Below are positions 1-44,423 of a stretch of 44,423 nt of DNA, one piece after another; positions within the stretch are counted from its first letter, which is position 1; every line of letters begins with the position of its first letter. The translations under genes were made by a program, and so were the position numbers. The stretch lies in IMG/VR virus record IMGVR_UViG_3300027736_000080, positions 1 through 44,423 of that record; one strand, written 5' to 3'. The notes under the pieces were generated by a model, which was not told the DNA's origin, searched no databases, and was given only the letters and a program-made list of their open reading frames with translations. Source of the DNA: a virus.

Positions 1-1336
1 ACAATCTAGTTGGGACTACGCCGGGCCGCGAGGCAGCGGCGCAGCACCTTCGCCGCAGGCAACCCGAGCAGCACGAAGTCAAGGCGCAGCCTTTGATGCA
101 GAAAAAAGCATGCAAAGCAATCAAGATAACATCAAGAATGCTTATGGCATAGATGAAGCATCAAAGACTCAGGCCATGCCAACCATGCCCACAATGCCAA
201 CCATGCCCACAATGCCAACCATGCCCACAATGCCAAGTATATCAGGTATGGGCATAACAGCACCTACACCACCAACTGCGCCAACCCCGCCCACACCACC
301 AAGCATGATGAATCCACAGATACCCGGTGATTTTGGATCAAACGATCAACTTCAACGACTGATGAAACTGGCTGGTATGTATAAAGCAGGTGACCGTTCT
401 TCGTTGCAAAAATCCACCAATGATCTACTGGCCAGAATGACTGGGCAGGACAAGTCGTCGGCTGCAGATGTGGCACCATCGTTTAAAACTCCCGGTGCCG
501 CACATGCTGGCCAGGGCGGCTCGGACTACCAAGACGAAGAGCCCAAAGGCCAAGCACATTCAGGTCAAGGTGGATCCAACTACTACAATTACGATGATGC
601 AGATCAAAGCAGTGCAGAAACAGCACGTCTTGGAAAGTTGAGAAATCCAAATGTTGATCCTGCCTTGTCTCACATGCTGATCAATCCTAACAATCCGGAT
701 GCTTTTGCTATGCAACGTCCTGAAGAACCAAATGATCGCAAGATGAATGATGCCAACTATATAAATTCTCTAAATCCCAACGGCGCTGAAAAACCACCTG
801 TAGATTTAGGATTGCCGCCAGGAGAATTGGATAAAAATTCCTGGAACGACATGATGAAATCAGTTCCGGGTCTAGATAATGATGCCTGGGCTGATCTCAT
901 GAAACAGACCAAAGTAAGTGAAGCCGATGCTCCAGCTCAAAACAGAGCAAAAGGTTTTACCAGCCCATATTTTCAAAGTCGCCAAATGCCCGGCAAAAAA
1001 TGGTGGGGCAGTGTGGGAGAACCGTCAGCACCACCTCCGACAAAAACACCGTCAGTAGACGTGACTAAAGATCCATTGTTTCGTGCTGCAATGAACCGTA
1101 TAGAACCAGATACAGATATACCAGACTCTGACGACCCGTACCCAGTTTCCTACAGCAACAGAGACGATCTTGGGCCTCCAGTTACTCCAGTTTTTGACCA
1201 AGAACCACCACTTAGATCGCTAGACAACGCACCACCGCGGCCTAACAACACTGTTAAAAATGTTGATGTCACTCGTGAATCACGTGAAGGTGATGCGCTT
1301 TTGGCAAGAATAAAATCTCTGGCCTTGATACGATGA
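1..1336 (+). CDS. Low-complexity virion-like protein, 5' truncated
   Basis: The reading frame is open from base 2 to the stop at 1334-1336, with no stop upstream of the first ATG at 110. The gene therefore most likely starts before the window. The visible part is about 444 residues, rich in Pro, Met, Gly, Asn and Asp. It has a Met-Pro-Thr repeat, followed by Pro-Thr-Pro runs and two copies of an AHxGQGGSxY segment. No catalytic motif, signal peptide or membrane segment is visible. It looks mostly disordered, as in virion linker or scaffold proteins. It precedes a gene with a late-type promoter. Function not recognised; a structural role is inference only. Confidence 0.6.
   Translation, partial: QSSWDYAGPRGSGAAPSPQATRAARSQGAAFDAEKSMQSNQDNIKNAYGIDEASKTQAMPTMPTMPTMPTMPTMPTMPSISGMGITAPTPPTAPTPPTPPSMMNPQIPGDFGSNDQLQRLMKLAGMYKAGDRSSLQKSTNDLLARMTGQDKSSAADVAPSFKTPGAAHAGQGGSDYQDEEPKGQAHSGQGGSNYYNYDDADQSSAETARLGKLRNPNVDPALSHMLINPNNPDAFAMQRPEEPNDRKMNDANYINSLNPNGAEKPPVDLGLPPGELDKNSWNDMMKSVPGLDNDAWADLMKQTKVSEADAPAQNRAKGFTSPYFQSRQMPGKKWWGSVGEPSAPPPTKTPSVDVTKDPLFRAAMNRIEPDTDIPDSDDPYPVSYSNRDDLGPPVTPVFDQEPPLRSLDNAPPRPNNTVKNVDVTRESREGDALLARIKSLALIR
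176..236 (+). repeat. 18-bp tandem repeat, three full copies
   Basis: Three identical copies of ATGCCAACCATGCCCACA occupy 176-193, 194-211 and 212-229, followed by a 7-base partial copy. Each copy encodes Met-Pro-Thr twice. Perfect identity at the DNA level suggests recent slippage expansion. Confidence 0.95.
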
Positions 1337-1344
1337 TTTAAATA
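1337..1344 (+). promoter_or_regulatory. Late-type promoter octamer TTTAAATA
   Basis: Seven of eight bases match the T4 late consensus TATAAATA. It ends 5 bases before the ATG at 1350, so transcription by the T4 late rule (start about 6 bases after the octamer) would begin at the A of the ATG. Confidence 0.5.
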
Positions 1345-1349
1345 CGGGC

Positions 1350-1931
1350 ATGCTAAATTTTAGTAGTGCCCGGCAAATCCTTCCCAAAGTCTGGCACCTG
1401 CCAGACTTTTTTATTGATGTTGAACCAGTACGTCAAAGCTATCGCAGTTCCGAACAACCATGGACCGCACAATATTCAAACAGATTACTAACACCGTGGA
1501 ACTCTAATATCCTATTAGAAACTGCACTCAAAAAAGCACCCGAACTGATACAACAGTTAACTGGCCATGCAGTACAACCGCAGGTGGTGTATTCAAGTAT
1601 TGATTTGTCCGGCAGCAAGATTATGATGCATAGACTACATCCTGAAATTGGTTGCTTTATCCAAGTGTTTATGGGAGAAAGTTCTTCAACAGAACTCAGC
1701 ACAGTGTTTTGCAACAACACCGCGGTCAACGCTGATCACGCAAATGACTATGCTGATATTTCAGAATTTGATGCCGCCGATCTAGCCAAACTAGCATATC
1801 AACCCAATCATGCTTGGTTGATGATCAATCAGCCTAGAACATTTTTTGGAACAGAGTCACCAGTTGCGCCAAACTCAACACGAGAAACAGTGAATCTACA
1901 CTTTGCGAATATATTGCCAACAAGCACTTAA
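1350..1931 (+). CDS. Oxygenase-fold (2OG-Fe(II)-like) protein, degenerate metal site
   Basis: This 193-residue protein resembles the convergent neighbour on the minus strand in layout: an N-terminal helical part, then a probable double-stranded beta-helix. His97-x-Glu99 in a HRLHPEIG context may be the first metal dyad of a 2-oxoglutarate/Fe(II) oxygenase. The stretch where the distal His should lie reads Phe-Phe-Gly, so the triad looks incomplete. Arg178 could be the co-substrate arginine. The last 36 bases overlap the 3' end of the convergent gene. The start follows a late-type octamer with no Shine-Dalgarno. Assignment is by fold pattern only; it may be an inactive paralogue. Confidence 0.5.
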   Translation: MLNFSSARQILPKVWHLPDFFIDVEPVRQSYRSSEQPWTAQYSNRLLTPWNSNILLETALKKAPELIQQLTGHAVQPQVVYSSIDLSGSKIMMHRLHPEIGCFIQVFMGESSSTELSTVFCNNTAVNADHANDYADISEFDAADLAKLAYQPNHAWLMINQPRTFFGTESPVAPNSTRETVNLHFANILPTST

Positions 1932-2435
1932 ACGTGTGCCAGTCATGTTCTTGGAATGATGAACTTTTTGATCTTGATTTAAATTAATGTATCCAGTGTT
2001 GGGTACAAATTCCATGTGTGTGCGTGAGTCATTATGACAGAACTCAGTACCATAAACATCACCATGAGACCAAAGGTAAACTTGATAAGTCACAAACAAC
2101 AACGGCGCGTCAGCATGGTATGGGCAATGCCATGCTGAAAGGTCTAACCAGACTTTACATTCCGAAGATATTAATTCATATCCAACAATGTTTTCAATTG
2201 CTGGCATCATGGCCTGACTTAATTCTCGCATCTTGAGCATGGTTGGGGATTCCGGAGTGAGCTGTAGTCTGTATTCCAAACAATCTTGATGCCGGTGCCA
2301 AGTTTCGTCATGATTGAGATGCAGTTTGCCAAAGTGATCAAATGTTTCTGTGCCAAAACAATTTTTCACTGACCATAGATTGTCAGCAACAGAGTCGACC
2401 TCACAAGAGGTATCGTAAATTTGATGTTGTGCCAT
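1896..2435 (-). CDS. Putative 2OG-Fe(II) oxygenase
   Basis: This 179-residue protein shows the expected order of a 2-oxoglutarate/Fe(II) oxygenase core. His107-x-Asp109 sits in a CPYHADAP context, a distal His lies at 159 or 160 (VHHSKN), and Arg168 follows in a TGTRLSACW context. Such small oxygenases are common in T4-like aquatic phages and resemble prolyl-hydroxylase-like proteins; their substrates are generally unknown. The gene stands alone on the minus strand, convergent with the preceding gene and divergent from gp32. No clear promoter was found upstream. The family call is moderate and no substrate can be inferred. Confidence 0.6.
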   Translation of the reverse strand: MAQHQIYDTSCEVDSVADNLWSVKNCFGTETFDHFGKLHLNHDETWHRHQDCLEYRLQLTPESPTMLKMRELSQAMMPAIENIVGYELISSECKVWLDLSAWHCPYHADAPLLFVTYQVYLWSHGDVYGTEFCHNDSRTHMEFVPNTGYINLNQDQKVHHSKNMTGTRLSACWQYIRKV

Positions 2436-2520
2436 ACTAATACTTATTTCTATAATTGCCTAGGTTGAGTTTTATTTTTTGCGTTAGAACAAACTAATGC
2501 AAAAAACATATCAATAACAC

Positions 2521-2549
2521 TTGCGTTCATAAATAAAAGCGTATACAAT
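2521..2549 (+). promoter_or_regulatory. Promoter for the gp32 gene (sigma70-like, with overlapping late-like octamer)
   Basis: TTGCGT (2521-2526) and TACAAT (2544-2549) are 17 bp apart. CATAAATA at 2528-2535, a 7/8 match to the T4 late octamer, lies inside the spacer, so the gene may be served both early and late. The leader is about 70 bases long and ends in the ribosome site AGGAG near 2616, 8 bases from the ATG. Confidence 0.6.
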
Positions 2550-2628
2550 ACAACTTGTATGCACAGGCAACTTAGATCTAAATTTTAGATAGGCATATTA
2601 CATAGGCAACTTTATAGGAGAAAAAACT

Positions 2629-3609
2629 ATGGCATCTTTAGCAGAAATTCGAGCACGACTACAGGCAGCAGAGAACAAAGGTGGGCAATCCACCGGGGGC
2701 GGTGACAAATCCATTTACCCGCATTGGAACATGGAAGAAGGTCAATCAGCCACTTTGCGCTTTTTACCCGACGGCAATACAAAAAACACATTCTTCTGGG
2801 CGGAACGAGCAATGATCCGACTGCCATTCAATGGCATCAAAGGAGAGATGGACTCAAAACAAGTAATGGTACAAGTACCTTGTGTTGAGATGTGGCAAGA
2901 AACTTGTCCAATCTTGGCAGAAGTACGCACCTGGTTCAAGGACAAGAGCCTTGAGGACATGGGTCGCAAGTACTGGAAGAAACGCAGCTACATCTTCCAA
3001 GGTTTTGTTCGTGAGAATCCCATTGCAGACGACAAAACACCGGACAATCCCATCCGACGTTTCATCATTGGACCCCAACTGTTCACCTTGATCAAGGGTG
3101 CGTTAATGGATCCCGAGTTGGAAGAATTGCCAACTGACATGATGCGCGGCCTGGATTTCCGCATCAGCAAAACACAAAAAGGTGGCTTTGCTGATTACAA
3201 CAGCAGCAAGTGGGCTAGAAAAGAAACAGCATTGACTGATGCAGAACAAGCAGCAGTGGAAACTCATGGCCTGTTTGACTTGAGCACATTCTTGCCCAAG
3301 AAACCCACAGATGTGGAACTGCGGGTAATGAAAGAAATGTTTGAAGCCAGCGTAGACGGCCAGCCTTACGACACAGAGCGTTGGGGACAATATTTCCGTC
3401 CTGCAGGAGTCAATGCTCCTGGCGGTGCAGCAGCACCTGCTGATGTGGACGAAGATGTTGCTAAGCCTGCATTGCGAGTAGCAAGCAAGGCAGCACCAGC
3501 TGACAGTTTTGATGACGAAGCAGTAGCATCGGCTCCAGTGGCCAAACCTGCCAGTGACAGCAAAACACAGGACATCTTGGCCATGATCCGCAGTCGCCAA
3601 AAGCAATAA
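2629..3609 (+). CDS. 32: gp32-type single-stranded DNA-binding protein
   Basis: This 326-residue protein coats single-stranded DNA during replication and recombination and recruits phage partners. The N-terminus is basic and carries the LAST-like start MASLAEIRARL. The core (about 30-215) has the YPHWNMEEG and LRFLPDG strands typical of gp32, and KYWKKRSYIFQGFV. The tail after residue 255 is rich in Ala and Asp, like the acidic partner-binding tail of T4 gp32. T4 gp32 binds zinc through three Cys and one His; here only Cys85 and Cys93 remain in that region. A strong ribosome site precedes the ATG and a hairpin terminator follows. Its separate promoter fits the very high expression of gp32 in T4. 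Confidence 0.93.
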   Translation: MASLAEIRARLQAAENKGGQSTGGGDKSIYPHWNMEEGQSATLRFLPDGNTKNTFFWAERAMIRLPFNGIKGEMDSKQVMVQVPCVEMWQETCPILAEVRTWFKDKSLEDMGRKYWKKRSYIFQGFVRENPIADDKTPDNPIRRFIIGPQLFTLIKGALMDPELEELPTDMMRGLDFRISKTQKGGFADYNSSKWARKETALTDAEQAAVETHGLFDLSTFLPKKPTDVELRVMKEMFEASVDGQPYDTERWGQYFRPAGVNAPGGAAAPADVDEDVAKPALRVASKAAPADSFDDEAVASAPVAKPASDSKTQDILAMIRSRQKQ

Positions 3610-3620
3610 GCAACGGCATC

Positions 3621-3652
3621 ACACAGAGGGGTTCATCCCTCTGTGTTCTTTC
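3621..3652 (+). terminator. Rho-independent terminator after gp32
   Basis: A perfect 10-bp stem pairs 3621-3630 with 3637-3646 around the loop GTTCAT, followed by a T-rich run. It separates the gp32 transcript from uvsX. Confidence 0.88.
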
Positions 3653-3671
3653 ATATTATAACAGGTGACAC

Positions 3672-4727
3672 ATGGGTAAACCTTTTGACGTTTCAAAATT
3701 CCGTAAAGAAATTACCAAGTCAATCGAAGGATTGAGCATTGGTTTTAATGATCCTACAGACTGGATCAGTACAGGCAACTATGCCTTAAATTATTTAATA
3801 TCCGGCGACTTTAACAGAGGTATTCCTCTAGGCAAAGTTACTGTGTTTGCAGGTGAATCTGGCGCAGGTAAAAGTTATATCTGCTCAGGCAATATCATAA
3901 AGAACGCCCAGGCACAGGGTATCTATGTTGTGTTAATTGACAGCGAAAATGCACTGGATGAAGATTGGCTCAAAGCACTAGGGGTAGATACCAGCCAAGA
4001 CAAACTGCTTAAATTGAGCATGGCCATGATTGACGATGTGGCCAAAACAATCAGCACATTTATGAGCGACTACAAGGCCTTACCTGATGGTGAGCGTCCT
4101 AAAGTAATGTTTGTGATTGACAGCTTGGGCATGTTGCTTACGCCTACTGATGTGAATCAGTTTGATGCAGGCGATATGAAAGGCGACATGGGCCGTAAGC
4201 CCAAAGCACTTACCAGTCTAGTTCGTAATTGTGTCAACATGTTTGGTAGTTACAATGTGGGTCTGGTTTGTACTAATCACACCTACGCAAGTCAAGATAT
4301 GTTTGATCCTGATGATAAGATATCCGGTGGACAAGGTTTTATCTACGCCAGTTCAATTGTTGTGGCAATGAAAAAACTCAAACTCAAAGAGGACGAGGAC
4401 GGCAACAAGATTACAGACGTCATGGGTATTCGTGCTGCTTGCAAAGTGATGAAAACTCGTTACTCAAAACCCTTTGAAGGCGTACAAGTTAAGATTCCTT
4501 ATGAAACAGGTATGAGCCCTTACTCAGGCATGGTGGATCTGATGGAAAAACGCAGTCTTTTAAAGAAGGAAGGCAACAGTCTAGTGTTTGTTACTAGCGA
4601 CGGCGAAATCATCAAGAAGTTTCGTAAGAAGTGGGAAGCCAATGAAGAAGGTTGCTTGGATCGTGCTATGTCAGATTTTGGAAATCACAAAGAAGAGGTA
4701 AGTACCGCAGAGGAGACAGTAGAATGA
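3672..4727 (+). CDS. uvsX: UvsX-type RecA-like recombinase
   Basis: This 351-residue ATP-dependent strand-exchange protein of the RecA/UvsX family acts in recombination-dependent replication and repair. The Walker A motif GESGAGKS is at 61-68 and the Walker B strand VMFVID is at about 145-150. A glycine-rich ISGGQGF segment (near 218-224) fits the conserved region just before the DNA-binding part. Length is close to T4 UvsX (about 390). The ribosome site AGGTGA lies just before the ATG. The stop overlaps the next start as ATGA, and UvsY follows one gene later, matching the UvsX/UvsY functional pair. It lies behind the gp32 terminator; no convincing promoter was identified. Confidence 0.95.
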   Translation: MGKPFDVSKFRKEITKSIEGLSIGFNDPTDWISTGNYALNYLISGDFNRGIPLGKVTVFAGESGAGKSYICSGNIIKNAQAQGIYVVLIDSENALDEDWLKALGVDTSQDKLLKLSMAMIDDVAKTISTFMSDYKALPDGERPKVMFVIDSLGMLLTPTDVNQFDAGDMKGDMGRKPKALTSLVRNCVNMFGSYNVGLVCTNHTYASQDMFDPDDKISGGQGFIYASSIVVAMKKLKLKEDEDGNKITDVMGIRAACKVMKTRYSKPFEGVQVKIPYETGMSPYSGMVDLMEKRSLLKKEGNSLVFVTSDGEIIKKFRKKWEANEEGCLDRAMSDFGNHKEEVSTAEETVE

Positions 4728-4990
4728 ATGAAACAGTAGCAGTGGCCAGTGAAATTTGGTCTGAACTCAAAAGGTACGTAAACACAGTGGATCGAGACGA
4801 AGCAGCCGAAACAGTTGTGGCTATCTTGATTGACAACGACTGTGATGTAGACGATATCAAAGATACATTCAAAAGTGAACCAGATATCAAACGTGCTCTC
4901 ACAGTGTACCTTGACAACGACAAGGATTATGCTGAAGAGGACGAAGTTGAAGAAGAAGAAGATTACCACGAGGACGACTGGGAAAATTAA
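4724..4990 (+). CDS. Small acidic protein between uvsX and uvsY
   Basis: This 88-residue protein starts at the ATG that overlaps the uvsX stop (ATGA); an in-frame upstream extension would lie inside uvsX. Residues 1-65 look helical, with DRDEAAETVVAILID and DIKDTFKSEPDIKRAL segments. The last 20 residues are almost all Asp and Glu. Small acidic genes occur at this position in other T4-like aquatic phages. Placement between recombinase and mediator suggests a role in the same complex, perhaps as a DNA mimic or partner-binding factor, but that is inference. No known domain is recognised. Confidence 0.75.
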   Translation: MNETVAVASEIWSELKRYVNTVDRDEAAETVVAILIDNDCDVDDIKDTFKSEPDIKRALTVYLDNDKDYAEEDEVEEEEDYHEDDWEN

Positions 4991-5442
4991 TGTGGTACAG
5001 TCGCGTAACAGCCAGCTTGACTGCTATTCCAGACTTTATCAGTCATTACGAACGCGAGCTTGAGGATGCTAAAAAAGACTGTAAGATTGGTGGCGTAGTA
5101 GAAAAAAACATCACTGCATTGCCTGGCATTACTGAACAAAGGTTCAACCAGCTGCAAGAAATTGAAGCTGTGTTAAACTATCTCAACATACAACTACGTA
5201 AAATACGTAGGAAACATTTCCAAAAATACCTTGAAGGCTATGCCCGCGCCTTGACCAGTAGAGATGCAGAAAAATATGTAGAAGGCGAAGATGAAGTTAT
5301 TGACTACGAAACTATCATCAACGAAGTGGCATACCTACGTAATCGCTGGCTAGGCATAATGAAAGGTCTAGATACCAAGCAGTGGCAGATGGGGCATGTG
5401 GTTAGACTAAGAACTGCAGGCATGGAAGACATCCAGGTGTAA
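4990..5442 (+). CDS. uvsY: UvsY-type recombination mediator
   Basis: This 150-residue protein matches the aquatic T4-like form of UvsY. UvsY loads UvsX onto gp32-coated single-stranded DNA and forms hexamers in T4 (137 residues). Recognisable segments are ALPGITEQRFNQLQEIEAVL (about 43-62), QLRKIRRKHFQKYLEGYAR, SRDAEKYVEGE and the C-terminal GHVVRLRTAGMEDIQV. The protein is largely helical and basic in its centre. The start shares one base with the preceding stop, so it is co-translated with uvsX and the small acidic gene. The assignment rests on remembered family patterns and strong gene context. Confidence 0.85.
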   Translation: MWYSRVTASLTAIPDFISHYERELEDAKKDCKIGGVVEKNITALPGITEQRFNQLQEIEAVLNYLNIQLRKIRRKHFQKYLEGYARALTSRDAEKYVEGEDEVIDYETIINEVAYLRNRWLGIMKGLDTKQWQMGHVVRLRTAGMEDIQV

Positions 5443-5445
5443 ATA
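5438..5445 (+). promoter_or_regulatory. Late-type octamer TGTAAATA before the glycan island
   Basis: It includes the uvsY stop codon and ends 5 bases before the ATG at 5451, which predicts a transcript starting at the ATG. The six-base core TAAATA alone is common by chance; the constant spacing at several genes is what supports it. Confidence 0.45.
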
Positions 5446-5450
5446 CATGC

Positions 5451-6206
5451 ATGAAAATTGTCATAGTAACTGGTGGATTTGATCCACTACACTCAGGGCA
5501 TATTGCCTATTTTAATGCAGCAAAACAACTTGGTGACAAGTTAATAGTAGGATTGAACAGTGATGAATGGTTGGCCCGTAAAAAAGGTCAACCATTCATG
5601 CCTATTGATGAACGATTTGCAATAGTCAGCGCCATTGATGTGGTTGATGAAGTAATTGTTTATAACGACAATGACGGTTCTAGCATTGGCGCAATTAGAT
5701 TAGCAAAACTGCGTTATCCCAACAGCGAAATTATCTTTGCCAACGGCGGAGATAGAACTTCGGATAATATTCCAGAAATGGTATTTGATGATGTGGAGTT
5801 TGTGTTTGGTGTTGGAGGCAACAACAAAGCCAACTCTAGTTCGTGGATATTACAAGAGTGGAAAAACCCAAAAACAACTCGTGCCTGGGGATACTATCGT
5901 GTGTTACACGAAGTAGACGCTCATACCAAACTTAAAGAGCTCACGGTCATGCCCAAAACATGTTTGAGCATGCAACGCCATGATCAACGAGCAGAATTTT
6001 GGTTTGTGGCCGAAGGTGAAGCCACAGTATACACACTAGATTCCAGCACCGATCGAGACATTAAAGATCAATTGACAAAACATCAACACAGCTGGATTGA
6101 TCTAAACGAATGGCACCAACTGTGCAATGAGACTGACAAACCACTGCGATTGATTGAAATACAGTATGGGAACAACTGCGTAGAAGAGGATATAACAAGA
6201 CTATGA
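5451..6206 (+). CDS. HxGH nucleotidyltransferase fused to a sugar-isomerase-type cupin
   Basis: This is a 251-residue two-domain protein. Residues 1-135 are a cytidylyl/adenylyltransferase fold with the nucleotide-binding HSGH at 14-17 and the later SSSWIL segment at 129-134, most like the heptose-1-phosphate adenylyltransferase (RfaE domain II) and TagD groups. Residues 146-251 match the C-terminal cupin of type II mannose-6-phosphate isomerases: WGYYRVL, LSMQRHDQRAEFWFV, WHQLCN and IEIQYG. Together they suggest activation and processing of a phosphorylated sugar. It opens the glycan island. The exact sugar and nucleotide cannot be read. The stop overlaps the next start as ATGA. Confidence 0.82.
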   Translation: MKIVIVTGGFDPLHSGHIAYFNAAKQLGDKLIVGLNSDEWLARKKGQPFMPIDERFAIVSAIDVVDEVIVYNDNDGSSIGAIRLAKLRYPNSEIIFANGGDRTSDNIPEMVFDDVEFVFGVGGNNKANSSSWILQEWKNPKTTRAWGYYRVLHEVDAHTKLKELTVMPKTCLSMQRHDQRAEFWFVAEGEATVYTLDSSTDRDIKDQLTKHQHSWIDLNEWHQLCNETDKPLRLIEIQYGNNCVEEDITRL

Positions 6207-6889
6207 AACCAATTCCTGTTTTTGTAGGATATGATCCTAGAGAAGCCATAGCTTATCATACCTGTGTGAATTCGATCATACGCAACAGCAGTCGCCCAGT
6301 GGCCATTGTGCCAGTGGCGCTTAATCTATTCCGAGACTATGCTGAAACACATACCGACGGGTCAAACCATTTTATCTACACAAGATTTTTAGTACCGTAC
6401 TTGATGGAGTATCAAGGTTGGGCAATCTTTATTGATGGCGATATGATTGTGCGTGGAGATATTGCTGAACTTTGGGACCTTAAACAATATACCAAAGATG
6501 CCATGGTAGTCAAACATGACTACAAGACCCGAATGAAAGAAAAATATCTGGGCAGCCCAAACGAAGACTATCCACGTAAAAACTGGTCTAGTGTGATATT
6601 GTGGAATTGCAATGCCATACGCAATAGACAGCTTGATCCTGAGTTTGTACAAAAAAGCACAGGTGCTTTCTTGCATCGTTTTTCTTGGATAGATGACAGC
6701 CGCCTAGGAGAGTTGCCACCTGAATGGAACTGGCTGCCAGACGAATATGGCCCAAACCCGGATGCCAAACTGTTACATTACACGCTAGGAACTCCGTGTT
6801 TTGATGAATTCAAACATACTCCAATGAATGAACACTGGCATGCAGAACGCACCCTTACAGAATATTGCCAACAAAGGAACGATCAATGA
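6203..6889 (+). CDS. GT-A glycosyltransferase (GT8-like)
   Basis: This 228-residue protein has the features of a compact GT-A glycosyltransferase. The N-terminal strand VFVGYDPREAIAYHTCVNSI resembles the nucleotide-sugar-binding start of GT8-like enzymes. The metal-binding DGD motif is at 78-80 (AIFIDGDMIVRGDI). A late WSSVILWNCN segment and a C-terminal LLHYTLGTPCF fit acceptor-side conserved blocks. Metal-dependent transfer from a nucleotide sugar is expected; donor and acceptor are unknown. It is translationally coupled at both ends (ATGA overlaps) to the nucleotidyltransferase-cupin gene and to a KpsC/S-like gene. Confidence 0.82.
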   Translation: MKPIPVFVGYDPREAIAYHTCVNSIIRNSSRPVAIVPVALNLFRDYAETHTDGSNHFIYTRFLVPYLMEYQGWAIFIDGDMIVRGDIAELWDLKQYTKDAMVVKHDYKTRMKEKYLGSPNEDYPRKNWSSVILWNCNAIRNRQLDPEFVQKSTGAFLHRFSWIDDSRLGELPPEWNWLPDEYGPNPDAKLLHYTLGTPCFDEFKHTPMNEHWHAERTLTEYCQQRNDQ

Positions 6890-7860
6890 TGGATCAAGAA
6901 GAATTTGAATCTCTGCCGGTGCCAGACCGACATGTGCTGGACATGGTTGTTCCAGAAATAAGAAAATTGTTTGATGACATTTTGAAATATCGTGTGGATC
7001 CCGACGGATCGTATTACGGCGTCACGCAACAAACCCTAGCACAACAGATTGCTGAATTGCCAGTCAATCGCATAGTAGCATTGGATAGTGAGTATAGATA
7101 CGAAAGGAAAGGTCATATGTATGATCCTATATTACAAAGTTTTGTTCAAGGTGCTGGAGGTCAAATCAGCACATGGTCAAAAGAAGAAAATACAAGAACA
7201 CCGGTAGTGCTGCGCGGAATAACCAAACGCAAACAAATGGACACTTGCCGTGCCAACCATAGAGATTTTTACTATATTGACACTGGATATTTTGGCAACG
7301 GAAAAAAGAAAAATTATCATCGTATCACACCCAATGATGTACAAAATTTTGGACCAATAATAGACCGACCCTCAGATAGATTTGATCGCACTAAAATTAA
7401 TTTAAAAAAAATACGTGCCGACGGTAGTAAAATACTATTGGCACCCCCTAGTCAAAAATTATTGAATTTGTATGACATAGATCTTGAAACTTGGCTCAAT
7501 CAAACACTAGCAGACATCAGTGTCCATACTGATCGTGAAGTTGTTATTCGCCGCAAGCAAGGTCGCAGTGCCCGTATAAACGATGACACTATAGAAATGG
7601 CATTAAGTCAAGATATCTATTGTTTGATAACCTACAGCAGTATTGCAGCAGGAGAGGCCATCTTGTTTGGCAAACCGGCAATCACACTAGGACCCAATGC
7701 CGCTGCGGCAGTTTGTAGTACACATATCTCTGAAATAGAAACAATCAAGTGTCCCAGTCTTGACGAAGTCGCTGCATGGGCAAGACACTTGGCTTACTGT
7801 CAGTTTACTGAAGCAGAAATGCGCGACGGTACTGCTTGGAGCATACTCACCAATGGTTGA
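6886..7860 (+). CDS. KpsC/KpsS-like glycosyltransferase, copy 1
   Basis: This 324-residue protein starts at the ATG overlapping the previous stop; an in-frame TTG at 6865 is less likely. It belongs with three others in this island that share two blocks seen in capsule-polysaccharide KpsC/KpsS-type GT-B enzymes. The first is HTDREVVIRR (near 214-223); the second is ITYSSIAAGEAILFGKPAI (near 248-266), the likely sugar-nucleotide end of the site. It is closest to the minus-strand copy at 10638-11450: both carry a Y/W-x-D-x-GY-x-GN block and an HRI-x-PND block. Family enzymes transfer Kdo-type sugars; the substrate here is unknown. Confidence 0.72.
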   Translation: MMDQEEFESLPVPDRHVLDMVVPEIRKLFDDILKYRVDPDGSYYGVTQQTLAQQIAELPVNRIVALDSEYRYERKGHMYDPILQSFVQGAGGQISTWSKEENTRTPVVLRGITKRKQMDTCRANHRDFYYIDTGYFGNGKKKNYHRITPNDVQNFGPIIDRPSDRFDRTKINLKKIRADGSKILLAPPSQKLLNLYDIDLETWLNQTLADISVHTDREVVIRRKQGRSARINDDTIEMALSQDIYCLITYSSIAAGEAILFGKPAITLGPNAAAAVCSTHISEIETIKCPSLDEVAAWARHLAYCQFTEAEMRDGTAWSILTNG

Positions 7861-8800
7861 TGTAGTAGTTTACATTTCTAGTGTGGCCAATTTTCAAAAG
7901 CACACGAGAAAAACACAATGTCTTGAAAGTTTTGCAGCCGGTGTGACTAAAAGTGGACACACAGTTGTGCTAGAAACTTCACACCGGTATACACCCAGTC
8001 GCCTGGCAGTGATGTTGGGTTGGGCTACTACAAATACTGGTGGGCCAAACATAACGTTACGTAAAGAAATTATAGCACAACAGCGACTTCGTGGAAATCA
8101 CACCATGTGCATTGATGCCAGCTGTTGGAAATACCTAGACAATGCCAGTAGCTATTTGCGCTATAGTTTAGATGGTCCTTTTTATGATCGAGCAGAATAT
8201 GCCAATCTCAACAGTGACAGCAGCAAATGGCAAGAAATCAGTCGAACTTTGGGGATTTCATTAGAACCACCGCAAAACAATCCTGGCGGCCACATATTGA
8301 TCTGTATGCAAAGAGATGGGGGGTTTGCTATGAAAGCCCTAGATCCATTGGTATGGCTACAACAAAAAATTGCTGACATACGCAAGTACACTGACCGTAC
8401 CATCTTGGTAAGACCTCATCCAGGTGCTTACAAACCTACAGATTTTTTACAGTTTAGAACCAAACACTATCAAACTCAACTGGGCGTACAAGTGCTAGAG
8501 CCGTTAGCTGCCAAACTCACTGACAATCTTCAACGAGCACATGCTGCGGTATTTTTTAACAGCAGTGCTAGTGTGGCAGCAGCCTGTGCTGGTATACCTA
8601 TTTTTGTGGATGATATCAGCTGTGTGAGTTGGGCTGTGGCCAATCAAGACATTGCCAAGATTGAATCGCCCAAACAGTTTGATCGACAACAGTGGATTTA
8701 TAATCTAGCAGCGGCACATTGGAGCGACGATGATGCCAAACAAGGACGTATCTATCAGAAGTTCTTGCCTTATTTGACTCGCAGCACAGTCACATCGTAG
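7853..8800 (+). CDS. KpsC/KpsS-like glycosyltransferase, copy 2
   Basis: This 315-residue protein begins at the ATG at 7853, which overlaps the upstream stop by 8 bases. The N-terminal half resembles a Rossmann-type domain (MVDVVVYISSVANFQKH, GHTVVLETS). The C-terminal half carries YTDRTILVRPHPG (179-191) and FFNSSASVAAACAGIPIF (near 234-251), the two signature blocks of KpsC/KpsS-like transferases. The intact RPHP block is clearer here than in copy 1. It ends the plus-strand half of the island and overlaps the convergent methyltransferase gene by 31 bases. Sugar specificity is unknown. Confidence 0.75.
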   Translation: MVDVVVYISSVANFQKHTRKTQCLESFAAGVTKSGHTVVLETSHRYTPSRLAVMLGWATTNTGGPNITLRKEIIAQQRLRGNHTMCIDASCWKYLDNASSYLRYSLDGPFYDRAEYANLNSDSSKWQEISRTLGISLEPPQNNPGGHILICMQRDGGFAMKALDPLVWLQQKIADIRKYTDRTILVRPHPGAYKPTDFLQFRTKHYQTQLGVQVLEPLAAKLTDNLQRAHAAVFFNSSASVAAACAGIPIFVDDISCVSWAVANQDIAKIESPKQFDRQQWIYNLAAAHWSDDDAKQGRIYQKFLPYLTRSTVTS

Positions 8801-9330
8801 TTGCAACCTTTGACATTGGGCCATTTGTGGCTTTTGTCAAACACACTGATTTCTTCATGAACAATTTCAATTGGCATGTTTTTTAACAGCTTTGCACGCC
8901 ACCATTCAGGTTGTTCTATTATGAGATGAGCATTGCGACCATCAGGTAATACTTTTTTGGCTGGATAACAGGCAATACGAAACCATCCCACACGCTGCAT
9001 CTTTTGGCCAATCACAGCCAGTGTTTGATCTAGGTGTTCAGGTTCAATGTGCTCAAACACGTCGGCACTGACCACACAATCAAATGACCGGGACGGCATT
9101 TTACCGTGGGTAGCCGAACCAGGATCGTATCCATCTACTTGTATATTAGGGTATTCTTTTTGAATACCGTGCATGAGAGCACCATGCCCGCAGCCAAAAT
9201 CCAATATGCTGGTTGGCTGATATTGTTTGAGGAAAGGAGTCATTGTGGATAGTATTTTGCTACCTCTCACAAACCGTCCTTGACTGTGCATGGCAGTCAG
9301 TTGATCTTTGTAGTCTTGATTGATGATCAT
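8770..9330 (-). CDS. Class I SAM-dependent methyltransferase
   Basis: This 186-residue protein has motif I ILDFGCGHG (about 42-50), an acidic residue after strand 2 (VDGYDPG) and the post-II/IV block VVSADVFEHIEP. This pattern is typical of small-molecule or sugar O-methyltransferases (Methyltransf_11/12 type). It is the last gene of a five-gene minus-strand operon and its start overlaps the upstream stop (ATGA). Context suggests methylation of a nucleotide sugar or glycan. Nothing indicates a DNA target: there is no DPPY motif and no target-recognition region. Confidence 0.82.
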   Translation of the reverse strand: MIINQDYKDQLTAMHSQGRFVRGSKILSTMTPFLKQYQPTSILDFGCGHGALMHGIQKEYPNIQVDGYDPGSATHGKMPSRSFDCVVSADVFEHIEPEHLDQTLAVIGQKMQRVGWFRIACYPAKKVLPDGRNAHLIIEQPEWWRAKLLKNMPIEIVHEEISVFDKSHKWPNVKGCNYDVTVLRVK

Positions 9331-10004
9331 CGGTGATTTACCTCTATGTATTTGTACTTACCAGTCCATGTTGGTGGAATATCAGTCCAAGCACCAGTCA
9401 TTTGATCATTGATCCATTCGGGGTAATACTCGCGATCCTTAAACCACCAAAACAAATCACTGCCAGACCAGTCTTGATAATAGCTACGAAAAAATTCTCT
9501 AGTACGAGGTTCACGAAAGTATTCGGAGTCGTACATGGTCTTTTTTTCTTTAGCTTCTCTTTGAAAATTAAGGCCGATGAAACAAAACTTTGCAGCATGA
9601 TTCTCTAGGGTTTCTCGTACCCAGGTCATGTCATCGTCGGGTATACTGTTCAATACCTGAGTACAGATAACACCATCAAACTTTCTATTTTTTCCTGGTT
9701 TTCTTTTAAACCCTTTTACACAAGGATCGTATTTGAACACAGTCACCCCCAGGTATTCATCAAATGTTTGCCATTGTTCTTCGGGTAATTCATGACCTGC
9801 GCTGCCGCCATATGGTAACTTTTCCTTGTACTGCAATCCTTTGCCGCAGCCATAGTCTAGTATAGTTTTGGCTCCGTAATGATCTACCAGGTCCTTGATC
9901 TTTTTTTGATATTTGACCACATCGTAGCCAGCCCAATTCTTGTTGCTTGTTTGAAACTCAGTGCCCAGCCTGACAGATTCTTTGTAATAGGAACTTACAG
10001 CCAT
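9327..10004 (-). CDS. SAM-dependent methyltransferase-like protein
   Basis: This protein has 225 residues from the ATG at 10004; the frame extends to a TTG at 10016, but that adds only four residues inside the upstream gene. Motif I is ILDYGCGKG (about 49-57). A long insert with many Lys, Trp and Tyr residues follows, then FDGVICTQVLNSIPDDD as the post-II block. The C-terminus is rich in aromatic residues (WWFKDREYYPEW). The pattern suggests a class I methyltransferase of a phage-specific subgroup. It is coupled to both neighbours by short overlaps, and a glycan substrate is inferred from context. Confidence 0.72.
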   Translation of the reverse strand: MAVSSYYKESVRLGTEFQTSNKNWAGYDVVKYQKKIKDLVDHYGAKTILDYGCGKGLQYKEKLPYGGSAGHELPEEQWQTFDEYLGVTVFKYDPCVKGFKRKPGKNRKFDGVICTQVLNSIPDDDMTWVRETLENHAAKFCFIGLNFQREAKEKKTMYDSEYFREPRTREFFRSYYQDWSGSDLFWWFKDREYYPEWINDQMTGAWTDIPPTWTGKYKYIEVNHR

Positions 10005-10645
10005 CCCATGATCCAATCATCTCTGATTTGATCTAGTCGGATCATACCCCATGATTCTAGCAACTTGATAGCAGCAAATTGTCCGTAATCTTTGCTGTAA
10101 GCGTCATGTGGTTTTTGTTCAATGACCATGATAGGCCGGCAACGTTTTACTGTTTCTTCGGCACCTTGCAACACACGATATTCATAGCCTTCGCAGTCAA
10201 TCTTCATGTAGTCTACACCTTGCAAATTCAAATTGTCAAGCCGTACAATTTGAACATCTCCGGTGCCCATACTGGCTGGATCTAAATGACTGTGACCACT
10301 GTTTTCTTCTGTGATAATCATGGTTCCCTTGCTGTCCTGATCTCCCAGTGCCATTGGGCTAATGAAAAAATTATCACCTGACACATTTTTTTCCAAGCAT
10401 TCTCTAAACAATCCCACTGGTTCAAATGCAATAACTTTGGCAAAATTTTTCACTAGATCTCGGCTCCATAGTCCCACATTGGCACCAATGTCCAAAGCTA
10501 TTCCTCGAGACTTGCAAAGCTCGATGCTTCGTTTGCGAACTGCCACTTGATATTCGGGCAGTAGACCTTTGTCCACGCTTTTTTTCAGCATCTTGGGAAA
10601 GTGTGTTTCAAAATCCGGAAAGTGCCATCCATAATGTTCAGCCAT
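9995..10645 (-). CDS. FkbM-family methyltransferase
   Basis: This 216-residue protein matches the FkbM methyltransferase family. Motif I reads ALDIGANVGLWS (about 50-61), followed by KVIAFEPVG and the family-typical VDYMKIDCEGYEYRVLQGA. FkbM-type enzymes methylate hydroxyls on sugars or polyketides, and they are frequent in surface-glycan clusters. The gene overlaps its upstream neighbour by 8 bases and the downstream methyltransferase by 10. It is the best-defined of the three methyltransferases in this operon. Confidence 0.88.
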   Translation of the reverse strand: MAEHYGWHFPDFETHFPKMLKKSVDKGLLPEYQVAVRKRSIELCKSRGIALDIGANVGLWSRDLVKNFAKVIAFEPVGLFRECLEKNVSGDNFFISPMALGDQDSKGTMIITEENSGHSHLDPASMGTGDVQIVRLDNLNLQGVDYMKIDCEGYEYRVLQGAEETVKRCRPIMVIEQKPHDAYSKDYGQFAAIKLLESWGMIRLDQIRDDWIMGWL

Positions 10646-11450
10646 TTATCATCTCCTGTGTCTGTTTCAGTATGCGATATGCCATACCATTTTTAAATTC
10701 ATCTATATGGAATTGTCCATATGCAAGATGGCAAAGCCAAGCATGGCGTTGATCATCTGTAGGAAACCATGGCTCTTCAATTTTAGAAAGATCATGATTG
10801 CTCATTGGGTTGGCAGCATTGCAAGGTGCCGTGGTAAACACTGGCACACCTGCGAGTATAGCTTCTGTGGCTGCGGTGCTGTTGAATGTGACCACAGCAT
10901 GTACATCGGCCAACCAATCTTCTGCACGTTGAGTTTTGCGATCCATTCTGCTGGCTGGCCTCTCTCGAATTTTTATTGGACGGTCAGTATACATACGAAT
11001 TTCGTTTGTGACATCTTTCAGCCAGTCATCCAATTCAAATCCATAAAATGCACAAGGTTTGTGATCGGGCGCAACAATTAATATATTGCGACTGTGTTGA
11101 TGATATGGTCTTATGTACAGTTCTAATCGCTGTAATCTATCAGCAGGGCGTGGTATAATCTGATCATGCTGTAGATCGTTGGGCACTATACGATGCCAAT
11201 GTTTCCATCCGTATGGGTTTTTGATGCTGGGACGATTGCCCAAGTAACCTGAATCCATGTACCAAAAGAATCGCTTGTCTTGCCAGCAGCGTTTGATTAT
11301 TTTGTGTTTCATGATACCACGCAGTATTAATGGATCCATACTGTCCTCGTAGTTCCATGTTTCTAGTGGGGTAGGTTCTAGTCCAGCACCGCGAGCAAAC
11401 ATATCAATGTACTCGTCCTCGCCATTTTTACTTAGACAGATCCAGTTCAT
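10638..11450 (-). CDS. KpsC/KpsS-like glycosyltransferase, copy 3
   Basis: This 270-residue protein is the minus-strand copy most like that at 6886-7860. Shared blocks are FFWYMDSGYLGN (61-72), WHRIVPNDLQ (85-94), YTDRPIKIRERP (154-165) and TFNSTAATEAILAGVPVF (188-205). It is shorter at the N-terminus than copy 1, with little of the first Rossmann-like domain, so it may be a minimal form or an N-terminally eroded duplicate. Start and stop overlap the neighbouring genes by a few bases. Role in glycan assembly is inferred; donor unknown. Confidence 0.75.
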   Translation of the reverse strand: MNWICLSKNGEDEYIDMFARGAGLEPTPLETWNYEDSMDPLILRGIMKHKIIKRCWQDKRFFWYMDSGYLGNRPSIKNPYGWKHWHRIVPNDLQHDQIIPRPADRLQRLELYIRPYHQHSRNILIVAPDHKPCAFYGFELDDWLKDVTNEIRMYTDRPIKIRERPASRMDRKTQRAEDWLADVHAVVTFNSTAATEAILAGVPVFTTAPCNAANPMSNHDLSKIEEPWFPTDDQRHAWLCHLAYGQFHIDEFKNGMAYRILKQTQEMING

Positions 11451-12250
11451 TGCCAGTATGCTTCGGTTCTATGGACTTTTAGGTCTGATTTTCTACTGCG
11501 CCCTTGATCTTTTCTGTCACCTTTGAGATGATCTAAATATGCACCCCAATCACTATTGATCAACGGATGTCCTTCGCCAGAGATCAAATGACTACTCCAG
11601 TCTAGTTCAACCAAGTTGCATTGTTTTCGCACAACATCAAACACAAAACTATCATGCCATTCTTCTAGTGTAAAAATTCCAGTTTCAGCATGATCATACA
11701 CATCTTGAAATCTTTGTAAAAATGCACCAACAGCAGGACTTGTTAATTTCATTGCATACAACCCACATTCAGTATACTTGCGGCTACGACCTAAAAAACA
11801 CAGATCAACTAAACTAGGGCACAGTCTGTCGAGATCGGACTGTGTGATAGCACTATGGCAAATGGTATCGGCGTCCATCCACAGCAACCAATCGCAAGGT
11901 GTGTTTTTTGCACAGTGGAAAATGCTGTAGACCTTGTGGGCAAATCGAACTGCGTCCCATTTAAACCCTTTGCCAGCATCCTTGCGTCGTGATCGGGCAG
12001 GATCATTACTGACATCACCATTGGCTTTGGGCACATTGCTCCAGGTAGTTTTGAATGCTACCAATTCAGGACTGGCCAATTCAAGATCGTGTATCAACAG
12101 ATTGGGAGCATGTTCTCGAACTGTACATTTTTCAGCATATACCACTAATTGCACATCTTTGGGCCATGTGCGTAAGAACGTTTGGATCATGCGCCTACCG
12201 TATTTTTCGTAACCGGTGGTATTAAAAGTGGTAACTACACAGTATTTCAT
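11447..12250 (-). CDS. GT-A-like glycosyltransferase
   Basis: This protein has 267 residues from the ATG at 12250; an upstream in-frame ATG at 12268 would add six residues. MKYCVVTTFNTTGYEKYG begins a nucleotide-sugar-binding fold, and the DxD motif sits at 126-128 (LLWMDADTICH). Lys and Arg residues are abundant at the C-terminus. It is the first gene of the five-gene minus-strand operon. A minus-strand CTAAATA lies only 4 bases before the ATG. Glycosyltransferase function is well supported by the DAD context; the sugar is unknown. Confidence 0.78.
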   Translation of the reverse strand: MKYCVVTTFNTTGYEKYGRRMIQTFLRTWPKDVQLVVYAEKCTVREHAPNLLIHDLELASPELVAFKTTWSNVPKANGDVSNDPARSRRKDAGKGFKWDAVRFAHKVYSIFHCAKNTPCDWLLWMDADTICHSAITQSDLDRLCPSLVDLCFLGRSRKYTECGLYAMKLTSPAVGAFLQRFQDVYDHAETGIFTLEEWHDSFVFDVVRKQCNLVELDWSSHLISGEGHPLINSDWGAYLDHLKGDRKDQGRSRKSDLKVHRTEAYWQ

Positions 12251-12254
12251 CAGA

Positions 12255-12262
12255 TATTTAGT
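12255..12262 (-). promoter_or_regulatory. Late-type octamer ACTAAATA for the minus-strand glycan operon
   Basis: On the minus strand this octamer ends 4 bases before the ATG at 12250. It overlaps the proposed GTG start of the divergent gene. Confidence 0.4.
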
Positions 12263-13115
12263 GAGCATAAAAACCCTATCTTATTTTCCCTCTCAATCAG
12301 CAGGGAACAGCCCTCCAGTGATGTTGGCCATACTGGCGGCATTGCATGCCAATGGATTGACCACTGTGGAAAACTCTTGGGATACAGATGCTGCAATCAT
12401 TTGGTCTGTGCTGTGGAACGGGCGCATGCGAGCCAATCAGCAGGTGTATGAGCATTATCGTCAATCAAATCGTCCAGTGATTATTGTGGAAGTTGGTGCA
12501 TTGCATCGTGGGCTGACTTGGAAAGTCTCGGTCAATCACGTGACGTCGCAAGGTTACTATGGGCACACACAAGATTTAGATCTAGATCGTCCAGCTAAAC
12601 TAGGTGTGAAATTGTCAACCAATGCCAATACCACCCCAAATATTGTAATAGCTGCACAGCACAGTCGCAGTTTACAAGTGCAAGAACTTGTGAGCCAAGA
12701 ATCTTGGGTATTAGATTGTATAAACAAAATTCAAGCCGCAAGCGATCGTCCTATTGTAGTAAGATCACATCCTAGATCAAGATTAAATTTACCGCAATTA
12801 CCTGCTGGTGTACGTTTAGAAATACCAAGACCTATACCCAATACCTATGATGGGTTTGATATGAATTACGCATGTCATTCGGTGGTCAATTACAACTCTG
12901 GACCAGGTATCCAAGCAGCCATAGCTGGCAGTAGACCAATAGTACATGAATCAAGTTTGGCAGCGCCGGTGTCAATAAACTGGACTGATATAGAGCAACC
13001 TTATGACATAGATAGACAGCAATGGCTAATTGAAATTTGTCATACTGAATACACCGTAGAAGAATTGAGAACAGGCTTATGGCTAAAAAGAATCGGGTCA
13101 TACCTGGGGCTGTAA
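12261..13115 (+). CDS. KpsC/KpsS-like glycosyltransferase, copy 4
   Basis: This protein has about 284 residues if it starts at the GTG at 12261. The start is uncertain: there is no Shine-Dalgarno, and the first in-frame ATG at 12321 would remove the SAGNSPPV segment that looks like part of the fold. It carries SDRPIVVRSHPRSR (161-174) and ACHSVVNYNSGPGIQAAIAG (204-223), the two KpsC/KpsS-type blocks. It is divergent from the minus operon and overlaps the next glycosyltransferase by 37 bases. It is the most diverged of the four copies, but keeps both motif blocks. Confidence 0.7.
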   Translation: MSIKTLSYFPSQSAGNSPPVMLAILAALHANGLTTVENSWDTDAAIIWSVLWNGRMRANQQVYEHYRQSNRPVIIVEVGALHRGLTWKVSVNHVTSQGYYGHTQDLDLDRPAKLGVKLSTNANTTPNIVIAAQHSRSLQVQELVSQESWVLDCINKIQAASDRPIVVRSHPRSRLNLPQLPAGVRLEIPRPIPNTYDGFDMNYACHSVVNYNSGPGIQAAIAGSRPIVHESSLAAPVSINWTDIEQPYDIDRQQWLIEICHTEYTVEELRTGLWLKRIGSYLGL

Positions 13116-13819
13116 CTGATTGTGCCTGTGTAATACACAGCACCGGATATGACTGGCGCTATGTAGAAAACTTGTACAGTATGTTGACCAGAGCCCTGCC
13201 TGGCGGTATACGTTTTCATGTGTACACCGAACACGATCGATCAGTACCGCCACATATGATCAAACACATCTTGACCGAATGGCCGGGTATTGCAGGGCCT
13301 AAAAAGTCCTGGTGGTACAAAATGCAAATGTTTAATCCTGAACATCACTCGGGTAATTTGCTTTATCTGGACCTAGACACAGTAGTAGTACGTGACTTGT
13401 CGTGGATATCAGCTCTTGACACACGATATTTTTGGGCCATACGAGATTTTAGATATTTACAAAATCCTCACCATACAGGATTCAACAGCAGTGTCATGTG
13501 GTGGAATGTCAGTCATTTTTCTTGGATATGGGAACAGTTTTCCAAAAGTGACATCACACAGTTGATCAAAACCAATCCAGGTGATCAAGATTACATCACA
13601 AAAGTTATTGATATCAATCAACGTAGATTTTTTAAAGATCAAATGTTTGAAAGTTTTAGATGGCAGTGCCTGGATGGTGGGTATAATTTTCAGCGTCGAC
13701 AACACAACTCTCCCGGCAGCGGAGTTAAAATTGCACCTGATACCTCTGTGGTGATATTTCATGGGGCGCCTAAACCTCATCAGATATCAGACACAACAAT
13801 TACACAATTATGGAGATAA
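13079..13819 (+). CDS. GT-A-like glycosyltransferase
   Basis: This 246-residue protein has a DLD metal motif at 98-100 in a LLYLDLDTVVVRDL context, typical of GT8/GT24-like enzymes. The N-terminal CACVIHSTGYDWRYVENLY fits a nucleotide-sugar-binding start, and PGDQDYITKVI followed by FHGAPKPH is a usual C-terminal acceptor and metal-binding block. It overlaps the KpsC/S-like gene upstream by 37 bases and closes the glycan island. Its stop overlaps the ribosome site region of the following structural-type gene. Donor and acceptor sugars are unknown. Confidence 0.82.
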   Translation: MAKKNRVIPGAVTDCACVIHSTGYDWRYVENLYSMLTRALPGGIRFHVYTEHDRSVPPHMIKHILTEWPGIAGPKKSWWYKMQMFNPEHHSGNLLYLDLDTVVVRDLSWISALDTRYFWAIRDFRYLQNPHHTGFNSSVMWWNVSHFSWIWEQFSKSDITQLIKTNPGDQDYITKVIDINQRRFFKDQMFESFRWQCLDGGYNFQRRQHNSPGSGVKIAPDTSVVIFHGAPKPHQISDTTITQLWR

Positions 13820-13821
13820 AA

Positions 13822-14424
13822 ATGCCTGTAAAAAGTTTGAGATTTTTAGGAAAAGTAATTAGCGATACAGTGTCACTGACAGTAAACATGGGTAACCACA
13901 CAGTGTTTGATGGAACGATTACAGCAGCTGATAGTAACTCGTTAATGACATTATTTCGAACAGAAATACCCGCAGAGTTTTTGACCAGTATACCAATGTC
14001 TGTTTTGGTATCAAATGGCAGTGTAGTTATGACACAGATATTAATTAACCAACAATTAGTTAGTAACAATCGATTCAGTATGTTTCAATTAACACTATTG
14101 CACGACGCTACTGAGTGGGAAGAAAAATTAAATATGATGATTAAAATAGCTGATCCTCCTTTTTCGGACCAACAACTAAATTTTTTACGCTCACCAGATC
14201 CTAAGGACTGGGAAGAACAACATCGTTTACTTAATGTACATCAATGCTATTACGAAATTGCTAGTCCAAATAGTTGGGCACCTATACCTGTCATGGACCC
14301 TAGAGAAAATGTCAGGTTAAACGGAACATTACAAATACCTCAACGACGACCGGGGCAAGATGGAACTTGGCATTGGACTATGGAATCGGGGGATGTATTA
14401 TCATATGATTTAAAATTATCATAA
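13822..14424 (+). CDS. Conserved-looking virion-type protein of unknown function
   Basis: This 200-residue protein starts at the ATG at 13822, with GGAG at 13812-13815 as ribosome site; the earlier ATG at 13810 is part of that site. The first 90 residues are rich in beta-type segments (SLRFLGKVISDTVSLTVNMG, HTVFDGTITA). A Pro- and Trp-rich C-terminal part with WHWTMESGDVL follows. No catalytic motif or membrane segment is visible. It may be a virion or baseplate accessory protein; that is inference from composition alone. A long AT-rich spacer with two promoters follows. Confidence 0.6.
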   Translation: MPVKSLRFLGKVISDTVSLTVNMGNHTVFDGTITAADSNSLMTLFRTEIPAEFLTSIPMSVLVSNGSVVMTQILINQQLVSNNRFSMFQLTLLHDATEWEEKLNMMIKIADPPFSDQQLNFLRSPDPKDWEEQHRLLNVHQCYYEIASPNSWAPIPVMDPRENVRLNGTLQIPQRRPGQDGTWHWTMESGDVLSYDLKLS

Positions 14425-14477
14425 GATTTAAAATCATCGTAAAAACCCTACTAACAATACGGATATTATTAACCCAG

Positions 14478-14506
14478 TTGACCAGTATGTCAGAGCATGC
14501 TAAACT
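14478..14506 (+). promoter_or_regulatory. Upstream early promoter of the AAA+ gene
   Basis: TTGACC (14478-14483), 17-bp spacer, TAAACT (14501-14506). The -35 region GTTGACCAGTA recurs exactly in the second promoter about 117 bases downstream, suggesting promoter duplication. Confidence 0.65.
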
Positions 14507-14594
14507 ACAGCATAACAACAAAAAACGCCAAAACTGCTGAAAAATGTCGCAGAAAATAGCTGAATTTTGTTGTAAAAAAGCCACAATCTAGTGG

Positions 14595-14623
14595 TTGACC
14601 AGTAATGAGTACTTTGCTATAAT
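14595..14623 (+). promoter_or_regulatory. Main early promoter of the AAA+ gene
   Basis: TTGACC (14595-14600), 17-bp spacer, perfect TATAAT (14618-14623). The leader is about 40 bases and ends in TAGGAG, 8 bases before the ATG at 14670. One of the best sigma70 matches in the window. Confidence 0.85.
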
Positions 14624-14669
14624 AGAAGCTTAGTAAGTAATTTTAACCGCACAAATAGGAGCCAACCAA

Positions 14670-15695
14670 ATGAGTGCTATTCGTATTATTCGCGGCGAGT
14701 ACCGCGGCAAAACTGTAAAAAATCAGAGCTTTGCTCTAGTGTCAGGTTTTCAAACTGGTGCCAAAGGCGGCTATGTGACTGTACAAAATGATGGCACATT
14801 TGCCAACTGCCCCAGCACCATTCGTATCAAAGTAAACGCTATCTCTGACTATGAGATGGTATCAGGAGACAGTGTGACAGCACAACCGCAAATTGCCGAA
14901 GTGCCGGCACAAATCAAAGAAACTGAAGAACAAGCCATGGATCGTATCCGTGAACGTTTTGAAATTCTTACAGAAATGACCAAAGCCGCAATAGGTGGCG
15001 ACATCCGTGCAATGATTGTATCTGGTCCTCCGGGCGTGGGCAAGAGCTACGGTGTGGAACAAGAAATTGAAAAAGCCACACTGTTTGATAAACTGGCAGG
15101 CAAACGACTGCGAGCAGAAGTTGTTAAAGGCAGTGCCACTCCTATTGGCCTGTATCAGACCTTGTACAAATACAGCGATGAGAATTGCGTATTGGTATTT
15201 GATGACTGCGACAGTATCCTTGTTGACGACGTGGCACTGAATTTGCTTAAAGGTGCTCTCGACTCAGGCAAGAAACGTAAAATTTCCTGGCTGTCAGAAT
15301 CTAGCACTCTGCGTCGCGAAGGTATCCCAGATCAATTCGACTTCAAAGGCAGTGTGATTTTTATCACCAACTTGAAATTTGAAACAATGAAATCGCAGAA
15401 ACTGCGCGATCACTTGGATGCACTGCAAAGTCGTTGCCACTACTTGGACTTGACACTGGATACCATGCAAGACAAGATCTTGCGTATCAAGCAGATTGCC
15501 AAAGACGGTGTGTTGTTCCAAGACTATGATTTTGAGCCTTGCATGCAAGACGAGATCATTGACTTTATGAATGCTAATCAAAATCGCTTGCGTGAAATGA
15601 GCTTGCGTATGGCATTGAAAATTGCTGACTTGCGTAAACTCAGCGCAGGCAATTGGAAACGCCTGGCAGAGACCACCTGCATGAAAGCAGCCTAA
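14670..15695 (+). CDS. AAA+ ATPase with N-terminal KOW-like domain
   Basis: This 341-residue protein starts with a small beta domain (IIRGEYRGKTVKNQSFALV, about 6-24), resembling KOW/SH3-like RNA- or protein-binding modules. The ATPase follows: Walker A GPPGVGKS at 119-126, Walker B VLVFDDCD at 174-181, sensor-1-like VIFITNL. A SRC arginine finger as in clamp-loader gp44 is not evident (QSRCHYLDL occurs, but in a different setting), so gp44 is not the favoured call. Two strong promoters and a good ribosome site precede it. It forms an operon with a tiny membrane protein. Its target, perhaps a host or phage complex to be remodelled, is unknown. Confidence 0.8.
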   Translation: MSAIRIIRGEYRGKTVKNQSFALVSGFQTGAKGGYVTVQNDGTFANCPSTIRIKVNAISDYEMVSGDSVTAQPQIAEVPAQIKETEEQAMDRIRERFEILTEMTKAAIGGDIRAMIVSGPPGVGKSYGVEQEIEKATLFDKLAGKRLRAEVVKGSATPIGLYQTLYKYSDENCVLVFDDCDSILVDDVALNLLKGALDSGKKRKISWLSESSTLRREGIPDQFDFKGSVIFITNLKFETMKSQKLRDHLDALQSRCHYLDLTLDTMQDKILRIKQIAKDGVLFQDYDFEPCMQDEIIDFMNANQNRLREMSLRMALKIADLRKLSAGNWKRLAETTCMKAA

Positions 15696-15700
15696 TAGCC

Positions 15701-15850
15701 ATGAGTGCCATCACGGTGTCAATGTTGTTTATGTTGCTGAATGGTTGGCTGGCCAAGGGCAGTTTTGACCGACAGCAAAATACATTTGGATGGTTTTGGG
15801 TGTTCTTGAGTGCTTGGAATTTGGCTGAGGTATTGAATATGATTTTTTAA
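15701..15850 (+). CDS. Small two-helix membrane protein
   Basis: This 49-residue protein starts at the ATG at 15701, five bases after the AAA+ stop; an upstream in-frame start would lie inside the ATPase gene. Two hydrophobic segments are visible: about residues 3-17 (AITVSMLFMLLNGWL) and 27-48 (FGWFWVFLSAWNLAEVL). They are joined by a polar GSFDRQQN loop. It may anchor the ATPase to the membrane or act on the host envelope; this is inferred only from co-transcription. A rho-independent terminator follows. Confidence 0.7.
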   Translation: MSAITVSMLFMLLNGWLAKGSFDRQQNTFGWFWVFLSAWNLAEVLNMIF

Positions 15851-15853
15851 AAC

Positions 15854-15881
15854 GTTTGGGTCTGGTTGGCTCCGCCCAAAC
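15854..15881 (+). other. Hairpin between small membrane gene and terminator
   Basis: GTTTGGG (15854-15860) can pair with CCCAAAC (15875-15881) around a 14-base loop. No T run follows, so it is not itself a terminator; it may stabilise the mRNA end. Confidence 0.5.
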
Positions 15882-15886
15882 TTTAT

Positions 15887-15912
15887 ACAGGCACTTAGGT
15901 GCCTGTTTTTTT
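15887..15912 (+). terminator. Rho-independent terminator
   Basis: A perfect 8-bp stem ACAGGCAC / GTGCCTGT with loop TTAG is followed by a run of Ts. It ends the AAA+ / membrane-protein transcript. The last T residues form part of the next promoter's -35. Confidence 0.92.
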
Positions 15913-15939
15913 GACTTTAGTTTGCAATAAGTATATACT
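15911..15939 (+). promoter_or_regulatory. Early promoter placed at the start codon of the 15945 gene
   Basis: TTGACT (15911-15916), 17-bp spacer, TATACT (15934-15939). Only 5 bases separate the -10 from the ATG at 15945, so the transcript should start at or within the start codon. Confidence 0.8.
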
Positions 15940-15944
15940 GAAAC

Positions 15945-16811
15945 ATGATCAGTAAATATTTTATTATTGCGTTAGGCCATGATGGTGGCATGGAATTAAA
16001 ATTCCGCATTAGGCCAACTGAAATATCAGAATTATGGCTTGACAGAATGCAGCAAAGACATCAGTATCCATTGGATCATCCAGATAGATTTTACGGCTTT
16101 GATGATCCCGAAACAGAAAAATCTCGTGCAACACGCATGATACAAAAATGTATTAGCGTTATAAACACCCACAAACGTATAATTGAACGTGAGTTTGAAT
16201 ACACTCAAGATTGTTTCAATTATCTACATAACATATTTGAAAAATATCATGGGCTATTAGACCAACAAACATCAGACTATTGGATGACAGCTCCGGATAA
16301 TGTTAGACTAGCATTGGCTGAATTAAATCTAGCTGTGCATAGATGTGAGGATACAATAAATCCAATCTTTCCGAGGATAGTATGCACTTGGTATGGTATA
16401 CCTAAAACACATTGCCTGTCGGCTGAATTACAACGCAAATATGGCGAAACCACTATAAAATTTGGTACAGTATATCTTAACTATTGTGAGATAGGCAAAA
16501 CAGTCGAAGACTTAACATTTGACAATGACGTATACATAAGTGACGAAGCATTTCGGCCATTCAGTCATTATAGTGCTGATTTTAAGATAGCGTTTTATGA
16601 TCGAGACACTACAAAAAAATATCCACAGATACAAAACTATATTGAGCAACATAGTGATTTTTTTCTTGCAAAAGGTATCACAAGTGTGTATAATACACAA
16701 GCACAACCACTTTATTTCCCCGTGGCAGATCTAGAATATTCTGTAGATCAAACAAATTTGATTCAACAAATAAGCGCTCGACAGTTTGTGCGTGAAGTAA
16801 AATTACAATGA
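15945..16811 (+). CDS. Conserved-looking phage protein of unknown function
   Basis: This 288-residue protein has no recognised domain. The N-terminal half has long charged helices (RMIQKCISVINTHKRIIE, EFEYTQDCFNYLHNI). The C-terminal half looks more beta-rich, with a GTVYLNYCEIGKTVEDL segment. No membrane segment or signal peptide is visible. It is driven by its own early promoter and its stop overlaps the uvsW start (ATGA), so it is co-expressed with the UvsW helicase. A role in early replication or recombination is inferred from this only. Confidence 0.65.
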   Translation: MISKYFIIALGHDGGMELKFRIRPTEISELWLDRMQQRHQYPLDHPDRFYGFDDPETEKSRATRMIQKCISVINTHKRIIEREFEYTQDCFNYLHNIFEKYHGLLDQQTSDYWMTAPDNVRLALAELNLAVHRCEDTINPIFPRIVCTWYGIPKTHCLSAELQRKYGETTIKFGTVYLNYCEIGKTVEDLTFDNDVYISDEAFRPFSHYSADFKIAFYDRDTTKKYPQIQNYIEQHSDFFLAKGITSVYNTQAQPLYFPVADLEYSVDQTNLIQQISARQFVREVKLQ

Positions 16812-18277
16812 AACAATGTACAATACAAATCAATGACGAAGTAAACATCAAGATTGAAGGACTTGATCTTGATGCTCGCAAAGCCTTAGTAAAAGCCTTC
16901 AAATACGATATACCTTATGCACGATACCTTCCAGCGGTGCGGCTAGGCCGATGGGATGGCAAAGTGTCTTATTTTCAACTGGGTGGCAGTACATACGTAA
17001 ATCTTTTACCGGACATAATTCCGTTGCTTGAAAGATTTGACTACGATATTGAATTGGATGACCGCAGAGAATACTCAACTACATTTGAGTTCGATCAGGT
17101 AACTGAACAAAGTTATGCAAACAAACTATGGCCCAAGTCACACCCTGCAGAAGGACAGCCCATCTTGTTGCGTGATTATCAAGTGGAGATTGTGAACAAC
17201 TTTTTGACCAATCCACAATGCATACAAGAAGTGGCCACAGGTGCGGGTAAAACAATCATGACTGCTGCACTCAGTGACGCAGTCAGCAAGTATGGTCGTA
17301 GCATAGTGATTGTACCCAACAAAAGTCTAGTTACACAAACAGAAAAAGATTACATCAACATGGAACTGGATGTGGGTGTGTATTTTGGAGACAGAAAAGA
17401 ATATGGCCGCCAACACACTATCTGCACCTGGCAAAGTCTAAACAATCTCATGAAGAATACCAAGAATGGCATAGGCGATTGCACCATCCAAGAGTTCATT
17501 GAAGGTGTTGTGTGTGTTATAGTAGACGAAGTACACATGGCCAAAGCAGATGCATTAAAAACTTTACTCACAGGTGTAATGGCGCAAGTGCCAATTCGGT
17601 GGGGACTGACTGGAACCATACCAAAAGAACTGTTTGAAAGCCAAGCATTGCTAGTAAGCCTAGGTCCTGTAATCAGTAGACTATCAGCTAGTACATTACA
17701 AGATGCAGGAGTGTTGGCCAATTGTCATGTGAACATAGTGCAGTTAGTAGATCATGTGGAATATGCCGACTATCAAGCTGAATTAAAATATCTCCTGGAA
17801 GAATCTGGACGATTAGATACTATAGCATCATTGATACAACGAGTTAACGAAACTGGTAACACTTTGGTATTAGTAGATCGAATTGAATGCGGACATCAAC
17901 TGGTTGAACGACTGGGAGAACGTGCAGTTTTTGTATCAGGCTCCACCAAAGCCAAAACTCGGCAAACAGAATACGACGAGATTGCTGTCAGTGACGACAA
18001 GATTATTGTGGCCACATATGGGGTGGCTGCTGTGGGCATCAACATTCCGCGTATTTTTAATCTTGTGCTGATTGAGCCAGGCAAGAGTTTTGTGCGTGTG
18101 ATTCAAAGTATTGGTCGCGGAATTCGCAAAGCCGAAGACAAAGATCACGTGCAGATATGGGATATTACTAGTACGTGCAAATTTGCCAGACGACACTTAA
18201 ATAAACGCAAGGTCTTTTACAAAGAGGCCAACTATCCATTCACAGCCGAAAAGTTGGAATGGATGAAGATATCTTAA
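16808..18277 (+). CDS. uvsW: UvsW-type SF2 recombination helicase
   Basis: This 489-residue superfamily 2 helicase fits T4 UvsW in length. UvsW unwinds R-loops and branched recombination intermediates and shuts off origin-dependent replication. The N-terminal small domain (1-110) has the RWDGKVSYF block of UvsW. Motif I is ATGAGKT at 143-149, motif II DEVH at 240-243, motif III LTGTIP near 267-272, and motif VI QSIGRGIRKA near the C-terminus. The start overlaps the preceding stop. A leaderless-type early promoter lies upstream of its partner gene. Confidence 0.94.
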   Translation: MKQCTIQINDEVNIKIEGLDLDARKALVKAFKYDIPYARYLPAVRLGRWDGKVSYFQLGGSTYVNLLPDIIPLLERFDYDIELDDRREYSTTFEFDQVTEQSYANKLWPKSHPAEGQPILLRDYQVEIVNNFLTNPQCIQEVATGAGKTIMTAALSDAVSKYGRSIVIVPNKSLVTQTEKDYINMELDVGVYFGDRKEYGRQHTICTWQSLNNLMKNTKNGIGDCTIQEFIEGVVCVIVDEVHMAKADALKTLLTGVMAQVPIRWGLTGTIPKELFESQALLVSLGPVISRLSASTLQDAGVLANCHVNIVQLVDHVEYADYQAELKYLLEESGRLDTIASLIQRVNETGNTLVLVDRIECGHQLVERLGERAVFVSGSTKAKTRQTEYDEIAVSDDKIIVATYGVAAVGINIPRIFNLVLIEPGKSFVRVIQSIGRGIRKAEDKDHVQIWDITSTCKFARRHLNKRKVFYKEANYPFTAEKLEWMKIS

Positions 18278-18287
18278 CAATGATCTC

Positions 18288-18316
18288 TTGACATTTTGAG
18301 ATAATTCAACTATACT
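18288..18316 (+). promoter_or_regulatory. Early promoter of the 18323 operon, at the start codon
   Basis: Consensus TTGACA (18288-18293), 17-bp spacer, TATACT (18311-18316). Six bases separate the -10 from the ATG at 18323, predicting a leaderless or nearly leaderless transcript. No Shine-Dalgarno is possible on it. Confidence 0.85.
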
Positions 18317-18322
18317 GAACAC

Positions 18323-18823
18323 ATGCGTATATTAACATTAGACAATAGCTTTTATGATCTAGATCACTTGCCCGACGAAGTAGATGATATGAGATTTGCC
18401 ATCTTGGACAACTCTGACCCCAAAGATCCAGACTATCATTTTATTCCACTTATATTTTTAGAAAGTTTTAATGCCCCAGCCTTGGTATTACGAATAGGTG
18501 ACGCTACAATAAAAATGCCCATGGATTGGCAGATCCTGATTGGCGAGCCCGACGTGGGAGACCTTGAAGTGCTACCACTCACCAGTATAAATGATCGCGG
18601 ATTCAAAGTATTTCAATTCAATCCGTTGACCAGTTTCCGTCCCAGTTTTCCTGACATTGAGATATTGGATGTGTATCATGAAGTTAACTGGTTTGCACCC
18701 AAACTAAAAAATGGCCAGCTGTTGGCTGTGCCATTGAACGATGACGCAGAGCCTGACTGTGTGTATTTTGTCAAAGACATCAGCCGCAACTGCGAGATAG
18801 TAGACTATAACAAGGCCTGGTAA
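18323..18823 (+). CDS. Unknown early phage protein
   Basis: This 166-residue acidic protein begins at the ATG immediately after a consensus promoter. It has few distinctive motifs: the N-terminal MRILTLDNSFYDLDHLPDEV, a central KMPMDWQILIGEPDVGDLEV, and a C-terminal LLAVPLNDDAEPDCVYFVKD. The composition suggests a mixed alpha/beta cytoplasmic protein. It opens an eight-gene operon whose genes follow each other with 0-4 base overlaps. It resembles small conserved proteins of aquatic T4-like phages. No function is proposed. Confidence 0.7.
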   Translation: MRILTLDNSFYDLDHLPDEVDDMRFAILDNSDPKDPDYHFIPLIFLESFNAPALVLRIGDATIKMPMDWQILIGEPDVGDLEVLPLTSINDRGFKVFQFNPLTSFRPSFPDIEILDVYHEVNWFAPKLKNGQLLAVPLNDDAEPDCVYFVKDISRNCEIVDYNKAW

Positions 18824-19113
18824 TGGGACAGCTAAAGCCTGGCGCAACCTATGTTTACGAACGTAATGGTAACACAGTGTATGCTCGCGAATCAGGTGCT
18901 GATCCTGACACACGGGTAGAAATAGGATATGACTACGAAACATTTGAAGAACGTAGAGACCATGACATTAGAGCAGGAATGAGACAACGACATGAAGCCT
19001 TAATGGAGGCCAAGCTGTGGGGTGACATTCGACGAGAAGCCAAGACCAATCCCACTTTACACGATGCCTTGGAAAATGCTATAATGATCTATCACCTGAC
19101 CAAAACAAAATGA
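18823..19113 (+). CDS. Small unknown phage protein
   Basis: This 96-residue protein shares one base with the preceding stop and overlaps the next start by four. The first 30 residues form a likely beta hairpin (LKPGATYVYERNGNTVYAR); the rest is charged helix (RRDHDIRAGMRQRHEALMEA), ending in ENAIMIYHLTKTK. Similar short proteins starting with a KPGxTYxYE block occur in aquatic T4-like phages. Function unknown. Confidence 0.72.
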   Translation: MGQLKPGATYVYERNGNTVYARESGADPDTRVEIGYDYETFEERRDHDIRAGMRQRHEALMEAKLWGDIRREAKTNPTLHDALENAIMIYHLTKTK

Positions 19114-19556
19114 GCGATAAACTAAACATCAACAATGAGATGCGGCAACTGGATGCAAAGAACCGTGCATTCTATGATGAGCTTACGTCAGAAGAACGAA
19201 AAAAATTCAGTACCTATCTCATGATACGTTGGGGTAGCGCAGTCAGTGGCAGTAGAGAACTACAAGAATATTATGTGCAGAGTACCAATCATTATCTCAA
19301 CAAAAACTTCTTTGACATAGCCAAGCATACCAAATTGCAATGGTTGTGTGCAACTGCTGCAAGCCCGGGTATGGGAGTAATGCGACACAATTGGATAGCG
19401 CCCAAGAAAAAAGAAGCAGGGCTCAGTGCCAAACGACGAGCATTGATGGCTATATTTCCCGCATACAAAGATGATGAAATTGATGTGATGGCACAGCTGG
19501 TCTCACAAAAAGAAATAGATGCTTACAATCGAGCCAGTGGCAACGACAAGAAATGA
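19110..19556 (+). CDS. Possible clamp-loader small subunit (gp62-like) or unknown
   Basis: This 148-residue protein has a FSTYLMIRWGSAVSGSRE segment, then YYVQSTNHYLNKNFFDIAKH and a downstream KLQWLCATAASPGMGV block, ending in IAPKKKE. The order of helix, substrate-like YxN helix and basic segment recalls the small gp62 subunits of T4-like clamp loaders. The similarity is pattern-level only. T4 gp62 is longer (187) and normally sits next to gp44, which is not seen here. If not gp62, it is an unrecognised early protein. It overlaps both neighbours by four bases. Confidence 0.4.
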   Translation: MSDKLNINNEMRQLDAKNRAFYDELTSEERKKFSTYLMIRWGSAVSGSRELQEYYVQSTNHYLNKNFFDIAKHTKLQWLCATAASPGMGVMRHNWIAPKKKEAGLSAKRRALMAIFPAYKDDEIDVMAQLVSQKEIDAYNRASGNDKK

Positions 19557-20227
19557 CATTCACTTGCGGATACTGTGAAAAAACTTTCTCAAGAGAAAGC
19601 AGTATAGAAGTACACATGTGCGAACCCAAAAGACGCAGATTGCAGCGTGGTGATCGCGGAGTACAGCTGGGGTTGCAAGCCTATGTGAGATTTTATGAAA
19701 CCATGCAAGGATCTGCTAAAAACAAAACGTTTGAAGATTTTGAAACGTCATCGTACTATCGTGCATTTGTAAAGTTTGGTCATTACTGTGTAAACACTCG
19801 AGTGATCAATCCTGAGCGATTCATGGCCTGGTTGCTCAAGCAACAGAAAAAAATTGATCGTTGGTGCAGCGACCAAGTGTATACTGAATACCTAGTGAAT
19901 TATCTCACACTGGAAGCAGTGGATGATGCACTGGCCCGAGCCATGGAATACGGATTGGATTGGGCTGAAAAAACTACCAATCCGGCACATGATTGCCTGC
20001 GGTATGGCAATAGCAATGCAATATGTCATGCCATAACCACTGGGCGAATTAGCCCTTGGGTGATTTATAGTTCTGAGTCAGGGCAAAAGTTTTTGAGTGA
20101 ATTAGGTAGTGAACAAGTGGCTATGATTTGGATATATATTGATTCGGATGTGTGGCAGAAAAAATTTCAAATTTATCCTACAGATCACGAGTACGCACAA
20201 GAAATGTTAAAGCAAGCAGGATGGTAA
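19553..20227 (+). CDS. Zinc-finger phage protein
   Basis: This 224-residue protein starts with a single zinc-finger-like unit. Cys5-x2-Cys8, then His and Cys near 21-23 (FTCGYCEKTFSRES..VHMC), fits a C2H2/C2HC finger. The rest has long conserved-looking blocks (LGLQAYVRFYETMQG, YRAFVKFGHYCVNTRVIN, YGNSNAICHAITTGRISPWV). I recall proteins like this in T4-like cyanophages, annotated only as zinc-finger hypothetical. It sits in the 18323 early operon. Nucleic-acid binding is plausible from the finger; no function is established here. Confidence 0.8.
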   Translation: MTFTCGYCEKTFSRESSIEVHMCEPKRRRLQRGDRGVQLGLQAYVRFYETMQGSAKNKTFEDFETSSYYRAFVKFGHYCVNTRVINPERFMAWLLKQQKKIDRWCSDQVYTEYLVNYLTLEAVDDALARAMEYGLDWAEKTTNPAHDCLRYGNSNAICHAITTGRISPWVIYSSESGQKFLSELGSEQVAMIWIYIDSDVWQKKFQIYPTDHEYAQEMLKQAGW

Positions 20228-20944
20228 ATGCAGTATAAAAAATTAGCAGCCATTGGAGACAGTTATTCTACTGTAGACTACGGGCTCAGCTGGCCAGATT
20301 TAGTAGCAGAAAAATTACAATGTAAACTGGTTCGTGCATCAAGTTCGGGTGCCGGAAACAGTTTTTATGTTGAAAAACTACATGACTGCGTAAAAGATCC
20401 TGACGTAGATCTCGTGATTGTGCAATTAACTGAACCTAGTCGTGCAGTGATCGGACTCCGTGCCTGGGAAGAAGTTGCACAAGGAACAAGGGATAATCCA
20501 TACGGTAAAATTGTAGATCCGACGGATCTCAATCACGGTCACATATACAAAGATATTGGTTGCTATACAATGAATGTACATGACAATCAACGATATCTAA
20601 ATCCTTTTGTTGGAGTTACCGGTGTTGATCGTTTTTGGTTAACACAGGGCGCAGGAACACGTTGGTGGAACTATCAAGCTGTACATAGTGTATTGGCCAT
20701 GAAACAACTGTGTGATGCTCACAACAAAAAAGTAATTTTCTTTTCGTGGTTTGTTTTTTGGGATGAATTTTTTGTTCCCGGATATGAATGGTTAAGATCT
20801 ACCTTAACACTGGTTCCAGGCGTGGCCAGAGAACACGGCAAGAAAATGGATCTACCACAAACATCAGATGGCCATTATGGCACTGAAGCAACCCAGCGAT
20901 TGTTTGCTGAGTATTTGTGGCCCAATTTAGAGCCATTGTTATGA
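20228..20944 (+). CDS. SGNH/GDSL-hydrolase-like protein, copy 1
   Basis: This 238-residue protein has the block I motif GDSYS with the candidate nucleophile Ser12. The block V pair Asp214/His216 lies in SDGHYGTEATQRLF. The SSSGAGNS segment near residue 38 supplies block II Gly and a candidate Asn. The family includes esterases, lipases and sugar O-acetyl hydrolases or transferases. There is no signal peptide, so it should act inside the infected cell. It directly precedes a second SGNH-like gene. A sugar-acetyl substrate is inferred from the glycan genes elsewhere in the window. Confidence 0.78.
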   Translation: MQYKKLAAIGDSYSTVDYGLSWPDLVAEKLQCKLVRASSSGAGNSFYVEKLHDCVKDPDVDLVIVQLTEPSRAVIGLRAWEEVAQGTRDNPYGKIVDPTDLNHGHIYKDIGCYTMNVHDNQRYLNPFVGVTGVDRFWLTQGAGTRWWNYQAVHSVLAMKQLCDAHNKKVIFFSWFVFWDEFFVPGYEWLRSTLTLVPGVAREHGKKMDLPQTSDGHYGTEATQRLFAEYLWPNLEPLL

Positions 20945-21642
20945 ATAGACTGTTTACCTTTGGCTGTAGTTATACCAGTTACATCTGGAGCACTTGGGCA
21001 GACATACTAGGACAGTCAGCTGAAGAATTTCAAAACTGGGCAATATCTGGAGGAGGCAATCAGTTTATTTTCAACAGTGTGTACGAATGCAATCAACGAA
21101 ATCATTTTCGACCCGGGGATACTGTGATTGTGTGTTGGACCAATATCATGCGAGATGATAGATACACACACGGTTGGCAGAATCTAGGAAACATTTATAC
21201 TCAACAATTATACGATCCAGCTTGGGTTCGTAAATGGATAACCGAAAGAGGATGTTTGTTACGAGATCTAGCAGCCATTGCCGGTGTTAAATCATTGCTG
21301 GAAACATCCGGAGTAAATTGGCATTTTTTAAGTATGGTTCCAATTGATCAATCAGATCAGTACTCTGACACAAAAAATACCAATAGAGATTTATTGCAGT
21401 TATACCACGATGCAATTGACAATATGCATCCAAGTTTTTGGGAAGTATTACAAGGTAGACCCAAATTAAAATTTGATGTGCATCCTTCTCCAATGGATCA
21501 TTTGTATTATTTGGATCAAGTGTTGCCAGAATTTGAAATAACTCAAAAAGTGAGATTGCAAACTCAGCAAGAAACTGTTACAATACAACATCCTGATTAT
21601 CGTCCACCCGATTACAAAAAACCAACAATTCTAAGAGCATGA
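20941..21642 (+). CDS. SGNH/GDSL-hydrolase-like protein, copy 2
   Basis: This protein has 233 residues from the ATG overlapping the previous stop. It carries FGCSYT (Ser10 as candidate nucleophile), WAISGGGNQF near 33-42 (block II Gly and candidate oxyanion-hole Asn) and FDVHPSPMDH near 178-187 (block V Asp and His). GCSYT-type SGNH proteins are widespread in phages and marine bacteria. Sequence similarity to copy 1 is limited to the motif blocks, so this is an old duplication or an independent gain. No signal peptide. Substrate unknown; O-acyl chemistry on sugars is one possibility. Confidence 0.75.
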   Translation: MNRLFTFGCSYTSYIWSTWADILGQSAEEFQNWAISGGGNQFIFNSVYECNQRNHFRPGDTVIVCWTNIMRDDRYTHGWQNLGNIYTQQLYDPAWVRKWITERGCLLRDLAAIAGVKSLLETSGVNWHFLSMVPIDQSDQYSDTKNTNRDLLQLYHDAIDNMHPSFWEVLQGRPKLKFDVHPSPMDHLYYLDQVLPEFEITQKVRLQTQQETVTIQHPDYRPPDYKKPTILRA

Positions 21643-22193
21643 GTGCAGACATTGACATTGATTTTGCTGACAGAGAATTAGTACTGGAGTTGATTCAGCA
21701 CACATCAGCACGACAAAGTAATGGTCGAAAACACAACTCAGGTATCTATGTTACAGACATTCCTCAAGATCCTACTACTGGTTGTGCAGCCATTGACTAC
21801 GAAACGGCTGAAGCCCGGGGCTATTTTAAAATTGACTTGTTGAACATGAGTGTGTACGGACTGGTAAAAGATCCTGTACACTACGAACTGATGTTGACCA
21901 CTGAGCCACCATGGGCAAAATTATGGACAGATCCGGTCTGGGCCGAACAGTTAGTTCACGTGGGAAATTACACTGAACTACTAAGGACCATGCAGCCTGA
22001 TTCAATTCCTAGAATGGCAGCATTTATATCAGTGATACGTCCGGGCAAGGCACACTTGCAAAATCGACCGTGGTCGGAGGTGTTTGACTCAGTATGGGAT
22101 GGCGATCTCAGTCGGGGTTATGTGTTCAAAAAAGCTCACGCACTTGGTTATGCAGCCTTGGTAGCACTACACATGAATATTCTTGGATCATGA
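21639..22193 (+). CDS. Miniature DnaE-like protein (Pol III alpha fragments)
   Basis: This 184-residue protein reads like pieces of a bacterial DNA polymerase III alpha subunit joined together. ADIDIDFADRE (about 3-13) matches the catalytic PDIDIDF block of DnaE. HNSGIYVTDIP (about 32-42) matches the His-x-Gly block. RGYFKIDLLNMSVYGLV (about 60-76) matches the GLxKxDxLGL block, and FKKAHALGYAALVALHMN (about 163-180) matches the NKSHAxxYA block. Full DnaE is more than 1000 residues, so it cannot carry all polymerase functions alone. I recall similar short proteins in cyanophages with no known function. Confidence 0.68.
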   Translation: MSADIDIDFADRELVLELIQHTSARQSNGRKHNSGIYVTDIPQDPTTGCAAIDYETAEARGYFKIDLLNMSVYGLVKDPVHYELMLTTEPPWAKLWTDPVWAEQLVHVGNYTELLRTMQPDSIPRMAAFISVIRPGKAHLQNRPWSEVFDSVWDGDLSRGYVFKKAHALGYAALVALHMNILGS

Positions 22194-23107
22194 TTCATAT
22201 TGATTTCCAGGGTGGCGCACATGGAAATTTTTTAGAGTTTGTGTGTAATACCATTGCAGGCGTAGTTGTCCCTGATACATTGCCTTTTAACACATTGGGT
22301 GCATCACATAATAAATCTTACCGTTTACCAAAAGTTTTCTTTGCTTGGCATTATTCCTACGACAACACATATCCCAAACTATTCAACAAAATTATATCTA
22401 TACACATTGAATCAGATGATCTCTTGCCGTTGAGTCAGGTCAGTTTATTAAGGGCAGGTGATTATGGTTATGACAATGATCAGCTTGAAGTTGATACATT
22501 TAACAAACTTAATAACATACATTATCGATGGGCATTAGATCATTTAACTGATGGATTTTTTACCAATCAGATTTGTCGCAGCTACGATGCTGTCAAAGAT
22601 TCCAGTTGGCCCAATGTGACCAATCTAGCTGAGTTTGATCAACTGCCAGAACACATACTCACAGAATGCATTCAACAGCACAGATTGGTGTTGCTGGAGC
22701 TGTCAGAGGAACATCCAGATTGCCCGCGATCTGTGCTACGAGAATTTTTTAAAATTGGATTTCAGAATCCATCGCAACATGGATTTATAGCACGACAAAA
22801 AACCGCAGTGTACGATGTCGATGACAATGTATACATATTTCCATTTAGATGTTTTTATAACAAAACAGAATTCTTAAGTGAGATCAAAAAAATTGCTGCA
22901 TGGTCGGGCATAACATATGATTGTGAAAATAAAATTGAACTAATACACGATGAGTTTTTAGCAAGACAACCGTACAAAGATTCAAAAAACAAATGTGATG
23001 ATATTGTGCAGAAACTCAATCATAATGTACCAACAGGAACATTACAAGTAACTTTATTAGAAGAAGCTTATATCAATGCAACCTTGGGCTGGGATTATTT
23101 TCAGTGA
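22190..23107 (+). CDS. Unknown protein, possibly sulfotransferase-like
   Basis: This protein has 305 residues from the ATG overlapping the previous stop; an upstream in-frame extension would sit inside the DnaE-like gene. The N-terminal MIHIDFQGGAHGNFLEFVCN is a glycine-rich loop in the position of a sulfotransferase P-loop, but without the usual Lys/Ser-Thr-Leu. LLELSEEHPDCPRSVLREFF and VYIFPFRCFYN are further blocks. It closes the 18323 operon. Similar long unknown proteins occur in aquatic T4-like phages. The sulfotransferase suggestion is weak. Confidence 0.55.
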   Translation: MIHIDFQGGAHGNFLEFVCNTIAGVVVPDTLPFNTLGASHNKSYRLPKVFFAWHYSYDNTYPKLFNKIISIHIESDDLLPLSQVSLLRAGDYGYDNDQLEVDTFNKLNNIHYRWALDHLTDGFFTNQICRSYDAVKDSSWPNVTNLAEFDQLPEHILTECIQQHRLVLLELSEEHPDCPRSVLREFFKIGFQNPSQHGFIARQKTAVYDVDDNVYIFPFRCFYNKTEFLSEIKKIAAWSGITYDCENKIELIHDEFLARQPYKDSKNKCDDIVQKLNHNVPTGTLQVTLLEEAYINATLGWDYFQ

Positions 23108-23109
23108 GA

Positions 23110-23487
23110 TTAATCGAGGCGCCGTACCAGCATGATGCTTTTGCGTTTGCTTTTTTTGCGGGCTATGTCTAGCAAACTGCAAGCAGGGCCATGCAAGATT
23201 TCTAGATCTTTGTTGACAAATGTACGCAGAGTGTAGCGGAATTGTTCCCAATCCTTACGCAGAAATATGTTTATGGGGATAGATCTGTTGCTTTCCCACC
23301 ACCAAACTGATGCCAACTCTAGGTAATTTAGTTTGTCAGCTTGATCTGCCACCGCACCAAAGTCGTAGATGGTAGTGACCACATCATCTTTGTTCTGTAT
23401 CACGCCCACATATTCAGCATTGGCATACATGCACAAGCTGATAAATGGATATTTCTCAGTTAATTTTTCGAAAACATTATTGCCCAT
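23110..23487 (-). CDS. Conserved T4-like aquatic phage protein, unknown function
   Basis: This 125-residue protein starts FEKLTEKYPFISLCMYAN, followed by EYVGVIQNKDDVVTTIYDFG, VWWWESNRSIPINIFLR and ILHGPACSLLD, with a basic C-terminus (RKKSKRKSIMLVRRLD). I recall the same blocks in T4-like cyanophage proteins of unknown function. It is convergent with the preceding gene, with stops two bases apart, and divergent from a tail-type gene across a 43-base region with a late-type octamer on each strand. Late expression is likely; function unknown. Confidence 0.8.
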   Translation of the reverse strand: MGNNVFEKLTEKYPFISLCMYANAEYVGVIQNKDDVVTTIYDFGAVADQADKLNYLELASVWWWESNRSIPINIFLRKDWEQFRYTLRTFVNKDLEILHGPACSLLDIARKKSKRKSIMLVRRLD

Positions 23488-23493
23488 CGGAGG

Positions 23494-23501
23494 TATTTAT
23501 G
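23494..23501 (-). promoter_or_regulatory. Late-type octamer CATAAATA, minus strand
   Basis: The octamer ends 6 bases before the minus-strand ATG at 23487, predicting transcription from about 1 base before the start codon. Confidence 0.6.
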
Positions 23502-23515
23502 GTCAATATTCTTTG

Positions 23516-23523
23516 GATAAATA
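23516..23523 (+). promoter_or_regulatory. Late-type octamer GATAAATA, plus strand
   Basis: The octamer ends 7 bases before the ATG at 23531. With the minus-strand octamer at 23494-23501 it makes a bidirectional late promoter region in 43 bases. Confidence 0.6.
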
Positions 23524-23530
23524 ATAGGAT

Positions 23531-24601
23531 ATGTATTCTACCACCGTTTATCTTTACCAACAAATCACACGAGTGCTACTAGTAGACACCAGTGGAGGAT
23601 ACTTTACTGCGAGGTATGACCCTGTGTACGCAAGAACCCTAACCATTAACAAAGGTGTTGACAATGTGCTGTTGTTTGAGTTTATAAATCAAGACCAGAA
23701 ACCTGTGAACATCACTGGCAGCACATTTGTGTTCCGACTGATTGATCAAGCCGGCGGCCAACTGCTGTTGGCCAAAGATATGGAAACACTGAGTGCAAGC
23801 ACAGGACGAGTCAAAGTGGTGCTAGACAGCTCAGATACTATCAATATTCAAGCACAACCTGCCAGCTACAGCATACAACGTGCTGCTGGTGACTATATTC
23901 AGGCAGCATACACCGGCGCTGACAGTTCTGCCAGGGCTGATTGCAATATTGTGGACAGTGTATTTCCCAGTTTTATTCCTAGTGCAGATTGTACTGTACC
24001 TGATTTGTATGGCAAGAATCAATATGTTGGTGCAGCACCCACAGCATTCCCTGATTGGGCATTAACTCCGCAACCCATCAACAGCATTCAAGCAACTGAA
24101 TTTTATTCCAGCTATATCAATACCAACCAAACAGCATTTACCACAATCAAGTTTGATCTAGTACATTACACAGGCACAGTCAAAGTACAAGCAGCTGAAA
24201 ACTACGAAGCTGTTTGGAAAGATGTATCAGAAGCTCGCCAATATTTAGATGCCACAGTAAGTGATTACTTCAACATAGTGGGATTCCATCCTTTGCTTAG
24301 ATTGGCCATGAACAACAGCATTGGTTATGGGGCCAGCGGTTCTGCCAACGTGGTCGATGGTGTGGTTACTGGCATTAGTTTGACAAATTTAGGTCAATAT
24401 TACGTGGCTGCACCGTATGTGCAGATCCTGGGTAATGGTGCAGGTGCTGAAGCAGTAGCCACCGTCAATCCGGGCGGCACAGTCAGTTCAATCAACGTGA
24501 CCAATGGTGGATCAGGGTACCTTCCGTTGCAGTTCCAAGGATCATTGGCTGCCACAGTGATATTCTCAAATGGCTTGATACAGAACGTACAGTACCGATA
24601 A
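23531..24601 (+). CDS. Virion protein, probably tail or baseplate
   Basis: This 356-residue protein has an N-terminal beta-rich domain (LTINKGVDNVLLFEFINQDQ, TFVFRLIDQAGGQLLLAKDM) resembling N-terminal domains of phage baseplate and tail proteins. The C-terminal third carries two repeats of a GxGAGAEAVATV and GGSGYL type, widespread in phage tail fibre and baseplate proteins. No catalytic motif is visible. A late-type octamer lies 7 bases upstream. A terminator was not found before the primase promoter that follows. Confidence 0.75.
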   Translation: MYSTTVYLYQQITRVLLVDTSGGYFTARYDPVYARTLTINKGVDNVLLFEFINQDQKPVNITGSTFVFRLIDQAGGQLLLAKDMETLSASTGRVKVVLDSSDTINIQAQPASYSIQRAAGDYIQAAYTGADSSARADCNIVDSVFPSFIPSADCTVPDLYGKNQYVGAAPTAFPDWALTPQPINSIQATEFYSSYINTNQTAFTTIKFDLVHYTGTVKVQAAENYEAVWKDVSEARQYLDATVSDYFNIVGFHPLLRLAMNNSIGYGASGSANVVDGVVTGISLTNLGQYYVAAPYVQILGNGAGAEAVATVNPGGTVSSINVTNGGSGYLPLQFQGSLAATVIFSNGLIQNVQYR

Positions 24602-24604
24602 TTG

Positions 24605-24633
24605 TTGCTATTACTAGACAAATCTGTTAAAAT
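24605..24633 (+). promoter_or_regulatory. Early promoter of the primase operon, at the start codon
   Basis: TTGCTA (24605-24610), 17-bp spacer, TAAAAT (24628-24633). Six bases separate the -10 from the ATG at 24640, predicting a leaderless primase transcript. Confidence 0.65.
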
Positions 24634-24639
24634 ATACGG

Positions 24640-25626
24640 ATGCTAGACATCCTACAGTATTTGCCAGCAAAACGAAAAGCTACACCGTCAGGTTGGGTAA
24701 GTTTCAATGCGGTTTGTTGTCAACACAATGGTGGAGGCACAGCAGATCGGCGCAGCCGAGGAGGTCTCAAACCCACAGAACAAGGTTGGAGTTATCACTG
24801 CTTCAACTGCAACTACACCGCTAGCTTTATCCTTGGCCGTACAGTGAGTTTTAAGGCCCGCAGGCTCTTGGGCTGGTTAGGTGTGCCGGATGTTGATATT
24901 GATATATTAAACTTGGAAAGTTTGAGACATCGCAGTGTGCATGGCATCTTGGATGATCGCCAAAGAATGTTCAACACATTGGCAGATATACAATTTGAAG
25001 AACAAGAACTACCGGCATTGAGTGAGTTATTGACAAGCGAAGATCCTTATAGAGATTATCTAAGGCAACGATGTGTGCCAGATGACTATCCTGTGATGAT
25101 ACAGGATCATCCGGAAAGAGCATGGAAACATCGCCCTAGCGTGATCATCCCATTTACACATGATGATCGCGTAGTAGGGCACACACAAAGATTTTTAGAT
25201 AATCGCATGCCCAAATACATCAGCAACAGCCAACCAGGATATGTATTTGGAACAGACTTACAACACAACGACTGGACTCATGCAATTATAGTAGAAGGCA
25301 TATTTGATGCACTATGTATCAGTGGCCTGGCGGTAATGCACAACACCATATCAGACGAGCAAGCACGGCTGATTCGTAGCCTAGGCCGAGAAATTACTGT
25401 GGTGCCAGACCAAGACTTGGCAGGTATGGAACTGGTGGATCGTGCAGTGGAACTAGGGTGGGCAGTAAGTATGCCACCTTGGCCCGACAATGTCAAAGAT
25501 GTCAACGACTGTGTGGTTCGTTATGGACAATTGGCTACTTTGCTAACTATATTTGAGAACCGAGAAACTAGTCGAATCAAAATTGAAATGCGTAAACGTA
25601 ATCTCCTAAAACAATTTCAAAAATAA
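24640..25626 (+). CDS. 61: gp61-type DNA primase
   Basis: This 328-residue primase makes RNA primers for the lagging strand with the gp41 helicase. The N-terminal zinc-binding domain has CCQH (26-29) and CFNC (54-57). The TOPRIM catalytic fold shows IIVEGIFDALC with Glu219 and VVPDQDLAGM with Asp257/Asp259. A C-terminal basic helical tail (RIKIEMRKRNLLKQFQK) may contact the helicase. Length fits T4 gp61 (342). A leaderless-type early promoter precedes it. One glycosyltransferase-like gene separates it from the helicase gene. Confidence 0.94.
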   Translation: MLDILQYLPAKRKATPSGWVSFNAVCCQHNGGGTADRRSRGGLKPTEQGWSYHCFNCNYTASFILGRTVSFKARRLLGWLGVPDVDIDILNLESLRHRSVHGILDDRQRMFNTLADIQFEEQELPALSELLTSEDPYRDYLRQRCVPDDYPVMIQDHPERAWKHRPSVIIPFTHDDRVVGHTQRFLDNRMPKYISNSQPGYVFGTDLQHNDWTHAIIVEGIFDALCISGLAVMHNTISDEQARLIRSLGREITVVPDQDLAGMELVDRAVELGWAVSMPPWPDNVKDVNDCVVRYGQLATLLTIFENRETSRIKIEMRKRNLLKQFQK

Positions 25627-25629
25627 CAA

Positions 25630-26700
25630 ATGCATAAATTCAACCATTTACATAATATACTCTATAGAAATCGAACAATAGGTGGTAATACACAAATGTG
25701 GGCTTATCGAGGTATTACAGCTTGGTATTCTAAAAATAACCAATTTGATCTGTTGGAATTTAACAATACAGTTGATACTGTGGTAATCAATGATTACAAT
25801 GCCAACTCAAAATTAACTGCTTATCGTGCCCACGGACAATTGTTAGAAGGTCATATCGATTACTGGTTTCCACTAGATCAAGCCCAAGACTGTGTGGTTT
25901 TTGCTGGATACAAAAATTATACTCAATATGCAAACAATGTAACAAGTATAGGTTTTGATTTTTTTGATTTCATGGTGCATGAGATATTTTCTGAGCCTTG
26001 TTTTTACAACGAAGTAAATCGTCAAGGAGTTGAACATGCTGAATATGATGTGTGCATTCCAGTGGGCTATTATAGAACGCATAGATATTTGTTTTTACAA
26101 CATCTAGTAGACACTCAAAAAAATCTCAAAATAGTGACTGATAGCAGACAAACTATGTTACCAACTGAATTTACTTTTGATAAGTTGAATATGGAACCTT
26201 ATCTTAATAAAATTGGAGCATCCAAGTTTGAATGTCACACCACACAACAAAGTTTTTATAAATTAGCCAGCATGGCGTTGATGCAAATGCCTCATAAACT
26301 TATGCATGCAGCTTGTAGAGTCAATGTAGCGTTAGAAACCACAGTGCGAGATACTGATCAACCATATCTCACTGAAAAAACTTACAAAATTCTAGCACAA
26401 GCCAGACCTTTTGTGATCTATGGAGATCGCAATACACTAAAAAAACTAAAGTCAAAGGGATTTAAAACATTTGATAAATTCTGTGACGAAAGTTATGATC
26501 AGGAACCTGATCTGAATATACGTGCAAAGAAAGCAGTGGATGCAGTATGTCAATTGGTAGAGGCTTGCAAAACTAGCGCCGCTGAGATCAATGAGATCTG
26601 CAGGTTCAATCAACATAACTATTTCAGTCAAGAAAGATTGCATAATGAGTTGGCAGACTTTGGAAAATTGTGTTTAGATAAAGTGTTTATTGGGAGTTAA
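25630..26700 (+). CDS. Exostosin/GT47-like phage protein
   Basis: This 356-residue protein has a C-terminal block (about 230-285) with VNVALETTVRDTDQPYLTEK, then ARPFVIYGDRNTLKKLKSKG and DESYDQEPD. The order TEKTYKxLAxxRPFxIxG, GFKTF, DESYD fits the C-terminal half of exostosin-like glycosyltransferases often seen in phages and bacteria. The N-terminal half is not recognisable. It lies four bases after the primase stop and ends 1 base before the helicase start, inside the replication operon. Glycosyltransferase activity is likely but not proven by a catalytic motif. Confidence 0.6.
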   Translation: MHKFNHLHNILYRNRTIGGNTQMWAYRGITAWYSKNNQFDLLEFNNTVDTVVINDYNANSKLTAYRAHGQLLEGHIDYWFPLDQAQDCVVFAGYKNYTQYANNVTSIGFDFFDFMVHEIFSEPCFYNEVNRQGVEHAEYDVCIPVGYYRTHRYLFLQHLVDTQKNLKIVTDSRQTMLPTEFTFDKLNMEPYLNKIGASKFECHTTQQSFYKLASMALMQMPHKLMHAACRVNVALETTVRDTDQPYLTEKTYKILAQARPFVIYGDRNTLKKLKSKGFKTFDKFCDESYDQEPDLNIRAKKAVDAVCQLVEACKTSAAEINEICRFNQHNYFSQERLHNELADFGKLCLDKVFIGS

Positions 26701-26701
26701 A

Positions 26702-28147
26702 TTGTTAAAAGATTACGGAATTGAAGTACAAAAATTATTCTTGGAAATGATGTTGGAGGATGCTGCTAGCTATGTGCGTATCCAAAACATTTACAATCCA
26801 GAAAATTTTGATAGAAGTCTACGACCTGCGGCTGTGTTTATCAAAGAACACAGCGAAAAGCACAAGACATTGCCGGACTTGACTCAGATTGCAGCTACCA
26901 CTGGAATCAAATTGCAATCAGTTCCAGACTTGAATGAAGGGCACTATGACTGGTTCATGGAAGAGTTTGAAGCATTCACACGCAGGCAAGAACTAGAACG
27001 TGCCATATTAAAGTCAGCAGATCTGCTAGAAAAAGGCGAATACGGCCCAGTGGAAAAGCTGATCAAAGATGCGGTACAAATCAGCTTGACCAAGGACATG
27101 GGCACAGATTACTTTGCCAATCCCAGCGAACGTATAAACAAATACTTTAACTCAGGCGGCCAAGTCAGTACAGGGTGGCCACAACTGGATAGATTGTTGT
27201 ATGGTGGTTTCAGTCGCGGCGAACTAAACATCTTTGCCGGAGGATCGGGTTCAGGCAAGAGCTTGGTCATGATGAACATTGCATTAAATTGGTTGCAACA
27301 AGGATTGAGTGGAGTGTATGTCACACTAGAATTGAGTGAAGATCTAACCAGCTTACGTACAGATGCCATGCTCACAAACATGAGCACCAAGGACATACGT
27401 AGAGACATTGACACCACAGAGCTCAAAGTCAAAATGATGGCCAAGAAGTCCGGCAATTATCAAGTCAAAGGTTTGCCAGCACAAAGCAACATCAATGACA
27501 TCAGATCATACTTGAAAGAGTATCAGATACAAACAGGCAAAAAAGTGGACTTTGTGATGATAGATTATTTGGATTTGTTGATGCCAATCAGCGTCAAAGT
27601 CAATCCCAATGATCAGTTTATCAAAGACAAATATGTCAGTGAAGAACTACGTAACTTGGCCAAAGAACTGCAAATATTAATGGTAACTGCTAGTCAGTTG
27701 AATCGTAGTGCAGTGGAAGAAGTAGAATTTGATCACAGTCACATTGCCGGTGGTATCAGTAAGATCAACACAGCAGACAATGTGTTTGGTATTTTTACCA
27801 GCAGATCCATGAAAGAACGCGGCAAGTATCAGATACAATGTATGAAAAGTCGTAGTTCAACTGGTGTGGGTCAGAAGATTGATTTGGAATACAACATTGA
27901 AACCATGCGTATTACAGACGAAGGTGGTGATGAAGGAACTGGTTATAACAAACCACAAACATCAATCATGGATTCAATCAAGGCCAAGAGTCAAGTTGTT
28001 GTCAACGACAACGCTGCGTGGCAAGCACCCACAGGAGGCACACATGCTTGGGATAAACCTGTGGTCAACCACGGTGAAGTTGCCAAAGTTGTTGGTGCAG
28101 TAGAAAGCACCAAACTCAAACAATTGCTGGGAAATATAAAGAAATAA
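26702..28147 (+). CDS. 41: gp41-type replicative DNA helicase
   Basis: This 481-residue DnaB-family helicase unwinds DNA at the fork with the gp61 primase. Walker A GGSGSGKS is at about 180-187 of the protein begun at TTG 26702, Walker B is VDFVMIDYLDLL, and QLNRSAVEE is the later conserved block. The start is TTG with the strong ribosome site GGGAG six bases upstream; no ATG lies nearby in frame. An upstream TTG at 26690 would bury that site. The C-terminus is disordered. Its stop (28145-28147) abuts the stop of the convergent fibre gene exactly. Confidence 0.93.
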   Translation: MLKDYGIEVQKLFLEMMLEDAASYVRIQNIYNPENFDRSLRPAAVFIKEHSEKHKTLPDLTQIAATTGIKLQSVPDLNEGHYDWFMEEFEAFTRRQELERAILKSADLLEKGEYGPVEKLIKDAVQISLTKDMGTDYFANPSERINKYFNSGGQVSTGWPQLDRLLYGGFSRGELNIFAGGSGSGKSLVMMNIALNWLQQGLSGVYVTLELSEDLTSLRTDAMLTNMSTKDIRRDIDTTELKVKMMAKKSGNYQVKGLPAQSNINDIRSYLKEYQIQTGKKVDFVMIDYLDLLMPISVKVNPNDQFIKDKYVSEELRNLAKELQILMVTASQLNRSAVEEVEFDHSHIAGGISKINTADNVFGIFTSRSMKERGKYQIQCMKSRSSTGVGQKIDLEYNIETMRITDEGGDEGTGYNKPQTSIMDSIKAKSQVVVNDNAAWQAPTGGTHAWDKPVVNHGEVAKVVGAVESTKLKQLLGNIKK

Positions 28148-29359
28148 TTAAGCAGCAGTGGTCACAGCAGTCCACGTGGTACTACCGGTTGTGTTCACAT
28201 ACATCCGTGTGGCAGTAGTAGATCCGTCAGTCCTCAAATAAAGACTGCCTTGTGCAGCTGACAAGGTTGGCGCACCAGATCCAAAAAACACACCAAGATT
28301 GGTAGTACTAGACATCAACAATCCAGCACCTGCTGTGCCGCCGGCAGGTACAGAAGTGGCAGCAAGCAATCTAATATTACCCGAAGATGACACAACCCCA
28401 CTTGATATTACATTGCCACCAGTTATGTTACCACTTGCACTTACGGTAGTAGATGCTATTGTACCAATAATATTGCCACCAGTTATGTTACCGGTTGCAC
28501 TAATCAATCCACCTGTTAATACATTACCAGCAGTGATATTACCAGTTGCACTAATCAATCCACCTGTGCGTATATTACCACCTGTGACATTACCTGTTGC
28601 ACTGACAAATCCCGATGCTGACACGTTACCAAGAGAAATATCTGTAACAGTTACATTTCCAAATATGTCGCCTCCCACATATAAATTTCCCGCAATACCT
28701 ACACCGCCTGCTACGATCAATGCACCTGTGGTGGTACTGCTGCTAGAAGTGGTAGCTGCCACGTTTACAGTGTTGGTATAATAACTTAAAGGTCTATTCA
28801 AATCAAACACAGTAACAGTAGTACCACCGTCACTGGTAACAAAACCAAATTCGTAATATCCAGTAGCACCAAATGTGATCACATTGCTGCTGATACCTTG
28901 TATGCCAGTAAGTCCCAGGGTGACCGCAGCCGGAAGAGTCATGGTATAACTAGTATTGGTAATGTTGGCCTGCACTCGCATCATGCCCACAGTGCCCGAC
29001 GCTGGCCAATTGCTAAATCCCAATGTTATGCTGCCGCTGGTGCTGACAGTTTGATAATGTCCAGACGAATAGTCCAACGTAATGGCTCCCGATGTCACAG
29101 TGTTTTGTACAATGCTGCCGGAAAAATCACGGATCAGTGCAGAGTAGATCAATTGATCGCCCATGTTGTTGTCCAGGGTGGTGCCACTCAATGCACTCTT
29201 GAGCACAGCTTTGTTTTCCAACTCAGTTATTTCGTTTGCGGCGTAGGTAAAATTGGTTTGGATGTTGGTAAAGTTGTCACGGAATCCCTGTGTGTTGTTA
29301 GGCACGCCGGCAACCGGGTAGTTGGCGTCGATGTTTTGTGGGTTGATGCTGCTGGTCAT
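28148..29359 (-). CDS. Repetitive tail-fibre-like protein
   Basis: This 403-residue protein is rich in Ser, Thr, Gly and Asn. Its C-terminal half has tandem GLISATGNITGGN-type units of about 17-20 residues, as in beta-structured phage fibres. The N-terminal NIDANYPVAGVPNNTQGF block is common to fibre and structural proteins of aquatic T4-like phages. A late-type octamer 21 bases before the start, plus an AAGGA ribosome site, fit late expression. The gene is on the strand opposite to its neighbours; the repeats could allow host-range change by recombination. Confidence 0.85.
   Translation of the reverse strand: MTSSINPQNIDANYPVAGVPNNTQGFRDNFTNIQTNFTYAANEITELENKAVLKSALSGTTLDNNMGDQLIYSALIRDFSGSIVQNTVTSGAITLDYSSGHYQTVSTSGSITLGFSNWPASGTVGMMRVQANITNTSYTMTLPAAVTLGLTGIQGISSNVITFGATGYYEFGFVTSDGGTTVTVFDLNRPLSYYTNTVNVAATTSSSSTTTGALIVAGGVGIAGNLYVGGDIFGNVTVTDISLGNVSASGFVSATGNVTGGNIRTGGLISATGNITAGNVLTGGLISATGNITGGNIIGTIASTTVSASGNITGGNVISSGVVSSSGNIRLLAATSVPAGGTAGAGLLMSSTTNLGVFFGSGAPTLSAAQGSLYLRTDGSTTATRMYVNTTGSTTWTAVTTAA
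28412..28625 (-). repeat. Degenerate tandem repeats in the fibre gene
   Basis: Four units begin near 28412, 28472, 28523 and 28574 (60, 51 and 51 bases apart). Shared blocks include ATTGCCACCAGTTATGTTAC twice and GTTGCACTAATCAATCCACC twice. Unit length is a multiple of three, so units can be gained or lost in frame. Confidence 0.75.
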
Positions 29360-29380
29360 TGGGTTTGTCCTTGTTATAGA

Positions 29381-29388
29381 TATTTATT
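29381..29388 (-). promoter_or_regulatory. Late-type octamer AATAAATA for the fibre gene
   Basis: The octamer ends 21 bases before the minus-strand ATG at 29359, leaving a leader with ribosome site AAGGA. Confidence 0.65.
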
Positions 29389-29402
29389 CACATCCAGAAA
29401 TC

Positions 29403-29410
29403 GCTAAATA
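29403..29410 (+). promoter_or_regulatory. Late-type octamer GCTAAATA for the 29432 operon
   Basis: The octamer ends 21 bases before the ATG at 29432, mirroring the minus-strand octamer at 29381-29388 at exactly the same distance from its gene. Confidence 0.65.
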
Positions 29411-29431
29411 ATCCAAAGGTCACTGATTTAC

Positions 29432-29680
29432 ATGCAAAAGAAAACACGCAGCATACTAGAAGAACTAGACAGTCTGTACATCGAGCGAGATCGTCGGTTG
29501 GTGATAGAAAATCGCGCGAGCAACGTGATAGCCAATGCCATTAGGTTGTTGGAGCAGATTGAATCAGAATTTGATGCTGAAACAGCAGAGAATCTCACTA
29601 GAAAATTCCTCAATGCCATACGAACAAAAAACGCTGGTAAATTTTCTCGATCAGTAAGGAAAACAGATGCAAATTCATGA
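29432..29680 (+). CDS. Small helical protein of unknown function
   Basis: This 82-residue, highly charged, almost certainly helical protein reads MQKKTRSILEELDSLYIERD and NRASNVIANAIRLLEQIE, with a basic C-terminus. I recall very similar small proteins in T4-like cyanophages, where their role is unknown. A late-type octamer is upstream, and the gene overlaps the next by 14 bases, so it belongs to the late block ending in the nucleotidyltransferase-ligase fusion. No catalytic motif. Confidence 0.78.
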   Translation: MQKKTRSILEELDSLYIERDRRLVIENRASNVIANAIRLLEQIESEFDAETAENLTRKFLNAIRTKNAGKFSRSVRKTDANS

Positions 29681-30152
29681 ACTGACTAGAAAATCTCGCG
29701 TCAATGAAGATGCTGCGCCAAACACGTCATTGATGGTTAATCGGGCTGCACAGAACATGCAACGGCAGTGGTCTCAGCAGGTGTCTCAGGCCCTGGCAGC
29801 AGATGCAGTCACTGACACTGCGCGACTCAGTCCACAGTCTAAAACTTCATTAAAAAAAGCATTGAACTCAATAGTGGCACAGAGTCAATTCCTTGGCGGT
29901 ATGGATTTTACAAATTTAAGCCAAATGGTATCTCAAACAGATGACAATGGTGCCTATACTCCAGTCTACATCAATCAAGCTGATACCATAATGAATCAAT
30001 TGTATTCAGGTATACGTCAGTTGGGTAATCTTGACGTGGAAAAAGTTGACACTAGAGAATTGGCTGAATTTCGAATAATTGCACAAGCTGCATATGAAGC
30101 AGGAGTTTTGATGCAAACTCACCCCAAACAGCAAGCAGGCACAGCACCATGA
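29667..30152 (+). CDS. Unknown protein encoded before the ligase-like fusion
   Basis: This 161-residue helical protein with many Gln and Asn residues (NRAAQNMQRQWSQQVSQALA, KTSLKKALNSIVAQS, QADTIMNQLYSGIRQLGN) ends in a flexible KQQAGTAP tail. No enzyme motif is visible. The ATG has the ribosome site AGGA a few bases upstream inside the preceding gene, and its stop overlaps the next start as ATGA. Tight coupling to the 652-residue nucleotidyltransferase-ligase protein suggests they act together or are both virion components. Confidence 0.7.
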   Translation: MQIHELTRKSRVNEDAAPNTSLMVNRAAQNMQRQWSQQVSQALAADAVTDTARLSPQSKTSLKKALNSIVAQSQFLGGMDFTNLSQMVSQTDDNGAYTPVYINQADTIMNQLYSGIRQLGNLDVEKVDTRELAEFRIIAQAAYEAGVLMQTHPKQQAGTAP

Positions 30153-32107
30153 GATATCTATTAGAAGGCGGCAATGTATTCAAAGGGCCCGGGGGCGAGC
30201 CACTCACACAGCGTATTAATCGTCAAGATGTACCTGCCACTATCCAATGGATAGAACAAGTCACTGGATTAGATTTCAGCAGCGAGATAGGAGAAGATGG
30301 CATCCCCACACGCTGGCTTGGGTCAACCGGCAAAGCCCCCTCATCGGGAGACCTGGATCTTGCTGTGGATCTGAATGAAGTTTCAAAAGAACAATTGGCT
30401 GGGATACTTTCTCAATTTGTACAAAGCCAAGGACTAGATCCTAGAGAATGGGTCAAGAAGGGTGGGGAAGTACATTTAAAAACACCCATTGCTGGTGATG
30501 CCAATCGTGGATTTGTGCAAACTGACTTCATGTTCTTTCCCAATCTGGATTGGGGACAGTTCTTTTATGGCGGAGGCACAGACTCAGCTTACAAAGGCAT
30601 GAATCGCAACGTGCTGATGAGCAGCATAGCTAAAAAACTAGGTCTCAAAGTAGGTGCCAATGGCATGTTCTCTAGAACCACAAATCAACTGGTACAAGGC
30701 GGCATGGATCCGGACTATGTAGCCGGTGTGTTGTTGGGGCAAGGTGCCACTCGTGCTAATCTCAAGAATGTAGAATCAATCTATGCTGCACTGGCCAACG
30801 ATCCTGACCGTGATACCAAGCTGGCCGATTTCCGTGGTTACTTGGCTGGCGAAGGCTTGCAAGAGCCAGACCAAACAGTAAAAGAAAGTGATGCATATTT
30901 CCTAGCTAGATTACGAGATCGTATTGTGAATCGTGGATATGTAGCACTAGTTGAACATCAACGCCCAGTGATTGAAGCTGCAGAAGCTGGAGTTGGCGGC
31001 CGTGCCAAAGGTATAGAGCATCTTGAAGATTATGTATTTCGCCAAGGCGCACCAGGCATACAGACGGCCCTGGACATTGTCAAACACGCTACAGAAGCAC
31101 CACAACAGACCACCACTGCTAAATGGGACGGAAAGCCTGCATTGATATTTGGCCGCAAACCGGACACTGGTGAATTTGTACTTACTGACGGGTCTGGATT
31201 TGATGCCAAAGGCTATGACGGCTTGGCTACCAGTCCGCAGATGATGGCTGATATACAAAATAATAGAGGCAGCAACAGAGACGATCTTATACAGATATAT
31301 GCTACATTGTTTCCAGTACTAGAAGCTGCGCTGCCACCAAACTTCCGTGGCTACGTCAAAGGTGATTTGTTGTTCATGCAAACACCACCTGTGATTGCTG
31401 GCAACTATGTGTTCAAACCCAACACCATTGAATATCGCATACCAGTTCGTAGTGCAATGGGACAACGTATTTCTGGCAATCCAGAAACTGGCGCGGCTCC
31501 GGCACAGATAGGCATCGCCATACATTCAATGTATGCAGATCGTGGAGAGCCACGACAGCCACTGCGAGGCATAACATTTACACCTGTTCCGGGACTGTTG
31601 CTAGAAAAACCTGCTACTCCTAAAGTGTTAGAAACTGAGACTAACTTAGAAAAGCAACTTAAACAGATCATACGCACACAAGGTCCAGCTATGAGAACAC
31701 TGTTCAACCCTGTTGAATTACGAGCTCAACAGATCACTGATCTGTTCAAGCTGGCAGTGGATTTTATCAACACCAAAGTGGGTTCTCCATTGCAATCTGC
31801 ACAACAGTTATTGTCTGAGTTTGGCCCGTGGTTGCAGTCACGTGTGAGCCCGCGCAAGTACGCTAATATAGTAGAGTATCTCAACAGTCCTACCAGCAAT
31901 GCACAAGCTCTAGCAGCGTCATTCGAAGCATTTGAATTGTTGCATGCCTTGAAAATGCATTTAAAAACTCAAGCCGATACAGCCAATCCTGGCGGCGAAG
32001 GCTGGGTGATGGCCACTCCTGCAGGCTACAGCAAGCTGGTCAGTAGGTTTGATCCCACTGCCTTTGCTGCTCAAAATCGTGCCCAAAACAATCCTCAACC
32101 CCAGTGA
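30149..32107 (+). CDS. Pol-beta-type nucleotidyltransferase fused to a ligase-like domain
   Basis: This is a 652-residue protein with two catalytic-type domains. Residues about 50-130 carry a minimal nucleotidyltransferase signature: Gly58-Ser59, Asp68-x-Asp70 in GDLDLAVD, and a third acid Asp126 in QTDFMFF. Residues about 287-435 look like a covalent nucleotidyltransferase (RNA/DNA ligase fold): motif I KWDG with Lys325, KGDLLFM (404-410) like motif III, IEYRIPV (428-434) like motif IV, and VFKP. The C-terminal 170 residues are helical and unassigned. The parts suggest nucleotide addition plus sealing, such as RNA end repair. Related ligase-like proteins occur in cyanophages; activity has not been shown. 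Confidence 0.72.
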   Translation: MRYLLEGGNVFKGPGGEPLTQRINRQDVPATIQWIEQVTGLDFSSEIGEDGIPTRWLGSTGKAPSSGDLDLAVDLNEVSKEQLAGILSQFVQSQGLDPREWVKKGGEVHLKTPIAGDANRGFVQTDFMFFPNLDWGQFFYGGGTDSAYKGMNRNVLMSSIAKKLGLKVGANGMFSRTTNQLVQGGMDPDYVAGVLLGQGATRANLKNVESIYAALANDPDRDTKLADFRGYLAGEGLQEPDQTVKESDAYFLARLRDRIVNRGYVALVEHQRPVIEAAEAGVGGRAKGIEHLEDYVFRQGAPGIQTALDIVKHATEAPQQTTTAKWDGKPALIFGRKPDTGEFVLTDGSGFDAKGYDGLATSPQMMADIQNNRGSNRDDLIQIYATLFPVLEAALPPNFRGYVKGDLLFMQTPPVIAGNYVFKPNTIEYRIPVRSAMGQRISGNPETGAAPAQIGIAIHSMYADRGEPRQPLRGITFTPVPGLLLEKPATPKVLETETNLEKQLKQIIRTQGPAMRTLFNPVELRAQQITDLFKLAVDFINTKVGSPLQSAQQLLSEFGPWLQSRVSPRKYANIVEYLNSPTSNAQALAASFEAFELLHALKMHLKTQADTANPGGEGWVMATPAGYSKLVSRFDPTAFAAQNRAQNNPQPQ

Positions 32108-32120
32108 TTTTTGCCAATTG

Positions 32121-32128
32121 TATAAATA
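32121..32128 (+). promoter_or_regulatory. Perfect T4 late promoter TATAAATA
   Basis: Exact match to the T4 late consensus, 40 bases before the ATG at 32169, with the ribosome site AAGGA in the leader. The best late promoter in the window. Confidence 0.85.
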
Positions 32129-32168
32129 AAAGTAGGGCAACAACCCACTAACTTAAAGGAAATTTATC

Positions 32169-32576
32169 ATGGCAGTATTTACAAAAGTAAACGGAACTAC
32201 ACAACCAGTATTTGCACTGGACGTGGCAAACGGTTCCATCGCAGGAACAGCCAACGTAGCTGCTCAAGGTCCAGTTCAGATCCAAGGTCCTAAACTAGAC
32301 TTCTTCACATTGACAGCCAACGCTGCTTTGACCAATGCCGGTAACGTCAATGGTTATTTGAACAATGTGTTGCAATCTATTCAACAAACTGGTACCATTG
32401 CAATTTATCAAGCTGGCGCTACAGCTGGTACAATCAGCTTGGCAATCTATCCAAATGGTGCTTACACCACAGCTACCCTGGTTGCTGCTGCTCAAGTGGC
32501 TAACGCAACTGGTGGCTTGAACATTGGTATCCCAACTGGCAACGTGAGCAACACAGCCAGCTTCACTAGCCTGTAA
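32169..32576 (+). CDS. Small abundant-type virion protein
   Basis: This 135-residue protein of low complexity is rich in Ala, Asn, Thr, Gly and Val, with alternating beta-like segments (GPVQIQGPKLDFFTL, TGTIAIYQAGATAGTISLAI). It has a perfect late promoter, a strong ribosome site and its own terminator, the arrangement of a highly expressed capsid decoration or tail component. Codon use is regular, with many GCT and AAC codons. Similar short proteins are known as virion proteins of unknown position in aquatic T4-like phages. Exact virion location is not inferable. Confidence 0.75.
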   Translation: MAVFTKVNGTTQPVFALDVANGSIAGTANVAAQGPVQIQGPKLDFFTLTANAALTNAGNVNGYLNNVLQSIQQTGTIAIYQAGATAGTISLAIYPNGAYTTATLVAAAQVANATGGLNIGIPTGNVSNTASFTSL

Positions 32577-32596
32577 TCCAGGTCAGCGATAGCCGC

Positions 32597-32630
32597 AACC
32601 CCGGAGGTAAAAAATCCGGGGTTTCTTTTT
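32597..32630 (+). terminator. Rho-independent terminator
   Basis: A 9-bp stem AACCCCGGA / TCCGGGGTT with a 9-base loop is followed by TCTTTTT. It isolates the short, highly expressed transcript of the 32169 gene. Confidence 0.93.
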
Positions 32631-32633
32631 GGC

Positions 32634-32641
32634 CTTAAATA
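32634..32641 (+). promoter_or_regulatory. Late-type octamer CTTAAATA
   Basis: The octamer ends 8 bases before the ATG at 32650, so a transcript would have at most about 3 bases of leader. Confidence 0.5.
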
Positions 32642-32649
32642 TCTATCTA

Positions 32650-33090
32650 ATGAGAATACAATGTCGCACACTTTTTGATTGCAGTTATACAGGTACCACT
32701 GGCCATTTTAGACCAGGTGAAATCCCGTTTGAAGACCGCATAGGGCAAAAAATAACCAATCAGTCAGAATGGCATCACAGCCGTAATCAACAACGCAACT
32801 GGGAAACACTATTACAGATCATTGGACTGCGTACACAACCACTGGATATTACCACACCTGTGTATCGCACCGGTGCGTGGGAATTTGAATTCCGTGTGGA
32901 ATCACCTTCTGTGTATGCAATAGATGGTCACTCAGATCCGCTGGCAGGGCTGGTACAAGGCTGTGAAGATGTGCCCATGATGATAAATTTAACTGAACAA
33001 CCTGAACTAAAATCTACCATTACCACAGTGGGTTCAGATCAGAATATTTGGTTTCTACCACTAAATACATCATTGGAGTCATCATGGTAG
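32650..33090 (+). CDS. Unknown late protein
   Basis: This 146-residue protein starts at the ATG at 32650. An in-frame TTG at 32629 lies in the terminator tail and would add seven residues, so it is rejected. Segments include DCSYTGTTGHFRPGEIPFED, EWHHSRNQQRNWETLLQIIG and EFEFRVESPSVYAI. I recall a similar family in aquatic T4-like phages with unknown function. Late promoter-type octamer directly upstream. It overlaps the next gene by seven bases. Confidence 0.7.
   Translation: MRIQCRTLFDCSYTGTTGHFRPGEIPFEDRIGQKITNQSEWHHSRNQQRNWETLLQIIGLRTQPLDITTPVYRTGAWEFEFRVESPSVYAIDGHSDPLAGLVQGCEDVPMMINLTEQPELKSTITTVGSDQNIWFLPLNTSLESSW
33060..33067 (+). promoter_or_regulatory. Late-type octamer ACTAAATA
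   Basis: The octamer lies within the 3' end of the preceding gene, 16 bases before the ATG at 33084. The leader holds the ribosome site GGAG. Confidence 0.55.
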
Positions 33091-33350
33091 ATACAACTGA
33101 CATTGAAAAGAAAAGCCTTGAGGCCCACGTAGAGCTGTGTGCAGAACGCTATAGATTGCTGGAGACCAAGTTGGACACCTTGGAAGAACGTCTGGTAGGC
33201 TTGCACAAGGTCATGGGCGATCTCAGAACCATGATGGAAACCATGACAACCAAACGCAACGATCAAATTGTCAATTGGGGCATAGGTATAATTGGTGTGC
33301 TGGTGGCCACTGTGGGCTGGTTGGCTGCACAATACTTTAAAACTCTATGA
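33084..33350 (+). CDS. Coiled-coil membrane protein, XhlA-like
   Basis: This 88-residue protein starts at the ATG at 33084; a longer reading frame begins at 33048 but without a ribosome site. Residues 1-60 form a charged helix or coiled coil (CAERYRLLETKLDTLEERL). Residues about 64-84 (IVNWGIGIIGVLVATVGWLAA) form one membrane helix near the C-terminus. This layout matches the XhlA family and related phage proteins linked to lysis or membrane attachment. Holin function cannot be claimed. The stop overlaps the next start (ATGA). Confidence 0.75.
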   Translation: MVDTTDIEKKSLEAHVELCAERYRLLETKLDTLEERLVGLHKVMGDLRTMMETMTTKRNDQIVNWGIGIIGVLVATVGWLAAQYFKTL

Positions 33351-33826
33351 TGAACGAAAAAAAGTTTGAACTTTTGCTAACAAAAGAATTGAAAAAAAGT
33401 TCCGCCAACACCATTTTGAGTGACGACAACGGTGCCAACTACTTTGTGTTTGGCAAGTACGATATAACTCAAACCGCCGACGGATTCCTGGTCAGTGACT
33501 GGCACAGCCCAATACATTGTTTTTCCACCAAACGCATTGCACTCAGCTGGTGTGTGGCAGATAAATTTCAACGATACAACTTGTCCAACAACATAATGAT
33601 ACTGGATCGCAGGCAACAGGTGCTCAAAACAGACATCTTTTGCAGCCGAAAAACAGCCGAAGTCAGCGGCCATGAATCGTTTTACGAAATAGTAAATACT
33701 AAGATGCAACCCAAGATAGATATGCTTGCATCAGTGACCACCGAATTGGAAAAATGTATAAATTCGGCTAAATATCTACAGATTAGAGGATTCCATAATG
33801 AAACTGCAAGAACTATCGGCTCCTAA
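33347..33826 (+). CDS. Unknown late protein
   Basis: This 159-residue protein begins at the ATG overlapping the preceding stop. Segments such as FELLLTKELKKSSANTILSD, YFVFGKYDITQTADGFLVSD and TKRIALSWCVADKFQRYNLS read as a mixed alpha/beta domain, followed by a C-terminal helix (MLASVTTELEKCINSAKYLQ). It overlaps the following gene by 29 bases. Similar proteins appear in aquatic T4-like phages without known function. No motif supports a specific role. Confidence 0.7.
   Translation: MMNEKKFELLLTKELKKSSANTILSDDNGANYFVFGKYDITQTADGFLVSDWHSPIHCFSTKRIALSWCVADKFQRYNLSNNIMILDRRQQVLKTDIFCSRKTAEVSGHESFYEIVNTKMQPKIDMLASVTTELEKCINSAKYLQIRGFHNETARTIGS
33767..33774 (+). promoter_or_regulatory. Late-type octamer GCTAAATA
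   Basis: The octamer ends 23 bases before the ATG at 33798, with the ribosome site AGAGGA in the leader. Confidence 0.6.
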
Positions 33827-34754
33827 GCCATCAAAACAAATCGCCAAAGTATTCGAAAGTTATTTTGGCTCACGCATCAAATTTGACCGTTTAGACGCAC
33901 GCCAAACCCGAGTGATGTTGAACAAAGTACGTGGCGTGTTGGGCGAACATCGTAGCACCACTGCACGTCATACCAGTGAACAAAATCCACACTATTTGAA
34001 ACTGGTCATGATGGAACAAGCCCTGGCCAGCCGCCTGCGCGAAGAAGTTGTTCCCGGTGGCGGCGGCGGAGCACCCAATAATGGACCAGGTACCACCGGT
34101 GCTGCTCCTGGACAAACTATCCAACAAGCACCACAACCAGGACAAACACCGACAGCGCCGACAGCAACTGCTCAAGATCCTAAACTAACTGCTGCATTGG
34201 AAAAACAAAAATCTAATCAGACGCTGACAAACGCTGAGAAAGCACTAATAGCTGGTGCTGCAATGGCCATGGCCGAAAGTCGTTTGCGTAGAGAGTATCG
34301 CATATTGAAAGAATCTGAGATTCAACAGGCTCAAGTAGTATTGGCTGCACAAGACCTAGTGGACAAGATGCAAGACATGGTAGAAGAAGTCAGTGAATTG
34401 CAATTCAAAGACTTGCCTGCCTTGGTTGAAAGCATCAAGAATCAAGTTGGCGTGGACCAAGCCATGCAATTCAACACTGACGCCACTGGCGCATTGGCTG
34501 GCTTGCTGCAAAATCTACAAGGCGCCAAACAACAACTGGAAGCCGCGCTGGGTGTAGTAACAGGCACAGGCGGTCCAGACATGAGCGCCATTGCCAATGC
34601 TGGCGCTGCTGCTGGAGACCTAGGAGCTGCTGCTGGTGATATGGGCGCTGCTGCTGGTGACTTAGGATTGGACGCACCACCTCCGGGTGAAGGTGATCTC
34701 GAAGCTGCTGCTGAACCTCCAGCTGGAGCAGCGTTAGGTCGAGCACGTAGATAA
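33798..34754 (+). CDS. Probable virion or prohead-core protein
   Basis: This 318-residue protein has an N-terminal helical part (about 1-80), a Gly/Pro/Gln/Thr linker (84-125), a long helical region (EIQQAQVVLAAQDLVDKMQD, KDLPALVESIKN) and a C-terminal repeat GAAAGD with Pro/Ala/Glu tail. This layout of coiled coil plus flexible linkers fits scaffold or core proteins of T4-like phages, although no single T4 homologue is recognised. A late-type octamer and ribosome site precede it. It shares one base with the next gene. Confidence 0.65.
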   Translation: MKLQELSAPKPSKQIAKVFESYFGSRIKFDRLDARQTRVMLNKVRGVLGEHRSTTARHTSEQNPHYLKLVMMEQALASRLREEVVPGGGGGAPNNGPGTTGAAPGQTIQQAPQPGQTPTAPTATAQDPKLTAALEKQKSNQTLTNAEKALIAGAAMAMAESRLRREYRILKESEIQQAQVVLAAQDLVDKMQDMVEEVSELQFKDLPALVESIKNQVGVDQAMQFNTDATGALAGLLQNLQGAKQQLEAALGVVTGTGGPDMSAIANAGAAAGDLGAAAGDMGAAAGDLGLDAPPPGEGDLEAAAEPPAGAALGRARR

Positions 34755-35110
34755 TGCGTATATTTGAAGTTGACGACTCTGCATCGGCAACTCCAAGTCC
34801 AAATCAATTGATGGGACTGGTTTCCTTTTTGGCTGGCCGGTCAAATGACACCAGTGCTCAAAAAGAGATAAGTCAGGATGCATTCGTAAGTTTGGCGCAA
34901 AGTTTGAACATTAATGTGAACAGACAAAATCTTGGTGACTTGATTGCACAACCGCCGCTGAGCAACATGCTAGAACCACTAGATCCCAACTCTGGTGTGA
35001 TCACATTCAAAGGCGGTGAGGAAACTGATCCTGCCATGCCAGTGAATCGCGCACAAGACATAGTGGCAGCAGCGGCCAAATCGGCCATGAACAAAAAACG
35101 CGTCGGTTAG
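34754..35110 (+). CDS. Small unknown late protein
   Basis: This 118-residue protein starts MRIFEVDD. The middle is helical (LMGLVSFLAGRSNDTSAQKE, DAFVSLAQSLNINVNRQNLG), followed by a beta-like GVITFKGGEETDP and a basic helical tail (AAAAKSAMNKKRVG). Similar proteins follow the putative core protein in aquatic T4-like phages as I recall. It is co-translated with its upstream neighbour. No enzyme motif; a virion assembly role is inferred only from position. Confidence 0.7.
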   Translation: MRIFEVDDSASATPSPNQLMGLVSFLAGRSNDTSAQKEISQDAFVSLAQSLNINVNRQNLGDLIAQPPLSNMLEPLDPNSGVITFKGGEETDPAMPVNRAQDIVAAAAKSAMNKKRVG

Positions 35111-35119
35111 TCAGAAGGA

Positions 35120-35148
35120 TTGCTCTTTGTGAGTAAATACCTTATAAT
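35120..35148 (+). promoter_or_regulatory. Early promoter of the iscU-iscA operon
   Basis: TTGCTC (35120-35125), 17-bp spacer, TATAAT (35143-35148), with the ribosome site AAGGA in the leader. The late-type octamer AGTAAATA (35132-35139) lies inside the spacer, so the genes may be transcribed in both phases. Confidence 0.8.
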
Positions 35149-35166
35149 ATAACATAAGGAAACACA

Positions 35167-35553
35167 ATGGCCTACTCAGACAAAGTAATTGATCACTACG
35201 AGCATCCACGCAATGTGGGCAGCTTTGCCAAAGACGATGACAGCGTCGGAACTGGTATGGTGGGCGCACCCGCTTGTGGTGATGTGATGAAATTGCAAAT
35301 AAAGGTAGTAGATGGAATCATCCAAGACGCCAAGTTTAAAACGTATGGTTGCGGCTCAGCGATTGCGTCAAGTTCGCTTGTTACTGAATGGGTCAAAGGA
35401 CGCACACTTGAGCAGGCGGCAGCGATCAAAAATAGCGAAATTGCTTCTGAGCTTGCCCTCCCTCCAGTTAAGATTCATTGTTCAATACTTGCAGAAGATG
35501 CGATCAAAGCGGCAGTAGCAGATTATCGTAGTAGGCATGATCTCGTTCACTGA
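35167..35553 (+). CDS. iscU: IscU-type Fe-S cluster scaffold
   Basis: This 128-residue protein contains all key residues of IscU, which holds nascent [2Fe-2S] clusters. Cys37 with Asp39 lies in PACGDVMKLQIK, Cys62 in YGCGSAIASSS, and His104-Cys105 in VKIHCSILAEDA. The LPPVK motif (98-102) is the binding site of the chaperone HscA in bacterial IscU, so host chaperones could act on it. Length is that of bacterial IscU. It has its own early promoter and overlaps iscA by 17 bases. Confidence 0.95.
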   Translation: MAYSDKVIDHYEHPRNVGSFAKDDDSVGTGMVGAPACGDVMKLQIKVVDGIIQDAKFKTYGCGSAIASSSLVTEWVKGRTLEQAAAIKNSEIASELALPPVKIHCSILAEDAIKAAVADYRSRHDLVH

Positions 35554-35863
35554 AACAGCTGATAAAAAAGTCCAACGACTATTGGAGAAACGCGGCGGAA
35601 TTGGTATAAAATTGGGCGTGAAAACCACTGGTTGCTCAGGACTTGCTTATGTGTTAGAATATATAGATGCTTATCCACCAGATCTTGACAGCGTGATCAA
35701 CTATGCACAATCAAAATTTGCTGTGATAGTAGACAAAAAACACGAAGTATACCTTGACGGCATGACTATAGATTATGTACGTCAAGGGCTCAACGAGGGA
35801 TTCGAATTCCGCAATCCCAATGAACGCGATCGCTGTGGTTGCGGAGAAAGTTTTAGAGTTTAA
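35537..35863 (+). CDS. iscA: IscA/HesB-type Fe-S carrier
   Basis: This 108-residue A-type carrier has the three cysteines of the family: Cys33 in TTGCSGLAY, and Cys100 and Cys102 in the C-terminal CGCGESF. The middle region DAYPPDLD contains no cysteine. IscA transfers Fe-S clusters or iron to client proteins. It overlaps iscU, so the two make a minimal scaffold-carrier pair. No desulfurase (IscS), ferredoxin or HscA/HscB is in the window; sulfur must come from the host or elsewhere in the genome. Confidence 0.95.
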   Translation: MISFTETADKKVQRLLEKRGGIGIKLGVKTTGCSGLAYVLEYIDAYPPDLDSVINYAQSKFAVIVDKKHEVYLDGMTIDYVRQGLNEGFEFRNPNERDRCGCGESFRV

Positions 35864-36581
35864 CTTGTACAATCCAAAATTTAACTATCAACCCATACCC
35901 CGAGTCACAATAGAAGGCAAACGATTCTATGCCACACCAGATGGCAACAATCTACCATCTGTAACCACCATCCTTGACAAGACCAAAAGTGAAGCCAGCA
36001 AGGCAGCACTACACAATTGGCGCCGTGCTGTGGGTGCAGAAAAAGCACAGCAAATCACTACAGAAGCTGCCAATCGTGGCACACGTATGCACACGTATCT
36101 TGAAGATTACGTCAAAACAGGTGCCATAAAAGAACGTGGCTCAAATCCATTCAGTTGGTCAAGCCACGAAATGGCCAAGACTGTGATCGCTGAAGGATTG
36201 AAAAATGTGAATGAATTTTGGGGCATTGAAGTTCCGCTGTATTTTCCACAGATTTACGCAGGCACAACTGACGGTGCTGGTATACATCTAAATGAAGAGT
36301 CCATCCTGGATTACAAGCAGACCAACAAGCCTAAAAAGCGTGAATGGATTGACGATTATTTTGTGCAACTATGCGCCTATGCAGAAGCACACAACGAACT
36401 ACATGGTACAAAAATACGCAAGGGCGTAATCTTGATGTGTGTCAAGCCCGATCTTGATGCTGATCATAATCTCGTCAGCCGGCCACAATATCAAGAATTT
36501 GTGTTAGAAGGCGCAGAATACGATCGATACTGTGATCAGTGGTGGCGCAAAGTAGAAGAATACTACACCCGACACATATAG
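35820..36581 (+). CDS. RecB-family PD-(D/E)XK nuclease
   Basis: This protein has 253 residues if begun at ATG 35820, which overlaps iscA; an in-frame TTG at 35865, directly after the iscA stop, is an equally plausible start. RecB-nuclease residues are visible: His91 (GTRMHTYLED), Asp151 (TTDGAGI), Asp164-x-Lys166 (LDYKQT) and a QxxxY motif with Gln183/Tyr187. It resembles the mitochondrial exonuclease MGME1-like group found in T4-like phages. A Cas4-type Fe-S cluster cannot be confirmed: four clustered cysteines are not evident. Likely single-strand DNA end processing in replication. Confidence 0.85.
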   Translation: MNAIAVVAEKVLEFNLYNPKFNYQPIPRVTIEGKRFYATPDGNNLPSVTTILDKTKSEASKAALHNWRRAVGAEKAQQITTEAANRGTRMHTYLEDYVKTGAIKERGSNPFSWSSHEMAKTVIAEGLKNVNEFWGIEVPLYFPQIYAGTTDGAGIHLNEESILDYKQTNKPKKREWIDDYFVQLCAYAEAHNELHGTKIRKGVILMCVKPDLDADHNLVSRPQYQEFVLEGAEYDRYCDQWWRKVEEYYTRHI

Positions 36582-36585
36582 TTGC

Positions 36586-36600
36586 CCCGGCCCTTCCGGG
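36586..36600 (+). other. GC-rich hairpin before the tailspike promoter
   Basis: CCCGG / CCGGG with loop CCCTT, no T run downstream. It may end the nuclease transcript weakly or insulate the following late promoter. Confidence 0.5.
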
Positions 36601-36607
36601 CTAAATA
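36600..36607 (+). promoter_or_regulatory. Late-type octamer GCTAAATA for the tailspike gene
   Basis: The octamer ends 24 bases before the GTG at 36632, with the ribosome site AAGGA in the leader. Confidence 0.6.
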
Positions 36608-36631
36608 TGTGATACCTCAAGGAATCACATC

Positions 36632-38401
36632 GTGGCAATTGTACAAATTTCAAGAATTACCCAACGAAAAGGTCTAACTATAGACCTACCACAACCGCTG
36701 GCCGGTGCAGAATTTGGCTGGGCCACCGATGAACGCCGATTGTTTATTGGAAATGGTACCATTGAAGACGGCGCTCCTGTTGTTGGAAATACCGAAGTAC
36801 TAACAGAATTTTCTGACATACTGGCTTTTACCACAGCCTACACTTATGAAGGTGCCGCTGCTGGATACACAGTACAAACTGGAGTTAGTGCCAGCTCACC
36901 AGTATCGCAGAGCATTCAAGAACGGCTTGACAGCTATGCAGTGGTCACTGATTTTGGCGCCATGGGCGACGGAGTAACTGATGATACCGCTGCTATCAAT
37001 CGTGCGCTTTATCAATTGTATTGCCGTGAATCTAACACAGCCATTCGCCGCAGTTTATTTTTCCCAGCTGGCACATACATTGTGACTGATACCGTTGCCA
37101 TTCCGCCTTATGCATTGTTATATGGTGAAGGGTCAAACTCTAGCATTATTAAATTTTCTGTGCTGCCGTGGACCAGTTCAGTTTCGTACCCTTCGGGAGT
37201 ATTGGTCAGCAACTCGGGTAGTTTTTATCGAGCAAACTTTGATATACCAGTGGGTACCAGTATTGGCAGCACAACCACTGGCGGACAATATTATTGGGGC
37301 GATATCAATACTGGTGCTGCAACAACATTACCTACCTGTGGTGCCAGCACTGCCGACAGTCTGCAACAAACAGGTGTTAGTGTAGGCTCCAATGGTGCTA
37401 CAACACCACAATATATTGCCATACGAGATATGTCGTTTGTTACTGATCAAGCAAATGATCCGTTCCTTTGGCAAAACGCACAACAGTGTTCGGCCACCGG
37501 AGTCACATTTTCAGGTGCAGGAACTACTAGTACTCTGACTGGTACCACTGCCAATACTCATGCAGTAAATTATGCAGGTACTTCTCCAGTTTGTAAAAAT
37601 ATCATTATGGATACTTGCAAATTTACTGGTTGTACATATGGCACAAATACCAGTGCAACTGTTCAAGGTATCACATACAGCAACAGCACATTTGATACAC
37701 TGTATCAAGGATTGTATTTTAGCACCAATGCCACAGGTGTGCGTGTGGTACAAAATACATTTGACAACATCTATGTAGAAGGTGTTGTGTTTAGTGCTTG
37801 CTCGTTGAATGCCAGTGCATACAATACTTTTTACGATGTAGGAAATCATTTTTCAGGTATTGGGTCTCCAGCTAGCAATATAATTTTAATTTCTGGTGAT
37901 AACAACATAAGCGTGGGTGACATGTTCACTCGCACTACTGCTAACAGTACAGTGTATGCTCGTATCGCATTGAGCAATACCAACAGTACTGCCATGAGTA
38001 TGAACAATCGTGGCATCACTTACTATATTAGCAATGCAGCCAGCAACAGTATTGCTAATCAACTGGCACAAGGAACATGGGCTAGAGATAATGGTATCAA
38101 TGATACGTTGACCAACAACAGTTCAGGAACATTGTTCATAGTTGATACCAGTATCATGAAATCATTTTGTGTGGATTATACCATCACAAGAGATATTTTT
38201 GCCAGAAATGGTCGTCTTACTGTGGTTTATGGTTCAGGCGGCGGATTTGGCTACACAGATGATTATATAGAAAATGGCATCACTGGTATAACATTGGCCG
38301 CAGCAGAAGCCTCAGCCGGTGGAAATATTACTCTGAGTTACACTTCAACCAACTCGGGATATGCAGGCAACATCAAATATAGTGTGACACATTTAAATTG
38401 A
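36632..38401 (+). CDS. Tailspike with pectate-lyase-like beta-helix
   Basis: This 589-residue protein starts at GTG with the ribosome site AAGGA about 10 bases upstream. The N-terminal 60 residues (ISRITQRKGLTIDLPQPLAG, RRLFIGNGTIEDGAPVVG) match the attachment domain seen in many phage tail proteins. From about residue 104, VVTDFGAMGDGVTDDTAAIN is the entry block of the pectate-lyase-3 right-handed beta-helix, found in polysaccharide-degrading tailspikes. The remainder is repetitive Asn/Thr/Gly/Ser strands. Likely binds or cleaves a host surface polysaccharide. Active-site residues cannot be identified by eye. Confidence 0.88.
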   Translation: MAIVQISRITQRKGLTIDLPQPLAGAEFGWATDERRLFIGNGTIEDGAPVVGNTEVLTEFSDILAFTTAYTYEGAAAGYTVQTGVSASSPVSQSIQERLDSYAVVTDFGAMGDGVTDDTAAINRALYQLYCRESNTAIRRSLFFPAGTYIVTDTVAIPPYALLYGEGSNSSIIKFSVLPWTSSVSYPSGVLVSNSGSFYRANFDIPVGTSIGSTTTGGQYYWGDINTGAATTLPTCGASTADSLQQTGVSVGSNGATTPQYIAIRDMSFVTDQANDPFLWQNAQQCSATGVTFSGAGTTSTLTGTTANTHAVNYAGTSPVCKNIIMDTCKFTGCTYGTNTSATVQGITYSNSTFDTLYQGLYFSTNATGVRVVQNTFDNIYVEGVVFSACSLNASAYNTFYDVGNHFSGIGSPASNIILISGDNNISVGDMFTRTTANSTVYARIALSNTNSTAMSMNNRGITYYISNAASNSIANQLAQGTWARDNGINDTLTNNSSGTLFIVDTSIMKSFCVDYTITRDIFARNGRLTVVYGSGGGFGYTDDYIENGITGITLAAAEASAGGNITLSYTSTNSGYAGNIKYSVTHLN

Positions 38402-38826
38402 TGTGGTTTTCAAACTTTGCACAGAGGCTTGAAAGCTGGCAAAAACTCAGGCACACTGTTCAATCTTGGCCTGCACTGGCAGCAGCTGAAGCGGTTAACC
38501 AATGGTGGTTTCGCGCGCCCTGGTCAGCATATCATCTGCACTGGGATGATCAACTGAGCTGGCCTGATCCATGGCAATTATTGAGCGATAATATGTATTG
38601 TCCGGTTGCTCGCGGACTAGGAATACTGTATACTATAGCTATGATAGATCACCCAGAATTGCAAGATGCAGTATTGACCGACACAGGAACTGATAATTTA
38701 GTCCTGATTGCCAATGAGAAATATATATTGAATTGGGACCAGTCTCGAGTGTTAAATATTGATCCAGGACCATATCAGGTCCGACACAGCTTGACTCAAC
38801 AACAAGTACAACAACAAACAAGGTAG
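38401..38826 (+). CDS. Conserved small protein of unknown function
   Basis: This 141-residue protein starts at the ATG sharing one base with the tailspike stop. Segments rich in Trp (WWFRAPWSAYHLHWDDQLSW, PDPWQLLSDNMYCPVARGLG) and a C-terminal LVLIANEKYILNWDQSRVLN are distinctive. I recall the same blocks in T4-like cyanophage proteins of unknown function. It lies directly before nrdA, 2 bases between stop and start. No enzyme motif is clear. Confidence 0.75.
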   Translation: MWFSNFAQRLESWQKLRHTVQSWPALAAAEAVNQWWFRAPWSAYHLHWDDQLSWPDPWQLLSDNMYCPVARGLGILYTIAMIDHPELQDAVLTDTGTDNLVLIANEKYILNWDQSRVLNIDPGPYQVRHSLTQQQVQQQTR

Positions 38827-38828
38827 CG

Positions 38829-41150
38829 ATGAAAATTACAACAGTACAAAAGCGTGATGGCACGCGAGAGCCATTGGCATTGGAAAAATGGCAGGCACAA
38901 ATAGCCAAAGTATGTGCAGGTATAGCAGATGTTAGTCAAAGCATGGTGGAGATCAAAGCCCAAATGCATTTTTATGATGGCATAAGCACACGAGAAATTG
39001 ACGGTGTCACACTCCGAGCCATTGTGGACCTGATAGATGTAGAATCAAACCCTGATGTAGGGCATACTAACTATCAATATGTGGCAGGTAAACAACGACT
39101 CAGCATGTTGCGTAAAGATGTTTACGGAAAATATGAGGTACCTCACTTGTATGAGATTGTGAAAAAGAATGTCACAACCGGACTCTACACTCCAGAACTA
39201 CTAGAATGGTACACGGAAGATGACTGGAATCGTATGAATGATCTGATTGATCATTCTAAAGATGAAACTCTTAGCTATGCTGCTATTGAACAGCTGATTG
39301 AAAAGTATCTGGTAAAGAATCGCAGCACCAAGGAAACATATGAAACTCCACAAATTCGATATATGGTTGCGGCCGCTACTGTATTTCACAAAGAAGAACC
39401 GAACAGCGCGAGAATGCGCTACATCAAAGAATACTACAATGCTGCCAGTGATGGTCTTTTTACATTGGCTACCCCTGTGTTGGCTGGCCTGGGAACTCCA
39501 ACCAAGCAATTTAGTAGTTGTGTGCTTATTCGTAGTGACGATGATTTGGACAGTATTTTTGCTTCGGGAGAGATGATGGCAAAATATGCTAGCAAACGTG
39601 CTGGCATCGGATTAGAAATTGGTAGACTGCGCCCATTGGGTAGTCCCATTCGTGGCGGCGAAATCATGCATACTGGTATGATACCTTTCTTGAAAAAGTG
39701 GTTTGGTGATCTGCGTAGTTGCTCACAAGGAGGTATTCGCAATGCTAGTGCTACTGTGTTTTATCCTATTTGGCATCATCAGTTTGATGATCTCATCGTA
39801 CTTAAAAATAACCAAGGTACAGAAGAGACCCGCGTTCGACACATGGACTATGGAGTGGTCCTTTCCGCCTTCTTCTGGAGACGTTTCAAGAACAAAGAAA
39901 ATATAACATTCTTTGACCCAAACGAAGTGCCCGACTTGTATGAAGCATTTTATAAAAATACTGCACTGTTTGAAGAACTATATGTTAAATACGAAAAGCA
40001 GAAAGGCCTACGTAAAAAGACAATGGCTGCTGAGGAAGTTTTCAAAAGTGGTATTCTCAAAGAACGAACAGACACTGGACGTATCTATCTAGTGTTCATT
40101 GACAATGTGATGGATCAAGGACCATTTGATCCTGAGTATCACACCATTTACCAGAGTAACTTATGCTGTGAAATACTTTTACCAACAAAATCATTCAAAC
40201 GACTTGACGATGCAGAAGGACGCATTGCACTGTGTACACTGGGAAGCGTCAATTGGGGAGCATTCCGTAACCCAGAAGATATGCGGCGCGCTAGCAGGAT
40301 TCTACATAGGAGTCTTAACAATATATTGGATTACCAAGACTTTCTCTCCATTCAGTCTAAACTAAGCAACGACGAAATCCGCCCCTTAGGCATTGGCGTA
40401 ACCAATCTTGCTTATTGGCATGCCAAGCGTGGATTAAAGTATGGCGAAAAAGATGCGCTGGCGGAAGTTAAAACTTGGATGGAACACTTGTCATTCTATC
40501 TCACAGAAGCCTCAGTAGAACTTGCACAAGAACGTGGTGCTTGTGTGGGCAGCGAACACACACGCTATGGTCAAGGAGTGTTTCCTTGGGAATTACGTGC
40601 CACGGGTGTGAACGAACTGACAAACTTTGATCCTGAATTGGATTGGGAAACACTACGCACCAACATGAAAAAACATGGTGTACGTAATGCTACCCAAATG
40701 GCCATTGCACCGGTAGAATCCAGCAGCGTGGTCATCAACAGTACTAATGGTATTGAGATGCCCATGAGTCTGATCAGTGTGAAAGAATCCAAAGCAGGCA
40801 GTCTAACACAAGTGGTTCCTGAATATCACAAGCTAAAGAACCGATATCAATTGATGTGGGAACAAAAAGACTGTGACGGTTACTTAAAAACCGCAGCAGT
40901 ACTAGCAGCCTATGTTGACCAAAGCATCAGCACAAATACTTTTTATAACCCAGCACACTTTGCAGATCGTAAAGTACCAATCACATTGATTGCAAAAAAT
41001 TTGATGCAAGCACATGCCTGGGGTCTTAAAACTTTCTACTACAGTTTGATCAACAAACAAGGTAGTAAATCTCCCGACGAGATAGCACCCACTATGTTAG
41101 AACCAATTGATTTTGATAGTGAAGAAGATTGCGAGGCATGCAAATTATGA
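38829..41150 (+). CDS. nrdA: Class Ia ribonucleotide reductase large subunit
   Basis: This 773-residue protein reduces ribonucleotides to deoxyribonucleotides. It starts with an ATP-cone regulatory domain (about 4-90). Cys231 (SSCVLI) and Cys469 (ALCTLGSVNW) fit the redox-active pair at the active site. NLCCE at 444-448 carries the catalytic Asn444, Cys446 and Glu448. The C-terminal CEACKL supplies the mobile Cys pair (768 and 771) re-reduced by glutaredoxin or thioredoxin; a glutaredoxin is encoded two genes downstream of nrdB. Length matches T4 NrdA (754). The stop overlaps the nrdB start (ATGA). Confidence 0.97.
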   Translation: MKITTVQKRDGTREPLALEKWQAQIAKVCAGIADVSQSMVEIKAQMHFYDGISTREIDGVTLRAIVDLIDVESNPDVGHTNYQYVAGKQRLSMLRKDVYGKYEVPHLYEIVKKNVTTGLYTPELLEWYTEDDWNRMNDLIDHSKDETLSYAAIEQLIEKYLVKNRSTKETYETPQIRYMVAAATVFHKEEPNSARMRYIKEYYNAASDGLFTLATPVLAGLGTPTKQFSSCVLIRSDDDLDSIFASGEMMAKYASKRAGIGLEIGRLRPLGSPIRGGEIMHTGMIPFLKKWFGDLRSCSQGGIRNASATVFYPIWHHQFDDLIVLKNNQGTEETRVRHMDYGVVLSAFFWRRFKNKENITFFDPNEVPDLYEAFYKNTALFEELYVKYEKQKGLRKKTMAAEEVFKSGILKERTDTGRIYLVFIDNVMDQGPFDPEYHTIYQSNLCCEILLPTKSFKRLDDAEGRIALCTLGSVNWGAFRNPEDMRRASRILHRSLNNILDYQDFLSIQSKLSNDEIRPLGIGVTNLAYWHAKRGLKYGEKDALAEVKTWMEHLSFYLTEASVELAQERGACVGSEHTRYGQGVFPWELRATGVNELTNFDPELDWETLRTNMKKHGVRNATQMAIAPVESSSVVINSTNGIEMPMSLISVKESKAGSLTQVVPEYHKLKNRYQLMWEQKDCDGYLKTAAVLAAYVDQSISTNTFYNPAHFADRKVPITLIAKNLMQAHAWGLKTFYYSLINKQGSKSPDEIAPTMLEPIDFDSEEDCEACKL

Positions 41151-42250
41151 GTCAAGCACAATACAATTTAACAACCAAAACAGACTATCTCAATCGCAAA
41201 ATGTTTTTGGACCCAGCAGGTCCAGTGACCATTCAACGGTTTGAAGAAGTAAAATATTCCAAGATTGCCAAATTTGAAGAAACAGCAAGAGGCTTCTTTT
41301 GGCAACCAGAAGAAATTTCTTTGTCAAAGGATGCAACAGATTTTAAAGATGCGTCAGACGCCGTTAAACATATCTTCACCAGTAACCTGCTGAGACAAAC
41401 TGCATTGGATAGTTTGCAAGGCCGCGGACCAACACAGGTATTCATGCCTGTTATTAGTTTGCCTGAGCTAGAAGCACTAGTCTACAACTGGACATTCTTT
41501 GAAACAAATATCCACAGCAAAAGCTATAGTCATATTATCCGTAACATCTACAATGTGCCAAAAGATGTATTCAACACCATACATGACACACAAGAAATTA
41601 TTGATATGGCGTCAAGTGTGGGCAACTATTATGAAAAATTACACCAATTAAATTGTTTCAAAGAGATCAGTCCAGGAACTGTGTCAGAAGAAAGTCATAT
41701 CAAAGCCATTTGGATGGCACTGCATGCCAGCTATGCTTTGGAAGCATTCCGCTTTATGGTATCATTTGCCACCAGTTTGGCCATGGTTGAAAACAAGATC
41801 TTCATTGGTAATGGTAACATCATCAGCTTGATTCTTCAAGATGAACTGTTACACAAAGGCTGGACAGCATACATCATCAATCAGGTGATCAAAGAAGACA
41901 GCCGTTTTGCAGCAATCAAACAAGAGTGCGAAGCCGAAGTTTATCAACTGTATGTGGATGTGATCCGCGAAGAAAAAGCCTGGGCAGATTACTTGTTCAA
42001 CAAAGGCCCAGTAATTGGATTGAATGCAGCCGTACTCAAAGACTTTGTAGACTACACCGCGGTGTCAGCATTGAAAGAAATTGGTATCAAATATCAAAGC
42101 AGTGCGCCCAAGAGCACACCTATTCCGTGGTTCAACAAACATGTGGATACCAGCAAAAAACAAACTGCACTGCAAGAGAACGAATCAACTAACTATGTTA
42201 TCGGAGTCATGAGTGACAGCATTGACTACGATCAATTACCTAACCTTTAA
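41147..42250 (+). CDS. nrdB: Class Ia ribonucleotide reductase small subunit
   Basis: This 367-residue di-iron radical protein starts at the ATG overlapping the nrdA stop. Aligned to E. coli NrdB from memory, the ligands appear as Asp in ALDSLQGR, Glu and His in FFETNIHSKSYSH, Glu in LEAFRFMVSF, and Glu-x-x-His in QDELLHKG; the radical Tyr is in HSKSYSH. Between the first Glu and His the reading is E-T-N-I-H, one residue longer than the ETIH of E. coli. The C-terminus (SDSIDYDQLPNL) is the expected NrdA-binding tail type. Confidence 0.95.
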   Translation: MSQAQYNLTTKTDYLNRKMFLDPAGPVTIQRFEEVKYSKIAKFEETARGFFWQPEEISLSKDATDFKDASDAVKHIFTSNLLRQTALDSLQGRGPTQVFMPVISLPELEALVYNWTFFETNIHSKSYSHIIRNIYNVPKDVFNTIHDTQEIIDMASSVGNYYEKLHQLNCFKEISPGTVSEESHIKAIWMALHASYALEAFRFMVSFATSLAMVENKIFIGNGNIISLILQDELLHKGWTAYIINQVIKEDSRFAAIKQECEAEVYQLYVDVIREEKAWADYLFNKGPVIGLNAAVLKDFVDYTAVSALKEIGIKYQSSAPKSTPIPWFNKHVDTSKKQTALQENESTNYVIGVMSDSIDYDQLPNL

Positions 42251-42289
42251 GGAACACCATAAAAGCATTTGTGCTTAAATGGAGTTGAT

Positions 42290-42913
42290 ATGTATTATCT
42301 AAGAACACCACTATTAGATGTCCCGCAGCATTTGCTGGACAAAATTGTCAACGCTATAGAAGACAAAAATTTAATCCCAACCAACATGCAAGAATATTCA
42401 GAATTCTATTCTTTAGAAGGATTTTCTTTTGATGCTAACTTGCACAATGAAATTATGAATCACAGCAATTACTGTGACTTTTTTTCACTGGTTCCTGATG
42501 AACCTAAGTTGACATTGGTTATTGCAAAATCTAAAAACAATTTTCCTATTCATTCGGACAATTTAAAAAGATCGAGTCTAACTTGTTGCATAAAAGGAAA
42601 TTACGAATTATCATGGTATGTGCCAGATGCAGAACTCAGCAAGAGAGTTATAATCAAAGCTGGGGAACCGCCTTTATATAGTAATGTGCTTAACCCCAAT
42701 ACTCACAAATTGTATATTGATAACAAGATAATAAAGAAAGACAGCGTGATGTTGAATTCATGTGAATCAATATTGTTCAATCACAATACTTACCATACTG
42801 TCTGCGGTAAAGATATTGATATAACGTTGATACAATTTGGTTTCTTAAATATTACACAGCAAGAGCTTGAAAATATCTACAACAAATGGAAATTAGAAAA
42901 GGAAAATAAATGA
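42290..42913 (+). CDS. Putative 2OG-Fe(II) oxygenase-like protein
   Basis: This protein has 207 residues from the ATG at 42290, with GGAG five bases upstream. FPIHSDNLKRSSL contains a His-x-Asp dyad and FNHNTYHTVCGKDIDITLIQ a distal His, followed by Lys rather than a clear Arg. The beta-rich middle (CCIKGNYELSWYVPD) fits the double-stranded beta-helix core. Such genes are frequent in T4-like aquatic phages. It lies between nrdB and glutaredoxin, but no link to nucleotide metabolism can be shown. The substrate is unknown. Confidence 0.6.
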   Translation: MYYLRTPLLDVPQHLLDKIVNAIEDKNLIPTNMQEYSEFYSLEGFSFDANLHNEIMNHSNYCDFFSLVPDEPKLTLVIAKSKNNFPIHSDNLKRSSLTCCIKGNYELSWYVPDAELSKRVIIKAGEPPLYSNVLNPNTHKLYIDNKIIKKDSVMLNSCESILFNHNTYHTVCGKDIDITLIQFGFLNITQQELENIYNKWKLEKENK

Positions 42914-43143
42914 AAGCAATAGTATGGTCCAAAGACCAATGCCCTTACTGCGATCAGGCCAAAGCACTGTTGAAATCGCGCAACATTGAATTTGAAGAAC
43001 GCAACGTGAGCCAAGATTGGACACGTGAACAACTATTAGAAGCAGTACCAAATGCTCGCACCGTACCACAGATCTTCCTAGGCGAAGAACTAGTGGGAGG
43101 GTTCAATGAACTCAGAAAACGTCTTACCACAGAAAGTTTATAA
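42910..43143 (+). CDS. nrdC: Glutaredoxin
   Basis: This 77-residue protein has the CPYC redox motif (11-14), the TVPQIF cis-Pro block near 51-56 and GGFNEL glutathione-side block near 63-68, the classical glutaredoxin pattern. Its expected role is to reduce the C-terminal Cys pair of the NrdA protein encoded just upstream. The start overlaps the preceding stop by four bases (ATGA) and the stop shares one base with the next start. The symbol nrdC follows T4 usage. Confidence 0.93.
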   Translation: MKAIVWSKDQCPYCDQAKALLKSRNIEFEERNVSQDWTREQLLEAVPNARTVPQIFLGEELVGGFNELRKRLTTESL

Positions 43144-43451
43144 TGAAATTATCCGTCAGTACAGGTCAAGTTTATACCTTTAAATTAAACTCAGGAGAAG
43201 AATTAATTGCCAAAGTATCAGACATATCATCAGACGATTGGATCAGCATTGAGCATCCGGTCAGTGTGGCTCCAGGCCCTCAAGGAATGGGACTTGTACC
43301 CAGTTTGTTCACTGCTGATCCTGACGAAAAACTACGGCTAAATACTGCCAGTGTGAGTCTCTATGCACTTACTGATGACCCAGTCAAAATGAAGTACATT
43401 GAAGCAACCACAGGTATCAAAGTACCAGATAAAAAAATCATACTAGGATAA
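43143..43451 (+). CDS. Sm-like small protein
   Basis: This 102-residue protein has an N-terminal beta-rich segment VYTFKLNSGEELIAKVSDIS, similar to the Sm1 strand pair of LSm/Hfq-like folds, followed by WISIEHPVSVAP and a C-terminal tail. I recall related small proteins in T4-like cyanophages. An RNA role would be suggested by an Sm fold, but the resemblance covers only about 30 residues. It overlaps the glutaredoxin stop by one base and precedes a PAAR gene, so it may instead be virion-associated. Confidence 0.6.
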   Translation: MKLSVSTGQVYTFKLNSGEELIAKVSDISSDDWISIEHPVSVAPGPQGMGLVPSLFTADPDEKLRLNTASVSLYALTDDPVKMKYIEATTGIKVPDKKIILG

Positions 43452-43452
43452 A

Positions 43453-43719
43453 ATGCCAGCAGTACAACGTGTAGGAGATAGTGATACCGGTGGTGGAGTA
43501 GTCACCAGCGGATTCAGTTCTGTGCGAGTTAATAATCGTGTTGTGTCGGTAGATGGCAGCCCAGTCAGTCCGCATAGTTCAAAACCTGTACATGTTCCAG
43601 TAACCACCAGTGGTGTTGCTAGTGTCAGGGCCGGCGGAATACCAATCAATGTGACTGGTAATCCAGACACCTGCGGACATGCTAGAACCGGCGGCAGTGA
43701 AAATGTAAGGATTGGTTAA
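43453..43719 (+). CDS. PAAR-motif baseplate spike tip
   Basis: This 88-residue protein fits the PAAR/T4 gp5.4 family: small, glycine- and valine-rich, with repeated SVRVNN, HVPVTTSGVASVRAGG and GHARTGGSENVRIG blocks. His and Cys residues near the start of the C-terminal third (DTCGHA) could bind the stabilising metal. Such proteins sharpen the tip of the membrane-piercing spike. It is preceded by AGGA and followed by a tail-type gene one base after its stop. Confidence 0.85.
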   Translation: MPAVQRVGDSDTGGGVVTSGFSSVRVNNRVVSVDGSPVSPHSSKPVHVPVTTSGVASVRAGGIPINVTGNPDTCGHARTGGSENVRIG

Positions 43720-43720
43720 A

Positions 43721-44423
43721 ATGGCCACCAGCATTTTAACCCCATTACAGCTCACAGCCGCAGCTGCCTTGCTAAACAATCAAGGACTAAAAGCATTGCC
43801 CACAGCATTGGCCTCTGCAATATCACAATACAATTCGTTTACAATAATTGCAGCAATCACCGGAGCTGTTAATAATGCAGCAGGCACCACCTGGTGTTCA
43901 ACTGCTACACTGACTAGTCTTGAAACCATACGCGGAACAGGAACAGGATGCCCTGCACTAGGCGACAGCATACCAGCAGCATACACCACATTAACACCAA
44001 TGGCTAATCCTTCAGGATTAACCGGATTGGTTTCACAAACTGCCAACTACTATCTGGGATACGGAGACAGTGGTAGATTTGCACAAGGATTTATGGCGGT
44101 ACAAGCATTTATCAGTACAACCAACAGTTACATCAACACCGCAGTTAATGCTCCAACATATCTCGGTCCTAGCTTCAGTAGCATGGACAATTTGGTCACT
44201 GCGGATATTACCACAGTCAATTCCGATCTAGAACCGTTTGCAACAGATTTGTCTAGGCAAGGGCAATTGGTCAATTTAAACAAGTTAGAACTGTACGGTA
44301 CACCTGCTGGTCTACTGCAACAAATCAGTGCCGTGGCAAGAATTTCCAATGCCACTGTGCCGGCTGTACAAAATGCGTTGACAGCAGTGGGGTTAACTGC
44401 TACAGATATTCAAAATCTTGTGA
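43721..44423 (+). CDS. Tail/baseplate-type virion protein, 3' truncated
   Basis: The frame is open from the ATG at 43721 to the end of the window, giving 234 codons; the gene continues beyond. It is rich in Ala, Thr, Asn, Leu, with segments SILTPLQLTAAAALLNNQGL, GTGCPALGDSIPAAYT and FMAVQAFISTTNSYINTAV. Such large repetitive proteins follow the PAAR gene in aquatic T4-like phages and are virion components, as I recall. No enzymatic motif is visible in the part seen. The position next to the spike tip suggests baseplate or tail association. Confidence 0.75.
   Translation, partial: MATSILTPLQLTAAAALLNNQGLKALPTALASAISQYNSFTIIAAITGAVNNAAGTTWCSTATLTSLETIRGTGTGCPALGDSIPAAYTTLTPMANPSGLTGLVSQTANYYLGYGDSGRFAQGFMAVQAFISTTNSYINTAVNAPTYLGPSFSSMDNLVTADITTVNSDLEPFATDLSRQGQLVNLNKLELYGTPAGLLQQISAVARISNATVPAVQNALTAVGLTATDIQNLV

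Follow-up and report, generated by a model that had tools for sequence, protein, structure and literature searches.

A single gene of a T4-like phage joins a predicted Pol-beta-type nucleotidyltransferase to a ligase-like domain of the DUF6267 family. We propose that the product of this gene is a packaged two-step nucleic-acid end-repair enzyme, which would first add nucleotides, then seal, and act on entry. The probability of this reading is put at about 0.42. The gene lies in a virus record of 44,423 bases, which was analysed over its whole length and is called the window here. The window carries genes for an ssDNA-binding protein, UvsX, a UvsW-type helicase, a primase and DnaB, and ribonucleotide reductase genes were read by eye from its list of open reading frames. 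Its source is a T4-like phage.

30149..32107, + strand: fusion gene, polymerase-X-like nucleotidyltransferase plus DUF6267 ligase-like domain, intact 652-aa frame
30875..31012, + strand: linker between the two halves, ~aa 243-288, length-variable and of low confidence (pLDDT <50 over most of it)

The fusion gene starts with the ATG at 30149, in a 4-nt ATGA overlap with the preceding gene, and its stop codon ends at 32107; the 652 amino acids are encoded in a single frame. An earlier note on this DNA had placed both catalytic signatures in one open frame here, and its coordinates, strand and frame are all correct. Close relatives of the fusion protein are encoded on more than 500 contigs in IMG/VR; the frame is thus neither a chance reading nor an assembly artefact. 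No relative was found in the search of plasmids, and the search of cellular genomes returned a single match, a 5.6-kb MAG contig that is probably phage DNA. The residues named in the earlier note are essentially invariant in an alignment of 80 sequences, and the catalytic residues of both halves are near-invariant among the aligned relatives. Sequence searches of the PDB with the single sequence and with profiles of either half gave no meaningful match.

30167..30868, + strand: nucleotidyltransferase domain, ~aa 7-240 (AF2 pLDDT ~80-94 over most of aa 21-240)
30320..30358, + strand: G58-S59 ... G67-D68-L-D70, nucleotide- and metal-binding signature, invariant in the 35-sequence alignment
30524..30526, + strand: D126, third catalytic acid (QTDF), invariant in the 35-sequence alignment

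The N-terminal half gave no convincing match in Pfam or PHROGs. Its assignment as a Pol-beta-type nucleotidyltransferase, with a predicted fold nearest to DNA polymerase X, is supported by an AlphaFold model, which was built from 62 sequences and is confident over ~aa 21-240, and by the conserved residues. The residues G8, F11, G58-S59, G67-D68-x-D70, Q124-x-D126, W135, K149-G150 and R153 are invariant in the 35 aligned sequences, which take in four jumbo-phage homologues of ~30% identity; H109 is also conserved, among close relatives. The predicted strands 68-74 and 122-130 hold D68/D70 and D126 separately, as in Pol-beta palms. When the model was compared with the PDB by Foldseek, the best 50 of 294 matches all belonged to the DNA polymerase X family (Pol lambda, TdT, Pol mu, Pol beta and Thermus PolX), with probabilities of 0.97-1.00 and E-values of 0.005 or worse. 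The best of them was Pol lambda (E 5e-3, probability 1.00), and the Foldseek E-values against the PDB were all above 0.001 for both halves. The superfamily fold and the three acids read in the earlier note were supported in this way, whereas the likeness to CCA-adding enzymes that it had raised was not borne out by these best matches. The domain resembles the polymerases Pol lambda, mu, TdT and beta in its nearest solved folds, in GS..GD.D and in the third Asp; it differs in that no sequence-level match to them was found and that there is no room for lyase/HhH domains before the palm. The PF14792 profile gave no match in nine related records, and no control genome rose above its cut-off either.

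The nucleotidyltransferase family reaches Agrobacterium phage Atu_ph07, Sinorhizobium phage Phosso and PA5oct-like Pseudomonas phages. It was also found in Lak megaphages and Flavobacterium immuto phages, and GS, GD.D and Q.D are kept in the Lak megaphage and Flavobacterium phage homologues. A Pol-beta nucleotidyltransferase linked to a ligase is known from large phages as RlaP, the RNA-ligase-associated enzyme (PMC7824862). The likeness to the fusion protein lies in this linkage; the difference is that the RlaP profile (PF10127) matched neither the window protein nor any of ten fusion-phage records. The identification of the nucleotidyltransferase as RlaP was rejected on this profile, and Atu_ph07 and Lak-B5 hold a separate RlaP elsewhere in their genomes.

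31004..32104, + strand: DUF6267 ligase-like domain, aa 286-652 (AF2 pLDDT 86.5, pTM 0.82)
31121..31132, + strand: motif I, K325-W-D-G, with the predicted nucleotidylated lysine, invariant in 62 sequences
31361..31372, + strand: motif III, G405-D406-L-L, with Asp where most ligases have Glu; G405, D406 and L407 invariant
31418..31435, + strand: P424-N-T-I-E-Y429 signature, common to jumbo-phage partner ligases
31640..31984, + strand: all-helical insert from the motif III region to motif IV, ~aa 498-612, from DSSP of the models
31997..32008, + strand: motif IV, E617-G-W-V, in all DUF6267 examined and in the jumbo partner ligases
32033..32047, + strand: motif V, K629-L-V-S-R633; K629, V631 and R633 invariant

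The C-terminal half is a member of DUF6267 (PF19782, PHROG 455), which was the sole Pfam match of the fusion protein (aa 289-635, E 1.7e-25, 90.7 bits against a curated cut-off of 27). From its motifs and predicted structure, we read DUF6267 as a putative, divergent member of the covalent nucleotidyltransferases/ligases, in which motifs I, III, IV and V can be recognised. The earlier note had named three elements in this half. Two of them, K325-WDG and the D406 of KGDLLFM, are invariant in an alignment of 62 DUF6267 sequences that spans two very different phage groups. The third, IEYRIPV, was rejected as motif IV in favour of E617-GWV; it belongs to the invariant PNTxxY element, and motifs IV and V themselves had been missed. 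Asp406 stands in every aligned member where motif III expects Glu, a conservative change, and K325 directly follows a predicted strand. The cyanophage counterpart of motifs IV and V is EGFV..KLVDR; the E617 block was paired with the cyanophage EGFV by eye, and MAFFT shifted this block between the groups.

Neither the PF01068 (ATP-dependent DNA ligase) nor the PF09414 (RNA_ligase) profile matched the window protein. The best PDB fold matches of the DUF6267 model were mostly ligases, chiefly DNA ligase I, together with an archaeal RNA ligase and a fungal tRNA ligase, the last of these being the tRNA ligase adenylyltransferase; the ligase matches were weak, with E-values of 0.085 or worse and probabilities of at most 0.66. 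The motifs and the weak but consistent folds agree with the placement of this half in the ligase superfamily, which had been suggested before. In BFVD, cyanophage DUF6267 proteins matched first, and matches were also obtained to the PA5oct protein A0A4Y5JUK8 (446 aa, E 6e-5, probability 1.00) and to an Atu_ph07 'RNA ligase' (324 aa, E 0.03). Since the protein stops 23 residues past K629, the ligase half has no C-terminal OB domain. It shares the KxDG, EGxV and KxVxR motifs and weak fold matches with T4 RNA ligases and ATP-dependent DNA ligases, and it differs from them in the Asp of motif III, the PNxIxY signature, the helical insert before motif IV and the missing C-terminal OB domain.

The two activities are also encoded by separate neighbouring genes, as seen in Atu_ph07, Phosso and PA5oct. 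The ligase gene EST35_0228 of PA5oct lies upstream of the nucleotidyltransferase gene, two small genes apart. The ligase gene AUZ94878 of Atu_ph07 is likewise upstream and overlaps the nucleotidyltransferase gene, and Phosso is arranged alike. The PA5oct and Atu_ph07 ligases matched in BFVD are taken to be these upstream genes because length and phage agree. The three jumbo partner ligases have in common KxDG, a PN...Y element, EGxV and a K..D element. The combined signature KxDG + PNx(I/L/V)xY + EGx(V/I/A)...K..(D/N/S)(R/K) is carried by DUF6267 and by the partners of PA5oct and Phosso, and its first two elements (KxDG and PNx(I/L/V)xY) by the Atu_ph07 partner; nine loci of classical phage DNA or RNA ligases all lacked it. 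As this signature is common to the fusion and its split counterparts and does not extend to the classical ligases, the fused and the split arrangement appear to be two versions of a single module. When the profiles of DUF6267 and of the jumbo partner ligases were compared, only short motif stretches aligned and the probability was not significant. The RNA_ligase profile gave weak, sub-threshold matches to two of these partners (E 0.002 and 0.085).

26690..28147, + strand: DnaB-type replicative helicase, upstream neighbour conserved in synteny (phrog_19, E 5.7e-70)
29432..29680, + strand: first gene of the operon, phrog_11854 virion structural protein (head and packaging), E 1.2e-14
33798..34754, + strand: phrog_14154 virion structural protein (head and packaging), E 4.8e-10

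The order primase, DnaB, phrog_11854, module, phrog_14154 and exonuclease recurs in over 30 fusion loci, within the reach of each contig, and the same primase-to-exonuclease order is partly kept in jumbo phages. The phrog_11854 neighbour keeps its place in the relatives as well as in PA5oct, Atu_ph07 and L235, and phrog_14154 is also found downstream of the PA5oct nucleotidyltransferase. DUF6267 relatives are present in 302 phage records, mostly of T4-like cyanophages. The cyanophage proteins have no Pol-X-like domain; they adjoin a HIGH-type nucleotidyltransferase (T4-GC190) instead. The two are fused in S-PM2, and in S-SM1 the T4-GC190 gene overlaps the gene for the DUF6267-like T4-GC71. In a Flavobacterium phage, a homologue of the nucleotidyltransferase is paired with a protein that contains a HIGH domain and zincin-like motifs in addition to another nucleotidyltransferase-like domain.

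29404..29410, + strand: late-promoter-like -10 box CTAAATA at the head of the operon, conserved in relatives
29667..30152, + strand: 161-aa gene overlapping the fusion gene, N-terminus MQIHELTRKSRVNE, present in only a few relatives
30149..30166, + strand: leader peptide MRYLLE with a predicted prohead-protease site L-L-E↓GGNVFK (aa 6/7)
32121..32128, + strand: TATAAATA, T4-type late -10 box just past the fusion gene, serving the next gene

Head-protein genes surround the locus, which supports its earlier placement among virion genes. CTAAATA or ATAAATA is located ~20-28 nt upstream of the first operon gene in nearly all relatives. Late-type boxes precede structural genes and IscU in the window; among the window genes tested, none was found before ssb, UvsX, UvsW, primase, DnaB, exonuclease, nrdA or nrdB. 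The strict box TATAAATA is absent upstream of the fusion operon, where the conserved box is CTAAATA. It occurs once in the window, compared with 1.6 copies expected by chance, and it is found in the same place in ~60 related loci.

The leader of the fusion protein varies among its relatives. Among 144 relatives, 25 distinct leaders occur; they are 4-9 aa long and stand directly before GGNVFK. The P3 residue is L in 24 leaders and I in one, P2 is variable, and P1 and P1' are E and G in all 25. The homologue L257 (31% identity) has an unrelated leader of ~17 aa, which also ends in L-T-E↓GG, and the jumbo homologues without a leader begin with M-GG or M-SG. The leaders match the L/I-x-E↓G/A pattern known from gp21 processing and capsid targeting in T4 (PMC9026906). 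Three of ten fusion-phage records (G001, G002 and G008) contain a gene for a T4-type prohead protease, and the window itself is a fragment. In the relative G003, the genome-wide count of L/I-x-E-A/G/S sites near N-termini was not above background. The enrichment of a looser leader pattern was marginal (p = 0.05).

The virion data come from other phages and, in the cyanophage, concern a different partner, T4-GC190. The PA5oct nucleotidyltransferase homologue is annotated as 'structural protein, ESI-MS/MS', and its partner ligase has no structural flag in the annotation. The T4-GC190 protein was found in S-SM1 virions (Sullivan et al. 2010, PMC3037559); its sequence begins with MKKFSAFLNE↓A, which resembles the T4 capsid-targeting sequence. 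The leader, the promoter, the head-gene context and the proteomics of relatives make it plausible that the fusion protein is expressed late and travels in the head, and they strengthen the earlier suggestion that it could be packaged. The L/I-x-E↓G end of the leader, the late-type promoter and the head-gene context are shared with the T4 internal head proteins and Alt. The T4 internal proteins differ in having a 10-aa leader, compared with a different one of 4-9 aa in the fusion protein, whose packaging is predicted.

The two motif sets and their conservation, the fused and split versions, the synteny, and the late-type promoter and leader patterns are all seen in the sequences themselves. In the scheme that we infer for the catalysis, the order of steps, the substrate and the packaging, the fusion protein would be expressed late and its short N-terminal leader would target it to the prohead, where a T4-type prohead protease would cut after Glu6. 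The mature enzyme would ride in the head and enter with the genome. The polymerase-X-like domain might then extend a 3' end by one or a few nucleotides; the KxDG domain might self-adenylate at Lys325, pass AMP to a 5' phosphate and seal the break. Delivery with the genome implies that it would act at the very start of infection, so that repair of the genome or of RNA would begin before any phage gene expression. Nucleotide addition followed by sealing had also been suggested in the earlier note; this part is weaker and comes from guilt by association only.

Our guess, at slightly better than even, is that the enzyme works on incoming phage DNA with gaps or breaks and not on RNA. Three points tip the balance slightly towards DNA: the family-X fold, the synteny with replication genes and the advantage of carriage in the head. 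RNA is kept as an option because of the missing OB domain, the tRNA-rich relatives and the DNA ligase already held by the fusion phages. A classical DNA ligase is encoded in seven of eight fusion-phage records, and for this reason a second DNA ligase would need a justification. Candidates for a classical RNA ligase in the fusion phages were rejected: the PF09414 matches in G002 and G005 are the DNA ligase, and an open frame in G009 shares its KLDGVR motif. The cyanophages S-SM1 and S-PM2 and the Melnitz phage yielded no classical ligase for either DNA or RNA, and DUF6267 may therefore be the sole sealing enzyme there.

The main alternative on the RNA side is that the nucleotidyltransferase restores tRNA nucleotides lost to host anticodon nucleases and the ligase reseals the tRNA, as has been suggested for pairs of RlaP and RNA ligase. 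The sub-threshold RNA_ligase matches of the jumbo partners, the lack of an OB domain and the separate DNA ligase, to which the RNA_ligase matches of G002 and G005 map, all fit this explanation. Two large relatives have 34 and 24 tRNAs, and family X polymerases are not strictly DNA-only. The window has no tRNA gene, however, and none was found near the locus in relatives; a 212-kb relative contains no tRNA at all. The polymerase-X fold and the failure of the RlaP profile also argue against it, as does the locus itself, where no end-healing partner was recognised beside the fusion gene. Furthermore, the tRNA-repair enzymes of T4 are made during infection and not as late head proteins. We therefore regard RNA repair as unlikely, and tRNA repair in the form given in the earlier note was not supported. 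It is quite unlikely, too, that the protein fills and seals gaps in the infected cell without being packaged, in connection with replication or recombination. The deep synteny with primase, DnaB helicase and exonuclease in fusion and jumbo phages would be explained by such a role, as would the possible position of DUF6267 as the only ligase of S-SM1, S-PM2 and the Melnitz phage, but a late-type promoter, a head-protein operon, the leader pattern and the detection of a homologue or partner in the virions of other phages would not.

Two further explanations accept entry with the genome or a place in the head. It is improbable that the protein is injected as an effector to nucleotidylate host proteins, along the lines of T4 Alt and the polyvalent proteins. 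Pol-beta nucleotidyltransferases of phage polyvalent proteins are predicted to modify proteins (PMC5512222), and the nucleotidyltransferase-like/HIGH/zincin-like partner in the Flavobacterium phage would suit an effector; in fusion phages and three jumbo-phage lineages, however, the nucleotidyltransferase has a ligase-type enzyme as its partner, and the nearest folds are DNA polymerases. That the protein is a structural head component with its enzyme domains as relics is very improbable. Its gene neighbours encode structural proteins and the PA5oct homologue is called structural, yet both active sites are near-invariant across a very large divergence.

Repair pairs in which a ligase accompanies a polymerase or a nucleotidyltransferase have precedents among the editing, NHEJ and viral base-excision enzymes. 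RlaP with RNA ligases is another example (PMC7824862). No mention of DUF6267 was found in the literature searched. The ligase reading of DUF6267, the nucleotidyltransferase family, the physical fusion of the two and the case for head carriage appear to be new. More broadly, though this is doubtful, many large phages, including freshwater T4-relatives, marine cyanophages and jumbo phages, might carry a hitherto unrecognised, head-borne 'polymerase plus ligase' kit with a new ligase subfamily, and within the first minutes after infection this kit would mend the entering genome or host RNA. If true, these phages would parallel some large DNA viruses, whose virions also bring repair enzymes. DUF6267 occurs in hundreds of cyanophage genomes with no function assigned to it, and it now gains a testable one. 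It is linked by fusions and neighbouring genes to a second, unnamed nucleotidyltransferase family, identified here in jumbo, Lak and freshwater phages. The OB-less ligase subfamily could also serve as a reagent.

The set of T4-like cyanophages plus the Melnitz phage (records L081, L082, L083 and L255) yielded no classical DNA ligase; the search with the DNA ligase profile PF01068 covered all of these phages but S-WAM1. The RNA_ligase profile also gave no match in the same four records. DUF6267, the ligase-like domain of the fusion protein, may be the sole ligase of these phages.

The window and related loci contain the following features.

Window 5451-6889 and 10638-13819: judging by eye from the translations, a sugar nucleotidyltransferase-like gene of the HIGH type, together with several genes that resemble those of glycosyltransferases.
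Window 32121-32128: late box TATAAATA, heading the conserved 135-aa gene dn135.
Window 35167-35863: two overlapping genes for IscU- and IscA-like iron-sulfur assembly proteins, identified by eye.
L263:6905-9628: a 907-aa protein of Flavobacterium phage immuto, directly after the nucleotidyltransferase homologue.

In about 60 relatives, the late box occupies the same position 3′ of the fusion gene. The search of the dn135 product against PHROG returned no match. At locus L074 (5992-8292), the fusion gene and the downstream dn135 form a single 766-aa frame, which is either a genuine fusion or an assembly error.

The IscU-/IscA-like gene pair is kept in most of the relatives whose contigs extend that far. 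The 225-kb relative G003 carries 34 tRNA genes (L124 record, loci L236-L247; 160504-171726), including an amber-reading (CTA) tRNA that is tRNA-Pyl according to ARAGORN, and additionally a tmRNA gene. The 907-aa immuto protein carries two zincin-like motifs in addition to a second Pol-beta-like domain and a HIGH nucleotidyltransferase.
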